From: Fusarium oxysporum f. sp. lycopersici 4287
Taxonomy: Eukaryota; Ascomycota; Sordariomycetes; Hypocreales; Nectriaceae
Length of the DNA stretch: 64,000 nucleotides
Assembly: GCF_000149955.1 (NCBI RefSeq)
Contig: NC_030992.1
Span: 510,584-574,583, forward strand
Direction: 5' to 3'
The notes beneath the pieces were generated by a model, which saw only the letters and a list, made by a program, of their open reading frames with translations, was not told the DNA's origin and ran no database searches. Each line of letters starts with the position of its first letter. Position 1 is the stretch's first letter. Shown here piece by piece: positions 1 through 64,000 of the stretch. The position numbers and the translations under genes were made by a program.

Positions 1-123
1 ACCTGCATCCACACATCTTCTGCACGGCCGATACTCGTTACAGCCTCGGCGGAGCGTCTTGCAGCGCTGACAGGCTCTAGGTACCTGCGTCCGCTTGGCG
101 GGGGGGACATCATCGTCGGGCAT
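1..123 (-). CDS. Zn2Cys6 transcription factor, N-terminal 41 residues (cut by window edge)
   Basis: The reverse strand opens with ATG at 123 and reads 41 codons to the edge without a stop. Residues 18-37 hold five of the six cysteines of a fungal binuclear zinc cluster, spaced C-x2-C-x6-C-x5-C-x2-C, with the basic stretch typical of the DNA-contacting loop. The sixth cysteine would lie off the window. This family is fungal, nuclear and binds CGG half-sites. It is divergent from the L-asparaginase gene and shares an upstream region of about 900 bp with it; whether it regulates that gene is inference. Confidence 0.85.
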   Translation of the reverse strand, partial: MPDDDVPPAKRTQVPRACQRCKTLRRGCNEYRPCRRCVDAG

Positions 124-1021
124 AGATACTTAGCCTCAGATAAGACACGTCTACTGTGTTTATCTGAGTAGTGTACAGTACAGGTATGGATACAGTGGGA
201 GAGATAAAGGATCGATAATCGCGCACGTGCGTGGGTCGAGGGTACCGCAACGGGAGTAAGTTTCCTTGGGATGAGGTAACGAAAAGATAAGAAAAATAAG
301 ACGAAAGAAACGAAAAATTCCCGCAAGCGATAGGATGTAACTCAAATGTCAAGGGACAAGAGAGCGACTGAGTCAAGAACCAACAGAGAAAAGAGAGAAA
401 GTGGATTTTGAGTTCGTGGGGATTGGAGAGGCTGGTTTATTCGGGAACTGCTACACCCCGCTTAGAGGCTATGCCTAAATGGGCCGTTACATATCGTCTA
501 TCACTTGGCGAAAGCATGTCAACTTGATTAATATCCCTAAACCAGTATATTGGTAAGTGATATAAGTTCTATCTATTTCTAGATGTAGAAATAATTTCCA
601 TCATCAAGCCAATTGTTCACGGTGGCTGACTTCCCCGCGTCTTCATCGGCATGTCAGCGTTAGAGGCCGAAAGATAATAATGCAGACTAGAATCTTGGCA
701 GAAACCCATAATCCCTGGTTGATCACCTATCGCTGTACGTAATTAGGGTGCACGGCGAGAACCTTCTACCTCACCTTACTCGCTCTTGGCTATCTTACTA
801 TCCTTGAACTAGAGAGCCGATCCGACGGGACCTGTTAACTAATGATAAGGTAACACGGTGGGTTGCAGGCATATCCTCGGTCAGGATAAGCTGATCACGG
901 CCAAGATACCAAGATATCACGACTATAAAAGATGCCCAAACTCCCCTTCATCATGGTCTTGTTTCTCTGTTCTTCAGGCAGTTGTCTTGTATCGTTGATA
1001 GTCTTGTCCTGACCGCCCAAC
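124..1021. other. Divergent intergenic region, no gene seen
   Basis: This is shared upstream DNA between the zinc-cluster gene and the asparaginase gene. A small reverse ORF (about 110-376) has no recognisable domain and overlaps the start of the zinc-cluster gene, so it was not called. A TATA-like element sits near the asparaginase end. Confidence 0.6.
924..930 (+). promoter_or_regulatory. TATA-box-like element upstream of asparaginase
   Basis: The sequence TATAAAA lies 92 bp before the asparaginase start codon. It is followed by a pyrimidine-rich leader ending in CCGCCCAACATG, a favourable fungal start context. Confidence 0.5.
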
Positions 1022-2131
1022 ATGTCGCCCTCTCTTCAATCCCTGTTCACACTCACTACCCTTGTAGGCTCGGCCCTCGCTTCGCCTCTCCCCGAGATAC
1101 CCCAGCTCGTCACCCGGGCAGTCAGCGACTTTGAGTGCTACAACGCCAGTCTTCCCAACATCACTATCTACGCTACCGGCGGTACAATCGCTGGTTCAGC
1201 CGGGTCTTCTGATCAGACTACGGGCTACAAGGCTGGTGCTTTGGGTATCAAGACGTTGATCGACGCTGTTCCCCAATTATGTAACGTCTCCAATGTTCGG
1301 GGCGTGCAGATCGCCAATGTTGATAGTGGAGACATCAACTCGACTATTTTGACTACTTTGGCGCATCGCATTCAGGATGATCTTGATAGCGAGCACATGC
1401 AGGGTGTTGTTGTGACTCATGGCACTGATACCCTTGAGGAATCGTCTTTCTTCCTTGATCTCACTGTTAAGAGTGAGAAGCCTGTTGTCATGGTTGGCTC
1501 TATGCGCCCTGCTACGGCTCTCTCTGCTGATGGCCCTCTCAACCTCCTCTCTGCTGTCAGACTCGCCAGCAGCAAGAGCGCTATGGGGCGAGGAGCCATG
1601 ATCGTTCTCAACGATAAGATTGCCTCTGCGCGATATACCATCAAGACCAACGCCAACTCCCTCGACACCTTCAAGGCCGAAGATCAAGGCTATCTCGGCT
1701 CCTTCGAGAACGTCGAGCCCATCTTCTGGTACCCCGCCACTAGACCTCTCGGTCATCACTACTTCAACATCAGCACCAGCTCCACCAAGACTGCTCTTCC
1801 TCAAGTTGACGTCCTGTATGGTCATCAAGAAACTGACCCTAAGCTTTTCCAAGAAGCTATTGAGAACGGTGCTGAGGGTATTGTTCTTGCTGGTCTTGGC
1901 GCTGGAGGTTGGCCTGATAAGGCTGTTGAGGAGATCAAGAAGGTTCTCAACGAGACTGAGATTCCTGTCGTTGTTAGCCGACGCACTGCCTGGGGATATG
2001 TTGACGAGCGACCTTTTGGTATTGGAGCTGGATATCTGAATCCTTCCAAAGCACGCATTCAGCTCCAGCTTGCGTTGGAGAAGAAGCTTTCTATTGAGGA
2101 GATCAAGGACATTTTTGAGTATGCTTCTTAG
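1022..2131 (+). CDS. Secreted L-asparaginase (type II-like)
   Basis: Hydrolyses L-asparagine to aspartate and ammonia. The 369-residue intronless ORF starts with a signal peptide (hydrophobic residues about 7-20, Ala-rich cleavage region before SPLPEIP). The family's first active-site block is YATGGTIAG (about residues 50-58), with the nucleophile threonine. The second block is THGTDTLEE (about 133-141), with the Thr-Asp pair. Several Asn-X-Ser/Thr sites fit a secreted glycoprotein. Length matches fungal extracellular asparaginases. The start has a good context and a TATA box upstream. Nitrogen-source control is likely for this family but is not shown here. Confidence 0.93.
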   Translation: MSPSLQSLFTLTTLVGSALASPLPEIPQLVTRAVSDFECYNASLPNITIYATGGTIAGSAGSSDQTTGYKAGALGIKTLIDAVPQLCNVSNVRGVQIANVDSGDINSTILTTLAHRIQDDLDSEHMQGVVVTHGTDTLEESSFFLDLTVKSEKPVVMVGSMRPATALSADGPLNLLSAVRLASSKSAMGRGAMIVLNDKIASARYTIKTNANSLDTFKAEDQGYLGSFENVEPIFWYPATRPLGHHYFNISTSSTKTALPQVDVLYGHQETDPKLFQEAIENGAEGIVLAGLGAGGWPDKAVEEIKKVLNETEIPVVVSRRTAWGYVDERPFGIGAGYLNPSKARIQLQLALEKKLSIEEIKDIFEYAS

Positions 2132-3629
2132 ATGATGAGCAAATCCGTATGACTTCATGATGTATATATGAACTAGAATAACATTTCTCAAGAGAATATC
2201 ATTTGCGACGCACTGTCCAATCAACATGCAATGAACTATCTAACTCGTCTGTTAGATTATTCAAGGGGTAGAGAAATATCTCAGTTCCTTACCATGATAT
2301 ACAAATTACTTACTTTCTATTCTTCTTTGTAATACTATGATTGGTTTAATGGAATTGTACCCGGCTACGGTTACGTGGTAAACTTCAGCCGAAAGAACAG
2401 GTTTGCTTATAGTCTAATTACTTTAAGCATAAAAACAAGTTTAAAATGGCTAGCCACCACTTGATGAGGAATATAAGATCCAGGGAACATCCAAACAGCA
2501 TTCTAACCACAATCCAATAAATGAAATAATAAAATAATCCTTTGTTTTTGTTTGTTTGTTTGTTTGTTTGTTTGTTTGTATATTTTTCGTCTGGGTGGCT
2601 GTAACGAAGCCAGATCTCCTACTGGAGCAAAAGACGTGCTGAGCTAGCTAGGTACAGGGAAACCCCGCTTCCTTCACCATCCAGCATACCAATGGCACAA
2701 AAGGTGCTGTATTTCTCAAGCCCGTCACCCGTCAGCGGGTTCGGGGGCAATCTATTGTCGAACTTTTTCCACCGACCAGAATTCTCTCGCGCATCACTAC
2801 ATCTGCCGACGCAGTCCACAATCTCCAGTAACCAAGTTGTAGCTCGTAGTCGACTGTCGCGGCGGCAGGGAAAAACCTCGGGAAGGAATCAGAGGCCGAC
2901 GGTGCGGCTTGCCTTCAAAGGAGAAAAACCCATCGCAATCGGCGTCGTTGATCGGGAGGATGTCGCTACCGATGCCATGGGCATCGTCCTCCGATATCTA
3001 AGGCGTTCTGGTTCTGAGGTGCCGCCATTAGATCCGACAAAGGTGTTGTCAGAGAAGGCGAACTCTCCAAAATTCCTTCTCTGAAAACTGCTGTTAGGGA
3101 GCCGATAGCATCCCCGCAGTTTTGTGTGGTCGCGTGGCCTGCAGAAAATCCCGCTCCTAACACGGCACTAACAGTGCGTGCCAAGAAAGAATTTTTACAG
3201 GGGAGAGTTGAATAAAATAATCCTAACGGTAAAAAGCCGATTCTAGGGTAGGCTGAATGGTCGTGAAGAATCTCTGTATTACACGCCAAACAATTGGTTA
3301 GATAGCAGATGAAGCTTTAAATAAGACGATGAAAATAAGGTAGCCATGTGACAATTTATGTTAATCTCCGAGACGGGGCCTATAAAATCGTTCGCATCTT
3401 CTCGACACCACAATCGGTGATAAAGTCCTACCTGCGATGGCGCGTGCGCTGTAGGACTCAGCATGTCACTGATTTTAGTGGCTATTCCCCCTGACTAATC
3501 GCCGTTACAGTGGTCTAGCGCACGTTCATGCACCAGAGATTCAAGACGTAGTAGACTTGACACTACTTTCTTACACCTTCAATCACTTTTTCATTAAAAC
3601 ACAGAAGATAAAAAATAACAGACTTCAAT
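2132..3629. other. Intergenic region with a microsatellite; one unassigned ORF
   Basis: AT-rich 3' flank of the asparaginase gene, then a TTTG microsatellite, then a stretch of ordinary base composition. A 130-codon forward ORF (2692-3084) has no recognisable domain, signal or conserved pattern. Reverse-strand ORFs overlap it, so I cannot support it as a gene. Confidence 0.4.
2541..2579. repeat. TTTG microsatellite
   Basis: About nine tandem TTTG units, with one TTTTTG variant near the start. A simple tetranucleotide repeat, expected to vary between strains. Confidence 0.9.
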
Positions 3630-4199
3630 ATGTCATCCGGATCAACAGAACGCCAAACCATCAATCTTCCCGGGACGGCAGATCAGCCCAAAACAGAGCC
3701 AGATTATTTTCTCGATGCTCGCAGCGCAGCAGCTTTGTCTCAACTCCAGGATGGTGACCTGTTGAAGATGGTAAGACCATCTCACGTCCTTAGAGCCAAG
3801 CTCACCCAGAATTAGGTAGTCGATCATGAAGAGGACATCATCGAGTTCGACGATCACGTCAAGCAGGTAGCACCTGAAGATCTTGCCGAGTACTTTGACG
3901 CTCCTGGAATAAAGAAGTTTGCCTTTTATCGCTATCCTGGGTCAGGTGCTGTCATCTTGATCTGGACACGTTTCCCTGCTACAGCTTCGACCAAGAACGC
4001 GCGAGTTCAGCATCGGCTAAGAAGGGATTTGACTTGGCATGCCGAGAAAGCGGACATCAAGAATGTGGCTACAGTAAGTCTTGGACTTCTCGTGGTGAAT
4101 TTGGCTAATGATTTACAGCTTGAAGTGCAATCACGGAAGGATATTACTGCCGAACGCTTGAGAGAGGCGGCAGACGCGTTAACGATAAGCAAGGAATGA
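3630..4199 (+). CDS. Small ADF-H (cofilin/GMF)-like protein, tentative
   Basis: Three exons (3630-3770, 3816-4073, 4119-4199) joined by two 45-nt GT-AG introns give 159 residues. The splices keep frame and remove in-frame stops. The middle exon contains FAFYRYPGSGAVILIW, then a run with basic residues. The last exon holds ITAERLREAADAL, which resembles the order seen in actin-depolymerising-factor homology domains (central strand, long helix, C-terminal helix). Length also fits that family, which binds actin in the cytoplasm. The similarity is weak and judged by eye; a lineage-specific protein is the alternative. Gene structure is more certain than function. Confidence 0.55.
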
Positions 4200-4528
4200 G
4201 GGAATATGCTCAAAGACCTGGAAATGTTTACTCTGCGCTCTCACTTTTCGTCGTTCTTCAATAACTACTTCTTATGATTCTAAACAAATCGTTAAGTGGC
4301 GGGCTAGCCTTGAGCAGCACAAGGATCATCTCTACACAGATACAGAGCCGTATGTGCACCAAAGGTGAAAGATCATGTTCCAAGCGTTTCACTTTGGAGA
4401 GACGATCTGTCTGAGACGGCCAAAGTGTAACGATCACCAATCTGAGGATACATAGAAAGTCTAAATGTTTCAACTATCTTGACCCAAAGTATTATTTACC
4501 TTTCTCCTCCTCCTGACCAATCTGGCAA
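4200..4528. other. Convergent 3' intergenic region
   Basis: Short AT-rich spacer between the tail ends of the ADF-H-like gene and the kinase-like gene. Nothing else seen. Confidence 0.6.
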
Positions 4529-5630
4529 TTATGTAGCTCCGTTAAAAGCAGTCTCGAACTCAGCAGGAGTGTAGCGTCCTTCACTCTCGCTGCACATAGC
4601 TTTGGCAATGACCTTGAGAAGACCATCGTTACCGTTAAAAACACCATAGTTTCTCCCCCGGAGGATTTCCTCTGTCTTGTCCGCTGTAACACGCTCGTAA
4701 CTAGTGTTGGGAGGCTCAATGAGATCCTTCCACAGCTGGAATCGGTCATCAGAGTTTCGCAGGTCAGGAACAGACATGACGAGGAAACTCATGGCCAGAG
4801 AGAAGGTGTCAGCCTTGGTGGTGTAGTCTCTGCCAATGATGATTTCTAGAGAAATGTTAGTTTACAGCTGAGATGGAGGAAGTAGATATGGTACCTGGGG
4901 CAGTGTATGAGGGAGTGCCGACGTCCATCTGAACAGTAGTGCCAATGTCTCGCGACTGGTCAAAGTCCATAAGCTTAATGGTATCTCCATCCTTGAGAAA
5001 GTTCTCGGGCTTGAGATCACGATGGATGATGCCCGCGGCGGAGACAGCAGCAACAGCAGCGAGCATCTGTTTGAAAGCGCCGTTCACATCAGAAAGGCTG
5101 CCGAGGTTATCAGCCACGGAGCCCTCCTGGACATAAGGCATGATAGCGAAACCATAGTCCTTCACGCCACCCTTGCCATAAACGATGTGATGAATGGGAA
5201 GAATATTAGGGTGATCGAGGGCTTTCTGCAGACGAGCGCCATACATGATAGCGTTGCCATCACCAGACTTGATACCACTGCGCTTACTAACAACAGTCTC
5301 TTGCTGCGGCTGGTTCTCAGTATCGGTCCAAGTCAAGGTAGCTTTGTCGATGAGGACTGTCAAGCTAGTAGCGACGGTGCTGTCCTTGGTGAGCGTGTAG
5401 CACTCCCAGGTCAACTTCTTCTCAGAGTTGACCCAGTCGCCGACAATGAGGTCTTCCATGCCGGGGACGTCAAAGACGGGGATTGAAGCAGTGATGTCCT
5501 CCCATCTTCGGAAGAGGGCCCAATTTGAGATGAAATCAGGAAAACTACCTTCGCCAGAAGCGGCGCTGGCGTTGGCGATAAAAGAGAGTAAAGCCCCAAG
5601 GGCAAAGGTGAAGCGACTTGAGAAAAGCAT
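4529..5630 (-). CDS. Protein-kinase-like protein with N-terminal signal peptide
   Basis: Two exons (5630-4895 and 4845-4529) with a 49-nt intron give 350 residues. Residues 1-23 are a clear signal peptide ending ANASA. The rest is a kinase fold: HRDLKPEN at 203-210, DFD (in place of DFG) at 222-224, and an APE motif at 244-246 formed exactly across the splice. The N-lobe is short. A TVVSK element near 112-116 may supply the ATP lysine, but no normal glycine loop or helix-C glutamate is evident. The fold predicts phosphotransfer, but the altered DFG and secretory signal suggest a secreted or lumenal atypical kinase or pseudokinase. No transmembrane segment follows the signal. Existence of the gene is well supported; activity is not. 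Confidence 0.82.
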
Positions 5631-6885
5631 CGTCGCGGAAGAGAATGACTATCCAAAAGAGTGTAGGAAGAATACCAACGACCTGCTATTAGGGTCGTCT
5701 ACAATGTTGGGTGGTGCGTTTATTTAACGGACCTGCCAATCTTTCGACAGTGACTTACAAGACCAAGAATATCCCATGTTTTTCAGAGGATGCATGCTGA
5801 ATCCTTGGCGTAATCCGTTTAATTAGTTCATCTAAATTTTATTGTACTTGAAACAGGAGCTATAATGGAGATCCTTGTGCTGACATGTTCCACTACCGAT
5901 GAAACAGGGCTGAGCTGACTGTATGTGCGTGGAGTTATAGCGTGTTGATGACTCGTGAGCCGAAGATTCAGGCGGTTTCCTGAGACATTTTGCGGGAGGC
6001 TTGAAAGGTGAGACGAGGCTCCAGATCTTCCCGTCTTTGCCGTGTCTATGGGATCAAGATTGGGGTCTGGATGAGGTTTTAGTAGAAACATGCTTAGATT
6101 GGGGGCTCAGCTTTTGCACGCCCCGTAGGACCTTGAGATGATTAGAGATGGTGAATCATGAGAATGGTGACGAGGCTCAGCGGTAGTATTGCGATCGCCT
6201 ATCTACCTTGATTGTTTACATGCTTTGAATCCTATTGCAACGATGACATACTCACTGATCTCAAATCCTACGCATGAAATAAATGAATCTATAATAGACA
6301 ATATTACAAGGCAGATTTCTTATTTACAGCCCGATCATACCAATGAGAGTAGGCTATTCTACAACTCCCCTGTCCGTTTACTCCAGTGGAGTCAGCTAAG
6401 CCCTAGAATACAACTGGGGGCACCCACTAACAGCCCCCGATAAGCGCACGGGATGGAGCCTTGCAGCCCTCTAAGGATTCGGAAGGATGGAAATTAAGGA
6501 GTCCCGATATTTGACCATCTCACTCTGCGTCGTAATACTATCGGCAGATGCGATGCCGTGCAGTCTATGCTGAATCTGGAGGTAAATTTCGATGCACTAA
6601 TGTAAGCAGCGTGTTTTGCTACTGTGCGTTGAGATCCTTCGGAAGTTTCTTCTGAAGGATCGGCCCTGTAATTTAGAATTATGGAGATGGCTTACAATCC
6701 ATGTAAGTCATCCTCTTAATGTTGAGGCTTGTATGTAAATGTCTGTAAATAAGTCCTTTATTATTCTTGACTTTACTTAAAGTCTTTTGTTTCCTACAGA
6801 CGCTCTTTAGTCGATTGTTTTAGTATCGCAAACCTTGGTTGGGTTAGCTTCTTCATTCGTTATGTTGCGCCCTACAGACTCTCCC
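5631..6885. other. Divergent intergenic region
   Basis: Upstream DNA of the kinase-like gene (reverse) and the mucin-like gene (forward). The forward ORF at 6189-6443 is short, has no recognisable feature and lies in AT-rich DNA. The only structure noted is the hairpin listed separately. Confidence 0.5.
6633..6661. promoter_or_regulatory. 29-nt near-perfect hairpin upstream of the mucin-like gene
   Basis: Arms GATCCTTC and GAAGGATC enclose a second stem, GAAG/CTTC, with one G-T wobble between and a TTT loop. This gives a 13-pair stem about 225 bp before the mucin-like start. It could act as DNA (a palindromic protein site) or as RNA in a long leader. Function unknown. Confidence 0.5.
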
Positions 6886-9633
6886 ATGCCAATTGGCATT
6901 GGTTTCCTTCTTTTGTCTTTCGGAGCCAAGTTCACTTCTGCTGTTCCTTACCAGTGAGTTACATGCAGTCGAAATCGAGTTGGCTGAGCTAATTCATCAT
7001 AGAATTTACCAGCTTAATGAGCGAGACGTCAACACTGATACCACTACAACTGATTCCTTCATTTCTACTACCACCAGCGCCGTCGCGCCCATTGACGTTC
7101 TTCCTACTACAAGTTCAGACGTTGTTGTGATCAACACTGAGACTTCATCCAACAATGACGCTATTGTCGTTGACACAACTACAAATGCTGCTCCTGTGAT
7201 TGAGACTCCTACCACTATTGACCAGATTGTTGATGCTACCACCAGCGCTGAGATTGCGCCTGTTGGTACCGAGACATCAGCTATCGTGGATGTGTTGAGC
7301 AGCACTGATGCTCCTGTCGTGAACCCTATTCCTACTACAACCGATGAACAGACTACATCGAACTGGATTCCCCCCGCTGGTACAGAGACCAACGTTGTTG
7401 GCACTCCTGGTGCCAGCACTGATGCTCCCCCTCCTGCTGGTACTGAGACTGCCACTACCAACGAGGCTGTTGAGCCAGTTGGTACGACTACCAACACTGA
7501 TCTTCCTCCTGTTGGAACAGAGACTACGAGCGACGTCCCTCCTCCGGTTGTCGACACCACCACAAACACTGCTGTTCCGGTTGGGACTGAGACTACCAGC
7601 AACGCAATTGAACCTGTCGACACAACCACTGATCTTCCTGCTCCTGGTCCTGAGACGACCACCACCCAAGCTCAGGCACCCGTTGAGACGACTACCGAGG
7701 CTGTCATCCCTCCTCCAAACACCGACACCAGCGCTGAGGTGCCCCCTCCCGAAACCACAACCAACAAGGCCGATGCTCCTAGCACCACCGCCCCCGTCAA
7801 CAACATCCCCAGTACAACTGAAAAGGCCTCTGAGCCAAGCGATAAGCCCAGCGATGTCCCTTCAGCCCCCGTCACTGCTCCTCCTCAAGAAGCCACTGCT
7901 GCTGCTTCTCAGGCTCAGGTCACTGCCTCAGAGTATAACTCCAAGGTCGACGACATCATCCCTATCATTGTCGCTTGGACCAATAACCCTGATGGTCTCA
8001 AGACAGATACGCTGAACAAGGTTAATAACTTGATCGATGGTGTCAAGGGTGCTATCAAGGATCTTGGCGGTAATGAGTCTGGTGGTTGTCCCGGTAAGCG
8101 ACGTCGCGGACTTCTCGACATTGTCTCCAACGTCATCAACACCTTGTCTTGTGTCGTCTCCAACCTTGAGGATGTTACTGGCAAGATCACTGGTGGCATT
8201 GTCGAGGGCGTCACTCCCATCGTGAGTACTCTCACCAACAACAGCAATGATCTTAAGGATCAGAGTGAGGAGGAGGAAGATGAGGATAAGTCCAAGACTG
8301 AGAAGGAGGAGTCTAAGACTGAAGAGGAAGAGTCCAAGACAGAGGAGAGCAAGACGGAGGCCAGTACCACTGAGAAGCCTACCTCCACTGAGGCTGAGAC
8401 TACGACTTCTGCTGAGACAACTGAGACTACGGGATCTTGCAAGATGAGGGAGACTACCAATGTGCCTGCTGCTTCGGATACCCAGCCCAAGACTTCGATT
8501 GCACTGCCCCCCACGAGCGGCGACGGCGCTACTGGTAGCGAGACCTCTGCTGGTGCGGCTGAAACTGGTACTTCTGATGTGCCTACCTCCACTGAGGATG
8601 CTGATGTGACTACCTCCAACCAAGGTCCTGAGTCTACCACCGCTGCTGAGACCTCTGTCCAAGAGACCTCTACCAAGCCTGCCGATGAGACTAGCACCGC
8701 TGATCAAACCGCCAAGACGGAAGAGACATCCCAGGCTGATGAGACTAACACTTCAGCACCCGCTACCACAACACCCAGCACCCTCCTCACAACAACCCGT
8801 CCCTCCGACCGAACCACCAACACAATCATTTCCGGCTCAACAGAGGGCATCACCACCGCCCCAGTACGCACATACTATCCCTGCGGCATCTACGGCGGTC
8901 CCCGCGTTACATCAGCCTACTGCCAATGCTCCACCACCGTCTCAGGCAAGCAGTACATCGCGACAGCCACACTCATCGATAATAAATGCGAAGCGTATAC
9001 CGAATACCCCTCCAAGGTCGATCCCGCGACTGAAGCCCCCCCTCCTACACAAGCACCCATCAACGAACCTCTCACCAAGACCATTGATGGAACTGTCCTC
9101 GCCTGGACTGCTTACACGCTTGCGTATGGACAAGTATACAAGGATGTAACTGCTACCTTCTCCAACGGTATCGGCGACGTAAAGACCATCGCTACGCCAG
9201 TCCCTACACAGACTCATGTCGATAACGATGGTTCCGGGCAGTGCGGTACCAGCGATGGACTTTCCAAGTCCGGTCTCGGCGACGCATGTGATCGCGCCAT
9301 TGGTGAATTCCAAGACGATACCATCTACACAGGCTACACTACGCGCTACAGCCGCTCTAAGAAGGGTCTTCTCATGGTCATGTCTATGGGACAGGCTGCT
9401 TGTATTGCCAAGTTTAGCTGTGATGACTATGGTATCGGTATGAGCGGTAAGCTCATCAAGGAAGCGTAAGTCCCCCTTCACCAGCTGTTGATTGAGGATC
9501 ACTTACTAACTTTGGATACAGACGTGAGAATGCGAAGAATAATGACAACATTTGGATGTGTGGACACATTGAGTTGTCGAACTCTTGTAAGGTTGTTATG
9601 GATTACTGTACGAACTGTAACAATGAGGGCTGA
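6886..9633 (+). CDS. Mucin-like Thr/Ser-rich secreted protein with Cys-containing C-terminal domain
   Basis: Three exons (6886-6953, 7003-9465, 9522-9633) with 49- and 56-nt introns give 880 residues. A start at 6862 would add eight. The first exon is a signal peptide (GIGFLLLSFGAKFTSA). About residues 40-330 are Thr/Ser/Pro/Val repeats of the type PVGTETTS, typical of O-glycosylated wall proteins. A non-repetitive helical block follows (about 350-470), then an acidic EEEEDEDKSK stretch and a second Thr/Ser region. The last 200 residues are conserved-looking and hold paired cysteines (QCGTSDG, ACIAKFSCDDYG, MCGHIE, YCTNCN). The final splice completes this domain and so is well supported. The tail vaguely recalls cysteine-rich secreted fungal domains, including KP4-type folds, but this is not established. 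Likely surface or secreted; no GPI signal seen. Confidence 0.82.
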
Positions 9634-9809
9634 GACTACCGTGTGGGTGTTGGCGATGGCTGATGGAAGTGGAGGCACAAATGGATCACATCGCCTTTCA
9701 ATTAGATAATGTCAAATGTTCTTCAGTTTCTCGTGAAATCTATAGTCGACTACATCTACCTATTCCTAGAGTGATCCTAGTTACCGCTGGGGCGTCGCGC
9801 TGTAGAGTC

Positions 9810-11910
9810 TTAAGCCAAGCGAGTCGTGTTGAAGAGCCGATTCCCAGTGTCGGTCGTCTTCGTTCCCGTGAACTTGTTCTCCGAAATTCGGAGTGCAATC
9901 AATCCAGCACCGTGTCGTCTCATCACCTTTGCAAAGAGATGACCTTCAGCGATTGCCTCAGTCTGAACTACACCAGCCACGGCTGTAATACTGATATTGG
10001 GTTCAAGACGGACGACGCGCTTGATGAGCTCAATGACGCTCTTGCCGCTGTTGATCACAGAGTCCACCAAGATCACGTTCGACTGTCCCTGAACTTGATG
10101 TTTCTTGACATCATCTGCACTAGAAGCGTGAACGAACATGGCTTGTGGGAACACATCGCTGATGCCGAATGCCATGGGTTCGCCACCGCGCATAAAAGCC
10201 ATGATTGAAGTCTTAGCTTCGTTGCGCAGACGATGACCGGTTGTCTGATGGCCCTGCACGTGCGAGATGGTGAACTCCTCAAGACCAATGAGTTTGGATA
10301 CGTACTCAGTGGCTAGGTAACGGCCGACATTGGCATTTGCTGCTCGTAACATGGGGCCAGATACTGCAGCGCTGCGCATGGGCGACATGAGAATATTGGA
10401 GGCAGCTTTGTTGGTAGCGTCATACTTCTTCAGTGGGCGACGCTCTGGGCGGGGATCAACAATTGACTTGAAGAAGTCACCATCATCAAAGCTGACCACG
10501 GGTAGACTGTTATTGTCAAGTCTAGGTGACGATGTACTTGGGAGGAGGACCTGTCGCGCTCGTAGGTGACCATCTTGAATGGCCGTGGCCAAGGCTGCAT
10601 CCATAGTAGTGCTTCTCTTCTTCTCATCACCAACAACAACAACAGCTTGGTCCGCTTCCCAAAGCATGGGTATGTCCAAGGGACTATCACCAAAGGCCCA
10701 TACATTGAGGTCATGCACGTCTTTGAGATGCGACACGACAGCGGCCTTGACTCCAGGAGTGACGAAGTATCCATCCGAGAATCTACCACCACCAATCACT
10801 TTGACGCTGTCCGACAGGCCATGGTGCTCGAGGATCTTGGTTCAAAGTCGCCCGACGCCGCAAGTCATGACAACCACGCCGATGTGTTTCTGCTCTTCAA
10901 CGCGGCGCAGAAGAGAGATGAATTCAGGATACAGAGGGACGAGAGCAGACGCATTGTCGCAACGAAATTCGAACATGTCATCATCACATTTTTCTTCCAA
11001 GAGAAAGGTAGCCTGGTGGAATGCCTCGTCTGAATTCCCATCGGGCTACTGAAAAAGTCTCTCATGGCAGAGTCTTTCAGTCCCGTGCCGTTTTGTTCCA
11101 GCTCATCCACGAGGAGACGACCACCATCTTCAACCGACAGGGTCCTGTCGCTACCAAAGACCAAGAATGTCTGAAGCTCTTTGCTGTCGTGCAGAGCGAT
11201 GATCTCGCCAAGCCGCTTCTTCACCTGTGCGAGATTTGATCCAGCTGGCGCGAGCTCTCGGAAGTGCCGAACAAGAGGCAGGACATTCTCAAGGGCGGGG
11301 TTTTGAACAGTGGTAAAGAGAATCTTATGCTGACGACAGAGGTCTCGCAAGATTGTGACTTCAAGGGTTTGCCAAAGGACCCAATTCTCCGCGCTCAAGC
11401 CGGTCATGTCAAATCTGTTCATTCATGGCCTGAAACAAGAGAACCAACGCATTAGGGTTTAAATAGATGATTTGGGTGAAGGTCTCTAAGTCTTCGGGCG
11501 TGTACACAGCGTACGGGGCACTATCCTCCTTTGACCATAACATGAAGTGTCCAGTGACGACAGCGATTTTGCCACTGGCTGCAGCTTCATTCTTGATGTG
11601 GGTGATGGCTTCCGCTCGCCACTTTTCTTTTCGGGGTCTTCGAGTTTCTGGAAGGCTTTTAGGCCACCGTGGACGAGGTAGGAAATGACGTCGGAGCCAT
11701 CAAAGAATGCGAACTCTGTCTCGCCGAGCTTGTTGCGCAGGCCTTCGAGAACGGTGGACTTCCCAGTAGCTGGAAGACCGTAGAGACCGATCACTGTTGG
11801 CTTTGATGGATCTGGTGTTCCGATTATCATTGCGCAACTTGGACGGAGAAGGATAGGAACTGACCGTGGCCCACGCGGTTGGCGAGGCTAATCGCTGATG
11901 TAGATGTCAT
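9810..11910 (-). pseudogene. Broken P-loop kinase / HAD / uracil phosphoribosyltransferase fusion
   Basis: The parts appear in the order of a known fungal fusion of about 680 residues. A short first exon (11910-11865) joins over a 53-nt intron to a P-loop kinase segment (GLYGLPATGKST). A HAD-like region follows, then a complete phosphoribosyltransferase end with the PRPP loop VILVDSVINSGKS and NRLFNTTRLA before the stop. The reading frame must shift three times: in an A-rich run near 11620-11632, near 11405-11425, and near 11030-11040. A TGA at 10842-10844 replaces an expected tryptophan codon. The HAD nucleophile block reads VFGSDRTL, lacking the first Asp of the usual DxD. The intact role would be pyrimidine salvage or a related step. 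As read here the gene is dead, unless the indels are sequencing errors. Confidence 0.85.
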
Positions 11911-12433
11911 TTTTCGAAAAACGATTTGGTAAGTAGGGGTGTATTTGAACGTAGCGGTTTAGGTGTGATGAAGGATGAAGGATGAAAGATGGAGAAGTGA
12001 AAGGAGATCTTCTGAAATATTTCACTCCTGAACCATGACTGACTTACATGATTGAGCTCGTTTGCCTTTGTCTTGAGTCATCCTATCAGGAGGATCAAGA
12101 AGCGATGTCAATGCACGAGGCCCACCCGTCACTCAAGCTGCATTTAGCCGTGCCACAATAAGCAATTCTCCGATATAATTGATTGCCTACAAGATAAATT
12201 GAAGCCTGTAAACAAACCCTTCACGTCATGCTGCTGATTGGAGTTTGGCTCGCTTACAGCTTGATCCTTCCAGGCATCAAGCCTTGGTCCATCCCCGGCG
12301 AGAAGCATGCCACAATCGCATTCACAATGGCATATGACCAGACCCGATTTAGCGACACACAGGGACACCTCAAGGAAACTTCAAACTTGATTGTAAGCTT
12401 GACATTGCACACAGAGTGCTTTCCTCCGGATTC
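11911..12433. other. Intergenic region
   Basis: Upstream DNA of the broken fusion gene. ORFs on both strands are short, overlap each other and show no domain. Confidence 0.5.
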
Positions 12434-13065
12434 TCAGCTTTGCTCTATGGCAGGCACAGGAAGATGTCCCAAACTCAAGAAACGAGGCTTCTCATGGACC
12501 TCTTCCAAATCATAATTCATCGCCAAATACGCGAGAAACACCTTTGAGACAGCAGCTGCAAATTGTCTCCCAGGACAAGAAAGCTTTCCAATCACAAATG
12601 GAACATAGTTCTGTGAGGGAGTGAGCAGAGTGTGTGCATCCGCACTGTCCTGAATACCCTCATCCTTGTGTAACAGTACGAAGCGAAATGGTTTGAAAGT
12701 GTTCCCATTAGGATAAAGTTCCTCGTCGTGGTGAATACCCCAAGCGGAGCCCCCTCTGTTATACTAAACACATTAGTCTGGTGTTGACAAACTTGTCTCT
12801 TAAGCATGCATCGTGATAAGCTTTGTTCATGACGCTTGGAATGTTCCAGATCTCAGCCATTTGTGTAACGAGATACGGAGTAAAACGTCTGCGTGGCGAC
12901 CACGGTTATCCCATCGGGAACTTTGGACAAATGGTTGTATGAGATGTGGAGGCGCCAGATAAGAACTCCCAGTAGGAAGAGCCAGAGCGAAAGCATTTTG
13001 AGCGATGTCAAGGTGGCCATCACCGCAACTGCAACGACTTGGGAACACATGTGTGGATTTGTCAA
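12434..13065 (-). pseudogene. Internally deleted cytochrome P450 relic
   Basis: The upstream part encodes a membrane anchor and proline-hinge region (LSLWLFLLGVLIWRLHISYN followed by HLSKVP), as at a P450 N-terminus, and soon reaches stops. The downstream part encodes the P450 C-terminal end: GIHHDEELYPNG with FKPFRF, then the heme loop FVIGKLSCPGRQFA (FxxGxxxCxG), and ends at TGA 12436-12434. Only about 630 bp separates elements normally some 1.2 kb apart, and the frame changes in between, so most of the catalytic core is missing. The heme loop is also atypical (FV for FG). Clearly a relic; its parent clan is not assigned. Confidence 0.78.
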
Positions 13066-13504
13066 AGTAGCCTCAAGATTGAAGATATGATGGCTTCCAG
13101 CGCAGCCGGCGATTCATGGTGATTGTTTCGCTCAATAGGAGCTGAGGGCACGAAATACACTCTGCCGCTATGTAAGATACGAACCACTTTTCAGCCGAGA
13201 GAATTTATTTTCACTGTGGTTCTAGGTTTGCTTCTTCCGATCCCTGTGTGAGTGCATATCCAGCTCCGGCTATCGATATCCGTTAGGAATCGTCTCCAGA
13301 CATGGATGGGAATGCAGTTACCAATCTGCAGCCCGGTACGAGTTCTTCTTTGTCTAAATATCACTTGATTGACTTGCTTAACCTCACATCACGGTCGCGG
13401 CATACGCGGTCATTGTGAAGAGCCTCCAGCACTTCAACCCACCCCCGTCTCTCTACCTAGCAGCACTCTTCTCGCACCTTTCCCTGTAAACTTTCGCGCT
13501 TTGA
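13066..13504. other. Intergenic region
   Basis: No supported gene. A short forward open stretch ends near 13489, but no splice acceptor links it to the ATG near 13301. Confidence 0.45.
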
Positions 13505-15526
13505 TCAAATAATCTCAATATCAACACACTTTTCATCACTCCATGCCTCGCCAGACATGATTCCATGAACGTAGCAATCCCCAAGGATCTTCCATTTCTC
13601 CCCAGCCCTCCGTAGCACATAGGGCGTCTTCCCTCCCTGAAGCAGCGCAATCCGATCACCAGAGCGAGTAGGCCAAGGAACCAAACAGAGATATCCCGAG
13701 CTCGTCGTCGCCATTCTTTGATCAAAAGCCCACTGCACGTCGGTGAGGGACTTCCCCATTGTGAATATGTCGCTCATTTCCATGTTGCTTACTTTCTTGT
13801 ACCCGAGTAGTTGGCGATAGAGTTTTGGTACCACATGTGAGAGATGCAGCTGGTTTATAACTGTGCCAGTCATGGTCATATCAAACCCTGCTATACTCTG
13901 TTCAAAACAGTCCAGAACATGGCGTCGATTAGCACTGAGAAGAATCCGGTTTCTTATTATGGTTGTGAGGAAAGCATCCTTTCGGGTTTCACCGGGCATC
14001 GTATAAAGATTTTCAGTTTTGAACGCCAGGTCTTGCCAACCTTGGATAACAGCTATGGTTCCCCCAATAGCCTCAGCGATCCTCGCATTTCGCTTGAAAT
14101 TTCGAATTGAGCTCATGACTACATCGTCAAGTTGTATCCGAGGCCCTTCGTAAGGGTATATCAGCTTGTCTCCAACATTGTTCAACTCATCCACGAAGAC
14201 ACCCTTGAGAATGAGTGTTTTTCCATCGTTTAGAAGTCTTGCAGTGAAAGTTCTGTTGGATTTGGACGCCTTTTCTTCGGGAAACGCGTCCCTCATTTCA
14301 AACAACTGCGGTGCTCGCTGGTTCTCCCTTATAATTGGGTTCTTGATGCTGGAGGGGGCTCTCTCTTCATCCGGAACACTAGTGACGTCGTAACTCCAGT
14401 CAGGAACCCACGAAGGCAAGCTTGTCAAAGTAGGTGGTATGCAAGACGGCCTTCCCAAAGCGCTGAAAATCTCCAGTGAGCAGCTACCGCTTATTATCTT
14501 AAAAGTTGTACGTGCGTAGCATTCCACAATGGAAATAGTGTAGTCTGGCTCGATCCCATATGTTGATGTGGCGATGCCTAGAGAGCCGTATACCTTGTCC
14601 CTCGGATCTTTGGCTCTCAACCACCGAAGAAGATGGAGCAGCACTGCAAGCTCCTTGTTCTTCCCGAAACTGCGACGCAACCGCAGTATGGCGACGGCAA
14701 GTTTGCCATCATTGTCGGCCAACATGCTGTCTTCCAGATTAAAGACATCTTCGCCATCCCCTGTATTAAAAGCGTTGCTGATTGCGTACATCATGATATA
14801 GCCGACTGTGCGACTGACGTCCAGTACTGGGGCAGCTAAATCGCCGCACATGATGATCGCACTGCGAGCTAGAGCCATTTCTTGAACAGTCCACACCCTT
14901 GACCACCATGGCCTCTTCAGTAGAGCGACTGCGCCTTTTTTGGCTGGGTCTGGTACAGCAAAATCACTCTTAGCCGGGGCTTCGGAGGAAGCTTTGTCCT
15001 CGGCTTGATACCAGCCATCAGCTGGGATTACATGCTTCTCGAAGAATTCTCGTCCAATTTTGCTAATATGAGGCAGCGCAAGATTTTCAGTCGTTGGTAT
15101 CAGTTCGAACAGGTGGTTGATTCCATCAGAGGCTGGATCGGGACCCAGCCAGATGACCACCCTCTGGGATTTGTTGTAGATGTCTTTCATAAGTTTAACC
15201 TGGGATTGGCGCTCCTCCGGGTCTTTCTGATTGATGCAAATGGCATCGATCCATAGCGGTCGCTCGGTATGCTCGTTCCTCAAGTGCTGGAGTGCACTGA
15301 GAAGGTTTTCGGTGACCTGGAATGCTTCATTGTTGCATTTTATCTCCAGAAGCTGAGAGCTGTCGCCCCAGCAATACGAAAGAGCTTCATACACAGGGTT
15401 TTCCTCGAGTGCGACAACCTCGAGACGACACTCAATTGAGTCGTTGTTCTCCGTCACTGGAAGTAGATGGAGGAGGCGGATTTGCGTTGGGCCGAGCACG
15501 CCTCCTGTGCTATTGTAGGAAAACAT
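13505..15526 (-). CDS. HET domain (heterokaryon incompatibility) protein
   Basis: One intronless 673-residue ORF. The N-terminal half carries the HET blocks in order: YEALSYCWGD (about 46-55), LWIDAICINQ (about 91-100) and the ERQSQVKLMKDIY / VVIWLG segment (about 105-130), followed by WWSRVWTVQEMALA near 208. The C-terminus has the usual HET-family tail GDRIALLQGG...VLRR and YVHGIMSGEA. HET proteins act in the cytoplasm in non-self recognition and can trigger cell death when mismatched alleles meet. The start at 15526 fits where homology begins. The allele partner is unknown. Confidence 0.92.
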   Translation of the reverse strand: MFSYNSTGGVLGPTQIRLLHLLPVTENNDSIECRLEVVALEENPVYEALSYCWGDSSQLLEIKCNNEAFQVTENLLSALQHLRNEHTERPLWIDAICINQKDPEERQSQVKLMKDIYNKSQRVVIWLGPDPASDGINHLFELIPTTENLALPHISKIGREFFEKHVIPADGWYQAEDKASSEAPAKSDFAVPDPAKKGAVALLKRPWWSRVWTVQEMALARSAIIMCGDLAAPVLDVSRTVGYIMMYAISNAFNTGDGEDVFNLEDSMLADNDGKLAVAILRLRRSFGKNKELAVLLHLLRWLRAKDPRDKVYGSLGIATSTYGIEPDYTISIVECYARTTFKIISGSCSLEIFSALGRPSCIPPTLTSLPSWVPDWSYDVTSVPDEERAPSSIKNPIIRENQRAPQLFEMRDAFPEEKASKSNRTFTARLLNDGKTLILKGVFVDELNNVGDKLIYPYEGPRIQLDDVVMSSIRNFKRNARIAEAIGGTIAVIQGWQDLAFKTENLYTMPGETRKDAFLTTIIRNRILLSANRRHVLDCFEQSIAGFDMTMTGTVINQLHLSHVVPKLYRQLLGYKKVSNMEMSDIFTMGKSLTDVQWAFDQRMATTSSGYLCLVPWPTRSGDRIALLQGGKTPYVLRRAGEKWKILGDCYVHGIMSGEAWSDEKCVDIEII

Positions 15527-16271
15527 GACAATAGGCTGATACTAACACGCAGACGAGATTTCCGGGGTCCTTGGGCTGGGAGGGTTGGCAAACCTTTTGT
15601 TGGTGATATCTAGAATCAGGCCAGGCATTGATTGTCTGAACGAGATATTATTCAGAGCTGACTAATATCTCACCTGCCTGCCAAGATCAAATTGGACATG
15701 ATAGGTCAAGCTATGGCCTGTTCCTTCAATAGTTTACCATTCAGAGGTAGCAAAAGCGTCAACCTCTTTCTATTGAATTTTCCCAGAGTTGTTACTGACT
15801 TGCCATCATCAACCCATTTATTTTCAGCCTCCTCAACTTCCATGAAACTCACACATTCAGATTTTTCGTTATCTTAGGAAGCAAAGTTCAGACCTCTATT
15901 CTAAGTGAGAGAAAGATTTAGCCAAGTTTAGTATAGACTAAGAAGACTTTTAGGTTAGTTATTTTCATCACTAAGGATAAAGGTCTGAAGGTTTCTCTTG
16001 CATGTTTCGTTTCGCAGACCGCCTTTTGGCCCGCAACCAAGAATTATCTTTCTTGGCAAGATACGCCTGTAGCTGACAAAGAGTGAGTCTTCATATGTGA
16101 ATTTCGAAACTCCCTTGGTAAGAATGTACATTTCTTGTTGTAAAACTTTCGGATGGGCTTCCTGAGGTGGACTCGCTCCCCTCTGCGAACCAGATAGTAA
16201 GATCGTCTGCTTCGCTCTGAAGAACCGCTATAGCCGCAATTCCTCTCCATAAAGCCACCTCTGTAATGTAA
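15527..16271. other. Intergenic region
   Basis: AT-rich between about 15780 and 16010. Reverse ORFs at 16044-16366 continue past the F-box gene's stop in other frames and show no conservation by eye. Confidence 0.5.
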
Positions 16272-17751
16272 TCAAAGCCAAGAGACTCTATTCTCAGCTC
16301 GTATTTGCTGTAGCGATACCCTGTCAACAACATGATGCAGACCCAAATAGTGAACAGCATCCCCATGAGAGGTGATATCCTCCATGAAAAGACTTTTATC
16401 GACTGTAAGCACTCTCTCAGCGTATTTCACGGTAACCTTCTCCCACGCCTCGATGGTCTGAGACTCCAACTTCAGATCTCGTGTACCTTGCCAGTGTATC
16501 GAACTATACTTTCGGCGATAGGTAAAAGCACAAGCTTCTCTTCTTTCTCCTTGCCACATGGTCAGTGTCTGGAGCTTAGGCATATTTAGTGCGACTTGTG
16601 CAGCGGTTTGAAAGAGCTTGTTGGTTTGATGGTCGTCGGCCTTGGCGATTGCTCGGGATGTCAGTGAGAGAGTTTGTAGCTGAGGCCATCTCCAATTTGG
16701 TTGAGACGCATCGAAAAAATGGCGGGCATCGATCATGAAAGAGACGGAAAGATGCTCGAGCTGCTGGCTTCGCGCGGCAAATATAGCGCCGAGGATGGGA
16801 TAGGGAAGTCTGACTCGTTCTGGATTTAGTTCTGAAAGCAAACCTCTACCAAGAGCAAACAATTCCAGGAAATTCTCATTGAAATCTTCGAATATGGTGA
16901 CTTTTTTAACGCTTTCCGGGAGGCTGTGGATCGTATTTAGAAAACCTATTACTTATTCTGTCAGCACTATAACATCATTCACTTTTATTTTATTGCTTGC
17001 CCATATCTGAAACTTGCTGTGCTATGTTCAAGTGTGATTGCCATGGTTCATAGCTGATCTCTTTTAGGTTTGGAAGCTTTGACCAAAGATATTGTAAGGT
17101 TTCAGGATTGATTTGCTGACGGCACTGCCGACGTACAACGAATTTAGTCACGGCATGGACTGAAGGGAGGCTCTGTCGAAATTTGAGCTCAGATACCTGT
17201 CCAAAAGGACGTCGTAGAGCGTCGTCTGGTGGCGCTTTAGTTACACGGCCCCTAGACCACCCGTGCTCTGGATCGTGAATAGGATCTGGGCTATGCGGTT
17301 GACACTCGAATTTGTCTTCACCGGGAGCTCCGAAGTAACTGTTTTTGAACCAGTGTTCCGAATCGCTTGGGCAGTAAGCATTGAGTTCCAGAGTCAAAGG
17401 CTCTCTCCACGTCGTCAGGATGGAGAATAGCCTGGTGATGGCTTCGTTTAGGATCTTTGCAATGGAATATGACAATGTAAGCGACTCTCTCTTTCGGCAC
17501 GATCGACAAGTATATCGGTTGAGCTCTATATTGAGCCATAGATGCTCGATTCTCCCCCTGTAGTGATTGTCGAGCTGCTCGAGGTGGTCGAGGCATAAGG
17601 GATGGAGTCTAAGATGAGCAAAGGTCTTTTTTTCAATGAAGTCTCGCCATTCCGTTGAAACCGAGGCGTACGGTACGATGGATTTGTGTGCTGTCAGGGT
17701 CTCCAAGATCATACAGCGGATCTCGGTAGGTAAGGAGGACCAACGGGTCAT
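16272..17751 (-). CDS. F-box protein of the fungal DUF6546-like family
   Basis: Two exons (17751-17001 and 16945-16272) give 474 residues. The start begins MTRWSSLPTEIR, the F-box itself, rather than the upstream in-frame ATG at 17844. The F-box continues through PYASVSTEWRDFIE. The remainder has landmarks I associate with a large fungal F-box family: LWSKLPNLKEISYEPW, KKVTIFEDFNE, LEHLSVSFMIDA and SHGDAVHYL near the end, with SLQQIRAENR at the C-terminus. Joining the two halves in frame needs a GC-AG intron (17000-16946, donor GCAAGC). F-box proteins recruit substrates to SCF ubiquitin ligases; the substrate is unknown. The Pfam name is from memory. Confidence 0.8.
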
Positions 17752-18324
17752 TTTGTCGGCGTTTTTGCTGGACGGTCGGTCAAGTCTGATCAAGGTGATG
17801 GAGGTCACAAGGGGGTGAGGAGTCGAAGAATATTCTATTCCCAAGAGAGTCCTGCTTGTTGACTTACTGAGGGGCAGCTTAGCTTTAGGAATAATATTCA
17901 GCGTGCGCAGACATTTTAAGCCGGACGACGGCTCTGATTGATAGAGTATTATAACAAAGTTTCTATTATCATATATGCCATAGCAATTGGTTATTCATTC
18001 TGACATAATGTCTAAATTGTGAACTAGACATGCTATTTGCAGTTGAGACATGTAGCCGAGAGCATATATTCAGCACAATGAACTTAGTTCGCATAGGAAT
18101 GCATCTCTTCACCATTCACGGACCTTCATGTTATCTTCCACCCTAAACTTTAACCTTACGGCCAGCAATCGGCCAAGTAGCATATTAAGTTCAAATTAGA
18201 GAGCAGTGAGAAGGAGGGCTTGATATCTATCTTGTAGGCTCTAAATCTAGTTAACAACAGCATGTAAGTATCCCTTGCCTGGGTATGCTGTGAACGCCAA
18301 TCTACTACAATTTCGCGGTGACTA
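17752..18324. other. Intergenic region
   Basis: AT-rich upstream DNA of the F-box gene and downstream DNA of the small secreted protein. Nothing supported. Confidence 0.55.
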
Positions 18325-18806
18325 CTAAGAGTCACAGTTGCAGTAGTACGAGTCACCTACAGCTACGTTAGTGAACAGAAACTCTTCACAGATTCTCGGA
18401 CACCCCTTACCTTCCTGGCTACAAGTCTCCTTGTGTTGCTCATCGGATCCCGCAGCACCCATTTGCTTGAGACTCTCAATGCAGTCATCACAGTTGCTGA
18501 TCTTCATGCAGTAGCCAGCGCAGTACTGCTGGTTCCTAGTAGTGCATCCAGTGTAGCATGGAGCGCCAGCTCCGCCGGCGGGCTGGCCAAAGCATTCACC
18601 GGTGCACAGCTGGTTGTTCCTTGCTACACAATCATTGTAGGAACCTCCCAAGCAGTTGTTGTTCTCACCCGCTTCGCGTGGAGCATTACACTTGCCGCCC
18701 AAGACAGCTGGAGCGGAGGAGGCGAAGAGAAGGGTAACAAGAGTCTATGATTATTAGCTGAGGGAAGGGTTGGGATTTAGGGAATGCTTACCCAGGCTGA
18801 GTGCAT
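18325..18806 (-). CDS. Small secreted cysteine-rich protein (effector-like)
   Basis: A 15-nt first exon (18806-18792, MHSAW) and a second exon (18744-18325), joined over a 47-nt intron, give 144 residues. The splice creates a signal peptide (TLVTLLFASSAPAVLG). The mature part of about 125 residues has 16 cysteines, an even number suited to eight disulfides. Two parts look like copies of one unit: DCVARNNQLCTGEC and GCTTRNQQYCAGYC. Size, secretion signal and cysteine content match apoplastic effector or antimicrobial-type proteins of fungi, but no named family is recognised. Confidence 0.82.
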
Positions 18807-19596
18807 GGTGACGAATTTGTTTGAGTGTCGTTAGATGTAAATGATGGTTTGAGAGAAGATTTATTTGTGATTATTGACGGATCTGGATACTTGGAGGACC
18901 AAAGACGACATTTATAGTGATAGTGAGCATCTCGATTCCTTTCCCACAGTCAGAAGCTGGTCCATAGATTCATTCATGACATCATGATCGAGGCAGCATT
19001 CATTCTCGTTCCGTAAGGTATACGGAGAATATGCAGCGGAAGCCTAGATCTACAAGTTATTTTTTAGGTAATTTCTGGTGCGTTTAGTGGATCGAAGCGA
19101 GGCTCAGCTAGGAACAAGTCCCTTGCCATTCGTTCAGCTCCGTGAAGTCTCACTGATGGGTCCCTTGGCACGCGTCATATAACGTGAGATTCACGGGAGC
19201 GGGGAGCAAGGATTTCGATCCCTTTATCGTGATCTACAGGCAAATATGGAAAGTGGCCCTGGAAGTGTCAGAATACATCTGACGCTGGAATCCGCTTTCA
19301 CTTTGTAAAACCAGATTCTCATAAAGAGTGGAGGTTTTCTGACAGACCCAAGCCGACAGTGGGTTGATATTCGTTCCAGAATTATCTGCAGAGGCGGAGA
19401 CAGAGACTAATTTTATCAGCTCCGATGATCCTCTTGTGATTCCTTGTTGACTTGATGGAACTTTGGGTCTTTTCCAGGTCATAAAGTCAGGTCATATTCG
19501 CGTCTCCGACGGTCTGCTACTCTTCCGATTGGATCTATAAACAAAAAGGTCGATCTATATTGTACGAGGTATTTGTTATGTAGATTCTTCCAAGTT
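18807..19596. other. Intergenic region
   Basis: Upstream DNA of the cysteine-rich protein and 3' flank of the transporter gene. No supported ORF; the reverse ORF at 19234-19482 has no recognisable feature. Confidence 0.55.
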
Positions 19597-21642
19597 TTAG
19601 TTTCCTAAACTGCCTTCGATGACGATCTCATCTCGGGAAAGATGTTGTTTCCGCCCTTTATAGAAGCAAGCGTAAAATGCGCAACCAGCAATAAACCCTG
19701 AAATACCTACAGCTCCATACATCCACACGAGATATGGGTCCTGAGAAACTGCGCCGAGGGCGATGCAGATCGCAGCAGCGACGGCGATGGTCAGCCAGAA
19801 CAGAGCTGAGATGACAGATCGAAGACTAATAATTCATAATCAGTATATTGACCAAGGTATCATCGTGTGGATGCGTACTTCTTGGGAGCCTGTGTGAAGG
19901 CGAGCTCGAGACCTGTGATGATAACAAAGGCTTCAGACAAGGCCACGAGGATATAAGATGGTGCTTGAATCCAAACGTGAATACTGTTTGGTGGTGACTT
20001 GTAGATATAATGCTGAAGGACGCAGGCGTAGGCCATTGAGATGGAGGCGAACATGAAACCCATGAAGATGCGGGTTACAGGGTCAAAGTCGATTCTGTAC
20101 TTTCGCAGAAGGGGATATACAATCACTGAAGCACCGAATGTTAGGAAATGGTAGGCGAGGATGTTCTAGTAGATTACTTACAGTCGAGGAAGGGAATGAA
20201 GAAGCAAAGGGCAATGGGATCGAGGTTCTGGAGAAGATCATTGGGTGTTCCGTGGAGAGCCATGGTCCCGGCTTGGGAGATGAGGTTATTCCACATCTGG
20301 TTCCAACAGATGAAGTAGAACGGGAAGAACAGGAACATCTAGACGCCATTGTAAGTCCTCATCTTGAAGGTCATGAGACGAGTCACTTACCTTGCAGCTC
20401 TTGAGTCCCCGTTGGACATCTCCAACATACTCATCAGTGTATCTCTCTTGACTGGCCAATGGGTATTTGTCGTTGTGGCCTGAAGCTCTAAGGACTGATG
20501 GTCGTGCATTGGGGAAGCCCTTCTCCTTGATGGCGATGCTGGTAGTGCGGCACGCATCGAGAATGGCTGAGCCAACTGGGGGAACGCGGATGTACTTGTT
20601 TCGACCGGAGATGAACACAGCGGCGGATATGAGGATGGCACTGTTTAAAATGGTTAGTAGCTGTCGATTTGTAATTAAGGCCAGGGAGATGGGATTCACA
20701 TCAATGGAACCAAGTACGCCAGCCAGAACGAATGGTGAGCTTCTACGTTGACTGTGATGAGCGGTGAAAGAGCTCCAATGTTGACGACCCAGTAAAACCT
20801 TGACGTTGATTAGCGGGTGCATATTCCAGACTGAGTAAATGTGTCTTACCACATGAAGAGCCTTTGCACGGTGAGTTCTGGGTCAACAATGACCTCCTCT
20901 CCTGACTTGAGAGTCTTGAGAACCGGCTGCGAATGCTGATACTGCTCAGCACACATAGGCGTAACATTGGCCTTGATACCACCAGTCCCCAGACCAATTG
21001 TGACCATGGCAGCGATGAGGCCTCCAAGGCCGGCATTGTTAAGAAGGGCTGTAGGTGTTGAAGTCGAGACGAGGATGACGAGGCCGATGACATAGATGAC
21101 GCAGGCGCAGCAGATGGCTCGGAACTTGCCAAGATATTGGTCTGGAGTTTATCATTTAGACATAAGCGATTGAGCAAGGTTGACTTAGGGACTTACCAGC
21201 GACGATGGCACCAATGACTGTCGAAGCGTAGGCCCAGAACTTGAAGAAGTTTCCGAGGGCCGTAGCAACAGCCTGACCTTTTCCAAGGGCACCTGGCAGA
21301 TCGGAGCTAGGATCATATGGGTTGCTAAGTACTGTCAGTATCACAAGAGGTGTAAAGTATCATGACAGTGACAAACTTGATGTAATTCTGGATCGGTCCA
21401 GAGAGACCAAAGTAGGTAAATCGCTCACCAAGCTATATGTCGTTAGTCAGTCCAACTCCCCGTATTTCAAATACTCAGAAGCACTAGGTTCTTACCTCGA
21501 CGGCCAAGATCAGCAGCGCAATCTTGGGCAACTTATCAGGAACCCTCCGCAAACCTTGCCACTGCTCCTCACGTCCCGCAATGCTCTTAGCATCACAAGG
21601 ATTGCTCTCAATCTTCTTCTCCATGTTAACTTCAGTCGTCAT
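19597..21642 (-). CDS. POT/PTR2-family proton-coupled peptide transporter
   Basis: Nine exons: 21642-21496, 21432-21377, 21324-21197, 21141-20850, 20798-20700, 20640-20391, 20338-20182, 20125-19879 and 19825-19597. Introns are 51-63 nt, and all joints keep frame for 534 residues. PTR2 landmarks are LGERFTYFGLSGPIQNYI, LPGALGKGQAVATALGNFF, FYWVVNIGAL, FFPFYFICWNQMWNNLISQA, and SYILVALSEAFVIITGLE near the end. This plasma-membrane family imports di- and tripeptides, and some members nitrate or other acids. The frame stays open upstream of the chosen ATG, but an earlier ATG would need a 33-nt intron, so I kept the internal start. It is divergent from the hydrolase over a palindrome-rich promoter. 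Confidence 0.9.
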
Positions 21643-21828
21643 ATTCTCCAATTCACTCGAGGTAATAAAGAGATGATTCGGCTCTCGAACGATGGTGGGT
21701 TCTTCATTTCTCGGGATGCAACGCCCTGTATATAAACATCATGAGTTGGAGAAATTACCCCGGACCGGCAGACCCATTCTGCTGGGAACCCTGCTGAGAG
21801 ATAACGCGGGGTCATCGCTGTGGGTTCT

Positions 21829-21853
21829 GATAGGCGGCGTTTGACGGCCTATC
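21829..21853. promoter_or_regulatory. Inverted repeat GATAGGC / GCCTATC
   Basis: Perfect 7-bp arms separated by 11 bp that contain CGTTTG. Lies 32 bp from the second palindrome in the same promoter. Candidate operator; the protein is unknown. Confidence 0.5.
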
Positions 21854-21884
21854 TGGCGCTACCAAGAGAGATAGCGTGGTTGAT

Positions 21885-21901
21885 CGGCGTTGAGAACGCC
21901 G
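21885..21901. promoter_or_regulatory. CGG-N11-CCG palindrome (candidate Zn2Cys6 site)
   Basis: CGGCGTTGAGAACGCCG has perfect 7-bp arms around GAG. Inverted CGG half-sites are what Zn2Cys6 dimers bind, and an 11-bp spacing is the Gal4 arrangement. A Zn2Cys6 gene lies about 5 kb away in the same set of genes. Confidence 0.6.
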
Positions 21902-22037
21902 CCAATCAGGAGTGACGCCGATGTTGGAGGCGGTTTAGATGGGAGATAAAATAAGATGCTGTTCAGGAATAGTATTTTAATGAGATTTATCTAGTGAAGC
22001 TTATTAATTTGCTACTATTATCTTTGTTATCCTCGCC

Positions 22038-23232
22038 ATGTCTTATACTACGACAGCAACCGAAGAGGTCACAGCTTCATTCCCGAGCCTCAAGCGTTTA
22101 GAAATAGGACCAGATGAATACTCTGGCCTGGATCCGGAATGGCAAAAACTATGGAACACTCATGGAAGTTCCATGATTCGAGCTGATGAGGTCAGCATTG
22201 AAGAATACCGTCTCAATCCAGCAAAGTACAGTTTCACATATCCAACATGGAAAGGCCCCGAAGTCTTTCATGTTGAGGATAGACAAATCCCTGTGACAAC
22301 GCCAGAAGGCCTGATCACGATCAGAGTCTACACTCCAGAAGGCCCCGGGCCGTTTCCTGTTCATATCAACTTCCACGGTGGAGGTTGGGTACTGGGCGGT
22401 CTTCAATCGGAAGCGGCGTGGTGTCGACATATGTGCAACAAGGCGGCTATCAAAGTCATTGACGTTGACTATCGCATGGGTCCTGAATGTAGGTATCCAA
22501 CTGCTATTTACGACTGCTGGGATGCTGTGAAATGGGTAAGGCCGAGCTTTCCATAAGAGATACTTTTCTAACTGTGTGTAGACCATAGACAACGCGACTG
22601 AGCTTAACGTCAACCCGAAAAGCGTTTCATTTGGTGGTCTTTCAGCCGGTGGTCACATGACTGCTGTTCTGGGCCACTTTGCTCGTGATGAGGGCATCGA
22701 CATCAAGTTGCAGCTCATGATTGTCCCGGCCACAGACATGCGATACTGCAGCCCCAAGATAAAACAACTCACAGCAGAGAATTGTCCTTATGAGAGTGTT
22801 TTGCAACTCAAGGACGTACCGTGGGGACCTCTTGGGCGAGAACAATGGTTCTTGAAATATTTTGTTGCCGAGGATGCTGGTAAGCACAATTATGTGATCT
22901 CAAAGACAAAGTCATACTAACATAACTTGATAGACGAGCTTGAGGAAAAGCTGAACAACGAGTGGATTCTCACACCTGTCATCGCTTCAAACTTCAAAAA
23001 CCTTCCTCGGGCGCACATCGTTACTGCAGAATTCGATCTGGAGCGAGATGAGGGGGAGTATTATGGGAAGTTGTTGAAGGATGGAGGGAATGAGGTCACT
23101 GTGAAGCGTTATAGTGGTTGTCCTCATGCTTTTGCGCATTATAATCATCCGGAGAGGGGATTGGCTAAGAGTTTCGAGTTCATTGAGGATACGACTGAGT
23201 TGCTAAGATATGTACATGAGTTTAGTATATAA
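22038..23232 (+). CDS. Alpha/beta hydrolase, hormone-sensitive-lipase-like esterase
   Basis: Three exons (22038-22535, 22582-22879, 22934-23232) give 364 residues. The oxyanion block HGGGWVLGG (about 113-121) is characteristic of the HSL-like family. The nucleophile elbow is GGLSAGG (about 184-190), with Ser as nucleophile, formed in exon 2. An acidic residue in AEFDLERDEGE and the histidine in CPHAFAHY complete the likely triad. The family cleaves ester, and in some cases lactone or amide, bonds of small acyl compounds in the cytoplasm. No signal peptide. It shares a promoter with the peptide transporter and precedes the D-amino-acid oxidase, suggesting a joint catabolic or detoxifying role; substrate unknown. 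Confidence 0.9.
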
Positions 23233-23769
23233 CTCGTAAATTAGTAGTTAATATTATAGACTGATACTACAGACTGCTTTACTGGCTTTTTCGCACAACA
23301 GGATGGTGCTTCCAATGAATGACTGTTTCGTTGATCGAGAACTACCCTACAGCGTGAAAGCATTATGGGGAGAAAATGGCGATTGTATAGAACGAGACAA
23401 ATGACTCACTCGCATTGGATATCGCTCTTGCTTTTCTCGATATTCGATATTTCTACCGCCCGATACCGACCGTTAAATTGACGAGTCATCGTACGATTCA
23501 TATCTCGAAGTTCAATAATCTTTCCGTGGGGAAGTTTCCCGCGGCCAACTCTGCGAACGCCACCAATCATATGCGACACCGATGGAGATGGACAAGGGCT
23601 GGCCGAGACTAGGCGAAATCGGACATGTCCGCGGCTGTTAGTCGGCAGCGTGAAAAGATCGAGCGACTGAAGATAAATCTCAAGTCTCCTCCATACAGAA
23701 GTAAATTCTTCTATCTAATCAGGAGTTCCATCGAGTATTATCTATTAATTGCATACTTGAAGCTCAAGA
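23233..23769. other. Intergenic region upstream of D-amino-acid oxidase
   Basis: No ORF supported. Contains a CGG-N6-CCG site 139 bp before the oxidase start. Confidence 0.6.
23620..23631. promoter_or_regulatory. CGG-N6-CCG palindrome upstream of D-amino-acid oxidase
   Basis: CGGACATGTCCG is a perfect 12-bp palindrome, the spacing used by PPR1/UaY-type Zn2Cys6 proteins. It sits 139 bp before the oxidase ATG. Confidence 0.6.
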
Positions 23770-25024
23770 ATGGCGTCTGATAGCATTGTCATCGTCGGGT
23801 AAGTTGCCTACTCATAATCTGAGCCTTCACTGACAAGGATTCAAGGGCGGGAATCATTGGCCTCGATGTCGCTCTAGTTCTGTCTCAACAAGGCTATGGA
23901 AAGAATATCACAGTGATAGCCGAGTACCTTCCCGGCGACACTTCACCATCATACACCTCACCATGGTGAGCCTCCATTCTTGTCATGCTGAAACACCCTA
24001 ACAAACCCAGGGCTGGCTGCAACTTTTCCGCCATTTCTGGCACCGATGCCAATGCGATTAAATGGGATCGCCACGGCTATGCACACCTCAAGAAACTCGC
24101 TGCAGAAGATTCTGACAAGTCCTTCGTGAAAAGGACGCCGTCAATTGAGTTCTGGGATGATAATGTGCCGCATGACAAGATCAAGGCTATGGCTGATTAT
24201 CTTGATGATGTGAGTCGATACACCAAGTTGGCAGACTTCGGCTGCTGCTGGAAATACTAACGATTTGTAGTTCAAAGCTCTGTCTGCTCAAGAACTTCCT
24301 GAAGGCGTCAAGTTCGGATGCGCGTTCACGACGTTGACCGTTAACGCGCCCGCTCACTGCCTATATCTGTACAAAAGACTGAGAGAAGACTTTGGTGTGC
24401 GGTTCATCCGCCGAAAGCTCGGCAATATCTATGAAGCGTACAACAATCCGGCCACGAAAGTCGTCTTTAATTGCACAGGCAACGCAGCAAAGACACTTGC
24501 AGGCGTGCAAGACGAGAAGTGCTATCCAACTCGAGGCCAGGTTCTGCTCGTGAGGGCATCTCATGTCAGCACAAATGTCATGCGTCACGGCAAGGATTAT
24601 GAGACGTATGTCATTCCGAGACCTGGATCAAATGGCAATGTCATTTTGGGAGGATACATGCAAAAGGGCAATGAGTAAGTCTTTTGATTCTAAAGTTTAG
24701 ACGAAAAACTGACAAAATGGCAGTGATAGCGCCACGTATTCGTCGGAGAGCGAGTCCATCCTCCAAAGGACAACGGAGCTAAGCACAGAGCTGCAGCAGA
24801 GGGAACCTGAAGTCTTGGCTGCATTCGCGGGCATGCGCCCATCTCGCGAAGGTGGCGCAAGAATTGAGCGTGATGAGATCCTTGTCAATGGAGAAAGACG
24901 TGTGATTGTGCATAATTATGGTGCTGGTGGTACAGGCTTTCAAGCTGGCTATGGCATGGCGCTGGATGCTGTCAAGAGCATCGAGGATATTCTCAGCACC
25001 CTTCCCACCAGGTCATTATTGTAA
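23770..25024 (+). CDS. D-amino-acid oxidase (FAD)
   Basis: Five exons (23770-23798, 23846-23965, 24011-24209, 24271-24674, 24724-25024) with 45-61 nt introns give 350 residues, the usual length. The first splice builds the FAD-binding GAGIIGLDVAL. Other family blocks are the FSAISGTDANA region, NCTGNAAKTLAGV, YPTRGQVLLV, YVIPRPG, GMRPSREGGARIE and HNYGAGGTGFQAGYG at the end. The enzyme deaminates D-amino acids to keto acids with hydrogen peroxide, normally in peroxisomes. The C-terminus is SLL, a poor match to the SKL-type targeting signal, so location is uncertain. It is tail-to-tail with the Zn2Cys6 gene, 23 bp apart. Confidence 0.93.
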
Positions 25025-25047
25025 GCAGAATTATATAGATGTGTAAT

Positions 25048-27022
25048 TTATGTTCCCTGCTTTGACGCATCCAACGCAAGTTTCACGTGCGGTTCCAATT
25101 TGAGAACCTGATCGACTCCTCGCCAGAATATGGCATCCATTCTCAGTAGACCCAATCGAATGACTACGAAGGCATTGGCTTTGTGACGCATTTGCCTTCG
25201 TGTTGCTTGAAGTAGCTTCATCCATGAGAGTGCTTCTTCGTAAGTAGCGGCCGAGACAAACATGAACAACATGGCGAAACAGAGTGACGAGAATGCGCTT
25301 TGGCACCAAGGTGGCCAGTGTTCTGCTGTTTCGTCGCTCTTGAGGCTTTTGAGGAAGTCAGAATATTGTTCCAGAACTGTCTTCAGGCTCTTGCGTGGGG
25401 ACCATTGATCTGAAGTGTTGGATGCCGAGGGGTGAGAATTTCGGGCGTGCACGGCAGCGCGCAGTATTAGTAGTTGTGTGTAATAGTAGCCGAGCTTGAT
25501 AGTTATTCCAGGCATTGACTTGTCGTTGTTGGGATCCGTTGAGCTTGTCCAGTCGGGTTTTATATGTTCCAAAGACTCCGAGAGCTCCAACACGGTCGTT
25601 TGTAACTCTTCTGGCCTCTGACTTAGACTTGATGATCGCAAAGAACGAGAGAAACGTTAGCTACCACCAATGGATTCTGCGACAGAATACTTACTAAAGA
25701 CGATCAAGAGCATCTGAGAGAGAAGCTGTGAGGGCTGAGAAGACCATGGTATCAGCCCACTGCGACGCATCGAGGCCAGAAGAGTGCTCGTCCTGAGCTG
25801 AGAGCTCATCAACGAGCCAATTGGCACGATTGATATGAGGTGGCCTTCCTAAAGCAGCTGCTAACCATCTATCAAGCGCGTATACAAAGAACGAGAGTCT
25901 GCGTCTCTCAGCTATTTGGGCCGATGGGATATTCCAAAGAGATGGATCAAGGTGCAGCCCAATGTTTGTAGCTGCTGATACTAGCGTTCCCATTGTTGCC
26001 CATCGGTAGGATGCATCTGACACAAGTGGATTTGAAGATGGTCGAGCAATGAGCAGGAATAGAGTCTGAACGGTCGCAATGTTTGGTGAGTGGATTTCAA
26101 AAGCAACTGCCGCATTAATGAGATGGGCTAGGTCTTCAGCATCAGGTGAGTCGTAGGCCATATCGATGCAGAGTTGATCATCATACATGGCGAAAGGAAG
26201 AGATATTGAATAGATTGTTGCCAGAAGACAGGGAGCACTTGTTGCCGGGCCAGGAGGGGACTCTGTTGAGAATATTGGGTAATGTGGTGCGATGAATCTG
26301 TTGTAAAGACTTATCAACCTCTTGCCCATGTTTTGAGAGACGGCCTTCTCAAGCTCCACTCTTTGCGATGATATTGGCGCGCCAGTATGTCCGGCTTCTT
26401 TTCTACTTTGACCAAACAGCGATGGCTGTGAGATTAGGAACTGAACAGGTGGGTTGTTGTTCACTGATCGTATCGCGAGCTGTTTGAACTTGAAGGTACC
26501 GTGCTCATCCGATTGATATCGTTGGAGGAGATAGGGATCCATATCTCCACTGAGCCCAAGCGTTTCTGGATGAAGATTTTCGTGTCCATCCAAAAGCGGG
26601 TAGATCTTGCTGTATGAGCCATCTGTTGATTCAGCCGCGATAGATGGAGGGTTGTTATCAGGTGTTTGGAACATGAACTGATACTCGGGAGCGTCTATGT
26701 CGAGATGTTGAAGGAAGTCTATGTTGATATCGGGAAAGGTGTCTGTTCCTGTCGGTGAAACAATACCTTGCTCAAAGGATGTGAGTGGCTCTTCAATGAC
26801 CTCATTAGAGGACCCTTCCGCATCGTTTGCATCATGATATTCAGGGCTCGTCTCAGCTGTTTGCTGCCTCTTCCGAGGCCTCGCAGCCTCTACAAAGGTG
26901 CATTCTCTCCCGTATTGCTGACATAATCGGCATGGAGGTGACGACTCGATCCGGCATGCAGTTTTGCGAGAACGACAGAAGTCGCATGGTCTTTGCCGCT
27001 TGCTCATGTATTTACGCATCAT
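25048..27022 (-). CDS. Zn2Cys6 transcription factor with fungal-specific regulatory domain
   Basis: Two exons (27022-25695, 25627-25048) with a 67-nt intron give 635 residues; the methionine at position 6 is an alternative start. Cysteines in CDFCRSRKTACRIESSPPC followed by RLCQQYGREC give C-x2-C-x6-C-x6-C-x2-C-x6-C. The middle region has the fungal-specific TF domain signature: YPIFSTESPPG, SLLATIYS-like helices, and WATMGTLVSAATNIGLHLDPS followed by RRRLSFFVYALDRWLAAALGRPP. Nuclear, and expected to bind CGG repeats. Position beside oxidase, hydrolase and transporter makes it the likely local regulator, which is inference. Confidence 0.92.
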
Positions 27023-27557
27023 GAGCTGGTGGGCGAAGGAGGTTGAGATAGCGAATCAGAAGTTACTAAAACTGATCGGAATTAGAGTCCAGAATCCACG
27101 TGATCTCGTCTACTTATGGGGAGCCTAGCGCAAGATACAGCTAGCTACTAGTACAAACGATAAGAGGCCTGTTGAGTTTATTCATCTAATGTTGACATTT
27201 GATATATGCTTGTGCAATTTGGATTCAAGCTCCGCAGTCGTTATTCATGGGATATAACCCCGAGACTCATGTAATATTGTAAGCAGTGGTGTTTGCCAAG
27301 CGCCTCTTGAATAATGTGTACTCGCCGACTGGACAGCCTGCAGATACTGCCTGACGGGCTGCGCTCCCATTGTGGGTTGAGAAATCGCAAATAAGGCTGT
27401 GATACGAATTACACCTCCAACAAATCAAGTATGCAGGAATGGTCGCCAGGCATACTCCGATGTGCTTATCTTACCCCGCTCCTCCTCAAATACTGAACAT
27501 CGGCCATAGCAACGCACCGCATCTCTTTCCAGCCCCAGATATTTTTGCTCTACTCTA
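27023..27557. other. Divergent intergenic region
   Basis: Shared upstream DNA of the Zn2Cys6 gene and the HET gene. No ORF or repeat worth calling. Confidence 0.6.
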
Positions 27558-29261
27558 ATGCGTCTCATTAACACCAAGACTCTGGAGCTCCATGAGTTCT
27601 TCAACGACAATGTGCCCCCTTATGCAATTCTGTCACATACCTGGGGTACCGAGGAAGTTACATTCCAGGATTGGCAGAACCACCAAGTTGCAGTCTCAAA
27701 GCAAGGATATTTAAAGATCAAGAACGCCTGCCGTAAGTCTTTGAATAAGAGACTTGAATGGCTCTGGGTTGATACCAACTGCATCGACAAGACTAGCTCA
27801 GCTGAGCTTACGGAAGCGATAAACTCGATGTTTGCATACTATCAGAAGTCTCGAGTCTGCTTTGCTTACCTAGCTGATGTTACTACATACTATCAGAAGA
27901 GCGAGCTGATGTTTTCACAAGTTCGGGGCAGCCGTTGGTTTACTCGCGGCTGGACACTCCAGGAACTGATAGCGCCACGGCATATGGTGTTCTATGCGGC
28001 TGATTGGTCAAAGATAGGGACTAAGGATGAATTCTTTGCTCGCTTGGTCGCATCAATCACCAAAATTGATAGTATATATCTCAGTGGGCAGTTCTTACCC
28101 ATGGCTTCCGTCTCACAGAAGATGTCATGGTTGGCGAACAGAACAACGACGAGGACTGAAGACATGGCATATTGTATGCTTGGCATATTCGATATCAGCA
28201 TGCCACTTCTCTACGGAGAAGGCAAGAGGGCATTCTTCCGCCTCCAGGAAGAGATCATCAAAAGATCGAATGATCACACTATTTTCTGTTGGGAATGGAT
28301 TGATGATGTCCCTGGTGATTGGGGGAGTCTTCTCGCCCCATGGCCCACTGCCTTTGAAGGATCTGGTGGCTTCGAAAGGCTCAGCAGCGACGACATCTCG
28401 ATATTTTCAATGACAAATGCTGGCTTATCTATCCCCTTACCCACCATAGCCAGCCTCGGAGGCACATCCGACTATACCAGGTCCTGGTTCGTTATGCTTC
28501 AAGCCCGCCTAGCAAATACAACAGGCGATCCTCCAGATGCAGCATGTATTCAGGTTTCTGGCCGTCAAGTAGGTGATCTCCTCTACGTGGCAAGATTACC
28601 GTATCCTGCTCGACCGATGACAATGCCGAGAACCCTGGTAGGGCACCTTAAAACGCAGCCCCTTATTGTCATGAACAGATTGGAAGAAACAAGGCTCCTC
28701 AAGGAAAGAAAGCTATTTCCCGATTATCACAATGGAAACAGTGTTATATTTATACCTGTTTGTTGCCCGCAAACTCCGGAAAGAAGATGGCGTTTTGTGG
28801 AGTCATCGTTTGGTCCAGTCCTAATACTACTTGACAAGGACAATATCCGTGTAGGCAGATTGATGTTCAAAGGGTCTAAGAAAGATGGAGAGATCCTCCA
28901 TATCTTCCTGGGTGTACGAATAAATGATGGGCATTGTTATGCTTTTGTCAAGATTGTCCCCGTCTACTCAAAAACGATCTGGCACCATTGGGAGCAATAT
29001 GTCGAGAGAAGCACATCCGACAAACAGGAGGCTGACTTCTGTGGTAGTCTCGGAGTAACAGCAGCACTGAGGAGATCCATAGACAACACAAGGGGTGGCG
29101 AAAACCACTACTTCTTATTTCTTAAGGAGGGTGGCTTTGCTGACTCTGAAAACTTCCTATCGGCAATGGGTTTCGACCGTCAGGGAAATGATACCGATTC
29201 GATTGATGTGGCATCTGATGTTGCTGGAAATGGTACATTTAAGTATATAGATCAGGCTTAG
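27558..29261 (+). CDS. HET domain protein of the HET-E-like N-terminal type
   Basis: Intronless, 567 residues. It begins MRLINTKTLELHEFF and then YAILSHTWG, the start shared by HET-E/HET-D-type incompatibility proteins. Further HET blocks are LWVDTNCID (about 69-77), the YYQKSRVCFAYLADV region and GSRWFTRGWTLQELIAP (about 123-139). DMAYCMLGIFDISMPLLYGE (about 202-221) follows. There is no NACHT, WD or ankyrin part, so it is a stand-alone HET protein. Predicted role: non-self recognition and regulated cell death. Confidence 0.92.
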   Translation: MRLINTKTLELHEFFNDNVPPYAILSHTWGTEEVTFQDWQNHQVAVSKQGYLKIKNACRKSLNKRLEWLWVDTNCIDKTSSAELTEAINSMFAYYQKSRVCFAYLADVTTYYQKSELMFSQVRGSRWFTRGWTLQELIAPRHMVFYAADWSKIGTKDEFFARLVASITKIDSIYLSGQFLPMASVSQKMSWLANRTTTRTEDMAYCMLGIFDISMPLLYGEGKRAFFRLQEEIIKRSNDHTIFCWEWIDDVPGDWGSLLAPWPTAFEGSGGFERLSSDDISIFSMTNAGLSIPLPTIASLGGTSDYTRSWFVMLQARLANTTGDPPDAACIQVSGRQVGDLLYVARLPYPARPMTMPRTLVGHLKTQPLIVMNRLEETRLLKERKLFPDYHNGNSVIFIPVCCPQTPERRWRFVESSFGPVLILLDKDNIRVGRLMFKGSKKDGEILHIFLGVRINDGHCYAFVKIVPVYSKTIWHHWEQYVERSTSDKQEADFCGSLGVTAALRRSIDNTRGGENHYFLFLKEGGFADSENFLSAMGFDRQGNDTDSIDVASDVAGNGTFKYIDQA

Positions 29262-29846
29262 CTCTTACAAACGCATCTATAGAGTGGAGGAAATGCTTTG
29301 CAAGGCAGGATAATGCAGAGACATAGTCTGTAATTCTATCAGAAGCAACTAGAGCCAGGTTCATATACAGCTGAATTTTTCTATAATTGTATTCGAAAAA
29401 TTTGGGTTTTCAGGTATACAGAACAGGCACTTCATAATTATCGTTTTGTCAATGCCATGTGTTCTCTAATTTCTGTCTCGTAAGCTCTGTGTTTTTTTTC
29501 TAATCCATGTGTCCCGCCTTAAGCGCTTTGAGAATTATCATAACCTACAGCGACCAAACAATTCGAAAAAGATCATCGCGACATTCATTTAGGCCATCAT
29601 GATGCTGCATGCGGGGGGGCCGATTTACTCGGCGGTTAAAGGTATATGATACACCAACCATATTGCTGGAACCACGTCATGAAACAGCACCAAAACAAAA
29701 TGTTAGTTTTCAACTTCTTCAGTATCGAATATCTCACAAAAGCTCAAGATTGGAAAGACTTCTTTTATAAAATTCTCTCTCGGTAAATTTCCTTATTCTA
29801 CTATATCCGATATCATCTGGCAAGCTTCTCATGGTTGGACCCACTG
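29262..29846. other. Intergenic region
   Basis: AT-rich, with no supported coding sequence. It contains short homopolymer runs (T8, G7). Confidence 0.55.
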
Positions 29847-30903
29847 GACTTTACAATAGGCTGGATTTGCGCCCTCGAGACTGAATATGTTGCTGCGCGG
29901 GTGTTTCTGGATGAGTAATGCCCTGTTTCTGGATCCCTTCCTCGAACTGACCCTAATAAATACACCTTCAGCCGATTGGGGCATCACAACGTCGTTATTG
30001 CTGTCCTTTCTCAAGGATATGGCACATCAAGTGCAGCCAGCGTCGCGACACATATGATCTTTAGCTTTCTAAATATCAGGATTGGGCTGTTAGTCGGAAT
30101 TTCAGGCGGTGTTCCCAGCGCACAGGATGATATACGACTGGGGGATGTTGTAGTTAGCGTCAAAGAGCATAACGGCGTTCTTCCATAAGATATGGGTATG
30201 GCGTTTCAGGGCCAAGAATTTGAGATACGGTGAGTTCTGAACGCGCCACCTTTCCAGCTTCTGACGGCAACGAATGGTCTCAGAGCCCAACACGAGATTC
30301 AAGGGCATCGGATTCGACGTTCCATTCGCGAGACTCTGAACAGAAACCCGAAACTATGAACCAAATTCGGACGCCCTGATCCAGACTCTGACCGGCTCTA
30401 TTTACCTCATATTGTTCACACGTCCGGCCAATCATCCCGTTGTACGGAGGCTTGTGGAAACGATTCATTAAATCTTGTTATACGGCCGGAAAGAGCTGCC
30501 GCAGAAGATGGTATTGTCATTCATCATGGTCTCATCGCTTCTGGAAACACTGTTTGCAGAGATGCCAATCTACGCGACAAATTCGCCCAGAAGGGAGCCT
30601 TATGCTTCGAGATGGAAGTAGCAGGCTTGATAAATTACTTCCCTTGTATAGTGATTCAGGGTATATGTGACTATTCTGATTCGCACAAGAACAAAGACTG
30701 GCAAGGATACGCAGCTATGACTGCCGCAGTATATGCCAAAGACCTTCTCAAGCATGTCGCTCCATCGCGGGTTGCGACGAAACGAAATATGCGTGCTTGT
30801 AGCACGAAATGGTTAACCAGTCATTACTCGAGTCTTCTCACGGAGACAGTGTTCGTTTTCATGCTGTTCTTACTTGTAGAGGCTATTGCAAGTAATGTGG
30901 TCT
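29847..30903 (+). pseudogene. Relic of a nucleoside-phosphorylase-like (PNP_UDP_1) domain of NLR-type proteins
   Basis: One frame reads through the whole domain with landmarks of the phosphorylase-like module found at the N-terminus of many fungal NLRs. These are [51 protein letters not shown] followed by GDVVVS, then GLIASGNTVCRDANLRDKFA and CFEMEVAGLINYFPCIVIQG. The frame holds four internal stops (near 29916, 30186, 30234 and 30355) and lacks an in-frame start. Because no frame change is needed, decay is by base substitution. The frame ends at a TGA after a hydrophobic tail, with no NACHT or repeat region, so this is a truncated relic. Confidence 0.8.
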
Positions 30904-31449
30904 GAAGTGGGGGGCGACTGGTGTGATTCAGTAAAAGAAATCCACCAAAGCCTTCGATGGCAGTTGATACAGATGAGGATGTACGTTGATTTGTTTAATT
31001 TATTGTGTATTAGAACCTGTTTATGTGAAACCAGACAGCAAGACGTTGCACAAAATGTCGTTAGTTACAGCATACCTTGGTCAACCGTCAAGGAACAACC
31101 AATGTATGTATCTCAGTCCTGTTCGCTTTCATTCTATTGGGGTTTATCACGCAAAATTTTACTAAATAATTACGACTTCTTGTTTTTACCCTACTAAAGT
31201 TGAGCATGCCGTAGAATTACATTGGTTTGTCGTCAAACATCAACTACATAAATGACCCGAAACCTCGGATGAGATTGCCAACAGAGTATGTTAGTAGCTC
31301 AACCCCGCTTCTTAAATCCGCTTCCTACAAATCAACAAATCGTTGTCAACAAAGCCTCGTCAACAAAGCTCTAGCAACATAGTTAACACAATCGCCGCCC
31401 CCATATCCAAGATATACAACAACTCGTATTAATACACTATTTACAAGAT
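30904..31449. other. Intergenic, AT-rich
   Basis: No supported feature. The composition becomes more AT-rich towards the RIP-like relic downstream. Confidence 0.5.
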
Positions 31450-32550
31450 ATGACATTCGAACTTTCTAACAACGCACTATCGCCGCCTCAAACACCACCA
31501 GCATAGAATGTAATCTAGTTCACTTTCAGTGATAGAAAAACCAATTTAAAGCTAGTAGCTATGTATAATAATAAACGCTTTATTAGATATCTCTCTGCCG
31601 ATAACTTTTCTAAGTCGCCCATATTAAAAGAATATTATCTCTTCTTCATATAAGTTGCCAAAGAATTTAAGCTAGATGGTGTAGCTATCGAGGACTTCTA
31701 GGATTAGATTATTAACCCTCTACTCCATATTTTCCAGAAGCTGCCTACTCTAGACTAGGCAGTACTACAGACCTTGGATAGATTTTTCAACCCTGAAACT
31801 TTCGTCTATACCTTTCAAACGGTCTCCCATAAGCATATACCACAGCTAGATAGAGACACCTAACACCAATATCTATTCAGTGTTTCTGTTCCTGATGCAC
31901 TCTGTGCGTCATGGAAGTCCTTTGATCCGCCTGAAGTACGGATCTTTTATAAGAATATGGTTAGCCTGCCTTCTAATACGCCACGCAAAGTCCTATTAAA
32001 CGACAAGATAATTGCATTCTTTGAGCTCATACGCCATAGCAATAAGCAGCCCCTTATAAATAAACTAGATCTATATAGGAAGATTAACAGAGCCCAACTT
32101 AATAATAAGATAAGGATTTTATGCCTCTATGGCCTAGTGCAGAATAATAATGGTGTTACTCTGGGTCTTTTACTTACCTATATTAACTATAGGCATATAA
32201 CACTATTATATATAGTAGAGCCGGGAACCGAAGTTTTACTAAGGGAGAGATAGGCTGCACAAATTCAGGAAGCTATTGGCCAACTACATGATGCTAGAAT
32301 CGTTTAGGGAGATGCCAAACCGGACAATGTCCTAATTAATATAAATAAGGATACTTGGCTTATTATTTTTAGTGGTGGATACACGGGGGGATAGGTGCCC
32401 AAGATCCTTGCCGGGACAATGGAAGGTGATCGCATTGCTCTCGAGAAGATACTAGAATACATCCGCACCCAGAATATCAATCAGGAGGCTATTTATTTCC
32501 CCTCATTATTCGACCGTCACTTATTTTCCTGGCTATATGCACATTTCTAG
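31450..32550 (+). pseudogene. RIP-like relic of a fungal protein-kinase-like gene
   Basis: A single 1.1-kb frame beginning at an ATG contains about ten stops, nearly all TAG, but no frameshift. Kinase landmarks remain: QLHDARIV*GDAKPDNVLI, where the stop falls on an expected tryptophan, and FSGGYTGG*VPKILAGTMEG, again at a tryptophan position. A third stop follows LPTLD. TGG to TAG and CAG to TAG are the changes made by C-to-T mutation at CpA on either strand, as in RIP. The region is AT-rich. The parent would be a kinase-like protein of the HDAGIVWGDAKPENVLID type common in this group of fungi. It ends just before the assembly gap. Confidence 0.75.
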
Positions 32551-32717
32551 CGTCTGACCCAACTTTTCACACCGTGTCAGATGAAGGATCTGGACCCCGC
32601 AACATTGTATGTGTTGGTCGTGAATAGTTCACTTTTTCACGTATATCAGCAAAAAGGTGATGGGTCTCTGATGCATGTGTTCACTCCACCTCAAGATATA
32701 CGCCCCGACCAATGCCT

Positions 32718-32971
32718 NNNNNNNNNNNNNNNNNNNNNNNNNNNNNNNNNNNNNNNNNNNNNNNNNNNNNNNNNNNNNNNNNNNNNNNNNNNNNNNNNNN
32801 NNNNNNNNNNNNNNNNNNNNNNNNNNNNNNNNNNNNNNNNNNNNNNNNNNNNNNNNNNNNNNNNNNNNNNNNNNNNNNNNNNNNNNNNNNNNNNNNNNNN
32901 NNNNNNNNNNNNNNNNNNNNNNNNNNNNNNNNNNNNNNNNNNNNNNNNNNNNNNNNNNNNNNNNNNNNNNN
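32718..32971. other. Assembly gap (N run)
   Basis: 254 unknown bases. ORFs spanning it are artefacts. The gap lies between the RIP-like relic and the rvt gene, so upstream exons or a repeat could be hidden here. Confidence 0.99.
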
Positions 32972-33068
32972 TGTTTATTACCTGAACTTTTCCCAACTTG
33001 AACTGAGTGTCTTCTAAGTGAACCCTTTTCATTTTCCCACAGATCACAGCACATCAAAACTAGCGAAG

Positions 33069-35824
33069 ATGGCATCGTCCTTTTTTGCACTTTCGCAAAC
33101 CCTTGGAGGAATCACCCACACTAAGATCAGTGAACTTGAAAAGCAGCGCACTATTTACGAATCACGAAAGGATAAAATCTTGGAACAGGCCAATCAAGAA
33201 GATGATCGAACTGTAAGAATCAACCTTCTCCTAGAGGGAGTTGAGAATCTCAACGCTGAGGCTTTCCAAAGCCCTGCAGTCAAGAACATCAAGCACTGGC
33301 TCAGTCAGTCAAAATATGACGTTTCTGTTCCAAGCGAGTTCATGCAGGCCCATGAAGAACTACTTCGGTCGCACCTAGAGGTACCAAGTCGGAAACTAGC
33401 ACTGGGCCACCTCTACGCTCGGCTCATCACGGAATGGATGACTGCCTCTCTCAGCGACCGTCCGGCCTCGGAGGAAGAAACTTATGAGGTTTTGGATCAA
33501 CAAAAGGAGAGGCTGCAGCAGCTGTGTGACAAGTTTGAGCGAGTAGTCTTTGAGCCGCTGGAAACTGATGAAGTTGAGATTGATCTCTACCTCAACGAGC
33601 TGTTCCAAGGTGAACAAAGTGAAGAGGGTGCCAAGTCACTCAAGGCTCTGAGAGAGACAATCGGTGACTCTTGCCAACTAATATTTGGCGAAAAGGCGCC
33701 GTTTGATTCCACGACACTCACGTGGTGTATCAATGGGCTACTCGCTGAGGATTTGCTCAGCGACCAGAAACAGGCCATTCTTCGAGACTTTCTTGAGAAA
33801 CCGGTTGTTTTGGGAGAGATCGCCGATGTCCTCAATATGCGTTTCTCCAATATTGACAGCTGGGAATGGGATGCTGGTGAACAAGGCAGTAAGTCCTCCA
33901 GAATTGTTCTCTTCTAGCTGCGGAAGAAATAACTAAATCCATTGCACTAGTCCCTGTTCTTCCGAGGCAGCAGTTGAACGGTAAATACAGAATATGGATG
34001 GACGAGGATGTGTTGCAAGCAATTCTCATCCACTACATTGGGATCCAGTGTTGCGTTGCTCTCAAAAAGGCTCTCAACAGCTTCATTTACTCCAAGGATA
34101 GCTTCTGGAGGTGGCACACCGGACCAGATCCCAGCCTTGATGAGAAGCAGCGCCGCATGTATTACTTGTCCAGTGGAGCTACTACTAGCTCCAATCTCAC
34201 GAGCGAGAGAAAAAGGCAGTACATAAATGAGTTTTTCATGTCACAACTACCGGAAGATGTTGAGACGATTGGAGCTGGTGGCTATACCGATCCAACAGAG
34301 GAGCAAGACAGCTCCAAGAAGCCCAACATTAAACAGAGCCTATTAAGAACGCTCGCCACAGAGGCCACCATACAAAAAACCTTGAAGGGTGAAGTGTCAT
34401 TGATACAGACCGACCTGGAGTGGTTCGCCACGGGCTTGTCCCATACAACCATTTTTGCCACCATGCGATTCTTTGGCTATACTGAAGGTGCCATTTCGTT
34501 CTTCAAAAAGGTTCTTCAGGCGCCTCTCAACGTGCAGTCATCCCCAGACTCGCCGTTGATGGGCAGTCCAAGAGTGCGCCGTCGCGGAGTGCCGATGGCT
34601 CACGCGCCAGAGAAGCTCCTTGGCGAGCTTGTTCTCTTCGTCATGGATGTTGTGGTGAACCAACAGGATGGGATGCTACTTTACCGACTCCACGACGACC
34701 TATGGCTATGTGGCGAACCACTGCACTGCAAAAGGGCTTGGGCTGCTATGAACAACTATGCCAAAATCCTCGGCCTCACCTTCAACAGGGGTAAAACCGG
34801 CTCTGTGTACATAACAGAGGAGGGGAAAGATCGAGATCTCGACGTTGCGAGCGCTTTGCCTGAGGGTCCAGTCCGAGTTGGGCATCTATCTCTTGACCCC
34901 AAGTCGGGGATCTGGGAAATCGACCGTAAGGAGGTAGAGGGGCATATGAGGCAGCTGAAGAAGCAATTGGATGGATGCATAAGTGTGCTGGAATGGGTGC
35001 AGACATGGAACAGCTGCATGGGACGGTTTTTTAGTCATACCTTTGGCGAACCAGCAAACTGCTTTGGTCTGCATCACGTTGACAGCATCCTCGAGACTTA
35101 CCAGATGATGCAGAAATTCTTATTCCCCGCGGCGTCAGATTCATCTCAAAGCAGCCACGGAGCCGTCAGTCACATCAAGCACATGATAAAAGATCGCTTT
35201 GGGGTAGATGTACCGGATGCATTCGTCCATTTACCTGAACGCCTGGGAGGACTTGGTCTACGGAATCCCTTCTTGCCTATTCTAATGATTCGGGAAAGCA
35301 TTGCAAAGAAGTCTCCAACCTCAATCATTCAACAATTCTTTGATGCAGAAAAAGAGAGATATAAGCGATACAAGAAGAACTTCGACTCTCTGGCAAGTGT
35401 CGACAGCCGCATCAATGAAGCTGTCAAGGCCGCAGGAAGTGCAGGAACCGTCAGCTCTAAAACATTCAAGAACCTGCTGTCGACTGAGGAGCTCGAAAAT
35501 TTCTTCAGCATCAAAGAATACGCAAAGCACAGGGAGCTGACGAGTAATGCCTTATTGAAGGCTTACATGGCGTTGAAGACTGTACCAGTCGACATTAGCC
35601 CAGATTTAGACGCTGATGTTTCGTGGACTCTTAAATCCGCCCTAGGCGCCAATCTAAATAATTCGGGCAGTAAGACGAAAGAAGTTCGGTGGGCATTACA
35701 GATGTATCGGGATGTGTTGCGCCGCGACTATGGAGGTTTGCGTCTTGTGGACAAAGAACACCTGCCGCTAGGTGTATTAACATTGCTACGGAGTAGAGCA
35801 GTAACATGGACGATGGTTCTGTAG
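33069..35824 (+). CDS. rvt: Cellular reverse-transcriptase-related protein (rvt family)
   Basis: Two exons (33069-33888 and 33951-35824) with a 62-nt intron give 897 residues. An upstream in-frame ATG at 33018 is the alternative start. The N-terminal 270 residues are helical and Glu/Lys-rich, with coiled-coil-like stretches. The polymerase core shows IQTDLEWFATGLSHTTIF (catalytic Asp near 428), RRRGVPMAHAPEKLLGELVL (motif B-like) and LLYRLHDDLWL (Asp pair near 522-523). GLTFNRGKTGS follows at about 548-558. These fit the single-copy, non-mobile rvt genes known from fungi and other lineages rather than retrotransposons. No endonuclease, RNase H, gag or flanking repeats are seen. Known family members polymerise nucleotides, but their cell role is unsettled. 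The frame is intact beside decayed relics, suggesting selection. Confidence 0.82.
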
Positions 35825-36071
35825 TATAGATTTCTATTAGCCAAAGCTAAAGAATAGAGTCTCGAGACGCATGGAAGTTTCTACCCTTTGAGTATGGTGC
35901 AAATTGACTTATGCTAGTCTAGACACCACCATGTTGCTCCTTGTTGTTGGTCTGCTGAGTACCTATAGGTGGGAGAACGCGAATATAAATCAACTAATAC
36001 ATATCTCCAGTAAATACCTGACACCTCGTTGACTGTCTAAATCCTTCCTTTATAATTAACTGTAAGAAATA

Positions 36072-36711
36072 CTATTCCTGTTTGATTCCAGACGATCTAT
36101 GAAGCCGGGCTAGCAGCCGCTTTTGCATTTCCAATGACATCAAGGTCGCTGGCTTACATATTAGTAATTTCTCGATAATACTCGCATGGTGAAGCTTACG
36201 AATCACGGCATATGGCAGATATGCCCCAAACAGCAGAGTTTGCTTGGCCTCATGAGTGATAACCTCTGGGCCCAGATGCCACATATCGTTGCAAACTATA
36301 GCCGTGCAAAGGCCCGTCACTGCACCGTAGACGACGGCTGCAAGCTCCCCAGAACCAGAGATCCGCTGTTTGGTTAACAGTGCGTGGGTGAGATACAGTG
36401 CTAGAGGGAACTGCACAACAAGCTCAACATAGACCAGGAATTCGAAGAAGTGCCCAGGAATGTCAAGGTTATAATAAGGATCAGACATTGTTGTGATGTA
36501 CCACTGACGATAGGCGACAAGAAAGTGGAATGGCGAGCCACGAGGTTGACATAGAGACTGCGGATAGAATGGAACAAAATCGACGCCTAGTCCAGTCATG
36601 AGTTACCTCCATGCGCATCGCAAGCTGATTAAACTTACCTAGCATAGCAGTCAAATGGAGAACTACTATAAATAGATATAGGTAATCGAGAAACGGCTTG
36701 TGCGGCGACAT
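36072..36711 (-). CDS. EXPERA-type (TMEM97/sigma-2-receptor-like) membrane protein
   Basis: Two exons (36711-36639 and 36586-36072) with a 52-nt intron give 195 residues. Four hydrophobic helices are visible: DYLYLFIVVLHLTAML, FEFLVYVELVVQFPLALYL, AAVVYGAVTGLCTAIVC and TLLFGAYLPYAVI. VDFVPFYP after helix 1 is typical of the EXPERA fold, whose members bind sterols or act as sterol isomerases in the ER. The splice joins MLG to VDFVPFYP exactly. Convergent with rvt. The family assignment is by pattern; a precise ligand cannot be stated. Confidence 0.7.
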
Positions 36712-37611
36712 GATTAGGATGTTGTTGTGTTAACCCAGATTATGAAACTTGGAAAGACAGAAAAGATACGTGTGAAATTGTAAATATGAAAACAAGAGAA
36801 GAGCGGGGCAGTACGATCACTCAAATACCAAGCCCGTGCATTATGCCAGCCCTGAACATGCCGAGCTGAGACTTATTAGTGCTGATACTGTACCAGCAAG
36901 GCACCATGATGATTGGCCAGAAAGTGGTGATAAGCGCAGGTACATTGTTAGGAGTCGGTGGGTATAGCTTGCGCCTCAGCGCGGCTGTTCTCTTCGGAAC
37001 CCATGGTAGGTCTCAACACACGCCAAGATAAGTTAGGAATCGCTGCAAGGCACGCTGAAAGTTTGGGTGGCATACCCCGCATGCCCTTCGGGGTAGCCCC
37101 TGCTTGATATCCAGGGCAAGTAAGGGTCTCGAACAGCTCTAGCGAGGTTAATTGCACTCGCAAGACTCCGTCCAGGACCTCGAGGGCTGTGAGAAGATAA
37201 TTTGCAGCGCCCCACGTGTCATGGGTCCCGATGCCACGTGTTTTCAGGGTTGCTTGAAATATAAGGATGAATATTTCCTGAGCTTCTATATGCTGATCCC
37301 CGTTCCATGTTGTGAGACTCAAGCAATACGCAAACCTCCTCCTGGAGTATAGCGATATCGTGGAGCGCGGTGCTGGTCACTTGTTTGAACATCTTCCCTA
37401 ACTTTATCTGCGATATTAGGTAGGCTGGGAATGTCTTAATTTCATCCCACATTATTCGAGTCAGCTGAACTTCACGCCATGATGACGGTTGAGATGACGT
37501 CAACCATCGTCAGAAGCCTTTTTACCATGACTTCAATGGAGCATTCAGTCTCAACCTAGACAAAACAACATCTCACTTGTAAACAATCTTCAAGAGTTCG
37601 TTACGCTCAAT
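36712..37611. other. Intergenic region, ORFs unassigned
   Basis: Reverse ORFs at 36948-37322 and 37219-37503 overlap in different frames without recognisable domains. I cannot support a gene here, though a decayed one is possible. Confidence 0.4.
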
Positions 37612-38689
37612 ATGGTGATCCAATATCAAGGGGCTCAGATCCCCATCTCGTTCGCATCATGCAGCATCCCCATGAAGATCAAGGCCAGCCTTCCCGATAA
37701 GCTTGGCGCCATTCGAAAAGCCGGCTTCGACGGAATTGAGCTTTCAATGCCTGATATCCTTGACTATGAAAAACTTCTCAGTGGATCTCAGCCAAAAGAA
37801 GACGACTATGACACGCTTGCGAATGTCGCGAAGCAGATCAAGTCGTTGACGGATGAACTAGGCCTCAAGATTATGATGCTTCAGCCTTTTGCGAATTTTG
37901 AGGGATGGAAGAAAGGTGAACATGATGAGAAGAGAAAACAGGCTTTTGATAAGGCGAAGGGCTGGGTCAAGGTTATGGAGGCTGCCGGCATCACATTGCT
38001 TCAGGTAAATCCGCCCACATTAAATATGCTAACAGCCCACTAATCAATCACAGGTTGGTTCATCTGACTCTGAAGGCATCTCGTCCTCATTCGACGACTT
38101 AGCCTCCGATCTCGCAGAACTAGCAGACCTTCTCGCCGAAAAAGGCTTCAGCATTGCCTACGAAAACTGGTGCTGGGCAACCCACGCCCCAACCTGGAAA
38201 ACAGTCTGGCAGATCATTCAAAAGGCAAACAGACCTAACATCGGTCTGTGTCTCGATACGTTCCAAACCGCGGGTCTCGAGTGGGGTGATCCAACTACCA
38301 AAGACGGTCTAATCGAAGCAAGCAGTGATGAAGAGCGCAAAACTCGCTGGCACAAGAGTCTTGAAGAGCTAGCTTCCACTGTCCCGGCAGATAAGATTTA
38401 TCTCCTTCAGATCTCAGATGCGTATAAGATGGATCCTCCTATTGAGGATAAGAAAGACGAGGAGGGAAGTCGACCTAGAGCGAGGTGGAGTCATGATTAT
38501 AGGCCTTTGCCGTGTGATGGAGGGTATTTGCCTGTTCATGATATGCTACATGCTGTGCTGAAGACAGGGTTTAAAGGTTGGTTGTCTGTGGAGGTGTTTG
38601 ATGGGCTTGAGGGGGAGAATACGGATATGAATGAGTATACGGTCGCGGCCGTTGAGTCGCTGAAGAAACTCATCCAGGTTAGTGAATGA
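37612..38689 (+). CDS. Xylose-isomerase-like TIM-barrel enzyme, probable 3-dehydroshikimate dehydratase
   Basis: Two exons (37612-38004 and 38054-38689) with a 49-nt intron give 342 residues. Family blocks are FASCSIPMKIKASLPDKLGA, GFDGIELSMPDIL, LMMLQPFANFEGW-like text, FSIAYENWCWATHAPTW, and NIGLCLDTFQTAG (metal-binding Asp). IYLLQISDAYKMDPP and a late LSVEVF (metal-binding Glu) follow. The enzyme converts 3-dehydroshikimate to protocatechuate in quinate use; other sugar-isomerase-type activities share the fold. It is convergent with the P450 and near an MFS transporter, fitting an aromatic-acid catabolic or biosynthetic set. Confidence 0.82.
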
Positions 38690-38802
38690 GTTAGTTCGCG
38701 GTTATTACGAGGGGCATTATGAGAGCAATAATAAAAGGTTCGTTTTGACTGGTCTGATTTTCTTCCTATGCCGAAGATTCTACTTTTCTGCTTGTCATGC
38801 TA

Positions 38803-40622
38803 TCAAGATATCTTGCTTGTGACAGCAGTATACTCCCTCAAGTCCTCCAAGGCATTGCCATGTTCACTCTCAATAGCCTCAGCATGTTTCACAGAGCGAG
38901 GCGTGATTGAGCAAGGAAACGGCAAAGGGCTCGAGTTGAAGCCTTCCGAATAGGCGAAGCTATCCAATATTAGCATGCAGCGCTCTTCATGCGATCAGTC
39001 CTTCAACTTACATATCAGCATCAACGTCTCGCCCCTTCTCATCCTTCTCAGGGTTGACCTCGAAGCCCCATAGGATACGCGCGATGTTGAGTGTCACTGA
39101 TGCAGCTCCGAGGTGCATGCCTGGGCAGATTCGTCGACCCCAGCCAAAGGCACTATGACCGAGAGTACCGGGGTACTCGCGCTTCTCCATGAAGCGCTCA
39201 GGCCTGAACTCGTGAGGCTCAGGGAAGTCGGCTTCGTTAAGATGCACTGAGGAGATTAGTCATTGTCAAATAATTGGTCAATGCCATACTGACAGGTCCA
39301 AAGTGGTGCGATGATGGTGCTTCCCTTGGGAATGAACATGCCCTTGTAGACATGGTCTGCGGTGCTAGCATGGGGAGTGCCTCCGAGCACGGCAACAGGT
39401 CTCCACCGAAGGGTTTCGGATGTGATGGCCCTGACGTATTCTAGCATGGGAAGATCATCGAAGGTTGGAAGGCGGTCACTGCCTACAACTCTGTCAAGTT
39501 CTTCCTGAGCTTTGGGAATGAACTGAGGTCCGAACTTGACGCATGCGAGAAGGAAGCTGGCGAGTGATCCCGCAGACTAGAAAAGTTAGCCATAATTCCG
39601 TACGTCCGAGCATGGAACTCACCGTCTCTACACCAGCTCCAAAGGGTGATCCTGCGGTATACGCAATTTCTAGGTCACTCATACCCAAGCTCTCCTGTTC
39701 TTCAAGAAGATGTTTCGCGAAGCAAGTTGGTGAAGTACCTTTAGCGACCTTCTCGCGCACCTCATCCATGAGCTCCGTATAGAGTTGGATATCTTTCTGA
39801 CGTTGCTGTAGAACTTCCTTTTTCCAAGGGGCCAAGAATGTAGGGAGATACTTGAGAGCCGGATAGCGCTCGACGGCGTACTTTCCGGGAATACTACAAC
39901 ACCGTCAGCGTCAGATCGGATATGGAATAGATGTAAACTCACTTGACCATAGTCAGACGCTCCATAGCCTCAGCATTGCGTCTCACCACAATATCACTCC
40001 TCACATCCTCAACCCTCCGTCCATAAGTAACAGTAACAATAACTGACGCAGCATACCTCTCCAAATGCATCCTAAAGTCAGCAGGACGCTTCAAAAGTTC
40101 AAACATCAAAACCTTGGACTCAAGACTCTGAATCGGTCTATACGTCTCACTCTGTCTCTGCATAAACCCACTATGCAGCAACTTCCTCCACCGTCTCCAA
40201 TAAGAAGCGTAAGGCGCCATAAGACCTCTCATCCCACCGGAGAGTAATTCACCGCCCATGATGAATCGTGGGCGGGAGGAAAATACTGCTCCGCGCTTCT
40301 CGAGAAGATCCCAGGCTGCTTGGGCGGAACCGAGGATTATGGTTGGTGTTGGGCCGAGCTGGAGATAGACAACATCGCCGTATTGCTGACTGAGTTCTTG
40401 GAACCAGAGCCATGGCTTGCGAATGCCGGTTCTGATGGTCTTGGGACCTGGTGGGAGTTGGGAGCGGTGGGAGTAGAGCTTCCATTCTTGTTGGAGCTGA
40501 AGTTGTGAGTATTGGTAAAGGGACGGTTGTCATTGGTGGATCATGCTTACCCTTGGGAATATGAGGGCGAGATATGTCAGGCCCAGAGCGACGACGGCGT
40601 AGAGGATGAGTTTTACCACCAT
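38803..40622 (-). CDS. Cytochrome P450 monooxygenase
   Basis: Six exons: 40622-40551, 40496-39943, 39893-39623, 39576-39294, 39246-39012 and 38959-38803. Introns are 46-54 nt, and the joints keep frame for 523 residues. An N-terminal membrane anchor (LILYAVVALGLTYLALIF) is followed by the LPPGPKTIRTGIRKPW hinge. The I-helix region has AGSPFGAGVET, the K-helix ETLRWRP and the PERF-type block FRPERFMEKREY. The heme loop is FGWGRRICPG, with Cys as the fifth iron ligand. It resembles the microsomal O-methylsterigmatocystin-oxidoreductase-like group by eye. ER-bound; substrate unknown. It is divergent from the MFS transporter and convergent with the dehydratase. Confidence 0.92.
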
Positions 40623-41297
40623 TTTGTCAGTACTCACAGTGAGTTTCACCGAGCCCTGCCAGTATTAAAAGATTCACAGGCTGACAGCTTGGTAAAAGTA
40701 AGAGCTGTATCTGGAAGCGAGATGTATGTCACTTGTCAGTCGGCTATCATCCGGTAATAAAAGAAGCCGAAAACACGCATACATACAACCGAAACAACTT
40801 CAACTGCCACCCTCAACTGCCGACCCAAAAGACTGGATAAGCACCCCCGCGTCAACGACTCATACTAAAGGCATTAAAGGATGCTCTAATGACTCTAACT
40901 TCTCGAGGCGAGATGTCATGTTATTTCCAACCCCGCGTTCTAAACTACAACCGGTTATGCCGAGATGTTTAAACCCGGGGGTCCCCACTGAGCTAGAGAT
41001 TGGTGGATCCGGGGGGGGCAAGAAAACATCTGATATTGTGACAAGATGTCAAAATAAACTGGTCTACAGGTTATGGAACTTATTGCTGGGTTTACCTGAG
41101 ACTTTTTGTCATCTAGGATAGATGTCCCAAGTTTTCTTGTCTCCCCTAGATTGGTGGGACACTCCGACATCCTTGTTTTTCGGTTAATTTTACCCCGAGT
41201 TTAGATAAAGAGGTTGCATTGCACCCTTTGGGAAGAATATGCTGAGGATACTGATTGAATCATTATTGTCTTTGAGTAAATCTGAACGGCTGCAAAA
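40623..41297. promoter_or_regulatory. Divergent promoter region between P450 and MFS transporter
   Basis: 675 bp of shared upstream DNA. It contains a G-rich run (41010-41018) and AACCGGTT-like sequence near 40949, but no convincing operator. Confidence 0.4.
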
Positions 41298-42990
41298 ATG
41301 AAGAGTGACGCTTGGCTTAGCAAGCCCTTCTTGACTTCTATATTCCTTGGAATAGGAGGCTTTCTCTATGGATTGTAAGTCCGTAGCCTTATCAGTCATC
41401 TCTATCATGCTAACACACTGGCAGTGACTCCGGAATCATCACGCCAAGCTTGGCGCTGGGCTCATTCCTCACATACTTCGGCAAACCAGATCCTCCCCTT
41501 CGAGGCGCCATTGTGTCTATGTACCAAGCAGGAGCTTGGTTGGGCAGTGCGTCAGTCGGTATCACCAGTGACAAACTCGGTCGGCGCAAAGCCATTGCTT
41601 TCGGTTGCATCTGGGGTGTCATTGGCGGTGCGATCATGGCTGGCGCCGCTCATGTTGCCATGCTCATCATCGGTCGACTCCTCGTTGGTTTTGCCGTCGG
41701 TACCATCACGGGAGTATCTCCCGTGTTTGGAGCAGAAATTGCAAAGACCCATGAACGTGCGAAAGTCACGGCTGTGAATCAGATGATGACAGCATGGGGT
41801 TTCTTCGTTGCGCTGTGGATTGGTGTTGCAGAGGGCAAATGGCATAATGCGAATCAATGGCGTCTTGGGTTTGCGATCCAGAGTATTCCTGCTCTGATCC
41901 TTGGCGTTGGGGTCTTGTTTCTCAGTGAATCACCCCGTTGGCTTTGTCTCAAGGGCCGCCATGATGAAGCGGAGAAGGCTTTTAGAGCTTATCACTACGA
42001 TGGAACCAATGATGATTGGTGCCGAACTGAGTTCACCGTCATTCAAGTCAACATCTCCGAGGAGCTGCAAGCTCAAGGGCGCCTTTCTTGGGCAGATCTA
42101 GTCAAGACTCCAGCGTTCAGAAAGCGCCTCTTTGTTGGTTCGTTCGTCTGGGCTGCTGCTATGTTATCTGGTATTTCTTTCGTGCAGTACTACCAGACTG
42201 CTATCTATGCCACGCTTCAATTCAGCGAGGATCGTCAACTTCTCGTCAGTGGCCTCTATGGCTCTGTCGCCCCAGTCGCTTGTCTCATCTCTTTGTTCTT
42301 TGTCGATAAGATTGGAAGAAAGAAGATTCTTGTTATCAGCTCGTCGCTGTTGTCGCTGTGCTATTTGATCATTACCATTCTGGCAGCCTGTTTCCCTGCT
42401 GTTCCTGGCATGCCGACCAATGCTGCGGCACAGAGAGGTTTGATTGCGTGCATTTTTGCTGTGTCGGCGAATTACTCTGCTCTTCTTGGACCGATGACCT
42501 GGATTATTCCGTAAGTCTTCCACAACAGTAAGCTTAGAGCATTTACTGATCTTTCAACAGTCCTGAGGTTTTCACCACTGAGCTACGAGCAAAGGCAAAT
42601 GCCATCGTGCAGGTTGTCCACTACTCTATCAGTCTGATCATCACGCAATGCTCGCCCATCGCTTTGGCTGCCGTGGGCTGGAAGTACTATGTAAGTACAG
42701 CCACGATCTCTGGCCGATAGTCAGCCCTAACATGCTTTCTAGATCCTCTTCGTTCTCACCAACGCAATGTGCGCTCTTATCTTCTTCTTTGTATATCCTG
42801 AGACGCGCGGTAAGTCAGAGCTTCGGAATTGGATTTCACCAACTAACGAATTGCAGGCAAATCACTGGAAGAGATCGATGAGATCTTTGGTGATGTCAAG
42901 ATTGTCCATGAAGAGGATGTCCGGTTCTCAGAGAAGACTGGCGTCGAAGCAATTGAGACACGGGATCAGCGCATTATGCAGGGATCTTAG
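41298..42990 (+). CDS. MFS sugar/quinate-type transporter
   Basis: Five exons (41298-41374, 41425-42510, 42561-42690, 42743-42809, 42857-42990) give 497 residues. The first splice creates FLYGFDSGIITPS. Sugar-porter signatures are SDKLGRRKAIAFG (loop 2-3), GRLLVGFAVGTITGVSPVFG, LSESPRWLCLKGR at the end of the sixth helix, FVQYYQTAIYATLQF, DKIGRKKILV (loop 8-9) and YPETRGKSLEEIDEIF at the C-terminus. Twelve helices are expected in the plasma membrane. With the neighbouring dehydroshikimate-dehydratase-like enzyme, a quinate or related substrate is possible, but sugars are equally allowed by these motifs. Confidence 0.93.
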
Positions 42991-43350
42991 AGGGGCCCCG
43001 AAGGGAGCGAAAAAGCTTCTGATATCTAATAATGGTGCCAAAAATACCTGGTCTAAAGACATACTAACCCGAATATTATTATTACTTAGGATAGGTTATA
43101 CATAGCTTACCTGAAAATATTCATCACTTGAGATAGAGGTCGCAAACCTGAGGTCGAATACTGTTGGGGTACATATTTACCCATCACAAAGTAAGAGGGG
43201 GTTTATGTGGCCCACTGAATAACAGTGGGATCTATATCGATATGCAGTATATTATGTCTTCTTATAATACTCAGGTATCCCTTTCCAATGACTAAGTATA
43301 TACAAAAAGGTCCCAAGCATCAAGCTCAGATAGTGTGTGTATGGGGCAGC
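42991..43350. other. Convergent 3' intergenic region
   Basis: AT-rich spacer between the MFS gene and the CBM1 protein gene. Nothing seen. Confidence 0.6.
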
Positions 43351-44544
43351 TTAAAGGCACTGAGAGTACCACTCACTGTGCTTGGTGCACTTCAGGCCAG
43401 AGGCGCACTTGGTAGGGCCGGTATAGCCAGCACCACCACCGCACTGAGCATAGGCAGCAGCAGTAGCGCTTGAGGCGGTGTCCTTGGCAGGCTTGGCCGC
43501 AGTTTGGGTAGCAGCCTGCTTGACAGTGGTGGTGGTAGGCTTAGCAACAGCAGTCTTGGTGCTAGCAGCCTTGGACGAGACGGGAGTAACAGCCTTCTCA
43601 GATGAAGTACCCTTTGAGGCAGAGCTAGAAGCAGTAGATTGCCATCCACGCTTGCGAGAAAGCTCGTACCACCAGTTTCGCAACATCCAGCCATCAAAGT
43701 CAGTGACCTTGGTGGATGAACCAGCAAGCATGATGAAGTTGGTCTGGCCGGTGGGAGTCCAGTCGTAGAAATCGTCAAGGGCGAAAGTATGGCCGATCTC
43801 GTGCTCGAGAATGTGAATGTCCTTTTGACCAAGGAGATCCATGAAGTACTCCCGGCCAATGCGCTGTCCCCAATCACCACCGGCTCCGCCCTGCATACCG
43901 TCGGTCAGCCAGAGGGAGTTATCATAGTGTCGCTCAGCTCCTCCGGAGCAGCTGCTGTAGTCACCGTCCTGGTGGAAGAAACGGCCGCACTTCTCGGAGC
44001 ATTGGGGAATGCCCTCGGCGTCGGTGTCGGTGTAGATATCAAGACCTTCAGTAGAGCCCTGGAGAAGGCTCTTGTTCTTCACAGCCCATCCAACGACATT
44101 GATCTTGACTTCCTCGTAGGGAAAGTTATCATAGCCGGAAACCCACTTCATCCAAGCACTATACGAGTCCTGAAGAGCAGCAGCAACCTTGGTGCGCTGC
44201 TCAGCAGTCACAGAAGCGCTTGACTCCCAGCGAACGCAGACGTTAAGCTGGCCCTTTCCAGCGATGACTTGGTCCCAGCCATAGTTCTTAAAGCCGAGCG
44301 CGTCGCTGTAGGTTTTGACTTCGTGGTCCCAGACTTCTTTGAGGGGGGTGGCGAGGTTGGAGGGCGGGTTCCAGCCGGACTGGCGCTTGGTGGGACGGTT
44401 TCGGGGGATAGAGGTCCATGAGCGCGACTTGAGAGGTGTGAGAGCTTTCCAGACGGAGGCGTCGAGATCGGAGGTGGCGGAGTTGGGGTGGGCTACGGTC
44501 GACGTAGCGAGGGCCATGAGGCCAGCGGCTGAAGAGAAACGCAT
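43351..44544 (-). CDS. Secreted metzincin-like protein with C-terminal cellulose-binding domain (CBM1)
   Basis: Intronless, 397 residues. A signal peptide (RFSSAAGLMALATSTVA) is followed by a possible pro-region ending near KRQSGWNP, a Kex2-like KR site. The central domain has LEHEIGHTFALDD (about 250-262), an HExxH zinc motif with Asp at the third-ligand position as in snapalysin-type peptidases. NFIML follows about 20 residues later as a candidate Met-turn. A Ser/Thr/Lys-rich linker (about 300-360) leads to a family 1 cellulose-binding domain, YAQCGGGAGYTGPTKC to WYSQCL, with the conserved cysteines and aromatic residues. It is probably an extracellular enzyme held on plant cell walls. Proteolytic activity is inferred from the motif alone. 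Confidence 0.85.
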   Translation of the reverse strand: MRFSSAAGLMALATSTVAHPNSATSDLDASVWKALTPLKSRSWTSIPRNRPTKRQSGWNPPSNLATPLKEVWDHEVKTYSDALGFKNYGWDQVIAGKGQLNVCVRWESSASVTAEQRTKVAAALQDSYSAWMKWVSGYDNFPYEEVKINVVGWAVKNKSLLQGSTEGLDIYTDTDAEGIPQCSEKCGRFFHQDGDYSSCSGGAERHYDNSLWLTDGMQGGAGGDWGQRIGREYFMDLLGQKDIHILEHEIGHTFALDDFYDWTPTGQTNFIMLAGSSTKVTDFDGWMLRNWWYELSRKRGWQSTASSSASKGTSSEKAVTPVSSKAASTKTAVAKPTTTTVKQAATQTAAKPAKDTASSATAAAYAQCGGGAGYTGPTKCASGLKCTKHSEWYSQCL

Positions 44545-45430
44545 GGTGGTGGTTGAAAGAAAGAATGTGAGTTAGTTGAACGAGTGTTGGGTTGGAAAGA
44601 AACGAATGAACAGAAAACGAATGTCTACCAGAGATGCTTGCTGAGGTTCTACTTACACGTCCTCAGCTCATGTTATATATGGAATCGAATAATGTCCTAT
44701 TACGAGGTGGTGAAAGAGCCTGATTGGCGGAATAATAAGACGGAAACAATAGATTCTCCATCGTGAGAAGTTGATCCATAATTCTCGTTTTGCTCAAGGA
44801 CAGGGCTTTTGTGTCTGTGCTCTTCCGGTTTCTCAATCTCCTAATGTGGTCCATCTCCCCGGTATGGCATGTCATCGTGCCAAATGGGGCAGTTTTTGGC
44901 ATCTTGTTGACACCCGTGTAATTATCCCTTGTCATGGACCAGTTCTTTGGCATTGTCGTCGGCGAACCTTATATTAAGCTTCGAGGAGATACTTTAATAG
45001 TCTTTGAGTTTACCTATTTTATGCTTAAAAAATACTGTCAGTCGAATTTCGTTTCACCCAAGCCGATGCGAATTTGCTCAATGGAAATTCTTACTCGCAC
45101 TTTCATCAGTCCCGGAGCTGCTTCAAGAGTTCACATGGAAGCTCGTATTTTTGCAATTCATCTCCGCCAAAACATCCTTCGTTTCAGGCCATGATCAGAT
45201 AGTAAAATCGTACGGAATTTGCCGTTAGCGTCAGTCTACTCTACTCTTTGGTGGTGCTGCTGATGGTCTGTTTCATGTTCCAGCGCTTGGTTCATCCTTA
45301 ATCTGGGACAAGCAAGGTTCATCCGAACCCGCGCATAGAAATGGATCCGATAAGTGGATATAAGATCGCATCTGAGTCTTCGGACTATTTAATCCTTTGA
45401 GTGATGGATTTTATCGGAAACAATTGTCAC
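44545..45430. other. Intergenic region
   Basis: Upstream DNA of the CBM1 protein gene, then AT-rich sequence. The forward ORFs at 44584-45228 are short, overlapping and featureless. Confidence 0.5.
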
Positions 45431-45511
45431 GATGCCTTGATCTATAAATTTTGACTTATACGCGTATCCCTTATAGCACATGAGCTGAACCCGAGGTTGC
45501 TTCAGCCAAAT
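45431..45511 (+). repeat. Copy A of an 80-bp duplicated block
   Basis: Matches 50513-50590 at roughly four bases in five, including ACGCGTATCC and ACCCGAGGTT. Differences such as TAGCACATGAG here against TGGCACGTGAG there are G-to-A changes, so this copy looks RIP-altered. It directly precedes the monooxygenase relic. Confidence 0.7.
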
Positions 45512-46614
45512 GGAGGTGGTCCCAGTGGCCTCTTGAAAGCCTACCTCTTATCGAAACTCGGTGTTCAAGTCTCTCGTCATTGAACGCTACCTAGAAAGAC
45601 TTAGAGCGCCCAAAGCTTATGCGCTCTATCCCAGGTTACTCGAGATATGTCGCCAGTTTGGCCTAGACGTGGATCATATTAGAAGCCTAGGTACACCAAG
45701 AGATAATACATATTAGGTCAATTTCCTTATAACCCTCTCTGGTGAAGTCTTAGGATAGCTTATATATAAACGTATAGATAAGGGTGTTCTCGATTATATA
45801 CCTGAGATAATCCACAATATCGCCCAGCCGGATTTTAAGGATTATCTCGGTGAAAGGTTATCGAATAAGTATTGCGTGGATATTCAGAAAGGAGTGCCGT
45901 TTATTTCTTTGGCGCAGTCCAAAGTTACAGTCACGACTGTGGTTGAAGAACGCGCGACTGGGTAACTAAACTATTCAAGATCAGATCAAAGTATTTTATA
46001 GCCTGTGACGGCGCCAAGAGTAAAGTCTGCCAGCACGTGGGTATCGAGAGCGACGGCGAAGACTCGTTTGGGTTTGATACCACTCGTTTCTATCATGACA
46101 AACATTACTGACATATTCTACTTATACGAGACTATGATGATGATTCATTTCAGCGCAAACCTTCGGGAGGTCGTAGGTGATCGCGTAGGCATGCTCCACT
46201 GGTTTTTCGATCCCCGGTATCTGGCTTACTATCGCCTATAATCTCTCCGGAAATGCCGTCATTATCACCCATTTCGACTTTGATAAGTACCCAGTTGATA
46301 CGCGGAATAAAGATCTCTGCCAACAGGTGCTCAAGGGAGCCATCGGTAAAGATATGTCCCCTAAGGTCTTGAGCTACTGCCCCTGGATCCTGAGTCGAAA
46401 AGTTGCAAAAGCATACCAGGAGAGAAACGTATTTCTTACAGGAGATGCAGCGCATTTGTTTCCACCCACGGGAGGTCTAGGTCTTAACTCGAGTTTTGCA
46501 TATGCTTATAACCTTGCTTTCAAAGTTGCCCATGCCCTTCACCATCCTTCCACTCTTACCCTTCTCGACTCTTATACCGAAGAGCGCAGACATGTTGCCG
46601 AAGTGAGCTCATGA
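45512..46614 (+). pseudogene. Relic of an FAD-dependent aromatic-ring monooxygenase
   Basis: Recognisable pieces of a PheA/TfdB-type flavoprotein occur in order but in changing frames with stops. They are GGPSGLLKAYLLSKLGV (FAD-binding start), ERYLERLRAP-like text, YPRLLEICRQFGLDVDHIR, a CDGAKSKVCQHVGIES block, and the second FAD motif VFLTGDAAHLFPPTGGLGLN followed by a helix ending in YTEERRHVAEVS. Several stops are TAG at positions expected to be tryptophan or glutamine. No intact frame remains. AT-rich surroundings and the RIP-like changes suggest an inactivated duplicate. Confidence 0.78.
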
Positions 46615-47304
46615 CAGAGTGTCAAAAACGGACGGCAGATCTGACTGAGAGGCAGAGCGTTGACAGATAGCTTACGACTAGGCCGCCGTTGATTGATAGT
46701 TTTGAGCTTAGGATATCTCAACGAGATACGACGTGAATAGGGTTGTATTAGCTACCTGTGCTAACTGTAGGGGCCTACCCCCCCTGCACTATTTGGCCGT
46801 AACACGAGATACATTAAGCCAAAACAGCAAAAGATTATAATTAACTCAGAGTTTATATGTTATTAAGCACCAACTTAAATTCTAGCAGAGAACAAGCTCT
46901 TAATTAGTAAATTGAATTATGTACATCTATGCATAGGCGATGTCATTGGCGAGAGCATTAGCCCTGTCCTTGTAAAGATTATAATAAATAAGTTAAGTAT
47001 AAGGCTCAAAATACCTAGCTTATAGATACTTGTAAGTACTTATATAAAAAGGTTAAATATTTATAAATGTTTAATTTAAGGAAATACTTATATAGAAGCA
47101 AGACTGTAAAGAGAATTAGGCTAGCCGACCTTTCTGAAAACCTGCCCGGCTTGTTGTGTATCATGATCCCTCGGGGTAAGGTAGGTGAATCTCTCCTCGT
47201 GGAAGCTTCCTAGGTAAAAGTTTATATTGGGAGTGACCTAAAGACTAACAGCCTTAGAATCCTTATAACTATTACCCTATCGTTGCCTGGTCTCGGATGC
47301 ACAC
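46615..47304. other. AT-rich, probably RIP-degraded sequence
   Basis: Roughly 46840-47110 is strongly AT-rich and has no coding frame. It resembles degraded repeat DNA, but no terminal repeats or element core can be identified. Confidence 0.45.
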
Positions 47305-48091
47305 TTAAGCAGTAGTACCAGCCTTGGCTTGAGTGTTGCTGTTGGCATTCTTGTTGGCGTTGGTACCAGTTTTCGCTGCTCCGTTGGTAGCACCAGCGTT
47401 GGCGTTGTTACCAGCCTTCTTGCCCTTCTTTCCACCCTTCTTGCCTTTCTTGCCTTTCTTTCCCTTCTTTCCCTTCTTTCCCTTCTTACCCTTCTTACCC
47501 TTCTTACCCTTCTTACCCTTCTTTGCTCGGGCTACAAGCTCGCTAGCTTCCTCTTCGATGTCTTCCTCGACATCCCTGGTGGTAAGCTCATTGGTGTCTT
47601 CTTCGGAATCTTCCTCGATGTCTCGCGCTTCAAGTTCCTCAGCGACTTCATCTCGCTTGCCATTCTTGTTGCAGTTATTGGTAGCCTTGGCAGCAGCCTT
47701 GCCGTTGGCTCCTTGGTGATGGCGGGCGACGAGTCCCTCGACGGCTTCCTCGTCCTCATCGTCTCGCTTGGCCTTGCATCCCTCGACCGCCTTGGCCTTG
47801 GCGCCCTTGGCCTTGGCACCCCCATGATGGGGCTATCCTTGTTAGTTGATGAATGGGTAGAGAAAAGTGGAGGAACTTACATCTCGCGCCTCAAGGGCAT
47901 CGAAGACGGGGAGTGCTCTGACTGGAAGAGCAGCAGCAGCCACCAAGGCCTTGCAAGCTATCAGCTAGACACTAACAAGATTGCAAAGAGTCACTTACCG
48001 CAACTCGTCCAACGCGAACGCGTGGGACACGGTTGTCCTGGGCAAGGGCCTGAGCGGCAAGAGTGGCGACGATAACATTAGAGAAATACAT
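47305..48091 (-). CDS. Secreted low-complexity protein with (Lys-Lys-Gly) repeats
   Basis: Three exons (48091-47999, 47949-47881, 47832-47305) with 49- and 48-nt introns give 229 residues. The signal peptide is MYFSNVIVATLAAQALA. Exon 2 encodes an Ala/Val-rich stretch ending LEARD. Exon 3 starts PHHGGAKAKGAKAKA and carries two Lys-Arg sites (near 76-77 and 113-114), each followed by an acidic stretch. Variants of LEARD/LVAR recur, then ten tandem Lys-Lys-Gly units (about 157-186), then an Asn/Ala/Thr-rich tail. It has two cysteines only. The coding frame lacks an ATG in exon 3, so ORF finders miss it. Possible roles are a Kex2-processed propeptide or a polycationic surface protein; none is established. 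Confidence 0.75.
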
Positions 48092-49124
48092 CTTGAAGGA
48101 TGAAAGATATGAAAGAGGTTAAATGAGTTCTGAACAGCAGGTAAAGAGAGAAGTAATGCAGATTGAGTAGGACCAGCCTAGTACTAATTAGAGAAACTTG
48201 AAGATATTGCGTCAAGCAAAGCTCAAGTAGATAAAGAATAGAAGTAAGTTGAGTTGGTTGATGAGAACAATTTGTGATAGACATGCCAAGCTTTATATAG
48301 CTCTCATCTCGACTATGTTCATCTACGCTAATACCCTATTTGCCCAGATCCCATGCTCTTGGAGCAGCTTCCCGTGCTCGTCTCGTAATTCAATAGTAGT
48401 CAAACGTAAGCGACAAGACCAGACCCAAAATGTTTTGAAGTTTCTGCAAGCAATGCCGTACTCCCTTATATTCGAGATCCGAATTAACCGATCTATACGA
48501 GTGATAGTATCCCCAGACTATAGGTCTCTTATTAGAAGACAAGTGTGGTGCTGGGACGGCTAGAACGGCCAATTATGAAACTCGGGTCCCGGCCGGAAGC
48601 CGACAAGCTGGGCCTGTCTGTTAAAAGCGCCAAAGGTTTAATCATAAGTTGTTAGTGGAAATTGAAGCTTGGATAATTTTCGCCGGTTTCAAATGATTGG
48701 GCGACCCCTGACGGCTATTACGCTTTGGATGAACCATTCTTTGTTTCGTCTTGGCGTTTCAAGACTGTTATTAAAAGCCGGGTAACCGTCCAATTACGAG
48801 GAAACCAATTAGAACGCCAAGAATTTTAAGGCTGGGATACAGCCAAAGCCAGGCCGTCCTACAGACGGCTCTAGTCTCCTTTCAAATTCTAAGACAGCGG
48901 AAATTCGAGGAATTCTCATTTGAATCTTCTTAGCTTTCAGTAATTCTTAGCGTTAGATAGGATAATGTGGCGGCTTGAATAAAACAAAAACGAATTAAAC
49001 TGTAAGGACCCCTTTGCCACTATCTCCAAAGTTCTATACAGAATACCTCTTACACAGGAGTGATTGTCAATTTAGTAGCTTCCTGTATGCTATACTGCCC
49101 ACTATGCTTGCGACCTGCTACCTG
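48092..49124. other. Intergenic region
   Basis: Upstream DNA of the repeat protein. No supported ORF, and no clear repeat. Confidence 0.5.
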
Positions 49125-49979
49125 TCACTTAATAGAGAAGGTTTCTAGTGCCCTATGCGTATCCTCCATCGCCTCACCATCCATTTTGCCATGAACATAT
49201 GCTTCTCCAATGAGAATCATGTGCCTCTTGTCAGTTGTCTCTCTCAAGACACCTGGAACAGAACAACCCAGGAGGATGCATATAAAATCTCCTTCCTTGG
49301 TATCTGGTGGATAAAGTCCCAAGACAGTCATGGATTCCTGGGTTGTTGAAGTGCCCTCACTGACACTTTCAGTCTTCTCATACACACCACTCGTATCTCT
49401 ATCGGGTATCCGGTCTTCGCTCCCGTGATCGTCACTTGATTCCTCCTTCACCGACTCTTTGTCTTTTGACTCTTCGCCGCTCGATTCTTCGCTGGCTTCC
49501 TTGTTATCCTCGACCTGTTCGTTGCCCTCTTTGTCATTTACATCACTATTGTCGGTCTCTTCATTGTTACCCTCAGCAGTGGACTTGCTATCATCAACAT
49601 TCTCAATTGTCTGGCCATTAACCTCCCCACAACTGTTCTCATCGTTATTCTTAACATAGCCGCTTTCCTTTCGTTCACTCTTCTCGCTAATGACCTCGAT
49701 AGCAGCTTCATGTCTTGCACTTGCATGATCATCACCCTTGTCGTCATTCAAGGCTCCAGCCTGCTCTTTGTCGTTCCCGTGCTCAACAGTGATTATACTC
49801 TCACTCTCCTGCCTCGTAATATTGTTAGAGGAAGTTCCTTCGTCCTGAGCTTCCTCTTGCTCTTCTCCATGGTCATTGGGTGCCTCTTCTTGTTCCGGGC
49901 CTCCTTTTGTGGACTCTTTTCCAGGAATTGCTGCTTCGTCTCTGTCTCGGGAGAGGAGAGGACGATCAGCTAAAGACAA
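49125..49979 (-). CDS. Acidic low-complexity ORF ending in a HET-family C-terminal tail (possible fragment)
   Basis: The frame is open from about 50050 but has no ATG near its start; the nearest start-like codon, at 49979, is TTG. Most of the 284 residues are Glu/Asp/Ser/Asn-rich and disordered. The last 65 residues match the tail of HET-domain proteins, including the one at 13505-15526: KEGDFICILLGCSVPGVLRE, then MILIGEAYVHGKMDGEA. Just upstream the same frame reads NRRFF, also common before that tail. No HET domain precedes it. It may be the last exon of a lost gene, or a fragment into which acidic repeats expanded. Whether it is expressed is unknown. Confidence 0.5.
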   Translation of the reverse strand: MSLADRPLLSRDRDEAAIPGKESTKGGPEQEEAPNDHGEEQEEAQDEGTSSNNITRQESESIITVEHGNDKEQAGALNDDKGDDHASARHEAAIEVISEKSERKESGYVKNNDENSCGEVNGQTIENVDDSKSTAEGNNEETDNSDVNDKEGNEQVEDNKEASEESSGEESKDKESVKEESSDDHGSEDRIPDRDTSGVYEKTESVSEGTSTTQESMTVLGLYPPDTKEGDFICILLGCSVPGVLRETTDKRHMILIGEAYVHGKMDGEAMEDTHRALETFSIK

Positions 49980-50512
49980 GTTCGTTTTCTTTTGATCAGC
50001 TTCTCTGGTCGGCTTGAATCCGTGAGCTCTGAAGAATCGCCTGTTTTATGTAATATTTGAGACCTGCTTAAGGTACTTGAAAAGCATATCTGAGTGACCT
50101 TATAGAATTTTACTAATATTAAGGTTACTACTATTAAATATATTGGCAATTTTAAGATAATAAAGATATACCCTCTGGTACTATAATCAGGCCACCTGAC
50201 CATCTGTATATTAATTAGTAATAAGAGTTCCTTTGGCAAGGTCTTGCTGTGGAATTGGTTGAAGAAATGGGCTGGGACGATTGGGCTATCAGTATGGGAA
50301 TGATTCCAAGTGAATCCAAATCAGATGGAAGAGCTACAGAAATTCCCGTGATAGTGTAAGCGTAGTTATTAAGAATCCAATTCATTGATTGATGACAGCT
50401 TATTATTTGTCTAATGTTATGAGAAGATCATACATACAGCTTGGAATGACGCGAGTCGACATTCCGGGGACAGAATTTACAGGTATCACCCTATAACTAT
50501 TATACCCTCCCC

Positions 50513-50590
50513 GATCCCTTGATCTTTAAATTTCACTTCTACGCGTATCCTTATGGCACGTGAGCTAGACCCGAGGTTTCTTTGGCCAAA
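50513..50590 (+). repeat. Copy B of an 80-bp duplicated block
   Basis: Partner of 45431-45511. This copy keeps CACGTG and more G/C pairs, so it looks closer to the ancestral form. It lies about 110 bp before the Zn2Cys6 start. Confidence 0.7.
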
Positions 50591-50638
50591 CCCGAATCGG
50601 GTTTGGACCCGAAAACATCTTTGCAAAGCAGACCCGAA
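50588..50638. promoter_or_regulatory. Cluster of ACCCGAA motifs with a 17-bp palindrome
   Basis: AAACCCGAATCGGGTTT (50588-50604) is a perfect inverted repeat around one base. GACCCGAA follows at 50606-50613 and 50631-50638. The complement TTCGGGT contains a CGG half-site. The cluster lies 61-111 bp before the Zn2Cys6 start codon, and the motif recurs before the aminotransferase gene. Confidence 0.65.
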
Positions 50639-50698
50639 GCCCCGCCTGAATCATCCCAGACTCATATCAATTGAAACGCGAAATCGGAAACAGAGACA

Positions 50699-52701
50699 AT
50701 GAGAACGACAATTGCGTGTGAGAGGTAACTAACCACATCTGCGGACTCGTTTGTACAGTTCTAATGCGGTCGTAGATGCAGGTAATACCCCTCTTCTAAG
50801 ACCTAAGACTGCGTCTGACCACCATCAATAGAAGATCCAAAGTCAAATGCAGACACAATGGTCAACCCCCTTGTGCAGGCTGCATAAAGAGTGGTTGTAC
50901 CGAGACTTGTGTTCTGAGTGGTCCAGTATTGGGGCAAAGCTTAGGGTCTAAGAGGCCTGCTAAAAGACAGCGGCTGAGTGTTGATCAGTCGCAAACAGAT
51001 ATCTTCGGAGATGTTTGGCAAGATATCAATCAAGCCTTTGAACAGACGTCACGAGCGCAAGTGATATCTGCTATTAACTTGTTCAGGGCTCAGTTTCCTG
51101 AGTTTGGATTTCTTCATCCGGATGATCTTGAGTATTGCGAAGATGAACTCAGTATAGTTCAGAAACTGCGACTTCTTGTCGTTGTTGCAGTGTCACACCG
51201 ATATGCAGACTCTTACACCGCAGATATCAACAACAAGAATATTCTGTTTATAGCCAACGAGGTGCAGAAAAAGCTAACGAGTGGTCCGAGCCTAGCTCTT
51301 GTCCAGACCTTTCTCATACTTTCGCTCTGCAACTGGGGAGACGGAGATGGCTTCAATGCATGGATGCATTGCGGCATCGCTACAAGAATGGCTCAAGGAC
51401 TACTCAGCACTGGCTTCGCAAGTTGCGGCAAGAGAGAAACACTCTCGGAACTCGAGAAGAGAACATTGTGGACTTGCTTCAAGATGGATAGACTGCTAAG
51501 TTGCGGAAAGAGACGACAGGCTATGTTCCCTGATGGAGACACGCACTTCTCCCTACCGGTGAATGACACCCAGTTCCTCTTTGGGCAGAGTCCACAAACA
51601 GCACCGGTAGATGACAGTCTGAGAAGCTATGGGCCAGATGATCATCTTGTTCTTCTCATTCAAGGTTTACGTATCTGGTCAAGAGTTCATACGTGGATTG
51701 CTGAGGGCGGTAGAAGACAGCCTGGTATGACTGAGCCAGAGCAGTGCCCGTTCAATGAGACTTCGGACTGGAGTAAGATGAGGCAGGCTTTGATCAAGTG
51801 GCGAGAGTCTCAGGATGCGTTGATGAAGTATCCTGCTACGAAGGTATCGGTGCATGCTCAGCGAGGACAAGCCGAGAGGTTTGGATACATCAACTTGGTC
51901 TACTATGTCAGGTAAGCACCAACCGCCTTAATGTGAATCATGATACTGATCAGTCGTAGTTTACTCTTTCTCTGCCGAGAATTTATCCCTTTCAGTCCGG
52001 TAGATGAAGTCAAACCTCGCGGCCCCATCGAACCACCACTCCTCAAAGTCCGAGGCCCCGATTCTTTCTGGCTCCAAAACGTCTTCGATCTCTACGACGC
52101 AGCATCCCAAATATCCTCTCTCCTCTCCGATCTCGAACACGTTGGCTGTCCCCTCCGCACACCCTTCTCCGGCCTATGCGCCTTCTCCTCCACACTGTGG
52201 AGTATATACGGCGCAGCGTTTCCAAACTTTATGGGCTTCACGCCAAGTCAAACCTCTGATGCTAATGCTCAAGCTGAAAGAACCATGGCTGTTCTTGTGA
52301 GGATAGGCAAGGTTTGGAGATTGGCGGAGGAGTGGATTGATGTTCTTAACACGGCGAAGAGTATCATGACGAGGTTTAGTGAGGGGCGGAGGATTAAGAG
52401 GTCAAGGTATGATTATCCTGAGTTGGAGGATTCGATTCATCTTGCGCCGTTGCAGGGGATGCCGAGGCAGACGTTTGATAAGCCTGCGGGTTTGGTCTCG
52501 GCGGATGATGGGTCGAAGTTGCATCAGTTGGTGGCGGGTGATGCTGAGCAGGGTGTGGATACAGATGGGCTTGGATTTCTAGAGGAGACAAGTGGAAATG
52601 AGTTTGTGGGTGAGGGCTGGTGGAGGTTGTTGTCGTTTTGTGATGATCCGCATCTCTTGTCGACGAGTATGGATAATATGGGTGATGAGAATGTAGCTTA
52701 A
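50699..52701 (+). CDS. Zn2Cys6 transcription factor encoded with a 6-nt microexon
   Basis: Four exons: 50699-50724, a 6-nt microexon 50776-50781 (ATGCAG), 50832-51911 and 51960-52701, giving 617 residues. Only this splicing yields ACERCRRSKVKCRHNGQPPC followed by AGCIKSGCTETC, a full zinc cluster (C-x2-C-x6-C-x7-C-x2-C-x8-C). Other joints give stops or lose cysteines. The body has a fungal-specific domain: HCGIATRMAQGLL, then RTLWTCFKMDRLLSCGKRR. Introns are 48-51 nt with normal GT-AG ends. Nuclear regulator, upstream of and in line with the aminotransferase. Shared GACCCGAA motifs suggest it controls itself and that gene, which is inference. Confidence 0.87.
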
Positions 52702-53014
52702 ATCCATTTTCGCTTGTTCCTCAAATTCGAATGTTCTTCCAATAACCTTTTTGCGTATCTTGGTGAGAGGATAGTTTCAATGTTGAAAGTTGTTATACCA
52801 TTCATTCGCATCTCCTCGAGACCCGAAAAGAGTATCCAGACCCGAATTGCGTGTTCTAAGCCGAGTGGCTTCGGCTCCACCTCAAACTTGATAAGAACCG
52901 ACAGAACATCATTCTCTTCTTTATAAAGCCATTCAATCATCTGTCCAAATATTTCTTCCCATTTCTTTATCTAAGTGCTCATCTACTAAAAGGACAACTT
53001 TCTTACAAGATACA
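52702..53014. promoter_or_regulatory. Promoter region of the aminotransferase gene
   Basis: 313 bp between the regulator's stop and the aminotransferase start. Holds two GACCCGAA copies. Confidence 0.6.
52820..52846. promoter_or_regulatory. Two GACCCGAA direct repeats
   Basis: Copies at 52820-52827 and 52839-52846, 19 bp apart start to start, identical to the motif upstream of the neighbouring Zn2Cys6 gene. About 170-195 bp before the aminotransferase ATG. Confidence 0.6.
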
Positions 53015-54385
53015 ATGGGCGACCTTCAACTCTCCTCGGCCTCAGAGCCCCATCTCCTGCACCGTTCTCTTCTTACCCGTCCAGAGACCGTAACATCTGC
53101 GTCAGGCATCTGGATCACCCTCTCATCCGGCCGCAAGATCCTCGATGGCTGCGCAGGCGCTGCAGTCGCCATCATCGGGCATGGAAACACTGAAGTCCGC
53201 GATGCAATGGTCGAGCAGATGTCAAGCGTGTCATACGTGCACACCATGGCCTACACAACAGACAGTGCAGAGAACCTCGCAAACTATATCCTAGAGGGAG
53301 AACCTTTTGACTTGACGAGAGCGTACTTTGTAGGCTCGGGTAGTGAAGCTATGGATTCAGCGATGAAACTTGCTCGGCAGTATCATGTTGAGAATGGACA
53401 GCCACAGCGAACAAAGTTTGTTTCGAGAAGACAGGCTTATCATGGAAACACTATCGGAGCTATGAGCGTCGGTAGTTTCGTGGCGAGAAGGGCGCCATAT
53501 GAGGGCGCTATCCTTCTCGACAATGTGAGCTACGTTAGTCCAGCGTATGAATACCGAGTTCGAAAAGACGACGAAACAGAACAAGACTATGCCCAAAGAT
53601 TAGTCGACGAGCTCGAGGCAGAGTTTCAAGCCGTCGGTCCAGACACCATCATGGCTTTCGTTGCAGAAACAGTTGGTGGCGCAACAGCAGGATGTATCAG
53701 TCCTCCAGCTGGATACTTCGAAGGTGTTGGAAAGATCTGTCGAAAGTATGGTATTCTTCTTATCCTTGACGAAGTAATGTGTGGAATCGGACGATGCGGT
53801 ACATTCTTCGCCTTTGAGCAAGACGGCGACGTTCGTCCTGATATCGTGACCACAGGCAAAGGACTTGGAGGCGGATATGCTCCTATCGCCGCGACGTTGG
53901 TGCATAGAAATATCATCGAGACGTTGAAGAAGGGAACAGCGAGTTTCAACCATGGACATACGTATCAAGCTCACCCTGTAAGTTGTGCAGCTGCACTAGC
54001 GATTCAGAAGATTATCCGTCGAGATAACCTGATAGCTCGCGCTGCTACCCTCGGAGCTCGATTACATAAATGTCTTGTCGAAGTCTTTCAAGGTCTGGAG
54101 TTTGTGGGAAACATTAGAGGGAGGGGGTTGTTTTGGGGTATTGAGTTTGTGAAGGATAAGAAGACCAAGAGGCCGTTTGATAGCAAGATTCGGTTTGGTG
54201 TCAAGGTTCAGGAGAGGGCTTTTCAGTTGGGTTTGGCTGTTTATCCTGGTTCTGGGACTGCGGATGGAAAGCAGGGTGATCATGTTATTGTTTCGCCGCC
54301 GTTGACGATTACGGAGGATGAGATGGATGAGTTGCTTGTGTTGTTGAAGAGGGCTTATGATGATGTCGCTGCTGAATTTAGCTAA
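53015..54385 (+). CDS. Class III (omega) PLP aminotransferase
   Basis: Intronless, 456 residues. Family blocks are LDGCAGAAVAIIGHGN, YFVGSGSEAMDSAMKLARQY, QAYHGNTIGAMSVGS, ILLILDEVMCGIGRCGTFFA (PLP-ring Asp) and DIVTTGKGLGGGYAPIAATL, with the PLP-binding lysine. HTYQAHPVSCAAALA and a late GIEFV block follow. Class III enzymes transfer amino groups from omega-amino acids, ornithine, GABA, beta-alanine or amines. The substrate cannot be read here. No targeting signal is obvious. It is next to the Zn2Cys6 gene in the same direction, with shared motifs. Confidence 0.93.
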   Translation: MGDLQLSSASEPHLLHRSLLTRPETVTSASGIWITLSSGRKILDGCAGAAVAIIGHGNTEVRDAMVEQMSSVSYVHTMAYTTDSAENLANYILEGEPFDLTRAYFVGSGSEAMDSAMKLARQYHVENGQPQRTKFVSRRQAYHGNTIGAMSVGSFVARRAPYEGAILLDNVSYVSPAYEYRVRKDDETEQDYAQRLVDELEAEFQAVGPDTIMAFVAETVGGATAGCISPPAGYFEGVGKICRKYGILLILDEVMCGIGRCGTFFAFEQDGDVRPDIVTTGKGLGGGYAPIAATLVHRNIIETLKKGTASFNHGHTYQAHPVSCAAALAIQKIIRRDNLIARAATLGARLHKCLVEVFQGLEFVGNIRGRGLFWGIEFVKDKKTKRPFDSKIRFGVKVQERAFQLGLAVYPGSGTADGKQGDHVIVSPPLTITEDEMDELLVLLKRAYDDVAAEFS

Positions 54386-54946
54386 ACAACACTAAATCCT
54401 AGAGTCATTTTAAGAGGAAGTTCCCGTAAAGGTCAGACCAGACTCGATCGGAAACAAGATGTGTTCCACAGTCGACGGATTAGTCACTGAATGTAAGTAA
54501 CTGTATCATGCTCGATAGTCCTGACACCCCCGTTTCTTGGCGTAAGCAATCACTTGAGAGACAACAAGGAGTTTTAAAAACTTGTTTTGAAAGCTATAGT
54601 CGCTAGACCTTGCTTTCCAGAGGAGTGGCAAAGGTTCCATGATGCATAGAAGTTCAGGGCAGAGCAATAGCAGCAGTACTCAAGATGTGGAATCTGCAGT
54701 GATGTTATTACAAGCATTACATTCTATTTAAAGTAGAAATTCTTGCTTATTGGCTCGTTTATCAATGCTTACTATGGCCATGGGGCTAAGAAGAAGCCTC
54801 CCGTAAGCTGCATATTTGCATCCTTCTGGGGTGAGGCTGTGAGGACTGACCAGATGGCATTCTTACAGTAAACACCAGTCACTGCACAATGGCAATGATT
54901 TTTTATTTCCTTGCACGCTTTAATCTACTCTTAGTTTTGTGGCAAG
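54386..54946. other. Intergenic region
   Basis: 3' flank of the aminotransferase and 5' flank of the membrane-protein gene. Nothing supported. Confidence 0.55.
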
Positions 54947-57027
54947 ATGCCCTCACCACAAAAGCACCCGATTTCTTATACGAAGAGTGATTCTGAACAA
55001 GATGAATGGCCGATTCTCAGCACAAATGATCATGAGCTTCTGCCCTCAGGCGAAGCTCACGAAGTTCAGAGCTCAGATCCTGCGAGGAACGGAACAGAGC
55101 CCAGTAAAGCTGTCAGACAGTTCACCGGGTTTGCTTCCATCAAGCGCAAAAGCGATAGGTTCTGGGAGGCTTGTAATGTATACGTGAACAGGCCCTGGAA
55201 CATGCACGTTTTGGTCATTATTGGGACCCTTTTTGCCGTTGGTCATCACCTGTTTTACCTTCATCTCAATGGCAAAGAAGCTATCAACCAGCCTATGATG
55301 CTACGCTACGGCACCGTCATTGCATTCTTTGCTAAAGCTAGTCTCGGTACAGCCGTTACTATCGCTTTTCATCAAAGAGCGTGGAGAGTAGTCCGGTTCA
55401 AAACAGCTCGAGTTCAGACGATCGACTCAATCTTCACTGCTAACACGGATTTCTCCTCTCTCCTCATGTGGAGCTCTATTCGGAAGGCGAAAATTGGGAC
55501 TCTTCTTGCCCTCTACTGCTGGGTAACGCCTCTTGTTGTCATATTGACATCAGAAACTCTCTCAGTCGTGGTCGGGGTGTTTGAAGAAGACCATTCATGC
55601 ACTTCTGTTCGGACTTTAAACTTTGAAAATGAGGAGAAGGTGTACTGGCGGAACCCTCAGAAGATAGATGACCCGTATCTGGTGTCCGTGTCGCTTTGGA
55701 ATTCGACTCTTGATTATGGTGAGAGTCCTTCGGACTCTAACGCGGAGGGCTTTGACTATTACCATAGTTCGAGCAAGCAGTTCGACATGTTGATTGCCAT
55801 CAAAACGACACTGATGGGCGAGGCCATAGTTCGAAAGGAATCAGCGGCTGAGATCTGTGGAGAGGGCTGGAACTGCTCCTATGTCGTCAACTTTGTTGCT
55901 CCTGGCTACAAGTGCCAAGAATTAGCATCAGGGGTAGGTTCCGAGGTCAAGAAGCTTGGGAATGCTACAGCGCCCTTCAACACCTCTGCGATAGCGCCAA
56001 TGGGGAACCGAACCTATTATGCCGTCAACGACCGAGGTGAGCATGGTGATCCCCAAATGTCATCTCACGTTGGGGGGCAAACCGAAGCAAAATCCCCTTT
56101 ACCCGGACAACTTTGGAGTTTTCAGAACAGAGCCTATTATGTGGATTGGTTACGCAACAGTGGATGATCTCTCGGTCCCTCAGCCGGATACACCAGGCAC
56201 AGAGGCATGGAAGAAGGCCTATACACCTGTTATCATCGGGTGCGAACATTACGAAGTTAACTACACCGCTCAGTTCAATTACACAGGCGGTGCACAATTT
56301 GTTGACATTAAGAGACGGGAATACCTAAGAAAGGTGGTTGATACGACTTACATACCTGAGAAAGACACCGACAAGAGGTTGAAAGACCGAACGCAAGCTG
56401 TCCCTGACAGTAACTACATATTCCCCGCCGACGTCAAGTAATGCCGCCGAACAGCAGCTTACCATTCCATTGGCTCTGGGTTGAGGCGATCCCTTAATGG
56501 AACTACGACGATGCCACATTATATCGTGAATTCAGAGCTGCTATACACTCGATTAATCACACCGGTAAACTACCTCCCGATCAAGAAGTTTCGGCAAGGC
56601 ATACAAAGCCTTTATGAGGACATGATCATTTCTCTCTTTGCAGAACCTTCCTTCAGTGTTGTCTCGTGGGCGGCAAATGGGAAACCGTCTGGTATTGCGA
56701 AAGGAGGTCCGTCAACGGCCTACCCTTGTCGGCGTCAGAGGATAGCTACTTTCTTTCACTACAACATGGCCCAGCTTCTTAGCGTGTATGCCGCAAGTAT
56801 ATTTTTTGGCGGGTATTGGCGTGTTATTAGGGCTGCAGGCTTTTCTCGAGGAGGGCGCTATGCGCGATATGAAGCCATCCTCGATAATAGAAGCATCGCG
56901 GGCATCGAGTCTTCACGCCCTGGGGGCACGGCAAGGAGGGGGTGTCAAGATTGGATATGGACTTGTACATGATGAGGCTGGTAGAAGTGTTAGAAGTTTC
57001 GGGGTCGAAGGGAATGTGCAGCAGTAG
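54947..57027 (+). pseudogene. Frameshifted gene for a large fungal membrane protein
   Basis: The N-terminal 370 codons are open: disordered start, then helices MHVLVIIGTLFAVGHHLFYL, YGTVIAFFAKASLGTAVTIA and LLALYCWVTPLVVILTSETL, and an extracellular region with many Asn-X-Ser/Thr sites. Near 56050-56075 the frame must shift to continue with LTLGGKPKQNPLYPDNFG and EPIMWIGYATVDDL. The same frame meets a TAA near 56440 and continues with YHSIGSGLRRSLNGT and SLYEDMIISLFAEPSF. Near 56800, a run of six T causes another shift before LAGIGVLLGLQAFLEEGAM and GYGLVHDEAGRSVRSFG, ending at 57027. The order matches a multi-pass membrane protein family common in Fusarium. No function is known. Two shifts plus a stop make it non-functional as read. 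Confidence 0.75.
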
Positions 57028-58589
57028 CGACGAAGGAAAACTAGAATACACAATGGGTAGAACTGTAGAGGATGCATTATCCTGGCTTTTATCATAGTCA
57101 CGCCTATCATGTGTCCATCAAGAAGCATGGAGAGAGCGCTCTCTGTGAGCCGTTGCTCTGCTGACTTATCACGGACCATTGCAATTACCCTGACCACGAC
57201 TTTCTGCCCGGTTTCGCATTCTTTCCATGCCGGTCAGTCAAGCCATCCACGGGCGGCCTGTTAAATAATGTCCCTGCGGTTCGTTTATGTCTGCCAGTTG
57301 AGATTGATGTCTTTGCGCAGTGGGATTGTTGTTCAGCCACGCTCCCATGATCCATCCGCCGTAGTAAGATGAACTATAACATTCGAGCTTCACTATCCTT
57401 GATTGAACCGCTGACAGATAAGTCTGGTGAAGTCGCTATGTCTAAGTGTCCTGCGGCAAATATTTCAAGCAAGGCACAACGATCGGCTTCTTTGGCCAGC
57501 CCTCGACATATTGTACAGTTTCTTACAATAGTCATTCATCAGCACTACCTCAGGCACTTCTAAATATGTCTCGACAATTCAGCGGAATCGCTATGGCGTT
57601 GAGTGGCCATTTGTCGAGATGCACGCGTCTGGCGACGACCACCATGCCCTCTTTAAGATCCCTATCGTATTATTTCTATCTTTCGGAGTATCATTTAGAT
57701 ATTTAACAGGCTTATAATTGTTGACAACAGGCTTTTTTTTATCATCATTTGCTTGCAGATGTCGGATGTCGAGCTGTTGTTGAAACATGTTCTGCATTCC
57801 TGGTTGAACTTGTCTACCTATCCGCAGCCGCTTTTGTGTACTGCCCAGCACATTATAGCATATTTTTTGAGAAGTATGTTTACTCAATTGATCGGGAAGT
57901 TGATTAGATAATTCCACTGTCCGTCATCAGTCGCATGACTCTCAGCGACGATGAAAGATGCCTGCCGGTTGCAGATCGACAACACTTCCGAATGGCTGCA
58001 TATCCCACAACCGCCAGCATCTCTCAACCTACCGAGGGCGGCCTCCCCGCATATATGCATCTTCCCCTCTCAGGCTTTAGAGTGGGTTGACTGTTGTGCC
58101 TCAGAGTGATGTCTCGGCAGCTGCAGCATTGGCTCAAAAGCCGCCCACGGCCCGCGGCCTTCTGTTCCAGCGCATCATATCGAACCACTCCAGACCATTC
58201 TTCAAACAAACTGGCACAATACTTTCCAATAGCTTTGAGGACTCAAAGTTTGTCAAGAATAGAAACTCATATCCAATTGAAGTATTGAGGTGATCTTCGG
58301 TTACTCGGCCGTTAGTGCTGGGGCTTAGACTTGCATGATACGAGTACGATGAAACCAATGAAGAAGATACACTACCGTCAAACCACGGCAACGAGAAACT
58401 CTATAGAAACAAAACGGTCCCTTTGTTTCATGGTCTCGTGCTTCAAGATCTGCAGTGGCTTTGGCAACATCTTTCGGGGTTACGGGAGTGTTTCGGGCAG
58501 TCCACGGAGTCCGTGCAACACCAAACTCCGCGCTCCTCAGCGAGCGAATATGGGACGACACGAGACACAATCTTATGTAATCATTCATC
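57028..58589. other. Intergenic region
   Basis: No recognisable gene in 1.5 kb. Contains a 14-bp palindrome AGAGAGCGCTCTCT (57131-57144). Several short ORFs overlap on both strands. Confidence 0.5.
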
Positions 58590-58677
58590 GGGCTTATGGT
58601 CTAGGGGTATGATTTTCCCTTCGCATCTTTACATCGACGCTTGGGAAAGGTCCGGGGTTCAATTCCCCGTGAGTCCA
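58590..58677 (+). tRNA. tRNA-Ala (CGC), intron-containing
   Basis: 88 nt including the discriminator A. The acceptor stem GGGCTTA/TGAGTCC includes a G3-U70 pair, the alanine identity element, with A73. D arm TGGTCTAGGGGTATGAT, anticodon stem TTCCC/GGGAA, T arm CGGGG-TTCAATT-CCCCG. The loop between the anticodon stem arms is 23 nt, so a 16-nt intron is expected after position 37, giving anticodon CGC. A T-run follows the gene. The body resembles fungal tRNA-Pro, so the isotype is less certain than the tRNA itself. Confidence 0.8.
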
Positions 58678-58914
58678 TGGTTTTTGCTGTGCGTGGCAAT
58701 CCTTTTTGTTAGTTGAATTGAGGTTGGCGATTGACTATCATCGGTTGCTTCAGTGGTGGTGCAGGGAATGGACATTGAACATGGAGTTAGAACAAGCTTT
58801 GGCGAAAAAGGATGTTTCGAGTCAAAGCTCCTGGCACTGAAACAATTGCAGATGTGCAATTTGAGTAGGGTACAGATGTAATATAGTTACAGACCAAAAA
58901 GAAACGCAATCAGA

Positions 58915-59002
58915 TGGACTCACGGGGAATTGAACCCCGGACCTTTCCCAAGCGTCGATGTAAAGATGCGAAGGGAAAATCATACCCCTAGACCATAAGC
59001 CC
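58915..59002 (-). tRNA. tRNA-Ala (CGC), second identical copy, inverted
   Basis: The reverse complement is base-for-base the same 88 nt as the gene at 58590-58677, including the intron. The two face each other tail to tail, 237 bp apart. Flanks differ, apart from a downstream T-run at each. Confidence 0.8.
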
Positions 59003-60272
59003 TATCATTGGTTAATGATTTAGTTGAGAAATTGATTCTGGAATGCGTCTATGATTTGTGTTTGCACAGACACGGCTTGTCGCGTCGGATGCAACAATTG
59101 ATGAGAGAAAACAAGTTCACTGCCAATGATGAAAATAATTTCTTGGACATCAGGCTGATATTGTCATGAATTGTTTAAGCGAAAAGGTCTGGAACGTGAT
59201 GCTCATCGATCGAGATCCAAGAGACCGAGAAAAGCAGGTCTCTCCCACGGTGCTACGTAGCACAACAACACAAGTCGCCTATCATCATTTTGTCTTGCAG
59301 CGAGTAATGTCTGGCACGCATCAATCACACAACTCCAGTACCGAGTATATATTTACAATCCACGTCACGGATCCAATACTCAAAGCACCAGCACCAAATA
59401 TTTGCTCATTCCCCATCACATCTCAAGCAATAGTGCAGCGTTGATGAGTTGTGCAAATATCATTCAGGTGTAGGGTGGTTCACCAAACATGGAGATGCCT
59501 GCATTCGAGGTCTCTGCACGTACACACTGGAAGAATAAGCTTAAAAATTAACAGAATCCTGATTTGGAAACAAGGGTTCACGAGCCAAGAGATTTACTGT
59601 GCAAAGTGTATGCCAAGCTGTGTTCTCAGCCTGTGGTTCTGTGTAGATGAAACGGCTGTCCTTGTCTTTATCTGGAGAAGCTGTGATGTAATTATTGCGG
59701 GTGGTGGCCTAGTGGCGTTGGCTGGTGGATTACAGATGAAGAGGCTTCTGTATCCGTAATATCACGTTATTTCCATAAGAGTGCCAAATGTCTGATGTAT
59801 CAGCAGATTAAAATCACAGTCATGATGAATAATGCTTTGTTATATTCCCGCGGATATAAGCTCGTTACAGAGGAGAGGCTCTGAAGGAGGGATATTGCGG
59901 ATGTCCCGGCACTAACTGACCCCTGGGCGCCAAACCTTTCTATTGGGGCTGGAGATTACTGGCCATAGCGGAATCAACCTGTGACGTAGTGCGACCCACT
60001 CCCGCACGACCTGATTAACGACCTTTACGTAGGTGGTGCGCTACGTACGGTCTGGTTCAACTAAAGTTTTCTTGTTTTAAGAAAATGGCTGATCTTCACT
60101 GACAAGCGGTTAATCAAGGCCTGAGACTAGACCCGAATCGCTCATGTTGTGACGACTGACTAATTCCAGCCTCTACCGTTCAGACCAGTATCACTACAAC
60201 TTTTCTCACCTCACTTCACCTCGACTCCCTTTTTTTTTTTTTTTAATTTACTCTCTCTCTCCCCCTTCTACC
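59003..60272. other. Intergenic region
   Basis: No supported gene. Close to the DUF2985-like gene there is a 15-T run and a CT-rich stretch, typical of a fungal core promoter or leader. Confidence 0.55.
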
Positions 60273-60302
60273 ATGCATCTTCATGGGCATGGCTTCCAAT
60301 AA
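60273..60302 (+). promoter_or_regulatory. Upstream ORF overlapping the DUF2985-like start codon
   Basis: The first ATG after the CT-rich leader opens a nine-codon ORF (MHLHGHGFQ) that ends at TAA 60300-60302, past the main ATG at 60283 and in another frame. Ribosomes must bypass it or re-initiate to make the main protein, so it may limit translation. Confidence 0.6.
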
Positions 60303-62545
60303 TAATCGCCTTCAGCCCTCGGGCCATCTCAACGTAACGGGCCATTATAATAATCGTCGCTCTCCAAGTCCCTCGACCTCACGTCCCGTGCCTCCCGATC
60401 CCGGAAGTCCAGGCCCCGTCGAAGAAACGACATCGGATTACTTCAACCCGCTGAGCCAAGCGCCCTCAGCACAGTCGCAGACATCGCTATCGTCGTTCCC
60501 GCGCTTTCCGTCGCAAACATCCCTTTCGGCATTTCCATCCTATCAAGAATCGAATTATTCACAGCAGCAGCAGCAGACGAGACGAAGACCGCCGGTCGAT
60601 CAGGCTAGACAGCCTAGTATCCGCATTCGCCGCAATTCAAACGGGTCGGTCTATTCGAATCATAGTGTGACGAGCCAGTTTGATGGGTTTAGCGATGATG
60701 GGAGACCGAGGAGCATCTCGCAGCCTGAGCGCGCGAGGGTCTCGGATGGGCTTGCTCGTCATTCCAGGAGGGTTCCGCAGGTGGCGATGCCGCGACTTAC
60801 AGAGGAGGGAGGTAGACCGAGCCTGGCCGAGTTAGGGATCAGTGATGATCAGTCTGCTCCTTTGTCGCCCACGGCTTCGCTTCCTGATGAGAACACGAAT
60901 GGGAGGGGCGGGCTTGGCCGGCTACGGCGGGCGAGTCGCTTCATCTGGCCTGGGCATCGTCGGCAATCTGGCGAGGATCAGGCTGTACCTATGGGGCAGC
61001 GAGATGACGATCGTCGTGATGATGAATATGACCAAGAACTTGTGGACTGGCTCGATGTCATCGGTAAGAACATTCACATTCACGCCATCTACACCATCAA
61101 ATCTAACAATCACAGACCCCGAAGTCCAAACCCTTTCAACACTCACAAACGTCCAAAACTCGCTCTTCGTTCCCGATCTCGGAAAATGGGTCAACCGTCG
61201 ACCGACATACGCTCTGTCCCGACACGACCCCCAAGCAGACTGGGCACGAGGCGCCGTTGAGCAGGAACGACGTCGCGAAGCTGCACTGGAAGCACAAGAC
61301 ACCGCTACGATCCCGCCGATTGCAGAAGCAGAAGCAGAAGCAGAAGAAGAAGACCAACCTCGTCTTCCGCAGCGGAGTAACACTATCACTTCGCGTCTGA
61401 CAGACTCGCACTATGCGGCGCTTCCACATGGAACGAACCTTGATGGCTGGACGCCGGAGGAAAAGGCCGAGTTGGATGACCATGTTCGACATATGCTGCA
61501 TTCGAGACGTGCGCGGTTCAAGCGTCGCATGAAGGGTTTCGGTCAATACGTCAGACGTCCTCTCGGTTTCCTCGTTACACTCTACGCTACACTTATCACG
61601 CTCTTCGGTCTGGCTTGGGTTCTCTTCCTCATCGGCTGGATTTACGTCGGCGAGAAACAAGTCTATGCAATTCACGTCATCGACAGTGTTCTTGTCGCGC
61701 TCTTCGCCGTCATGGGTGATGGTCTCGCGCCTTTCCGAGCCGTCGACACATACCACATGTTCTTCATCTGGCGCTTCTCGCGGTTGATCAAGAGAGCCGA
61801 ACAGGGAAAGAAACCGAGGAACAGATTACAGAAGAAGCGTGTTCCGCCGGGTGTGTCTACGAATCCGGAGCATTCGCACTTGACGGGCCATCAGGCTCGT
61901 GCTCTTCTCGAAGCTCAGGACTATAATCCTGAGAGAGACGGAACGGTCGGCACGATCGACAACCAACCTCAACCGCAACCTGAAAGTCCCGAGACTGTTG
62001 ATTTAGAAGGCGCCAAGTCAAACAGCCCTGAGTCAGACATGCCCGCTCTGACGTTTGCTCAGTTCAAGAGCCTGCAGCACCATCAGAAGAAAATGGCCAA
62101 GTCACACAGTTTCTACAAGCCCAACGAGACATTCACCCACTTCGCTTTCCCCCAAAGGTATCTCATCGCCATCGTAATTCTCCTCGACTGCCACTCCTGT
62201 CTTCAAATATCCCTCGGCGCATGTACCTGGGGCATCGACTACCACACGCGTCCGTTCGCTCTGACCACCGTGATCCTCTGTGTGAGCATAACCTGCAACA
62301 TCACAGCCGGTCTGCTCATCAGCATTGGTGATCGGAAGACGCGAAAGAAGGACGTGTGGGAGCTGTTGGATAGACAGGAGCTGACGCAGGATGCTATGAA
62401 GCATATGGAGAAGAAGAAGAAGGAGGAGGAGAAGGAGAAAGAAAAGGAGAGGGGGTCGGATAAGGACGGGGAGTCGAGTAGGGGTGATGGATCGAGTGGT
62501 AGGACGTCGAAGGAGTTTAAAAAGTTGGTGAAGCAGAACAGTTGA
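60283..62545 (+). CDS. Fungal integral membrane protein, DUF2985-like
   Basis: Two exons (60283-61063 and 61116-62545) with a 52-nt intron give 736 residues; the methionine at position 3 is an alternative start. Residues 1-260 are Ser/Pro/Arg-rich and disordered, with likely phosphorylation stretches. The middle has WTPEEKAELDDHVRHMLHSR, then helices LGFLVTLYATLITLFGLAWV and VLFLIGWIYV. DGLAPFRAVDTYHMFFIWRF follows, and further helices (RYLIAIVILLDCHSCLQISL, TTVILCVSITCNITAGLLI) and a Lys/Glu-rich tail. This order fits the PLAC8-associated DUF2985 family of fungal membrane proteins, whose role is unknown. The Pfam name is from memory. Confidence 0.85.
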
Positions 62546-63235
62546 AGGGTTGTGGGATGAAGGATGAGGATGAGGATATATGTGGATATGATGATTACGG
62601 TTAATAAATAGTTGATACCTACCTAATTTACATAGATCATGAACACGAATACTTATATCACACCCTCAGTCTCTTGTTAGTCTTCATGCATGTCATCAAC
62701 TATAGCCATGCCGTCTATAGACACCCCTATGTCGCTTATAAAGTACCAACCCACTGGGAGTACATCTCCGGCAGTTCGGTCCGCTTATCTGTCGATCAGA
62801 CGATGATGGGCCAATGCACTTGACTTCGGTAGCCGTATCTGATTATTCTCATGCCATGATAGATCTACGAAAATTCTGTACTTGATGACCCCGCTTGGTG
62901 TTTTGTGGTACGATGTGTCATGGGATGGCCTGTGCCTCGGACGAGGGTGGTTCAGTGTCATCGTCGGAAGTTTTCACTTGTAAGTGACGATGTAGGTGAG
63001 TATATGACAATGGGAACGTGAGACGAAGTATGGCGTAGCGGAAGTGATTATAGCAAATGAAGAGCGAAGGCACAGTAGAGCAGTGATGTGAATTAGTACC
63101 AGCTCGTGGTCTTCAGTATAGCATTTGTAAATAGTATAGTATAGTATAGCATATCGACATAATCATCGACCCTTCAAACGTTTTTTACACACGTCTTTCC
63201 TCGTTCTCTTACATTTTCATCATCATCAGGTCCAA
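62546..63235. other. Convergent 3' intergenic region
   Basis: Spacer between the membrane-protein gene and the nucleoside transporter. It includes a short TATAG repeat. Confidence 0.55.
63132..63150. repeat. TATAG short tandem repeat
   Basis: About four copies of a TATAG unit. A minor simple repeat. Confidence 0.7.
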
Positions 63236-64000
63236 TTATGAGGAAGCGTTCTGGCCGAAACTGGAAAGCTGATTGGTGACGACGAGACCAGCGACACTGG
63301 CAGAGGTGAGAGTGGCGAGAACACCAGAGATGAGAGCCGAGACAGCAAGCTTGGCAACATCACCACCGCGAGAGGGGGCGAGCTGGCTGAGGATACCGAT
63401 CTGGATACCGAGGGAGCCGATGTTGCCGAAGCCGCAGAGGGCGTAGGTGGCGATGAGCTGGGAGCGGGGGGAGAGGCCGTAGAATTCGTTGTCCTTGGGG
63501 GAGGGGTTTGTGAGGAGGGAGAAGGCCTTGTACTCGTTCTAGAATGTGTCAGTATCTGATAGGAGAGTGAGAAGGGGGGGAAACGTACGGTGATGATCTT
63601 CTCGGCGATGAGCTTGGCGACGGGGAGAATATCGCCAGTCTTGTTGGTTCCGTTGGTGCGAGATACACCGAGGAGGAAAGACACGGGGAAGAGAAGATAT
63701 CCAAGAATGAGCTGGAGAGTAAGAGGGGTGGGATCGTTGATGTTGAGGTATCGTCCCCACCAGGTCAAGAGACCGTTGATGAATGCGACCAGAGCAATAA
63801 TGCAGAGAAGAGAGCAGACGATGGTACCGGCGATCTTGATTCCGAGCCAAGCACCATTGGCGAAAGCGTGGAGAGCGTTCTCAGCCTTGTGCTCATCATC
63901 ATCGGGAATGACTACACGACCAGCTGTGAGAGTCTCTTCAGTCTCGGGATATCGCATCTTGAATAGCCAGAGAAGCGGGGATGGACATGATGCAGGATGA
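63236..64000 (-). CDS. Concentrative nucleoside transporter (CNT family), C-terminal part, cut by window edge
   Basis: Two exons are seen (64000-63589, continuing off the window, and 63538-63236), with a 50-nt intron. CNT landmarks are MRYPETEETLTAG, the ANGAWLGIKIAGTIVCSLL and FINGLLTWWGRYL helices, LGYLLFPVSFLLGV, NEYKAFSLLTNP, and the last domain ALCGFGNIGSLGIQIGILSQ. It ends FGQNASS. CNTs import nucleosides with Na+ or H+ at the plasma membrane. The exon upstream of 63957 reads SIPASLAI, the expected preceding block, but in a different frame from MRYPETEE, so a small indel or error lies near 63957-63963. Confidence 0.85.

Follow-up and report, generated by a model that had tools for sequence, protein, structure and literature searches.

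A non-mobile rvt-class reverse transcriptase gene of Fusarium oxysporum and an apparently inactive paralogue with a stretch resembling the histone H3 tail

The rvt class of cellular reverse transcriptases (RTs) is said to have been described by Gladyshev and Arkhipova in 2011 and by Yushenova and Arkhipova in 2018. Genes of the class have introns at conserved positions, an N-terminal coiled coil forms multimers, and the described bacterial member comes from Herpetosiphon, a Chloroflexota genus. RVT carries a big insertion between RT motifs 2 and 3 and is the sole RT group present in both bacteria and eukaryotes (PMC5718144). A meeting report terms the group mysterious and states that the Neurospora crassa RVT has terminal transferase activity, is dispensable for growth and is strongly upregulated upon inhibition of protein synthesis (PMC3520738).

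The stretch of F. oxysporum f. sp. lycopersici 4287 DNA analyzed here (64,000 nucleotides, hereafter the window) contains a gene that is a good, intact member of this known but rare class, which fungi share with a few bacteria. The original prediction had assigned it to the class, and the assignment holds: the window protein has an RT fold, an insertion between motifs 2 and 3 and a long N-terminal helix, its gene is single-copy with no mobile parts found, and full-length relatives occur in fungi and bacteria. As a difference from the class, the family described below includes a second, apparently inactive paralogue clade whose insertion bears H3 tail sequence.

The predicted 897-residue, two-exon gene proved to be one clean open frame, with 897 codons free of stops once the intron is spliced out (Table 1). 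The exact junction that had been proposed (33888/33951) was recovered by a GT...AG intron and is shared by P0003, a public F. oxysporum protein (98% identical, cluster of 86 sequences) of the same length, from which the window protein differs at 15 of 897 residues. In two relatives, P0019 and P0008, the gene models continue across this junction and show the SKS expected from GTAAGT read-through, which hints at a common intron. The expected long helical N-terminus appears in the structure model and is conserved in bacterial relatives, and through this helix the window protein may oligomerize.

Table 1. Features of the window gene (window coordinates)
Feature	Position	Strand	Remarks
Window gene	33069..35824	+	ATG at 33069; two exons
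Exon 1	33069..33888	+	Residues 1-273 and first base of codon 274; long helical N-terminal region; helices in model
N-terminal long helix	33078..33197	+	Residues 4-43, '..ITxTKIxELEKQR..'; model and alignment; conserved in bacterial relatives
Intron, 62 bases	33889..33950	+	GTAAGT...CTAG; TAACTAA upstream of AG
Exon 2: fingers, palm, C-terminal region	33951..35824	+	Stop 35822-35824
Finger motif K285-Y286-R287	33983..33991	+	K285 and R287 kept in bacteria and, with R in 3 of 188 at K285, in clade A
Large motif 2-3 insertion, 'loop 2a'	34043..34405	+	Residues 305-425
Motif A catalytic Asp428	34412..34414	+	Alignment
Ala433, position +5 after motif A Asp (usual steric gate)	34427..34429	+	Alignment
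Motif C His521-Asp522-Asp523	34691..34699	+	HDD in 188/188 clade A
Motif D block GLTFNRGKTGS	34772..34804	+	Residues 548-558; clade A N552 188/188, K555 187/188
Conserved C-terminal region	35648..35821	+	Residues 840-897; related to bacterial C-terminus

Assignment of the protein to RTs was not trivial, as Pfam (E ≤ 1) returned nothing for it apart from an insignificant DUF3891 match. Neither a plain sequence search nor a profile search of the PDB matched an RT significantly, whether with the window protein or with its clade overall (clade A, 188 fetched relatives); RT chains appeared in the profile search at E 0.5-1 only, and RVT_1 was matched at E ≤ 0.1 by 11 of 39 clade A members (best E 5.7e-4). 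Structure prediction, a check suggested at the outset, yielded an RT fold. The closest solved folds are the RTs of the non-LTR retrotransposons R2 and LINE-1 (ORF2p), with 420-486 residues aligned; telomerase RT was absent among the 50 fold matches listed, which excludes nothing.

D428, the HDDLWL motif (H521, D522, D523) and the GLTFNRGKTGS block from G548 all lie where they had been placed, and the finger residues K285 and R287 complete the RT motifs of the window protein. We aligned clade A with ten bacterial relatives and with 119 members of the paralogue's clade (clade B); six of the ten bacterial proteins are closely related to each other, so that each bacterial count of ten represents about five lineages. 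K285 is present in 10/10 bacterial proteins, 185/188 clade A members (R in the other three) and 2/119 clade B members, and the figures for R287 are 10/10, 188/188 and 1/119. D428 was found in all 115 relatives retrieved with the window protein and in all ten bacterial proteins, and in 0/119 members of clade B. HDDLW, proposed as a signature of the class, does mark fungal clade A but not the class, the bacterial members having V/I/M-DD. From R287 to D428, the interval that contains the insertion between motifs 2 and 3, the window protein has 141 residues, and the medians are 150 in bacteria, 150 in clade A and 207 in clade B. A C-terminal Y851-W852 pair occurs in 10/10 bacterial proteins and in most or all of clade B (Y 104/119, W 119/119) and has been lost from clade A, where E/Q and varied residues replace it. 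Conservation across 188 relatives excludes chance for the window gene, which, as computed from alignment and structure model, encodes a predicted polymerase of RT fold in which no catalytic residue of the fingers or palm is missing.

Full-length collinear relatives of the window protein occur across ascomycete classes and in bacteria, and protein conservation among them is high. A profile of 20 fungal sequences run on 400 Chloroflexota genomes (E ≤ 0.01) matched 14, of which 12 gave long RT-core matches, one an N-terminal match alone and one a C-terminal match alone. In ten Chloroflexota loci, frames 786-836 residues long begin at a plausible start, and their products can be aligned to the fungal proteins along the N-terminal helix ('ITxxKxxEL'), the fingers, the palm and the C-terminus; the full-length plan is thus found in both bacteria and eukaryotes, and the computed homology of the window protein to the bacterial proteins extends over its full length. 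In two other phyla (395 and 396 genomes; mixed profile, E ≤ 1e-5), matches confined to the RT core were obtained in 4 and 2 genomes, respectively. No relatives were found in viral_contigs (queries A1 and A2), in plasmids (tblastn) or in genome_contigs (query A3). A hand-made DNA pattern, HDDxW ... NxxKTG, gave 14 matches in genome_contigs, about chance level by a rough estimate, and three profiles run over them by hmmsearch gave E values no lower than 0.8. One clade A protein, P0050, comes from a 3.8-kb contig recorded as Candidatus Bathyarchaeota and is most likely fungal contamination.

A rival account would make the window gene a leftover RT from a non-LTR retrotransposon that this lineage domesticated recently. 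This is extremely unlikely. Unlike the non-LTR RTs, the gene has no endonuclease found, no repeats, one copy and bacterial relatives of the same full-length plan, and its collinear relatives across ascomycete classes likewise argue against a recent origin. When the 61.2-Mb genome was searched with the products of exon 1 and exon 2 and with one distant relative, only the window gene and one paralogue, the latter at 34-36% identity, were returned, and of 150 matches listed none lay on contig C7. The gene had been placed in a class of single-copy genes; single-copy is correct for the window gene itself, of which there is one copy, but a second, diverged and intact rvt paralogue lies at C5:652779-655721 (L014). 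The lack of other retroelement parts was borne out as well: (i) the window protein has no significant Pfam domain, (ii) direct or inverted repeats of at least 20 bases are absent from 29500-38500, and (iii) none of the 29 other long frames in the window carries a retroelement domain in Pfam, the 20 that matched all belonging to ordinary fungal or general families. The window gene is therefore best regarded as lying outside any mobile element.

RTs have an aromatic gate against NTPs five residues past the motif A Asp (D110/Y115 in HIV-1, D600/F605 in LINE-1). This +5 residue is Tyr in 10/10 bacterial rvt members, whereas in clade A it is Ala in 142, Gly in 43, Ser in 2 and a gap in 1 of 188; clade B has mostly Asn (86), Glu (16) or Asp (11) among its 119. 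As the gate residue is Ala, Gly or Ser and not Tyr, clade A is predicted to use NTPs, and we infer that it resembles a cellular RNA-extending or terminal-transferase enzyme more than a retrotransposon RT. With a divalent metal, the window protein would add nucleotides, NTPs, to an end or a short primer. The N. crassa RVT reportedly prefers NTPs and the Herpetosiphon protein dNTPs, an agreement with the gate pattern that is suggestive. No Neurospora name appeared among the 120 best matches listed in the window-gene and paralogue searches, or among the best 120 of 324 matches to a Sordariales query, and the reported preference is accordingly not assigned to clade A. The gate pattern makes NTP versus dNTP use testable at one residue.

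The paralogue is intact and diverged, its genomic frame contiguous, and apparently represents an old, inactive sister of the window gene. In clade B, the motif A Asp is lost in 119/119, and a D, E or Q, depending on lineage, stands two to three positions later ('VFDDW', 'VFEDW'); motif C keeps D522 in 115/119 and has N at D523 in 35/119. With D522 so widely kept and an acidic residue two and three positions past the lost Asp, the paralogue might still polymerize, the latter residue standing in for the missing one. We consider this very unlikely: in the sequences shown, no gap interrupts the alignment between the G-E preceding motif A and the L-x-H following it, the replacement varies between D, E and Q, the finger K and R are missing too, and D523 is N in 35 members. 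An inactive paralogue thus remains the preferred reading. Prp8, the RT-like scaffold of the spliceosome, may come to mind for such a protein; no sequence relationship to it is shown, and both terminal regions of rvt proteins are retained in the paralogue.

To gauge the constraint on clade B, A and B genes of 12 species or strains were paired by listed name, so that some pairs perhaps come from different strains (Table 2). Identity of B to the F. oxysporum copy is below that of A in 9 of 12 pairs, by 0.3 to 7 points. With values this close, the inactive B appears to be held nearly as tightly as the active A and not to be decaying. Among the 120 best matches listed, Colletotrichum appears by name with A only and the F. 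solani group with B only, which suggests that A and B need not act together. The idea of an obligate A-B pair, in which A supplies the active site and B the Y851-W852 pair, is set back by these species listed for one alone among the best 120.

Table 2. Identity (%) of paired clade A and clade B proteins to the respective F. oxysporum copy
Species or strain	A	B
F. proliferatum	93.0	92.7
F. lateritium ACHAPU	81.6	76.6
F. avenaceum	81.0	78.8
F. graminum	80.6	74.1
F. lateritium ACHAPA	79.7	78.1
F. irregulare	80.9	73.8
F. heterosporum	79.3	77.5
Paramyrothecium	64.4	58.9
Clonostachys byssicola	53.8	60.9
Hypoxylon	54.2	53.4
Camillea	53.7	54.1
Truncatella	52.0	54.2

The insertion of the paralogue in this genome contains, at residues 423-453, the stretch QAPRRQLASKAARKSAPTGRGLGTGGAMRHR, which agrees with H3 residues 15-30 at 15 of 16 positions. 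In the H3 gene of the same genome, located on contig C10, exon 1 codes for APRKQLASKA and exon 2 for ARKSAPSTGG. When the two DNA strings were read by eye, 13 of the 15 identical residues were found to be coded by different codons, a pattern that favors selection at the protein level and disfavors a recent copying event. When the 40-residue H3 tail was searched against the complete genome, three candidates scored, namely the two H3 exons and the paralogue (70% over H3 13-35), whose E value of 0.0186 is weak alone.

We therefore extended the comparison to the family by local alignment of each insertion with H3 1-40, taking a score of at least 50 as H3 likeness. This was reached by 67 of the 119 clade B members, a set that includes near copies from close strains, and by 0/188 of clade A and 0/10 bacterial proteins. 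The best matches are P0193, identical to H3 2-40 at 33 of 39 residues, and P0185 (Clonostachys), at 32 of 34. The remaining 52 B members score below 50, whole groups included, a few of them, for instance P0129 and P0130, because the region is missing from their gene models; the stretch was not seen, for example, in Hypoxylon and Verticillium. These low scorers, and the low complexity of the region, are what one would expect if a disordered linker rich in Ala and basic residues had come to resemble H3 by chance. That explanation is hardly credible, given that 2380 shuffled B insertions scored at most 49 against up to 161 observed, that identity reaches 33 of 39 residues, and that the match spans Lepidopterella (P0205, score 78), Bisporella (P0217, 129) and Apodospora (P0225, 149), which we take to belong to three classes, besides many Hypocreales. 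In the paralogue clade, the likeness of a non-histone protein to the H3 tail is thus beyond chance and, being scattered across distant members and missing in others, the stretch looks ancient with repeated loss.

The H3 stretch lies inside a predicted disordered segment (residues 407-484, pLDDT <50), beside KKRK and an acidic run, and is predicted from the model to be an exposed tail, as in the nucleosome. Among the 67 sequences chosen for H3 likeness, the best-kept H3 positions are R17 (63/67), R26 (60/64), A21, S22, A24, A29 and P30; the lysines are less conserved, K27 being K in 36, R in 18 and M in 5 of 64, and K9 being K in 24 of 47. Over all 119 B members, the top-residue fraction is 0.53 in the H3 segment, 0.40 before it and 0.55 and 0.55 after it, so that conservation alone does not single out the segment, which is kept somewhat better than what precedes it but no better than what follows.

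Importins bind the H3 tail, and on a more sober view the stretch could be a nuclear import signal only. Its place in the disordered insertion, with KKRK and an acidic run nearby, and the strong conservation of basic R17 and R26 would suit such a role. A plain basic signal, however, has no need of A21-S22, A24 and A29-P30, each kept in at least 50 of the 67 sequences chosen for H3 likeness, and we regard an import signal alone as somewhat unlikely. Another precedent is EZHIP, which inhibits PRC2 through an H3 K27M-like mechanism (PMC6513997). Like EZHIP and other H3 mimics, the paralogue is a non-histone protein with an H3-tail-like stretch; unlike them, it is fungal, carries the stretch inside an RT-like fold and, within its clade, matches up to H3 residues 2-40. 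The conserved R26 and the K, R or M at position 27 make an EZHIP-like mode, in which the paralogue would trap the H3K27 methyltransferase as an inhibitory substrate, one candidate among several. Since over half of the aligned members keep Lys at K27, and since conservation extends to the K4 and K23 regions and does not single out K27, this mode is unlikely.

Our preferred reading, which we hold with fair confidence, is that the window gene encodes an rvt polymerase, is non-mobile and has been kept by vertical descent, and that the paralogue is an inactive nuclear scaffold or decoy bearing an H3 tail. The second gene, of which the C5 copy is the representative in this genome, would have arisen in an old duplication, earlier than the divergence of the main classes of filamentous ascomycetes, and would then have lost the polymerase active site while keeping the RT fold. 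With its disordered H3-tail insertion, it may serve as a nuclear scaffold or decoy for H3-tail readers, writers or carriers, holding nucleic acid in the RT cleft while methyltransferases, acetyltransferases, readers or importins engage its H3-like tail. A more specific scheme is put forward tentatively, its chances being rather below even: rvt doubled early in filamentous ascomycetes, A becoming an NTP-using polymerase that lost its sugar gate, and B an RT-shaped, nucleic-acid-binding chromatin scaffold whose H3 tail, on an exposed loop, draws or traps H3-tail enzymes or readers. The near-copy of the H3 tail points to an unsuspected link to chromatin and provides a concrete lead to where such proteins may work; a dead RT bearing a histone tail, if true, would represent a novel route to a histone mimic. 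Among the literature matches listed, none concerned a fungal rvt that is inactive or one that mimics the H3 tail; the founding rvt papers fell outside this scope, and an earlier mention is possible.

The decayed neighbors that had been described to the left of the window gene are real and are separate from it. A phosphorylase-like relic at 30360-30902 matches PNP_UDP_1 at E 2.6e-4, below the family cut-off, and a frame full of stops at about 31600-32640 contains kinase-like words when read by eye. RIP-type indices show a modest increase at 31.0-32.5 kb and ordinary values across most of the window gene, with another increase in the 500-base step straddling its end. A run of 254 N (32718-32971) separates the kinase-like relic from the window gene. 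Two frames with a HET (heterokaryon incompatibility) domain, 13508-15541 and 27510-29258, lie within 20 kb of the window gene, and farther along the window two tRNA-Arg (CCT) genes, 58590-58677 (+) and 58915-59002 (−), stand about 240 bases apart in opposite orientation.
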